Made by a program: the position numbers and the translations under genes. Below are positions 1 to 22,589 of a stretch of 22,589 nt of DNA, one piece after another. Below the pieces are notes generated by a model. That model saw nothing but the letters and a program-made list of their open reading frames with translations. It did not search any database and was not told where the DNA came from. The DNA lies in IMG/VR virus record IMGVR_UViG_3300031787_000901, positions 1 to 22,589 of that record; one strand, written 5' to 3'. The DNA is from a virus. Position 1 is the first letter of the stretch, and every line of letters starts with the position of its first letter.

Positions 1-257
1 TGGGTAACAGAACAATTACCACAGTTTCTAGCCCACCTATTTGCCACAGAAATAACTTTGTCGGTTGTAGTATCATTATAGCAATCTATATTCTCCAATG
101 TCCACAATAAGAATAGTCCTTTTTTCTGAGACCATTCCTTTTGGCAACATGGGCGATCATATTTCATATCAGCTTGAATCTCGGCCTCATTTGCAACGAT
201 AGCTTTTCTTACTGCTAAGTAAGTACCAATGTAACTATATATAGTAGCGTAATTCAT
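1..257 (-). CDS. Cysteine-rich protein, 5' part only (cut by window edge)
   Basis: An open frame begins with ATG at 257-255 and runs without a stop to the left edge, giving 85 residues that start MNYATIYSYIGTYLAVRKA. Its ATG shares a base with the TAA of the 191-residue gene (TAATG), a usual sign of translational coupling. The first half looks helical. It carries a Cys-Cys pair (DRPCCQKEW), a Cys in ENIDCYND and a CGNC motif (RNCGNCS), so five cysteines in 85 residues, which is high for this block. The preceding gene also ends in a cysteine-rich tail, so the two products may act together. I do not recognise the family. A CxxC motif can bind metal or form a disulphide, but nothing here decides between these. 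The rest of the gene lies outside the window. Confidence 0.8.
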   Translation of the reverse strand, partial: MNYATIYSYIGTYLAVRKAIVANEAEIQADMKYDRPCCQKEWSQKKGLFLLWTLENIDCYNDTTTDKVISVANRWARNCGNCSVT

Positions 258-832
258 TAACAACCACAGTCTCTAATCATAGTATCACAATCGGTGAGGA
301 AATCATTGATGTCCTGATATAACTGCTGTGCTAAAACATACTCACCGCATTCGAAAGCTTGTACCATTTTGTCGTACATTAACTTAGCTTCTTCAAAACT
401 ATTTGTATCCATATCGCCCAAAGCAAGTTGACCGAGCTGACACTTTAGAACATTATCACGGAGAGCATATTTAGTTACAGTAGTTGGGGTTCCGAGGATT
501 GTAAATACAACAACAAATTTCCAAATACCATCGGCAATTACCGGATTGGTGGTGAAAATATTGGTAGTATCTACTGTGATTTCGTAAGCTCTGCTAGTAG
601 AGGTCCAAAAAGTAGTATTGTATAAACTATTAGGTGGAAGATTATCTGCAAAGATAGTTCCGCTAGGATTAGTAACAGTTAAACGAACTGAAGTTACATC
701 TACGTTAGTATGAGCAGGGTTAGGAGCACCCCATCCTGTAGGATTTGTAATCGCATTATAGTCCCCCGTAGTATCTGAAACAATAATTTGATTCTTATTG
801 TTGATAATACTTAATTTAATATCCAGTGCCAT
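257..832 (-). CDS. Beta-rich virion-type protein with Cys-rich helical tail (191 aa)
   Basis: The 191-residue product has two parts. Residues 1 to about 130 are rich in Thr, Val and Asn and alternate like beta strands, with a TNPTGWGAPNP segment near residue 30 and Ig-like strand patterns (VRLTVTNPSG, IWKFVVVFTI). Residues 130 to 191 are helical (SFEEAKLMYDKMVQAFECGE) and end DCDTMIRDCGC, with five cysteines in this part. It follows the giant ejection-type gene after a 23-nt gap that holds a promoter-like site, and overlaps the next gene by one base. Small beta-sandwich proteins of this sort often lie near tail or fibre genes in phages of Bacteroidota, so a virion or host-contact role is plausible but not shown. 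No enzyme motif is visible. The start is supported by the upstream stop and the promoter spacing. Confidence 0.85.
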   Translation of the reverse strand: MALDIKLSIINNKNQIIVSDTTGDYNAITNPTGWGAPNPAHTNVDVTSVRLTVTNPSGTIFADNLPPNSLYNTTFWTSTSRAYEITVDTTNIFTTNPVIADGIWKFVVVFTILGTPTTVTKYALRDNVLKCQLGQLALGDMDTNSFEEAKLMYDKMVQAFECGEYVLAQQLYQDINDFLTDCDTMIRDCGC

Positions 833-836
833 AATT

Positions 837-868
837 CAAAGTTACACAATTTTTCTTATAGAATCAAC
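837..868 (-). promoter_or_regulatory. Bacteroidota-type promoter for the 191-aa gene
   Basis: On the minus strand TTG (867-865) lies 20 nt upstream of TAACTTTG (844-837), matching the Bacteroides -33 (TTTG/TTG) and -7 (TAnnTTTG) boxes. Only four bases separate the -7 box from the ATG, so the transcript would have almost no leader. The site sits across the 3' end of the 3,410-residue gene. Confidence 0.55.
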
Positions 869-3800
869 CCATCTGTATTAGCCAATCCTATATTAATCAT
901 TTTTTGTATCTCTTCAGGAGTAAATAGATTGCGCTTCTGCATTTCAATGAGATAATCTTTTTCTCTTGAATTTCTGTACATTAACATATACTCATTCTTT
1001 GCCTTTATCATTTCATCTTGATATTGATTGAATATATTTACTATTTTAGATTTTGCAGTTTCTATATCTCCTTTTTCAACATTGGTTTGAACATCTATCA
1101 AAACATCTTTGAATTGCTGACCATATTTTGCAAAAGCACTTTGGAAATAATCTCCCCTCTTTTTCAATTCTTGACGATACAAATCATTTGGTAATTGATA
1201 ATCAAATCCTTTGTACACATTAGGAGCATCATCTCCACCCAAAGTCATTTCTTTTATGTAAGTGAAATTATTTTTCATTGGGTTTGAAATTATGCCAAAC
1301 ATACCGCTAGTTTTACCAGTTGCAGTCCACTCATAATCTCTTCCAGTCATCTGCTGATAGATTAAAGCCAAGTTAACCATACCGCTATGTACTTCCATAG
1401 ACTCTCTATACTTCTGTATTTCTTTCTGCTGTTGTTTTACTGGAGAAGAAAAACTTCTAAATGCGATAGGATCGAAAATTGCTTGGAAATACGCTCCCGC
1501 AGTTCCAGGCTCAGCCAAGGTAACTTTGTAGCCTAAATCTTCACCAAATGGTCCGATTGCAGCATCGTAAAATTCATTGCGAGTTTCCTCATTAAACGAA
1601 ATATTGCGATTTAATTTCTGAACTACACGCAAACCAATCGGACCCCAAAAAGCTGGCCAATCAGGTTTTTCTGCTCTAGTTACAATATCGTTGGCACTCT
1701 GAACAAATTCTGCGTTACCTTTAGACATAAATGAGAAGAAAGATGGGAAGAAAACAGCCATAGAAGTACTTAATGTGCCGGAAGCAAAGTTCTCCCAAGC
1801 TTGCTTACTAGAATCAGGATTCTTTAAATCAGTAGCAACTTGACCAAGACGAGCTAAACCTGAGAACATAGGCAAATCTTCAATACCAGAACTCAAAGAA
1901 GTTGACAACATTAGAGTTAAAGCATTTTTTTGCTCGTTGAATATTTGCATAACATTATCGTTTTCTTGTTCCCTCTGTTTATTATACACACTTCCCCATG
2001 TATTAAGTGCATAACCTAAGAATCCAGCATTTCTTGTATTAAGAATAACATCTGTTTCCTTATATCCACCCCTACGAGCTAAGAAATTAGATGGCATACC
2101 AGCCCTCATGTATTCCCAATGTATAGTAGCATTATATAAACCACCTCTGAGACCGTATTTCTTGAGTGCTTTTTCTTTTTCCGGATCGTCTCCACCGATA
2201 AGAATTGCTCCTGCTTTTACAGCAGACATTGCAAAACCATATATTGCTACACTTGTTACTGTTTGTGCAGCGTCATAAGTGGCCTGTCTTTTTGCAAAGA
2301 ACAAGTCAATCTTTGCTTTTTCGTAGTCTCTTTTACTCTTTTCACTCTTCAATTTAACACCGATTGGATATTCTTTGTTAAATTGATTCCATTTGTATTG
2401 ATAAATACCTTCAGAAACAATGTACTTAGCAAAAGCTGCACCGGGAACAACCTTCATAATTGCTGAGCCTAAGAAGTTCACAGGAACTTTTGTGAAAGGC
2501 ATAAGAGTAAATAATCCTACATCTAACAATTGCAAAGTATTCTTTCTGAGACCCTTTGCAGAAAATTGTCTTTTTATTTCGCTACCGAAGGTAGGACCGC
2601 CTATTTCTACACGATTTTCTTGGTACAATCCACGTATCTTTTTGCGGAGAGAGCCTCTGCCTAAAGATATAGCACCGGAAATCATATTATTTGCCAATAA
2701 AGTTCTCTTCAGACCTTCTGTTTCAAAGCGAGCATATAACTCAGCATCAGCATAAAGAATTTGACTCATTGCCCGGAGTGCATTCTGATCTAAATTTCCA
2801 TTGGCATCTGTCAACATTGAATCAAAAACACCGTTTTGAAATCTAGTACCTTGAATGTTTTGGAAGTAGTCAATCATTGCTCTTTGTGCAGCCATGTAAC
2901 CGAAGGCAATATCACCACCATAAGCCATGGCACGACCAGTAATTTCCGCAGCGATTGGGCCTCCGGTATTGAGTAATAACCATGGATTAGCACGAACACC
3001 TGCTAAAACTGGTCCTGTACCTAATGTCCATGCCAAACTACGAGCCAAAGTATAAGTCTTACCATCTCTGAGTTCAATAGTTCCATCCTTGAGTTTTGTC
3101 AAGGTTAAATCAAAAGCATCGGCTTGTTCTTCAGGTGTCATTGAACTCAAGTCTTTACCTGTGGTTTTATTAACAAAGGCTTTTACGAAGTTATATGCCC
3201 ACTGAGCGTCTTTGAAGAAGTTAACTTGAGCCAAGTTATCGTAGTATCTATTTAAACCTCTATTGGTATCCAATACACCGTACTTGGCGTTTCTGTTCAT
3301 ATCAAACCACATACGGTCTGATGTAAGTTTTCTAGCCATCTGCCAATTAGATATACTCAAGGTATTTCCTTTTATTCCACTTCCAAAGAAATCTCTGAGT
3401 TTCTGTATTGATCTGGCAGCAAAATTAGTACTCCATATATTGTTTTCTATGTTTGCTACAAAACTCAATATTGTAGTACTAATATTCAACAAAGCTCTTG
3501 CAGATCCGGATGTTACTCGCTCATTCCAAAATATAGGCTTCCTTGCTTCTAAGAATTGTGCTATTTTTATAGTCGCTATACCGACTGCTTTTTCTGAGTC
3601 CCAAAACGCTTCGTATGCCTGATCACTCCAATCTTTTTCTAGTGCTTCACGCTTGGCTTTATTATCTTTCTGAGCAGCTTTGAAATCATTAATTAAAGCC
3701 TCTAATGTTTTTCTTTGATTTTCAGTAAGAGCCACACCAGCTCTAGCTAATTGTTTTTCAATCATGCCCAGTTGATTGGTCTCATTGAAGAAACGTGCTA

Positions 3801-6800
3801 GCTGTAGGATACGACCAGCTTGACTAAACAATTCCGAAGATATATTGAATGCGTGACTTATTGCTTCAGGAGTATATAGTTTATCACCAAATTGGCCATT
3901 AGCAAGAGATTGAGTCCAATCAGCTGCTTTTTCTAACATACCTCTGTCATTTGCAAATTGTTTAACACCCTCGCTCAAAGCGATTGCAATCTGATCAAAG
4001 CCGTTTGATTTCAAGTAATCTAAGAAAAACTCGATAGCAACAGCACTATCTACAAGACCAATACCGGTATTACGAACAATGTCTGCTACTTCTGTTGCCT
4101 TCTGTGTTACTTTTAAGTTTTGGGCCTCAGCCTCTAATTCATCTAAGAAATCTGCCGGATACTCAGTGCTTCTATTCAGAGCATTTTGTACTGTCTGCCT
4201 ATAATCAGCTCCGAAAATATCAATTAAGTCTTGAGGCGACAAGAAATCCATATCTCTAGCAGCAGTAAATATTTCAAGATTGCTATAACCCTGATCAATC
4301 AAATCACCATATATGGCCTCAACATTTCCAAGATTATTATTGATTTCTTGTTTAATCAATTCCTGACGATCTGAAAATGCTGTGCCGACCTTATCCATGG
4401 TATTGATAGCGATATTTGATTGTGCTTGCTTTAATGCAGTCTCATCAAAATCATATAGGCCGATTGCTTCTTTAATTCTTCTAGGAGTATAACCTTTTTC
4501 AACTAGCCCGGTGTAAGCAGCAACTTTATCTCCATTGGTTTGGTTTATTATTGCATCATACTCTGGCCTGATCTGGGTAAAGTCTAACTGTGATTTGCTC
4601 TTGAATTGTGGAGCAGTTTCAACATTTTTGGTAATGATAACACCACTTTTTCCAAAGGTATTATTTTTAACTACTGTTGCTTGATCGCCTAAAAGACCTT
4701 GAACGTAATCTACCAATTCATTTGCATCAAAGCCTTTTTGGAATACTTCTACAGTTTCTCCACCTTGTCTACGAGTAATAATCAAACTCTTTTCTTCCGG
4801 ACCCGGAGTAGCATTTTTAGCACCATTAACATCACCAACCCAACCTCTTGTACTAATAACTGCTTTTCCACCCGGCTTTAATTTATCAAATATGTCTATA
4901 ACAATAGCATCACGTATATCTTTTGGAACTACATTCAATACATTTAGAGAGACAATGGCATCGTACTTTTTATTAATTTGATCAGAACTTGTAAATGTTG
5001 CAATTTCTTTTCCTTGCCATCTTTCAGGATTCGGCTCGAATGAATCTACTTTCCGACCTAATGTATTAGACATAGCATCTGTTCCGAGCCCCAAACCTGC
5101 ACCATAATCCAATACATCTCCTTTTATATCCGCAATCAAATTAGCAGCCTTTACATAAGAACCAGTAGTTGTAGCAACTTGAGTTGTACCACTAGACTTC
5201 TCAGAGCGAACTGCTTGAGATTTGGACATAAAATTGTCAATATTTTTAGCTCTTTCAATAACATCAGCAGTTTTAGTTTCAGCAATTTCTTGCTTAGGTT
5301 GTGCTCCTATTAGAACATTCTCATTATTTCTATTGCTAACATTGTCAATTCCTTGTTTAAATTCTTCTGTAGTTGTACCATATATATCACCCATTGATCC
5401 ATCAACTTGAATATCTGGTGTTGTCAGTACAGATAAATCACCGGCTTTAAGTTTTTCAAGTGAAAGCTGATTTGAATTTACTTTATTAACTAATGTATTA
5501 GACGCAGCAGAATATGTAGAATCTTCTTTTTGTTTTACACCTAAGTGTCCAAACAAATTCTTTTCATATATCCAAAGAATAGCTTGAACATCAGATACTG
5601 ATAATTTTTCTCCGGTTTCTGTAAATACTTTATCTCTTGCTTCTTCGAAAGCTTTTTTAGTAAAGCTTCTAAAATCTTTAGCATATTTAGCTTTATTTTC
5701 AACACCTGATTCAATACCTTCTGTTATCTCATTTACAACACCTTCTGCTTTTGCCCATATTTGACTTCCTTTTCTATAAGGCTTCAATAATTCATTGCGT
5801 TTTTCTTTCGGCAAGTTTTTAAATTCTCCTTTTCCAGTTAATATTGCATTGAATAATTTTGCGTGTTCTTGAGCTAATGATATAGCATCGGAATATGAAA
5901 CACCTTCTATTTTATTGTCTCTTTTAAAATCTTCCATTTCTTTTTCAGAAACTTTAGACCTCATATCTCCCCTATATCTATAAATTGTTCTGATACACCA
6001 TCTGTCAATTGTTGGTGTACCATCTAATCCAGATAAATTAGAATAGAATGCTCCTATTTTTGGTCCAAATATCAAAACAGACATTGGTAATACTTCAGAA
6101 CTATTCCACTCTGGATCAGTAGCTAAATTTAATTTTTTTGCTTCGGCATAACTTTTAACACCAAGTTGAGTTAATAATTTTTCTTGTAGATTTGAAATTG
6201 TATCTATTTGTTGTAAGAATTCAGCAAGTTTTACCGAATCGCCATTGAATTTTGTTAAGAGATTATTATATCTATCAACTCCAGCAGCAATTGCACTAGC
6301 TCCTTTTCCAGTTCCTACATTATTGGGAACTTTTCCGGTTTTTCTAAATTCCTCTATACCATATATAACTCGTGTTAAATTAGTATATACATCAGTAGAA
6401 TTAGATGCAACGGCTATAATCGCTGTTGCTACTTCTTTAATAGCAGGATTCTTTGTAATTTCTTCATCTAGTTGAGACAAAATATCTAAAGCTTTTCCGT
6501 AATCTTCTGTATACCATCCCTTACCAGAATTAGAGCCAAATTCAGTCAAGGCGAATATTATTTCATCTTTGGCATAATCAGAAACAACATTCACTACTTC
6601 ATCTGAAAAATCTGTTATATCAAACTTTTTGTGTACTTTTTCATAATACTTATTCATTGCTGCTGCAATGTCATAGTTTGTCACTTTTGGTTTTCCAGCT
6701 TTAGTAGTAGTTCCAATATTTATTCCTAACTTTTCTAATACGCCATTGAATGCTTCTATTGTCTGCGATTTAGAACTTAATTCTGTTGGTTTTATTTCTT

Positions 6801-9800
6801 GCTCGACTTGAGTTTCTGTTGGTACTCCACCTTCTTCAGGAGCAGTTTCTGCCGGAGCAACTACTTCTTCTGTAGCAGTAACTTCAGCAGCCGGTTGGGT
6901 CTCGGTAGCTTGAATTTTCTTCTGTACGCCTTGAGCAATTTGTCCAGTACGTAGAGTTTCTACCATGCCGTTTACAAAGTCTACATAATCAGCACGAGTT
7001 TTTATCTCATCAAATATTTGTACTTGACCCCCGGTTACAAAAGCAACAAAGTCTGCTATTACTTTGGCAATCTTCTCCAAAGTAGCAATTTCCATCTGCT
7101 TCTCGTTCTGCTTTAAAGTAGCAGCTAATTCAACCAAGAACTCTTCTCCTTTTTCGTTGTTATTATATTTGTCAACCAAGGCTTCTATTTGTCTCAAACT
7201 CTCATTCCTAATTGTACCTTGGATTGTTTTTTTCAATCTGGTACGCATATCATTGAACAGTTTAGGATCTGAGCCCAAAGCCCTAAGCAGAATACCATGG
7301 CCAACTTCGTGCGCCAAGGTAGTTGTTGTAGCCTTATCTAAGTTTATTTGTACCTCAACACTATAAGTACCATCTTCATTTTTTCTATATGAAAAATTAC
7401 CGGCACTGCTAGCTTTACCTCCTACTTGTTGCATAGCAGCAACATAATCATTATTGTTCAAGAATACTATTTTAGCACCGGGAGCAATTTCATTCAAGGC
7501 ACGTTGCAGTGTGGATGCTTCACCTAAAATAGTATCGACATTTTCTTGACCACTTTGGCGTGCTTTTTCTGCGATTGCATTAAGTTTCTCTTGTTCTTCA
7601 ATAGTGGCTCCAGTTTCTCTTGCTGTAGTTTCAACAGCAGCAAGCTGTTTTGCTCCTTTATCGGTTGCTTCTTTAGCTTGTGTTTCCTTTTGCTTTTTAG
7701 TCTCTTCTACAATTTTATTGATATTACCATCTGTACTTTCAACTTTTGTTCCTTCCTCAGTTATGTCATCTAAAAATTTCGGATCTTTTATAAAAGACTG
7801 CATTTGAGTATTATCGACAACCATGCTACTTCCATTACTATATGTAATTTTAGTCAGTTGCAGCGGTTTTCCTGCTGCTACATCTGCAAGTTTTTTATCG
7901 ATAGCCTTTACTCTTTCTTCTAATAACTTCTTGAAATTTTCATCTTTTGCTTCAGCTATTTTTCTTTCTACATCTAATTTTTCAGTAGCAAGAGTAATAT
8001 AATATTTTTGAGAGTCCTGATCTTTGACTAATTCCTGAGCGTTTGGAAGTTCATTGACAACCGCTTGGAATGCTGTTCTCATGTCCTTCAATTCTGCATC
8101 GCTAATTAAGTTCTTACGATACAAGTATTCAGGAATAATCATTACTGATTTAGAACCTATTACTTGAGCAATATCAGTAACATTTTGAACCATACCTAAT
8201 CTACCCAAGGTTGCCATAACTCTATTTTTAGCTTGTTCTGTTTGTACTTCTCTATATTGTTCTAATCCGGCAGAAGTACCACCCAATACGAAAATAGTTG
8301 GAGTAACATCTATGGCAACATTTTTACCATTTTGCATAGCCCAAGTAGCAAAATCAACAGGATTTGGAGTACTATTTTTATAACTCAAATATTGCTGTCC
8401 CATTTCAACACCTGTTTCTTCGATTTGTTCTAAGCCCGTACTTACGCCAAACTTTAAACCAAATGATTTCAACCCTAGTCCTGGTGCATATTTACTCAAG
8501 AAACCTTTGGTGAAAGGCAGCATAGAAATAGTGTATAAGGGAGACATTAATATTTGCGTTTTAAGCGTCTCAGCTGCTGCATCTTGTGCTTGTTCAATAG
8601 ATCCAGTTCTTTCATATACGAGTCTATGATTTTCTGCTACCTGATCTATCGTTTCTTGGGCAAATAGTATACCTCCTGCTATATAAGGATTTCCTGATAG
8701 TGCGCCAGCAGCAATACTAGTTACTAAATTTGGGGCTTGCTGAACAATATTCTGTGCTATGTTTTTAAAGGTTTCCGTACTGAAAAAACCTTCTTTTTCT
8801 AAAACTTCACTAAATGGTTTTATATTTACTTGATTTTTTATCTGAAAATAATCCATAAACTTTAATACATCACCTATTGGATTATCTTCGTATCCTACGG
8901 CAGCATTAATAGATTGTATAGCATTTCCAAACATTCTAGAAGTAGTAGATTGAATAATATCACCAAGTCTCCATCCTAAAGCATCACTATTTGCTTGCTC
9001 CTCTTTTGACAATTTATCGAACTCGTTTTTATAAGCTTCTCTATATTTTCTATAAGCAAGAGTGGTCAATTTACCATTTTCATCTTTATCAGATATAATA
9101 CCATATTTCTTTTTTATCTGACTAAGTTGTGCTTCACCATCTTGTTGAACTTTAGCTCTATAATTTTGTAAAACAGCATTAGCTTCTTTGTTTAGAGCAT
9201 TAAGACGTTCTTCATATGCTGTAGCATTTTCATCCACTTTTTTCAAAAAGTTCTGATACTCCATATTTTGGAGTTCAGGACTCATCATGGGATTGCTCTG
9301 TATTTTTAATTTGTAAGCATCGTAAGCTAATTGATTACTTTGCTCAGCTTCTTTGGCAAAACTAGTAGCTTTTTCTTTGGTATTCGCAACTAAGTGTATA
9401 TTGTAATCATTTATTAATTTCTCTGCATTTTTACCTAAGTCTTTAATCTCGGCATCAATTTGGGTATTTACCTTTATAACATCGTCTTTCAAAAACTTTT
9501 TGTCTGCCATCTTTCTTTCAACAAGGTCAGACTCTAACTTTTGTGTTGCAGAAATTCCGGCTAAACGAAGAACACGAGGTTTTATAATGTTAATAATTTG
9601 ATCTTTGGTATACTCATCTAAGCCAGCTGCTGCCCTTTTATTGTTAAAAGTTTTCACCAGGGCTTGTGTTACAGGGCCATTGGGGGATTTTAAATATTTT
9701 TCAACTTCTTGATCTAAAAATATAGGATTGACTTTGACATTTCCGGCTTCATCAAGCATATAAAATCCTTCTTTATCATCTCCTGGACCACCCCACAATA

Positions 9801-11088
9801 ATTTACGATTAGGGTTTCTTACAGTTTCAGTAATATCTTTAAATGTCTTGGTTTCCGGGTCCATAACCTTTCTGGTTACTTTTGTAATTGCCGGAGCATC
9901 AAAGAAATTTTCAGGCAGATTTGACTGAATTTTAGCTATTATATTGTTAACATCGCCTTGAAAAATTTTATCTACTTTCTTTTCCTGATCGGCTAATCGT
10001 GTTGACAAAAACTCCGGTGTTTCAAATTCATTTTCTGCTGTTGGTAATCCAAGAAGCACATTTCGTCTATTCTCCTCTGTCTCGCCAAAAATTTTATCTG
10101 TTCCGGCAGACATTTCAGAAAACTGATAATTTGCAGGATTGGTAAAACGATCATAGGCATTTAGATAATCAACAACACCCAAATCCTTTTCAGTTGTGTT
10201 TGGAGCTTTGTTTAAATCATCTAATTGCTGTTCTATTGTTTTAGGCTTAAACGGACCTTCTTTTACAGGAAGAAAAGTTATTGGTTTTTCCTCCGGCTTT
10301 TTAAATGCTATTTTTGCTCCTTGAGCACTTATATCAAGAGTTAAATTTCTTTTGGCTAAATTTGTTTTCGCTTGGTTTATAACAAAATCAAAGTCAGATT
10401 TAATTTCTGCATCCGGCTTAAGTTCTTTATAAGCAGATACAAATTCATTTAACTTGGTTTCAAGAATTTTTGGATCAGTTGAAATTGTCTTAGATAACTT
10501 TTCAATTTCGTTATATAATGGTAAGTATTTATACTGATGGATTCCCTTACCTTCTTTGTTCCATACTTTTGTACCAGTGCTTACAATAATATCTGAAGGT
10601 TTCTTTCCGGGAGGCTTTGTTGTCTGGGGCCCAACGCCTGCACCTTTACCATAACCTATCGGCTCTATAAAAGGAGATAAAGATACTGTTTCTTCTAATC
10701 CTGGTATAGTTGTAGTTGTTTCAACTACTTCTGCGCCTTTCTCAGGTGCAACTGTAGTTGTAGTGACAGCTTCTACAGCTTTATTGTCTTGTGGAACTCC
10801 CATGATGGGTTGTTCCACCACTTCTGTAGTTTCAGTCTCAGTCTGAATCGGTCCAGCCGAAAGAGATGGAGAAGAAGAACTTTCTTCTGCGAGGTTTTGG
10901 CTGCTCGCTTGGTCTTTTTTTTTTAGATATTCTGAAGCTGATTTGATATCAAAGATATCTTCCATCGTTTTGTCAGCAGTTGGATCACTTGCCAAATACT
11001 GTTCAAATTCTTCTTTATTGTCAAATAAGCTTTTGAATCTTTCGTCAGAAGACAGATTGCTGTAGAGGTCATCTAAATTTTCAGCCAT
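856..11088 (-). CDS. Giant large polyvalent protein: Zn-peptidase, HhH-GPD-like and methyltransferase domains (3410 aa)
   Basis: This single frame takes up almost half the window. Residues 60-145 are an acidic Ser/Thr/Glu/Pro linker. Charged coiled-coil-like stretches fill about 510-720. Hydrophobic helices lie near 780-850. A metallopeptidase motif LAHEVGHGIL has its ligands at H1260 and H1264, with a candidate third ligand at E1320. Residues 1443-1850 resemble HhH-GPD DNA glycosylases (TDV..N at 1565-1570, K1677, D1695, R1700). Residues 1975-2150 are a class I methyltransferase (VLDYGAGLGLGT at 1992-2003). The rest is helical, with hydrophobic stretches near 2854-2885 and 2940-2965. Large polyvalent proteins of phages are known to mix such enzyme domains and are thought to enter the host with the DNA. 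Lying directly after two internal-protein-like genes fits that role. No viral RNA polymerase motif was seen. The start MAENLDDLY follows an A-rich leader, nine bases after the previous stop. Confidence 0.85.
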   Translation of the reverse strand: MAENLDDLYSNLSSDERFKSLFDNKEEFEQYLASDPTADKTMEDIFDIKSASEYLKKKDQASSQNLAEESSSSPSLSAGPIQTETETTEVVEQPIMGVPQDNKAVEAVTTTTVAPEKGAEVVETTTTIPGLEETVSLSPFIEPIGYGKGAGVGPQTTKPPGKKPSDIIVSTGTKVWNKEGKGIHQYKYLPLYNEIEKLSKTISTDPKILETKLNEFVSAYKELKPDAEIKSDFDFVINQAKTNLAKRNLTLDISAQGAKIAFKKPEEKPITFLPVKEGPFKPKTIEQQLDDLNKAPNTTEKDLGVVDYLNAYDRFTNPANYQFSEMSAGTDKIFGETEENRRNVLLGLPTAENEFETPEFLSTRLADQEKKVDKIFQGDVNNIIAKIQSNLPENFFDAPAITKVTRKVMDPETKTFKDITETVRNPNRKLLWGGPGDDKEGFYMLDEAGNVKVNPIFLDQEVEKYLKSPNGPVTQALVKTFNNKRAAAGLDEYTKDQIINIIKPRVLRLAGISATQKLESDLVERKMADKKFLKDDVIKVNTQIDAEIKDLGKNAEKLINDYNIHLVANTKEKATSFAKEAEQSNQLAYDAYKLKIQSNPMMSPELQNMEYQNFLKKVDENATAYEERLNALNKEANAVLQNYRAKVQQDGEAQLSQIKKKYGIISDKDENGKLTTLAYRKYREAYKNEFDKLSKEEQANSDALGWRLGDIIQSTTSRMFGNAIQSINAAVGYEDNPIGDVLKFMDYFQIKNQVNIKPFSEVLEKEGFFSTETFKNIAQNIVQQAPNLVTSIAAGALSGNPYIAGGILFAQETIDQVAENHRLVYERTGSIEQAQDAAAETLKTQILMSPLYTISMLPFTKGFLSKYAPGLGLKSFGLKFGVSTGLEQIEETGVEMGQQYLSYKNSTPNPVDFATWAMQNGKNVAIDVTPTIFVLGGTSAGLEQYREVQTEQAKNRVMATLGRLGMVQNVTDIAQVIGSKSVMIIPEYLYRKNLISDAELKDMRTAFQAVVNELPNAQELVKDQDSQKYYITLATEKLDVERKIAEAKDENFKKLLEERVKAIDKKLADVAAGKPLQLTKITYSNGSSMVVDNTQMQSFIKDPKFLDDITEEGTKVESTDGNINKIVEETKKQKETQAKEATDKGAKQLAAVETTARETGATIEEQEKLNAIAEKARQSGQENVDTILGEASTLQRALNEIAPGAKIVFLNNNDYVAAMQQVGGKASSAGNFSYRKNEDGTYSVEVQINLDKATTTTLAHEVGHGILLRALGSDPKLFNDMRTRLKKTIQGTIRNESLRQIEALVDKYNNNEKGEEFLVELAATLKQNEKQMEIATLEKIAKVIADFVAFVTGGQVQIFDEIKTRADYVDFVNGMVETLRTGQIAQGVQKKIQATETQPAAEVTATEEVVAPAETAPEEGGVPTETQVEQEIKPTELSSKSQTIEAFNGVLEKLGINIGTTTKAGKPKVTNYDIAAAMNKYYEKVHKKFDITDFSDEVVNVVSDYAKDEIIFALTEFGSNSGKGWYTEDYGKALDILSQLDEEITKNPAIKEVATAIIAVASNSTDVYTNLTRVIYGIEEFRKTGKVPNNVGTGKGASAIAAGVDRYNNLLTKFNGDSVKLAEFLQQIDTISNLQEKLLTQLGVKSYAEAKKLNLATDPEWNSSEVLPMSVLIFGPKIGAFYSNLSGLDGTPTIDRWCIRTIYRYRGDMRSKVSEKEMEDFKRDNKIEGVSYSDAISLAQEHAKLFNAILTGKGEFKNLPKEKRNELLKPYRKGSQIWAKAEGVVNEITEGIESGVENKAKYAKDFRSFTKKAFEEARDKVFTETGEKLSVSDVQAILWIYEKNLFGHLGVKQKEDSTYSAASNTLVNKVNSNQLSLEKLKAGDLSVLTTPDIQVDGSMGDIYGTTTEEFKQGIDNVSNRNNENVLIGAQPKQEIAETKTADVIERAKNIDNFMSKSQAVRSEKSSGTTQVATTTGSYVKAANLIADIKGDVLDYGAGLGLGTDAMSNTLGRKVDSFEPNPERWQGKEIATFTSSDQINKKYDAIVSLNVLNVVPKDIRDAIVIDIFDKLKPGGKAVISTRGWVGDVNGAKNATPGPEEKSLIITRRQGGETVEVFQKGFDANELVDYVQGLLGDQATVVKNNTFGKSGVIITKNVETAPQFKSKSQLDFTQIRPEYDAIINQTNGDKVAAYTGLVEKGYTPRRIKEAIGLYDFDETALKQAQSNIAINTMDKVGTAFSDRQELIKQEINNNLGNVEAIYGDLIDQGYSNLEIFTAARDMDFLSPQDLIDIFGADYRQTVQNALNRSTEYPADFLDELEAEAQNLKVTQKATEVADIVRNTGIGLVDSAVAIEFFLDYLKSNGFDQIAIALSEGVKQFANDRGMLEKAADWTQSLANGQFGDKLYTPEAISHAFNISSELFSQAGRILQLARFFNETNQLGMIEKQLARAGVALTENQRKTLEALINDFKAAQKDNKAKREALEKDWSDQAYEAFWDSEKAVGIATIKIAQFLEARKPIFWNERVTSGSARALLNISTTILSFVANIENNIWSTNFAARSIQKLRDFFGSGIKGNTLSISNWQMARKLTSDRMWFDMNRNAKYGVLDTNRGLNRYYDNLAQVNFFKDAQWAYNFVKAFVNKTTGKDLSSMTPEEQADAFDLTLTKLKDGTIELRDGKTYTLARSLAWTLGTGPVLAGVRANPWLLLNTGGPIAAEITGRAMAYGGDIAFGYMAAQRAMIDYFQNIQGTRFQNGVFDSMLTDANGNLDQNALRAMSQILYADAELYARFETEGLKRTLLANNMISGAISLGRGSLRKKIRGLYQENRVEIGGPTFGSEIKRQFSAKGLRKNTLQLLDVGLFTLMPFTKVPVNFLGSAIMKVVPGAAFAKYIVSEGIYQYKWNQFNKEYPIGVKLKSEKSKRDYEKAKIDLFFAKRQATYDAAQTVTSVAIYGFAMSAVKAGAILIGGDDPEKEKALKKYGLRGGLYNATIHWEYMRAGMPSNFLARRGGYKETDVILNTRNAGFLGYALNTWGSVYNKQREQENDNVMQIFNEQKNALTLMLSTSLSSGIEDLPMFSGLARLGQVATDLKNPDSSKQAWENFASGTLSTSMAVFFPSFFSFMSKGNAEFVQSANDIVTRAEKPDWPAFWGPIGLRVVQKLNRNISFNEETRNEFYDAAIGPFGEDLGYKVTLAEPGTAGAYFQAIFDPIAFRSFSSPVKQQQKEIQKYRESMEVHSGMVNLALIYQQMTGRDYEWTATGKTSGMFGIISNPMKNNFTYIKEMTLGGDDAPNVYKGFDYQLPNDLYRQELKKRGDYFQSAFAKYGQQFKDVLIDVQTNVEKGDIETAKSKIVNIFNQYQDEMIKAKNEYMLMYRNSREKDYLIEMQKRNLFTPEEIQKMINIGLANTDGLIL
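4639..5166 (-). other. Class I SAM methyltransferase domain of the giant protein (residues ~1975-2150)
   Basis: Motif I is VLDYGAGLGLGT (1992-2003), and the acidic residue ending strand 2 is E2018 in VDSFEPNP. The motif IV region is YDAIVSLNVLNVVP (2042-2055), and motif VI is LKPGGKAVISTRG from 2070. A conserved-looking tail (FQKGFDANELVDYV) follows. There is no DPPY or NPPY at motif IV, so it is not a typical N6-adenine or N4-cytosine DNA methylase, and there is no PCQ motif of C5 enzymes. The substrate is unknown. Confidence 0.75.
5539..6762 (-). other. HhH-GPD (endonuclease III-like) domain of the giant protein (residues ~1443-1850)
   Basis: IIAVASNSTDVYTNLTRV (D1566) matches the SAQATDVSVN helix of E. 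coli endonuclease III. FGPKIGAFYSNL (K1677) matches the helix-hairpin-helix GRKTANVVLN. TPTIDRWCIR places Asp1695 18 residues after the Lys and Arg1700 five after the Asp, the same spacing as K120, D138 and the following Arg in endonuclease III. A closing helix around W1839 (AILWIYEKNL) parallels the last helix of that enzyme. Differences: the first hairpin Gly is replaced by Ile, there are about 35 extra residues before the hairpin and a long helical insert after the Asp, and no iron-sulphur cysteines are present. The match was made by eye from known motifs. Confidence 0.5.
7099..7521 (-). other. Metallopeptidase domain of the giant protein (residues ~1190-1330)
   Basis: The core is TTTLAHEVGHGILLRAL, an HExxH zinc motif (H1260, E1261, H1264) in a hydrophobic helix. 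It is preceded by a beta segment with a Gly-rich turn (GNFSYRKNEDGTYSVEVQI), the usual layout of gluzincin-type peptidases in polyvalent proteins. A later helix, GEEFLVELAATL, supplies E1320 as the likely third metal ligand. The substrate is unknown; it could act on the giant protein itself or on a host protein. Confidence 0.65.
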
Positions 11089-11096
11089 TATTTATT

Positions 11097-12647
11097 TTAT
11101 TTTAACAAAGGTAATACTAGTTTATCAAATTCCGATTGATTTTTCCAAGTTTTTCCTTGAAGTCCTTTATTTATTTTTTCCGCTGTGCTATAAAAATCAG
11201 CAAAGATCGGGGTCCAAGTAGATGCATCATATTTATCTCCGGCAAATACATTTTTATTGGCATATTTCACAAGAGGCGTATAATATATTCCTCCAGTTGT
11301 ACTAAATTGCACAAATGGAGCAACACCAGCAATCTTACTTGCTTCGTCTGCTCTAGCAAGTACTTTTACATCTTGTCCATTAGTTCCTTTTATAATCTTA
11401 TACGGATGTAAACGAATAGATGTAATTGTTGCATCAACAACATTGCCAGTTAACTTGTTTCCAAATTGATCACGTACTTCATCTGAGGCCTGAACATATG
11501 CTTTTCCTACACCTACATCCATACGAGCATACGAAGACAAGTTACGAGGTATTCTTCTTTGGGCCTCAGTAGCAGGTACTTCATCTATTGCTCCTTTTGG
11601 AGTTTGTAAGTTAAGGGTTTCGTATTCTTTTGTAATTGCATCAGGTGTAGTTTTTCCGGGTGCTCCAACACTAATATTAAAGCCTCCTTTTTCTACAACA
11701 ATTTTGTCCTTGAGTTCCGGATTAGCATAAGGAGCCATAAACAGAATCAAATTATTTTTAACTCTTTGTCTATCTGCATCTGTATAACCTTGAGGTCCTC
11801 TTACAATACCCATATTAAACTTGGTACTAGCTTGTGCAATTAAATCATCTCCATATAAAGTCATATAACCATCCACCTCATCTTCTAAAGAACGAGGTCT
11901 TGTTTTATACATACCGGGGTTATCTTTCATTGCTTGCTTAGCATCTTCTATGTAAAGAGGTCTACCCCACATTGTCTGTAGCTCTTTTGCACCTTTTATA
12001 CCGGGTACTGAAACCATGCTCTTATACTGAACAACATCTCCTAAAGCCTTGGCACGATTTTGCAAATCTTGTTGAATTGGAATTGCTGCTTGTTCAACTA
12101 ACTCAGGAATACCATTGGGATCAAGACGAAGGTTATAATCTAAAGCATTTGGATTTGAAGCAGCGAATTTCTTAAGATCCTCAAGGGTATTTGCTTTTCT
12201 ATATGCCTCCATAAATGGCTGCAAAGCATCACCATAATACTTGGTATTTGTATTTAAGTATTTTACTTGATTATCGAATTGATTTAATTGGTCAGAAAAA
12301 CTTCTCAGTTCCATCATGCGTCCTCTTACATCTCTTTCTATCTGTGCATATTTATTAGTAGCAAAAGGATTATCAGAACTTTTGGCCTCAGCTATTTTGT
12401 TCACTGTTTCATTCAAAAGAGTGTCAACATCCTTAAGTACTTTAGGATGCAACTTTGCACTTTGCATGAATAAATCACTTATTTGTTCTTGTTGCTTATC
12501 GGCAGCTTTTTTAGCTTCTAAAAATAATTTATTACCGGCAGCAGCTTGTTTCTGCGCTGCTTGATATTGTAAAGTACCAAGTTCTTCAGCTATTCTATTT
12601 CTGCCTTGTAGAGCAATCGCTCCACCTAATGATGGTTGTTCTGCCAT
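11097..12647 (-). CDS. Probable internal virion (ejection/cargo) protein (516 aa)
   Basis: The 516-residue product starts MAEQPSLGGAIALQGRNRIAEELG and is helical and rich in Gln, Ala and Lys through about residue 250 (YQAAQKQAAAGNKLFLEAKKAADKQQEQ), with coiled-coil character. The second half is mixed alpha/beta (IVVEKGGFNISVG, VVDATITSIRLHPYKII). There is no signal peptide, membrane segment or enzyme motif. It lies four bases after the 317-residue gene and nine before the giant gene, so the three are very likely co-transcribed. Position after the tail nozzle and before a giant polyvalent protein matches the middle member of podovirus ejection sets (as T7 gp14, gp15 and gp16), which is the basis for the call. 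No sequence family was recognised. It could instead be a scaffold or cargo protein held in the capsid. Confidence 0.8.
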   Translation of the reverse strand: MAEQPSLGGAIALQGRNRIAEELGTLQYQAAQKQAAAGNKLFLEAKKAADKQQEQISDLFMQSAKLHPKVLKDVDTLLNETVNKIAEAKSSDNPFATNKYAQIERDVRGRMMELRSFSDQLNQFDNQVKYLNTNTKYYGDALQPFMEAYRKANTLEDLKKFAASNPNALDYNLRLDPNGIPELVEQAAIPIQQDLQNRAKALGDVVQYKSMVSVPGIKGAKELQTMWGRPLYIEDAKQAMKDNPGMYKTRPRSLEDEVDGYMTLYGDDLIAQASTKFNMGIVRGPQGYTDADRQRVKNNLILFMAPYANPELKDKIVVEKGGFNISVGAPGKTTPDAITKEYETLNLQTPKGAIDEVPATEAQRRIPRNLSSYARMDVGVGKAYVQASDEVRDQFGNKLTGNVVDATITSIRLHPYKIIKGTNGQDVKVLARADEASKIAGVAPFVQFSTTGGIYYTPLVKYANKNVFAGDKYDASTWTPIFADFYSTAEKINKGLQGKTWKNQSEFDKLVLPLLK

Positions 12648-12650
12648 ATT

Positions 12651-13604
12651 TTATTCGAAACGAGTTTTTGGTGTAGAGTATCTTGTTCTTAGAGGTGGTA
12701 AACCTAAATCATATCCTTCGAATCCTCCATAGGATCTGTAAGGGTCAAATGGCCCGCCCATAAAAGTTTCATAACTAGGAGTTGGTAAAATTGTTACTGG
12801 ACCATTTAAATTAGGAGCTATTCCTTCCGGCATTGCATATTCTGATGAGAAAGGACTTGCTGTTGAAGCACCGCCAACAATTGTTACTGGACCATTTAAA
12901 TTAGGTTGTATAGTTCGTTCAGGTAAAGCAGGACCAGATGCAAAATTAAGAACAGGAGCATTAGGGTTAAATGCATTATTGGGAGTAGTAGTAGTTGGCG
13001 CAGTTTTATTGCCATATATATCTTTCCACATCTGTCTAGTTTTTTCTGCTTCACTTGCTGCCATTTGTGACTTAGCAAATCCTCCGGCAGCACCAAGTAC
13101 ATCTTGGAAGCCTTGTTGCATAGCTTGACCATACGCTTGCTCCATCTGCAAACGCTGTTGTAAACGCTGTGCAGCATCTGCTCTCTGTAATCCGGATATA
13201 GCTTGATTCATATTTACCATGCCTGCCATACCTGCTCTTTGAGCTGCTTCGTTCTGAGCCCCAAGACCGAGTGCAAACTGACCAGTTTGAGCAGCATTCA
13301 TTCTAGATAAAGCAGAAGACAATTGACCTCCAGACAAATCAGTAGCAGCTCTTCTTAATGCAGCCTGCCCAGCAGCAAATTGTTGCTGTGCTAAATTTCT
13401 TGTTGCAGGAGTCAAGCCTTGACGATATTGTTGTTCATAAAGTCTACGGCTTTCCTGTAAAGGACCCATGGCTTCCATTAAACTAGGCATCCTTTGTTTT
13501 TGGAGTGCTCTCAAACCTTGCTGTGCCTTTATTCCACGATACAAGCCGTACCCAGCTTGGACTCCTTGAGCAATCATGGAAATAATCATTGGATTTAGTG
13601 CCAT
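12651..13604 (-). CDS. Ala/Gln-rich probable internal virion protein (317 aa)
   Basis: The N-terminus (MALNPMIISMIAQGVQAGYGLYRGI) is a short hydrophobic helix with glycines, followed by a long helical region to about residue 195 very rich in Ala, Gln, Met and Arg (QQQFAAGQAALRRAATDL). The C-terminal third is extended, with Pro, Thr and Asn and an in-frame duplication of PNLNGPVTI (residues 234-242 and 264-272). This plan, a hydrophobic N-terminal helix plus an Ala/Gln-rich rod, is like the first small ejection protein of podoviruses (compare T7 gp14), and the gene stands right after the tail nozzle and before two larger internal-type proteins. No family was recognised by sequence. A good promoter-like site ends four bases before the ATG, so this gene may begin its own transcript. 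Confidence 0.82.
   Translation of the reverse strand: MALNPMIISMIAQGVQAGYGLYRGIKAQQGLRALQKQRMPSLMEAMGPLQESRRLYEQQYRQGLTPATRNLAQQQFAAGQAALRRAATDLSGGQLSSALSRMNAAQTGQFALGLGAQNEAAQRAGMAGMVNMNQAISGLQRADAAQRLQQRLQMEQAYGQAMQQGFQDVLGAAGGFAKSQMAASEAEKTRQMWKDIYGNKTAPTTTTPNNAFNPNAPVLNFASGPALPERTIQPNLNGPVTIVGGASTASPFSSEYAMPEGIAPNLNGPVTILPTPSYETFMGGPFDPYRSYGGFEGYDLGLPPLRTRYSTPKTRFE
12789..12905 (-). repeat. 27-bp exact direct repeat, 90 bp apart, in the 317-aa gene
   Basis: Bases 12789-12815 and 12879-12905 are identical and both read as the nine codons of PNLNGPVTI in the coding frame. The copy distance is exactly 30 codons. Identity stops at both edges, so the codon use in the two copies is fully the same while the flanks differ, which suggests a recent duplication or gene conversion of a short surface-like segment. 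Confidence 0.9.
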
Positions 13605-13608
13605 ACTA

Positions 13609-13640
13609 CAAATTTATACTTTTTTTACTGATTATACAAA
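13609..13640 (-). promoter_or_regulatory. Bacteroidota-type promoter for the ejection-type genes
   Basis: On the minus strand TTTG (13640-13637), a 20-nt spacer, then TAAATTTG (13616-13609) match both Bacteroides promoter boxes at the expected distance. The -7 box ends four bases before the ATG of the 317-residue gene. The upstream box lies inside the last codons of the tail nozzle gene. No terminator stands between the two genes, so read-through is also likely. Confidence 0.6.
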
Positions 13641-16600
13641 CGTGGACTCGGACGGAACTTAATTATAAAGTTTTTAATCTTCTGTCCACCACTAGATTCA
13701 AGGCTCATTTTTACTTTCAACCAATAACCCCACAAACGACTAGTGTCTGCATTATTGACCAAAGTTAAAGTAGTATCGTTCTTTATAGGACTATACCACA
13801 AATCTTCTCTCAATTCAAATTCGGTCTCATCCAAATTGGATTTATGATTCTTAGTAGTAAAATCTGTATTGAAAGGCATTTTATCTGAGTTAACTAAGAT
13901 AGCTTCAAAGTTTTTAATCAAATCGGCATCATAGTTCATTACTGCTGTGATATTAGGAGCCACAAAAGAACCATAGTAATCGGACTCAGGGCCTACATCA
14001 TGCAACCACAAATACTTCTGATCCAACGGATTTGGTGAGTAGTAAATATTATTATACCTCAAGAAAATATTGGGCCAATAAGAATGGAAAGAAACAAATC
14101 CATTTTTAAGTTCATCGTACACCAAGGTAAAACAATTTGTCACATATGAATCAGTACCAGGAACAATCTTAGTCCAATAGGTAGTCCAATTGGCTCCACT
14201 TTCTGGTCTATTCGTAGGATCACCTGTATGTGCTACTTTACATTTATACGCAAAGGGAAGTCCTGATGAATGATAAGTCATTGGAGATCCATAAACATAA
14301 TCACCCTCATCGAAAACTGTAGGTTCCCAATTAAAAATATTATCGTTATAACCTTTAAATGTAAAGATAGCTTCTGAGTATTTATCATTCCATACTCCGT
14401 GTATGCCTTCTCCTGTGAGGGGATGATATTTACCTATGACCCATTGTGTATTATTATTCAAGAAGCTAACAAAACCTCTATCGCTTATAACTCTTACACC
14501 ATCCTGACCAAAACGCATCAACTTTTTGTTTTGCTCATTGTACCAATACGCAGTATCTTTTCCGGTATTTGTCTTACCTTTAACAAATTGCCATTTTCCA
14601 AATAGACCGAGTGAGCTTATTTGCTGACCACGATTACTTAATATGCTACCGCTACCTACAACTACATCACTACCAGCTGAAGCGTTAGAATAAGTTGCAT
14701 CCCGGAAGTATTGTCTTTGGAAAGAGAATGGTTGCCAAGTATAAAAGTTATTATCGATTATATCGTGGTGGGTAATAGGCCCCAATGTTAAATCTAAATC
14801 AGCTACGTCTAAAGGTTGAAAAGCACGATAATTATCTTTCAAAGAACCAAGTACTTTTTTAGCAGACCAACTTATTCTTGTTGGTAAAGAACCATCATAT
14901 GTACTATTTGGATCATAGCCCAATTCTATTATTGTTCCATCTTTAGGTGTATACCCATTATTGTATTCTTGTTGATTAGATACTTCTGGCCACTGTTCGC
15001 ACCAATATATAACTCCAGATGCCCATGAACCATTATTATATGTTCCACCGTTTGTTTTATCTGTCATTTGCGGAAAGACATTTCCGGGACCGCTGAAAGT
15101 ATTGTCGTGATCTAAAACATTGAACATTTGTGTATTCAATGAGTTTTGCGAATAAAAAGAAAATCCAATACCATAGCCCGACAAAGGATTATTCCATGTG
15201 TTCATTCTCAATAACATATGAGATTTTTGTGTGAATACATCTCCACCAAAAATTTTTATGTTATTAATTATGCCATTTTGTCCAGCAGTTAAATAAGTAA
15301 CATGACCAACAGATTGATAAACAGTCTGCTCTTTGTTTACAGGATATTTTTTATTTGCACCTAAATCTCTAAATATTTGTCCGTAATAATTTCCTATTTG
15401 ATTACCACTATAAGGAAAAGGTAAGCCTGCAACAGGAACTGTCAATTTAAAAACTTCAGCAGCTTGATAAGAACCACTAGCATCTTCTAATGAATAGCTT
15501 TCTCCATCCATAGCCCCTTCGTTTCCTGTATCTAAGCTGATGTGAGAAATCAATGAATAATTAACATAGTTATATGGAACAGCAATATGATTACCAAAAT
15601 ATCCTGATGTATCGCTATAAGAAGATGGATTGCTTCCTTGAGCTGAACCACGCAATTGTATTTCATTTGGTGTATTAAAAGGCAACAAAATTTTTAATAA
15701 ATCTGCTGAACTATATTGATAACCTTTTCCAAAATAAAAATCAGGCGAATAAAAGAAAAGTCTTTGTGTAGGAAATATTGGAACTCGTCCGGCACTCCAT
15801 AAATTTTCTATACCAGATGGTGTATAATATGGAGGCTTGGCCAAATTTCTTCCAACGAAAAAATACCCAGTTGCAATTACTTCCGGTATTCTTTCTGCAC
15901 GAACAAAACGATAACCTACAATTAAATCACGAATAGGAGTGTCTCCTAATCCGCTACCATCGGTATCTACGAGATAATCTAAATTTATATTGTGAAATTT
16001 TGGATAATATACTTTTGTTATTGTAGCTGTTGGATTTGTCAGATTAGGATCTATTTTTGCCAAACGCACAGTTCCTGTACCTACACTTACTAAAGCAACA
16101 ATCGCCTTTGTGCCATAATAATCACTTGTAACTTGAAAATTATTGGCAGTTGAATTAATAACAAAATATGTAGCATTCGAAGATAAACCAGCAAGTCCTG
16201 CTGTTATAGTAAAACGTATTTCATCACCATCTTCATAACCATGGTTATTGATAAGAATTCTATTGTTTATTAAATCAACACCACCTATAATTCTGTTTCT
16301 AATATCTCTTCTCGAAGAAGCTAAATCAATATTATAATCTAAATCGTCTATGCGAATATCATCAACCCAATAAGGAGCACTCCACTTACCTGTGTTTTTC
16401 CACTGAACCTGAATACCAAAACGATACGTATCGTTTATCATATATCCGGTATTATTCAAAACATTTTGCGGATCTTGATATTCTCCAAACTGATATGCCG
16501 GATTAGAATTTCTCGTTTGAACGCCTACATTTCCTATACCAGTTATATATTTTTGTGTAACAGAATGTGTTATCAGAGAAGCCCAATCAGTTAAATCATA

Positions 16601-18058
16601 ATCGATTTGTTCAGTCAAGTTGCTCATAGTCATTCTATTATCAAATATCTTCATCGTTTTTACGGTTAGATATTTAGATGTAATTGCGACTAGTTCATTT
16701 ATGGAAAGAGGTATATTTTCTTGACCGGTATTATTATGAACTACTTTTAATTCTGTATCTTGGTTATTAATATTAAAACGCTGAATTATTTTTGCGGAAA
16801 AAACATCTCCCTCATATTCTATTCCAACAAGCTCAAAATATTTATAAATGCCAGGTTGAAAATTTTTGACAATCATTTCAACTGATTTATCTGTTATTGT
16901 TCCAACAGAATCTCCTGCTATTCTCCAAGGATTACTTTTATTTTCAGAATAAATGTTAACTATTCCTGTTGGATATAGAAAATCTGTTGCTACTAAATCT
17001 TCTGTAAGAAAACGTCCTGTATATCTTTTGTTTCCGGCTAATACTTGTCCTTCTCCTTCGATAACTTGCAGTTCATCAATATATGCAGATGGATTACGAT
17101 AAAAGAAAGATGTTTCTTCATCAATTGTTTCTAATTCGTATTTTCCACCATTGTAAAACATAAATCCATCCAAAACCGTTATATTGTTATATTTCAAATA
17201 CATCGCTCTTGGCTTATTATTACCATCGGTCCAATAGAAATTTACCTGAGACCCAACTCTTTCAATTTCTGCTTCTACTCTTCGATCTTTCGATAGCCCT
17301 AGTTGTTTACTTCTAATTAGTCTTCGATATATATATTTTCCGCTTGAAAAACCACCAGCTTTTATGAGAACACCTATTTCGCTTACTTCAGATATAGTAG
17401 TGGCGACAGATCCTGCTAACCATATAAATGTAAATTCATCATCTAGTTGCTGAGAACCAACAACACTAAAACTACCAGGTGTAGCTACATATTCTTGTGC
17501 GAGTTTGAATTCACATATTTTTGCTGTTGTATTGTTTACGGTGAACACAAATTCAGTATCATCAGGAGTAGATACATTGAAATAATAAACATTTGGGGTT
17601 GCAAAAACCGAAAGCGGTCCGTATACAAAAGGTGTAGGATAGCCTGCATTGGATCCTAAGGCATCTAATATTGCTTGCAAAGCAGTAGCATATGCAGCAG
17701 GAACTAGTATGTTTAAAGATGCTCCGTTTGCAGTATAAGCATTACCGCTAGAATCCGTTAAAGTAATATTTCCAACATTTGCTGTTACAGCACCATCCAA
17801 AAGAGGATTCAAATCAAAATAAACCCGATATATCTTTGACTTGGCTGTGTAACCAGGAATATAATCAACACTATTACCTAAATCATCTGTTGCAATAATT
17901 ACATTCTTATTTCCCAATACAGACATAATACCGCCAAAGTTCTGATCACCAGTGTGACGATGGCGAATATCATTGGCATCAACATAGTTACCTTGGTTCA
18001 CATAAACCAATTCGGTATCTTTATCTAAATTTCCTGAAGGTGTTACTCTTACCTGCAT
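13625..18058 (-). CDS. Tail nozzle / muzzle-like (tail stabilisation) protein (1477 aa)
   Basis: The start, MQVRVTPSGNLDKDTELVYVNQGNYVDANDIRHR, has the layout of crAss-like tail stabilisation or muzzle proteins, in which an N-terminal segment reads like 'G.Y.DA.NIR'. Other recalled family marks are YWTDGNNKPRAM (about 276-287), YRFGIQVQWKNTGKWSAPYW with VDDIRI (about 540-565), VGYRFVRAERIPEV (about 713-726) and SPDFYFG (about 770). Length is also in the usual range. It is beta-rich throughout, without signal peptide or membrane segment. It would form the distal tube of a short tail. Two modules look inserted: residues 590-670 (NHGYEDGDEIRF, ATYFVINSTANNFQV) and residues 1244-1295 (FDEGDYVYG, YKCKVAHTGDP, NWTTYWTKI). 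The ATG overlaps the previous stop (TAATG). The family was recalled from memory, not searched. Confidence 0.75.
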   Translation of the reverse strand: MQVRVTPSGNLDKDTELVYVNQGNYVDANDIRHRHTGDQNFGGIMSVLGNKNVIIATDDLGNSVDYIPGYTAKSKIYRVYFDLNPLLDGAVTANVGNITLTDSSGNAYTANGASLNILVPAAYATALQAILDALGSNAGYPTPFVYGPLSVFATPNVYYFNVSTPDDTEFVFTVNNTTAKICEFKLAQEYVATPGSFSVVGSQQLDDEFTFIWLAGSVATTISEVSEIGVLIKAGGFSSGKYIYRRLIRSKQLGLSKDRRVEAEIERVGSQVNFYWTDGNNKPRAMYLKYNNITVLDGFMFYNGGKYELETIDEETSFFYRNPSAYIDELQVIEGEGQVLAGNKRYTGRFLTEDLVATDFLYPTGIVNIYSENKSNPWRIAGDSVGTITDKSVEMIVKNFQPGIYKYFELVGIEYEGDVFSAKIIQRFNINNQDTELKVVHNNTGQENIPLSINELVAITSKYLTVKTMKIFDNRMTMSNLTEQIDYDLTDWASLITHSVTQKYITGIGNVGVQTRNSNPAYQFGEYQDPQNVLNNTGYMINDTYRFGIQVQWKNTGKWSAPYWVDDIRIDDLDYNIDLASSRRDIRNRIIGGVDLINNRILINNHGYEDGDEIRFTITAGLAGLSSNATYFVINSTANNFQVTSDYYGTKAIVALVSVGTGTVRLAKIDPNLTNPTATITKVYYPKFHNINLDYLVDTDGSGLGDTPIRDLIVGYRFVRAERIPEVIATGYFFVGRNLAKPPYYTPSGIENLWSAGRVPIFPTQRLFFYSPDFYFGKGYQYSSADLLKILLPFNTPNEIQLRGSAQGSNPSSYSDTSGYFGNHIAVPYNYVNYSLISHISLDTGNEGAMDGESYSLEDASGSYQAAEVFKLTVPVAGLPFPYSGNQIGNYYGQIFRDLGANKKYPVNKEQTVYQSVGHVTYLTAGQNGIINNIKIFGGDVFTQKSHMLLRMNTWNNPLSGYGIGFSFYSQNSLNTQMFNVLDHDNTFSGPGNVFPQMTDKTNGGTYNNGSWASGVIYWCEQWPEVSNQQEYNNGYTPKDGTIIELGYDPNSTYDGSLPTRISWSAKKVLGSLKDNYRAFQPLDVADLDLTLGPITHHDIIDNNFYTWQPFSFQRQYFRDATYSNASAGSDVVVGSGSILSNRGQQISSLGLFGKWQFVKGKTNTGKDTAYWYNEQNKKLMRFGQDGVRVISDRGFVSFLNNNTQWVIGKYHPLTGEGIHGVWNDKYSEAIFTFKGYNDNIFNWEPTVFDEGDYVYGSPMTYHSSGLPFAYKCKVAHTGDPTNRPESGANWTTYWTKIVPGTDSYVTNCFTLVYDELKNGFVSFHSYWPNIFLRYNNIYYSPNPLDQKYLWLHDVGPESDYYGSFVAPNITAVMNYDADLIKNFEAILVNSDKMPFNTDFTTKNHKSNLDETEFELREDLWYSPIKNDTTLTLVNNADTSRLWGYWLKVKMSLESSGGQKIKNFIIKFRPSPRLYNQ

Positions 18059-18555
18059 TATACGTTAGCGAGTTTTTGTGTTTGGTATTCCCTTTGATAG
18101 TTCTGCATTACTCCCATACCGAAATCGTTGATATACCTACGAGTATATTTCCAACCGATATAAGCAACGAGCATACGCTCCCAATCATCAGGTATAATTA
18201 TATTATCGTCTTTGTCAGTATTTAATCCGTAATAATGAACAACAATTTTTGTTCCATCCGGAACATGAACAGCAGTATTGAAAACTATTGTGTCTCCTTG
18301 AATACAATAATCAGTATCTAGACAAAAGATTTGAGTTGTATTACACAAAGAAACATGAGTTATTCTAAACCAATTACTCGGTAAAGTTGCTTTTGAATCA
18401 GTTACCACCAAGTTTGCGGTCTTATGAATATACTTGTTCATTGTTTTATGAGACCGAATGGCTTGGTTGATAAGAACTTCAAACCACAGCGCATTGTTCT
18501 CATACGAACAATTTAATTCTTCTGCTGCTGCTGCTATAATATCTTCTATCTTCAT
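18058..18555 (-). CDS. Tail-tube ring / adaptor-like protein (165 aa)
   Basis: Residues 1-55 are helical (IEDIIAAAAEELNCSYENNALWFEVLINQAIRS, read in two parts), followed by a small beta domain (ATLPSNWFRITHV, YCIQGDTIVFNTAVH, GTKIVVHYYGL) and a final helix IIIPDDWERMLVAYIGW with a basic end (KYTRRYIND). This helix, beta insert, helix plan with a 'P..WERM..AYI.WKY.RR' end is the one I associate with short-tail tubular or P22 gp4-like adaptor proteins, which stack as a ring below the portal. Both ends overlap neighbours by one base (TAATG), so it is translated with the 209-residue protein and the tail nozzle. A connector role fits this context well; which ring it forms is not visible. Confidence 0.7.
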   Translation of the reverse strand: MKIEDIIAAAAEELNCSYENNALWFEVLINQAIRSHKTMNKYIHKTANLVVTDSKATLPSNWFRITHVSLCNTTQIFCLDTDYCIQGDTIVFNTAVHVPDGTKIVVHYYGLNTDKDDNIIIPDDWERMLVAYIGWKYTRRYINDFGMGVMQNYQREYQTQKLANV

Positions 18556-19184
18556 TATTTAGGAATATTGGTAATACCAGGCTCAGGTGGACGAGTAGTT
18601 TTTCTAAACAGATCTTGAGTTACCATTTGTACAATATCGTGTTTCAAGTTCTCATCCACCGGATAGTGGTCGGTATCTTTATTGAAATTCGGAATAGTTG
18701 TGGGATTGTTGAACATCGCACGAACCATAATATACTCCAATTTTGAGTTGTTATAGAACTGCAACACCAAACGATTCTGATCCAAGTGTTTGAAATCCCA
18801 CAGAATATCTTTCTTTCTCAAGAATATAGAATGGCGAGTCAAAGTGGTAAAGCCTTTCCTGATCCTTGTGAATGGCTTCAGACCATTGGCATGACCAACG
18901 TATACAAAACCATCATTCATTCCATCAGTGCTAATTACATTAGGGCACTCAAATGTTACAAACTCACAGTTCTTATCTCTATCTTCAAAAGAAATATCGA
19001 GAGTCTGAACCCAAGCATCATTGATAAATTTGCCCATTTTCTTGAGATATGCAGCAATCAAATGAGCTCTGGCAGCATGAATCTTAACTTCAATATATTC
19101 ATCGTCAAAACGAGTCTCATTGTAAGTCATACCACTTAACAAATCGCTTTTTATCTCGTCTACTATTTCGCCTAGGTAAATCAT
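18555..19184 (-). CDS. Probable tail/head-tail ring protein (209 aa)
   Basis: The product is 209 residues, helical at the N-terminus (LGEIVDEIKSDLLSG, YIEVKIHAARAHLIAAYLKK) with a beta-rich middle (VQTLDISFEDRD, FVTFECPNVI, RLVLQFYNNSKLEYIMVRAMF), and closes with a helix and a Pro-rich tail (LKHDIVQMVTQDLFRK, RPPEPGITNIPK). Helical ends around a beta core are usual in ring proteins of the podovirus connector. No enzyme motif or export signal is seen. It starts with an ATGA overlap to the 274-residue gene and ends with a TAATG overlap to the 165-residue gene, so the three are coupled and most likely made in matched amounts. The ring assignment rests mainly on this context and the fold pattern. 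Confidence 0.65.
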   Translation of the reverse strand: MIYLGEIVDEIKSDLLSGMTYNETRFDDEYIEVKIHAARAHLIAAYLKKMGKFINDAWVQTLDISFEDRDKNCEFVTFECPNVISTDGMNDGFVYVGHANGLKPFTRIRKGFTTLTRHSIFLRKKDILWDFKHLDQNRLVLQFYNNSKLEYIMVRAMFNNPTTIPNFNKDTDHYPVDENLKHDIVQMVTQDLFRKTTRPPEPGITNIPK

Positions 19185-20005
19185 GGGTTGTTAATAATAT
19201 CTTGTGAGGCCGATTGCTTAGCTTGATAATCACGTGTAGAAGCAGCAAAGGAAAGAGCGCATTCATCCATCAAATAATATAAAAACTTCTGTGAATAAAA
19301 ATCAGTCAGAAGAACAGTTGTATTTCCAACATCAATAGTATGTGGAGGAGTGCGGATATAATCCACAGTAATAGAAGTAGCTGTAGGTGTTACCTTTAAC
19401 ATTCTGTTTTGACTTGTTCCATTATTGATAAACTCATAACGAGGAGTAACAATAGTAGCTTTATGAAAAGAACCACCCTTGCGTGTAGAAGACATCTGCC
19501 TTATATCTCTGTCATAAAAATATACATATGTTCCAGCAGTAGTTGCAAAGTTACCGAGAGAATCTTTTGCCTGGAAAGTATCTCCGTCTACCTTTGTCAC
19601 TGTATAGGTTGTGAGACCCAAACGCACAGTAGATCCTTTTCTGAGTGGATGATTTACACTCGTTAGAGTATTTCCGCTAGCGGTTACAGTCAAATTCTGT
19701 TCGAACCTACCAAGTACACGCATCATGTGCATATAGAAAGGTATTTCGTTTACCGGTGGTGTAGGCGTTGTAGCGTTAGCGTTCAAAATATAAACACCAC
19801 CAACAGGAGTAAAGGTTTTGTCTTTCAACTGAAAACCAACAAGCTCATCGGCCTCAATCTCAAAAGAGAGATTATGCCAATATCTATCAACAAGACGAGC
19901 CATTGCCTCCTTAATCAAGGCATTAGCTTTGGCGTTATCTAAGTAAGCCGAATATGCCTTGTCAATTTTTTGCTGTAGATATGACCAAAATTGTGCACCA
20001 GTCAT
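19181..20005 (-). CDS. Probable connector/ring protein with an internal beta module (274 aa)
   Basis: The N-terminus (MTGAQFWSYLQQKIDKAYSA, then YLDNAKANALIKEAMARLVDR) is a helix pair of the sort found in head-tail connector proteins of crAss-like phages. Residues 60-215 are beta-rich. Within it residues 105-170 (NHPLRKGSTVRLGLTTYTV, then DGDTFQAKDSLG) look like the same small module as one in the tail nozzle protein. The C-terminus is helical (FYSQKFLYYLMDECALSFAAS), as in adaptor subunits that pack on a portal. It is the first gene of the connector run, starts five bases after a TATCTTTG box and ends in an ATGA overlap (stop TGA). The second terminator of the window lies just upstream, so it begins a transcription unit. 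Confidence 0.7.
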   Translation of the reverse strand: MTGAQFWSYLQQKIDKAYSAYLDNAKANALIKEAMARLVDRYWHNLSFEIEADELVGFQLKDKTFTPVGGVYILNANATTPTPPVNEIPFYMHMMRVLGRFEQNLTVTASGNTLTSVNHPLRKGSTVRLGLTTYTVTKVDGDTFQAKDSLGNFATTAGTYVYFYDRDIRQMSSTRKGGSFHKATIVTPRYEFINNGTSQNRMLKVTPTATSITVDYIRTPPHTIDVGNTTVLLTDFYSQKFLYYLMDECALSFAASTRDYQAKQSASQDIINNP

Positions 20006-20010
20006 TTATT

Positions 20011-20042
20011 CAAAGATACATAAAAATCAATAAAGAAAAAAG
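20011..20042 (-). promoter_or_regulatory. Promoter-like site for the connector/tail genes (-7 box only is good)
   Basis: TATCTTTG (20018-20011 on the minus strand) matches the Bacteroides -7 box and ends five bases before the ATG of the 274-residue gene. At 20 nt upstream the sequence is CTTT within the terminator U-tract, a poor -33 box. The preceding terminator makes a promoter here likely on logic, but the upstream box is weak. Confidence 0.4.
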
Positions 20043-20062
20043 TGGGGTTTTTTGCCCCACTT
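20030..20062 (-). terminator. Intrinsic terminator after the 281-aa gene
   Basis: On the minus strand AAGTGGGG (20062-20055), loop CAAAAAA, CCCCACTT (20047-20040) form a perfect 8-bp stem followed by TTTTCTTTA. The U-rich side is on the minus strand, downstream of the 281-residue gene that stops at 20088. Confidence 0.85.
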
Positions 20063-20087
20063 ATAAAAATACAAAATAATTCAGAAA

Positions 20088-20933
20088 TTAGTTGTTTTTA
20101 GGAACTTTTTTCTTTTCAGTTGCGGTAATTGCCGGAATCAAGTTCTCCAGCTCTTTGGGAATTTCCAATTCAGTTATGGTTTCCATCTGAGCCAGTTCAT
20201 CTTTTTCAACACGATCAACTTCCGGTTTGATGTAATTCTCAAACAATTCATTGTCAGCAATGATTGCAGAAATAACAGCGTCTACGCTACCGCCAAGGTT
20301 TCGGCCTCCGACCTTGAAAATAACGCCTTCTTTCTTAACAATACCAAGTTGAATAGCTTTGTTTGCATAGATAGTAGCAACCCTTTCAACACCCCGGATT
20401 TGATTGAATACAAATACGCTCTCTCTCTTAGCGATTGCTATTCCATTCAATGTAAGTCCTACAAGATGCAAATAAACTTCTTTTGTGCTCATGCTACGTG
20501 GATCTGAGCCCAAAGCAAAGGTTAGGTCCCTTCTTTCTCTTTCTGTCATAGAAGAGATGATGTGAACTGCTTTTAACTTTGACAATAATGCTTCGTAATC
20601 AACACGAACTTTTTCTTCTTTGATTTCGAAAACAAATTGTTCGGCTACAAAGTTTGGATTTTCATAACCATCGGTTTTAATCAAAGGATGATTCTTCCAA
20701 AACTCAATAACTGCTGAGTCTTGAAAATCGTCATCATTGAAATTAAAAGTCAGAGGATACCCACTTTCAAAAGTGTGTTGAAATACCCGATCCTTTTCTT
20801 CTAACGCAGTTACTACTTTTTTTCCATTAGACAAAAGAAATTTCTCTTTGTCAGTTTTTTTGTCACGGTACGAACCTACGATGGTAATGCTACCACGAGT
20901 ACGCTGAGGAATAATGTTTGCTTTAATTCTCAT
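20088..20933 (-). CDS. Unknown protein between capsid and connector genes (281 aa)
   Basis: The first 110 residues are beta-rich and charged (ANIIPQRTRGSITIVGSY, FLLSNGKKVVTALEEKDRVF) and the rest mostly helical (YEALLSKLKAVHII, DAVISAIIADNELFENYI). The C-terminus is acidic then basic (ELEIPKELENLI ending KKKVPKNN). No cysteine, signal peptide, membrane segment or enzyme motif is visible. It is alone between two intrinsic terminators with its own promoter-like site, so its level is set separately from the capsid pair and the tail genes, as would suit a protein needed in a different amount. Position suggests a capsid-associated, scaffold-like or packaged protein. I do not recognise the family and give no firm function. 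Confidence 0.8.
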   Translation of the reverse strand: MRIKANIIPQRTRGSITIVGSYRDKKTDKEKFLLSNGKKVVTALEEKDRVFQHTFESGYPLTFNFNDDDFQDSAVIEFWKNHPLIKTDGYENPNFVAEQFVFEIKEEKVRVDYEALLSKLKAVHIISSMTERERRDLTFALGSDPRSMSTKEVYLHLVGLTLNGIAIAKRESVFVFNQIRGVERVATIYANKAIQLGIVKKEGVIFKVGGRNLGGSVDAVISAIIADNELFENYIKPEVDRVEKDELAQMETITELEIPKELENLIPAITATEKKKVPKNN

Positions 20934-20945
20934 AATATCTTTTTA

Positions 20946-20977
20946 CAAATATAAATTATTTTAATGGGATAAACAAA
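20946..20977 (-). promoter_or_regulatory. Bacteroidota-type promoter for the 281-aa gene, overlapping a terminator U-tract
   Basis: On the minus strand TTTG (20977-20974), a 20-nt spacer and TATATTTG (20953-20946) match both Bacteroides boxes. The TTTG is made of the last Us of the upstream terminator plus the next G. Twelve bases separate the -7 box from the ATG at 20933, so the leader would be very short. Confidence 0.6.
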
Positions 20978-21004
20978 AAAAGAGGGAGATTTTATTCTCC
21001 CCCT
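20975..21004 (-). terminator. Intrinsic terminator after the capsid genes
   Basis: On the minus strand AGGGGGAGA (21004-20996), loop ATAAAA, TCTCCCTCT (20989-20981) form a 9-bp stem with one G-U pair, followed by TTTTTTG. It stands 18 bases after the stop of the 255-residue gene. Confidence 0.8.
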
Positions 21005-21022
21005 TCTTTAAGAAAAGGCTAA

Positions 21023-21790
21023 TTACTTAACCAGCAGAGCTGACAAAGCAGTAATCAAGTTAGCGTTGTTACCACCGTCTACGATGTAGATGATGCTCTT
21101 CTCAGTGTCACCAGTTCCGCTACCAACAGCTTCAGTTCCGCTGTAAGTTTCGAAAACTAATGTGCTGTAGTTAGTACCAGCAACAGGCAGACCAACAGTG
21201 CTGTTGAAGTAGCCAGTAGCCAAAAGCTGAGCACCGGTAGCACCGATCTGGGGTGAACCAGCGGTAGTTACAGAAGCACTCAGGTTAGCACCAACACCCA
21301 AAGCAAAGATTGGGAAGCCAGCTTTAGCAGTAACGGTAAGAGTCTCAGTACCTGCACCACCAGTTTGAGTAGCAACTACACGAGTGGTCCAAAAAGGATG
21401 AGCATTGATAGCAGCTACGAAAGCGTTAACAATGGCCAAACGAGTAGCGGTAGCAGTAGAAGTATACTGGAACACAGCCTGAATTTCTTGAGGTAAATTG
21501 TTGTCAAAGGTTTGTCCTTTTTCTGCGCTCAATACTACACGATAGTCGGTATTATTTACAGCAGTAGGAGTAACGACAACAACACGCAATACTTCAGCAG
21601 CAAATGCTCTGTAAGTACCATTCTTAACGCCTAACAGGTAGATAGGGAAGTTTCTCAGAGCAGCAGGAGTAATAGCAAGAGTATTAGCTCCGCTGAAGTT
21701 CAGATAACCACCTTTGTTAACAGCGTCAGTGGTAGCAGTAGCACCAGCAGCAACTGAAGGGAAACAGTAATATTCAAAAGTTTGTGACAT
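21023..21790 (-). CDS. Probable capsid-associated (decoration or head-fibre type) virion protein (255 aa)
   Basis: The 255-residue product is rich in Ala, Thr, Val and Gly, with few Cys or Trp, and reads as beta strands and small-residue loops almost throughout. A segment near residues 115-160 (AIVNAFVAAINAHPFW, VVATQTGGAGTETLTVTAK) has a helix followed by beta strands like a module found in several phage tube and capsid proteins. It lies 22 bases after the major capsid gene and is the only gene here with a clear Shine-Dalgarno sequence, both of which suit a protein needed in many copies. Candidates are a capsid decoration, auxiliary or head-fibre protein. The family was not recognised and no motif settles the choice. 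Confidence 0.7.
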   Translation of the reverse strand: MSQTFEYYCFPSVAAGATATTDAVNKGGYLNFSGANTLAITPAALRNFPIYLLGVKNGTYRAFAAEVLRVVVVTPTAVNNTDYRVVLSAEKGQTFDNNLPQEIQAVFQYTSTATATRLAIVNAFVAAINAHPFWTTRVVATQTGGAGTETLTVTAKAGFPIFALGVGANLSASVTTAGSPQIGATGAQLLATGYFNSTVGLPVAGTNYSTLVFETYSGTEAVGSGTGDTEKSIIYIVDGGNNANLITALSALLVK

Positions 21791-21798
21791 TTTTTAGT

Positions 21799-21805
21799 TC
21801 TCCTT
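21799..21805 (-). promoter_or_regulatory. Strong ribosome binding site of the 255-aa gene
   Basis: AAGGAGA on the minus strand ends nine bases before the ATG at 21790. The other starts in the window have A/T-rich leaders or overlap the previous stop without such a site, so this one marks a gene for strong translation. Confidence 0.7.
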
Positions 21806-21812
21806 TTATTAA

Positions 21813-22589
21813 TTAGATAGCGAATTCAATCAGACCCATTTTGTCTGCAACACAGTAAAGACCACAGTCAGAAAGAATGTGGAAGTCAACACCGTCAACA
21901 TCGCTAGTACCAAGAGATACCATCTGTCCACCGCTCAGAGCAGCTTTAATAGTTGAAGGATCACTGTTCTCAAGACCAATCATACCGGGAACGTAGTTGG
22001 CGATCAACTCGTCATTGTTGAAGTGGTATTTCTGAAGAGCAGCAATAGTTCCAGAACCATCAGCAGCAGGGATAGGAGTCATGTCGATGAAGTAGATAGA
22101 GTTGCTCATCTTAGGTTTTCCGTTGATAGCAGAAAGTTCACCACGGAACATTTCGTCATCAAGCAGAGCCCAACGAACAAATTCAATCTCGATGCCAGCG
22201 TAAGCATACTTCATAACGTTCAGACCGGTAACTGAAGTACCACCAAAGGTGTTGGCATTACCAGCATACTTGATGTAGTCACCGAGGATAGTCTGAAGAC
22301 GAGCCAAAGCAGCAGAACCCATAAGAGCTACGAGTTTACGTCCACCTTCAGCAGATACACGTACCATTTGCTCTAGGAAGTCGTTGAATACGCTCTGAGT
22401 CAGTTCAGCAGTCAGAGACAAGTAAGAACCACCGTTGTTGATGATAGACCAACGCAGACCACCGGTAGTGTAGTATTCGCCTTGAGGACCAATTTTGATA
22501 GCACGCTCAGAGAAGGCATATTTGTATTCCAACTGCTTAGCGAAAGCTTTCAAGGTAAGGTCATCATAGCTCCTCCACCAGAAATCGCC
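21813..22589 (-). CDS. Major capsid protein, C-terminal part (5' end outside window)
   Basis: The frame is open to the right edge: before the first possible start (a TTG at 22553) it reads GDFWWRSYDDLT, so the gene begins outside the window and 258 codons are seen. Its sequence (IKIGPQGEYYTTGGLRW, FLEQMVRVSAEGGRKLVALMG, LNVMKYAYAGIEIEFVRW) has the alternating beta and helix texture and the 'GIEIE...LLDDEM' segment near the end that I associate with HK97-fold major capsid proteins of podoviruses of Bacteroidota. Codon choice here favours C-ending and G-ending codons more than in the giant gene, in keeping with high expression. It is followed by a probable decoration protein and a terminator. 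The N-arm and E-loop are not in view, so the call rests on the C-terminal part and context. Confidence 0.65.
   Translation of the reverse strand, partial: GDFWWRSYDDLTLKAFAKQLEYKYAFSERAIKIGPQGEYYTTGGLRWSIINNGGSYLSLTAELTQSVFNDFLEQMVRVSAEGGRKLVALMGSAALARLQTILGDYIKYAGNANTFGGTSVTGLNVMKYAYAGIEIEFVRWALLDDEMFRGELSAINGKPKMSNSIYFIDMTPIPAADGSGTIAALQKYHFNNDELIANYVPGMIGLENSDPSTIKAALSGGQMVSLGTSDVDGVDFHILSDCGLYCVADKMGLIEFAI

Follow-up and report, generated by a model that had tools for sequence, protein, structure and literature searches.

An Ogg-type HhH-GPD domain, akin to DUF7178, in a giant phage polyvalent protein: a putative virion-delivered DNA glycosylase

Locus and gene content

We analyzed the IMG/VR virus record IMGVR_UViG_3300031787_000901 over its whole length of 22,589 bases (hereafter, the window). 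An earlier note on this DNA had proposed an endonuclease III-like domain in a giant phage protein, and its coordinates are right: residues 1443–1850 correspond to positions 5539–6762 on the minus strand of a 3410-aa open reading frame (ORF). The features considered here are as follows.

856..11088, minus strand: ORF of the giant polyvalent-type protein, 3410 aa
7297..7311, minus strand: HEVGH zincin-like motif, residues 1260–1264 (sequence)
5539..6762, minus strand: predicted HhH-GPD (Ogg-like/DUF7178-like) domain, residues 1443–1850 (AlphaFold2, VIA-align, Pfam DUF7178)
6511..6519, minus strand: G1524-W1525-Y1526, invariant in 75/75 relatives; WY in 25/25 DUF7178 proteins (as GxxWY)
6379..6414, minus strand: start of the S1562..N1570 helix, the STDV..N of the earlier note (alignment)
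6034..6084, minus strand: helix-hairpin-helix, residues 1669–1685, with hairpin G1675-P1676 (AlphaFold2 model helices 227–232 and 234–243)
6058..6060, minus strand: K1677, aligned with the Schiff-base lysine, MjOgg K129 or Nth K120 (conservation and hhalign register)
5998..6006, minus strand: D1695-R1696-W1697, the Asp aligned with MjOgg D147 or Nth D138 (conservation)
5695..5970, minus strand: family-specific helical insert, approximately residues 1707–1798 (model helices 273–282, 290–309 and 319–339; variable in the alignment)
5572..5586, minus strand: Q1835-xxx-W1839, closing helix (conservation; the DUF7178–Ogg2 profile alignment reaches the Trp)
4849..5124, minus strand: SAM-dependent methyltransferase-like domain, residues 1989–2080 (Pfam Methyltransf_23, E = 1.1e-6, 28.9 bits, cut-off 27)
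13625..18058, minus strand: crAss-like muzzle protein gene, upstream (Pfam crAss_MUZ, E = 2.2e-34)
18058..19184, minus strand: two tail ring protein genes (Pfam SU10_adaptor/CrAss_Ring_1 and CrAss_Ring_2)
21813–22589, upstream of the giant gene: SU10/crAss-like capsid fragment

Because of the crAss_MUZ, ring protein and capsid genes, we assign the contig to a crAss-like or SU10-like podophage. The methyltransferase-like domain directly follows the glycosylase-like domain; the relative L002 gave no Pfam match to it. Residues 484–565 (9394–9639) weakly matched phrog_16845, a family without an assigned function (E = 7e-4, 20.8 bits).

Conservation and selection

Relatives of the domain were found in IMG/VR in 360 contigs with one alignment and in 52 with a more divergent one, the two sets overlapping. 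Conservation was scored over 75 non-redundant relatives, most of them 24–30% identical to the window sequence, and over 25 diverse viral-contig proteins of the phage family DUF7178 (Pfam PF23802, phrog_3842). K1677, D1695 and R1700 were invariant (75/75), and the Lys and the Asp were each retained in 25/25 DUF7178 proteins. Q1835, A1836 and W1839 were likewise present in all 75 relatives, with a matching Q-A-x-x-W in all 25 DUF7178 proteins, as were S1562 and N1570, whose counterparts (S in 25/25, N in 23/25) keep the same spacing of 8 in DUF7178. Further invariant positions (75/75) were G1675, G1679, F1681, N1684, L1685, G1687, T1693, W1697, R1704, G1707, R1807, D1833, E1842 and L1845. Members of the window's group and of the L022 group have a Lys–Asp distance of 18 residues, and those of the GPKIGNGFF group one of 19.

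Between the window copy and its 78% identical relative L001, dN/dS was 0.085 (dS already high), and between L004 and L005 it was 0.04–0.05; the domain is therefore under strong purifying selection. The window copy has a slightly acidic pI of 6.1, against a family median of 8.8. Relatives also occurred in bacterial genome contigs, namely L169, L176 (Polynucleobacter), L171, L178 and others, which probably represent prophages, or phage contigs that were binned into MAGs.

Predicted fold

The AlphaFold2 model of the domain, built on the 75 aligned sequences, had a mean pLDDT of 90.3 and a pTM of 0.87. In model numbering, a helix (227–232), a Gly-Pro hairpin (233–234), a second helix with the lysine at its N-terminus (234–243), a loop, Asp253 and a further helix (254–263) follow one another, and this modeled order of helix-hairpin-helix, loop and Asp is the HhH-GPD arrangement. 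The topology thus agrees with the two helical halves joined by a helix-hairpin-helix that the earlier note had expected of a structure prediction, with both catalytic residues conserved in all relatives.

When VIA-align 2 was run on the top 1000 chains from Foldseek, the best match of the window model was MjOgg (3knt, Z = 10.6, 188 residues aligned; 3fhf, Z = 10.2). The queuine salvage enzyme QNG1 ranked second, with Z = 10.2 and more aligned residues than MjOgg (236), and other matches were TmOgg (9.8), NTHL1 (9.4), MagIII (9.1) and AGOG (7.9); the first match outside the superfamily was a coiled coil (5.7). These Z values alone would not settle the fold, since helical models may, as the program warns, reach them by chance, and Foldseek found no significant match to the window model in the PDB. 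For the DUF7178 model (pLDDT 93.9), VIA-align gave MjOgg (Z = 12.3), TmOgg (11.9), SsOgg (11.7) and DNA-bound endonuclease III (9.8), and all of the best 50 matches listed were HhH-GPD enzymes, QNG1 not being among them; Foldseek gave only sub-significant PDB matches, to AGOG and OGG1 (probabilities 0.98 and 0.82). On these models, residues 1443–1850 very probably adopt the HhH-GPD fold.

Relationship to DUF7178 and Ogg2

Scanned alone, the segment matched Pfam DUF7178 over the Lys–Asp stretch with 29.2 bits (cut-off 27), and the same match scored 19.1 bits in the whole protein. DUF7178 was its only Pfam match up to E = 5; the PF00730 (HhH-GPD) model can miss remote members. Profile comparison with hhalign connected the window family to the 25 DUF7178 proteins (E = 2e-7; reversed control 0.28) and DUF7178 to three Ogg2 enzymes (E = 1.7e-6; reversed control 0.82), the latter in a register that places the Lys on MjOgg K129, the Asp on D147 and the final Trp on W198 (MjOgg residue letters were verified against PDB 3fhf). 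When the DUF7178 profile was compared with all PDB sequences, the top five were Ogg2 enzymes (E = 0.004–0.09), and against an Nth/MutY set it gave E = 7.6e-4. The bridge through DUF7178 is needed because direct comparisons of the window-family profile with Nth/MutY (E = 0.2) and Ogg2 (E = 0.35) were not significant. Neither the segment by itself nor alignments A1 and A2 retrieved anything relevant when searched against PDB sequences. In the phylum of the genome at locus L177, a Pfam Ogg-HhH search gave one weak match, in a protein whose sequence looks like that of a normal Nth.

Judged by profile comparison, the closest relatives of the domain are the phage family DUF7178 and, through it, the Ogg2 8-oxoguanine glycosylases/AP lyases. 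The particular kinship to endonuclease III that had been claimed for it therefore gives way to DUF7178 and Ogg2. The further suggestion of a distant or new branch stands as to distance; the branch is not isolated, because the small phage proteins of the Pfam family DUF7178 are sometimes labeled glycosylase already and because relatives occur in hundreds of viral contigs. Among phages, gp88 of Mycobacterium phage Kimona is a full-length DUF7178 protein (247 bits), and 164 phage records encode relatives, some annotated as glycosylase or N-glycosylase. In three Gordonia phage records (OR159663, MK376959 and KU998247), the DUF7178 match extends over a pair of neighboring gene annotations, a hint that the gene is split or frameshifted or that the annotation is in error.

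The HhH-GPD superfamily also holds phage base-modifying transferases of the alpha-glutamyl/putrescinyl-thymine pyrophosphorylase kind, and a domain of this sort, exchanging a group on a phage-modified base, would suit a protein that carries a methyltransferase-like domain as well. We consider such a transferase highly improbable here, as DUF7178 was the sole Pfam family matched by the segment and the profile kinship leads to Ogg2.

Catalytic residues and base pocket

K1677, D1695, R1700 and W1839 lie where the earlier note had placed them, and the distances from Lys to Asp (18 residues) and from Asp to Arg (5) are those of K120, D138 and R143 in E. coli Nth (MG1655 record). This spacing is weak evidence alone, because the pattern occurs three times in the 3410-aa ORF (0.6 expected), and we dropped it as a stand-alone argument; the match is real because all three residues are invariant in the 75 relatives. 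As the earlier note observed, the hairpin lacks its first Gly, I1673 standing where Nth has G116; the second is retained (G1675, corresponding to Nth G118). The earlier claim of an HhH-GPD domain that keeps both catalytic residues inside a giant protein is thus borne out by the model, the structure matches and the conservation of Lys and Asp.

The shared spacing, together with the DUF7178 profile match to Nth/MutY and the structure matches to NTHL1 and, for DUF7178, to DNA-bound endonuclease III, could be read as endonuclease III proper, acting on oxidised pyrimidines. We rejected membership of that family, and hold it to be scarcely credible, because its four [4Fe-4S] cysteines are absent (the domain has a single Cys, C1698); the Ogg2 matches are also stronger in both profile and structure, and Q-xxx-W marks the pocket as OGG-type.

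In hOGG1, Phe319 stacks on 8-oxoguanine and Gln315 bonds its N1, and in MjOgg these places are taken by Trp198 and Asp194 (PMC3397491). W1839 and Q1835 align at the same places, which in the known enzymes hold the flipped guanine. Two residues after the catalytic Asp (D+2), the window family has Trp (W1697), Nth and MjOgg have His, and DUF7178 has W or H in 25/25 proteins; at this position, hOGG1 His270 and the corresponding CacOGG1 Trp243 contact the phosphate of the target nucleotide (PMC3397491). The Q-xxx-W pocket and the Trp or His at D+2 therefore suggest a DNA glycosylase whose target base is guanine-like, and the domain probably acts on DNA bases. The C-terminal lysine of Ogg2 has no counterpart, as the chain continues for more than 1500 residues past W1839; an 8-oxoguanine sensor built on the carboxylate of a C-terminal Lys is impossible in a mid-protein domain.

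The closest rival reading is an N-glycosidase like QNG1 (DUF2419, queuosine monophosphate salvage) that acts on nucleotides or nucleosides. Such an enzyme has the same HhH-GPD core and Lys/Asp pair, and its target would be a modified nucleotide in free form, such as a defence signal or a modified guanine nucleotide. QNG1 ranked second among the structures, and its homologues also carry D-xxx-W near the C-terminus, but hhalign found no match of the window-family and DUF7178 profiles to QNG1 homologues (E = 0.11 and 0.27, against 1.7e-6 for DUF7178 and Ogg2), and Pfam Q_salvage was absent. In addition, QNG1 homologues lack His or Trp at D+2 (LTMFADNLVPHV), the position from which OGGs contact the phosphate of their target (PMC3397491). 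We regard this explanation as improbable, and the same can be said of a worn or structural domain that has lost catalysis and serves just to bind DNA, within the virion or at ejection. Such a role is conceivable given the placement in a giant virion-type protein and the altered hairpin with its missing first Gly, but DNA binding alone would not require the invariance of the Lys, the Asp and the pocket Gln and Trp across 75 relatives and 25 DUF7178 proteins.

Polyvalent and virion context

The giant protein combines a glycosylase-like domain, a methyltransferase-like domain and an HEVGH motif within 3410 aa, as polyvalent proteins do. Its homologues are mostly 2000–3500 aa long and carry ART-PolyVal, LPD22 and LPD38 domains. 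Among viral structures, ART-PolyVal and polyvalent-domain proteins (E down to 2.6e-13) rank with the best matches. The glycosylase-like domain recurs in phage polyvalent proteins, where ART-PolyVal, LPD22 and LPD38 are its fusion partners. The phage records L007–L009 show the same gene order: the giant gene follows a gene for a lysozyme, a peptidase or a hypothetical protein, and a tail fiber gene comes after it in L009. One of these records (L007, PQ492659.1) is Limnohabitans phage DC33, a circular record of 39 kb with a 3125-aa polyvalent-type gene; it is filed under Inoviridae, a taxonomy line that looks wrong.

The muzzle gene of phicrAss001 is presumably gp44. In that phage, the genes after the muzzle gene encode the virion cargo proteins gp45, gp46, gp47, gp49 and gp50 (PMC10172136), and injection together with the phage genome has been predicted for polyvalent proteins (Iyer et al. 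2017, PMC5512222). By analogy, we think it quite probable that the giant protein is delivered with the virion.

Proposed function and significance

Residues 1443–1850 are best explained as an Ogg-type HhH-GPD member, kin to DUF7178 and embedded in a polyvalent, ejected phage protein, that is, as a virion-delivered glycosylase (probability about 0.68). The domain is most likely a DNA glycosylase for a modified purine and possibly an AP lyase. The giant protein would be packaged into the virion and leave it along with the phage DNA, and the HEVGH zincin-like motif may help to free its domains. The glycosylase domain would then grip DNA through its helix-hairpin-helix and flip a modified purine into the pocket, most likely a guanine that is oxidised or modified in another way; there, W1839 would stack on the base and Q1835 would hydrogen-bond it. 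D1695 and K1677 would break the N-glycosidic bond, and K1677 could nick the abasic site. The likeliest use would be the cleaning or processing of the phage genome on entry, ahead of its replication, and the alternative would be action on host or rival DNA. In a weapon or counter-defence role, which we consider unlikely, the enzyme would enter with the genome and remove modified guanine (oxidised or 7-deaza, for instance) from the DNA of the host, a prophage or a rival, or erase marks on the incoming DNA that host defence systems read.

The HhH-GPD superfamily is already known, and small DUF7178 proteins have been labeled glycosylase by annotators. Our literature search found no paper on DUF7178, including any that likens it to Ogg2 and describes a conserved OGG base pocket, and none on a polyvalent protein with HhH-GPD or with a fused DUF7178-like domain; in a jumbo-phage paper that combines a polyvalent protein and a glycosylase, the glycosylase is T4 endonuclease V. 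A likely function is thereby gained for DUF7178, a widespread phage family of unknown function, and base excision joins the activities that polyvalent proteins may carry into the cell. If true, phages bring a repair or DNA-attacking glycosylase as protein, ahead of any gene expression. The prediction points to four residues (K1677, D1695, Q1835 and W1839) and to a cultured relative, Limnohabitans phage DC33.

Comparison with known systems

Polyvalent proteins of phages (PMC5512222) share the giant multidomain build, the zincin motif and the methyltransferase, and relatives share ART-PolyVal, LPD22 and LPD38, whereas DNA glycosylase domains go unmentioned in the main text of that study (0 occurrences of glycosylase or base excision). 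QNG1 resembles the window domain in structure (Z = 10.2 over 236 residues) and differs in having no profile match and in its Lys–Asp spacing and D+2 residue. E. coli Nth has the same HhH-GPD fold and K120/D138/R143 spacing, but the phage domain lacks the [4Fe-4S] cysteines and its profile match to Nth is weaker.

Closer likenesses are seen among OGG enzymes. Equivalents of hOGG1 K249 and D268 are present (18 or 19 apart in the phage families), and Gln315-xxx-Phe319 corresponds to Q1835-xxx-W1839, with Trp for Phe, whereas no A domain was identified in the phage domain. The Ogg2 enzymes (MjOgg, 3fhf/3knt; TmOgg, 3n0u; SsOgg, 3fhg) share the fold, the K129/D147 equivalents 18 apart, D-R-x and the Trp198 equivalent at approximately 8–11% identity over the structural alignment; unlike them, the window domain has Gln for Asp194, an altered hairpin and no C-terminal lysine sensor. 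DUF7178 shares collinear WY, S..N, K..D-x-W/H and QAxxW motifs. It is a stand-alone protein of approximately 190 aa, half the size, whereas the window form lies inside a 3410-aa protein and adds an insert after the catalytic-Asp helix and an extra segment before the helix-hairpin-helix.
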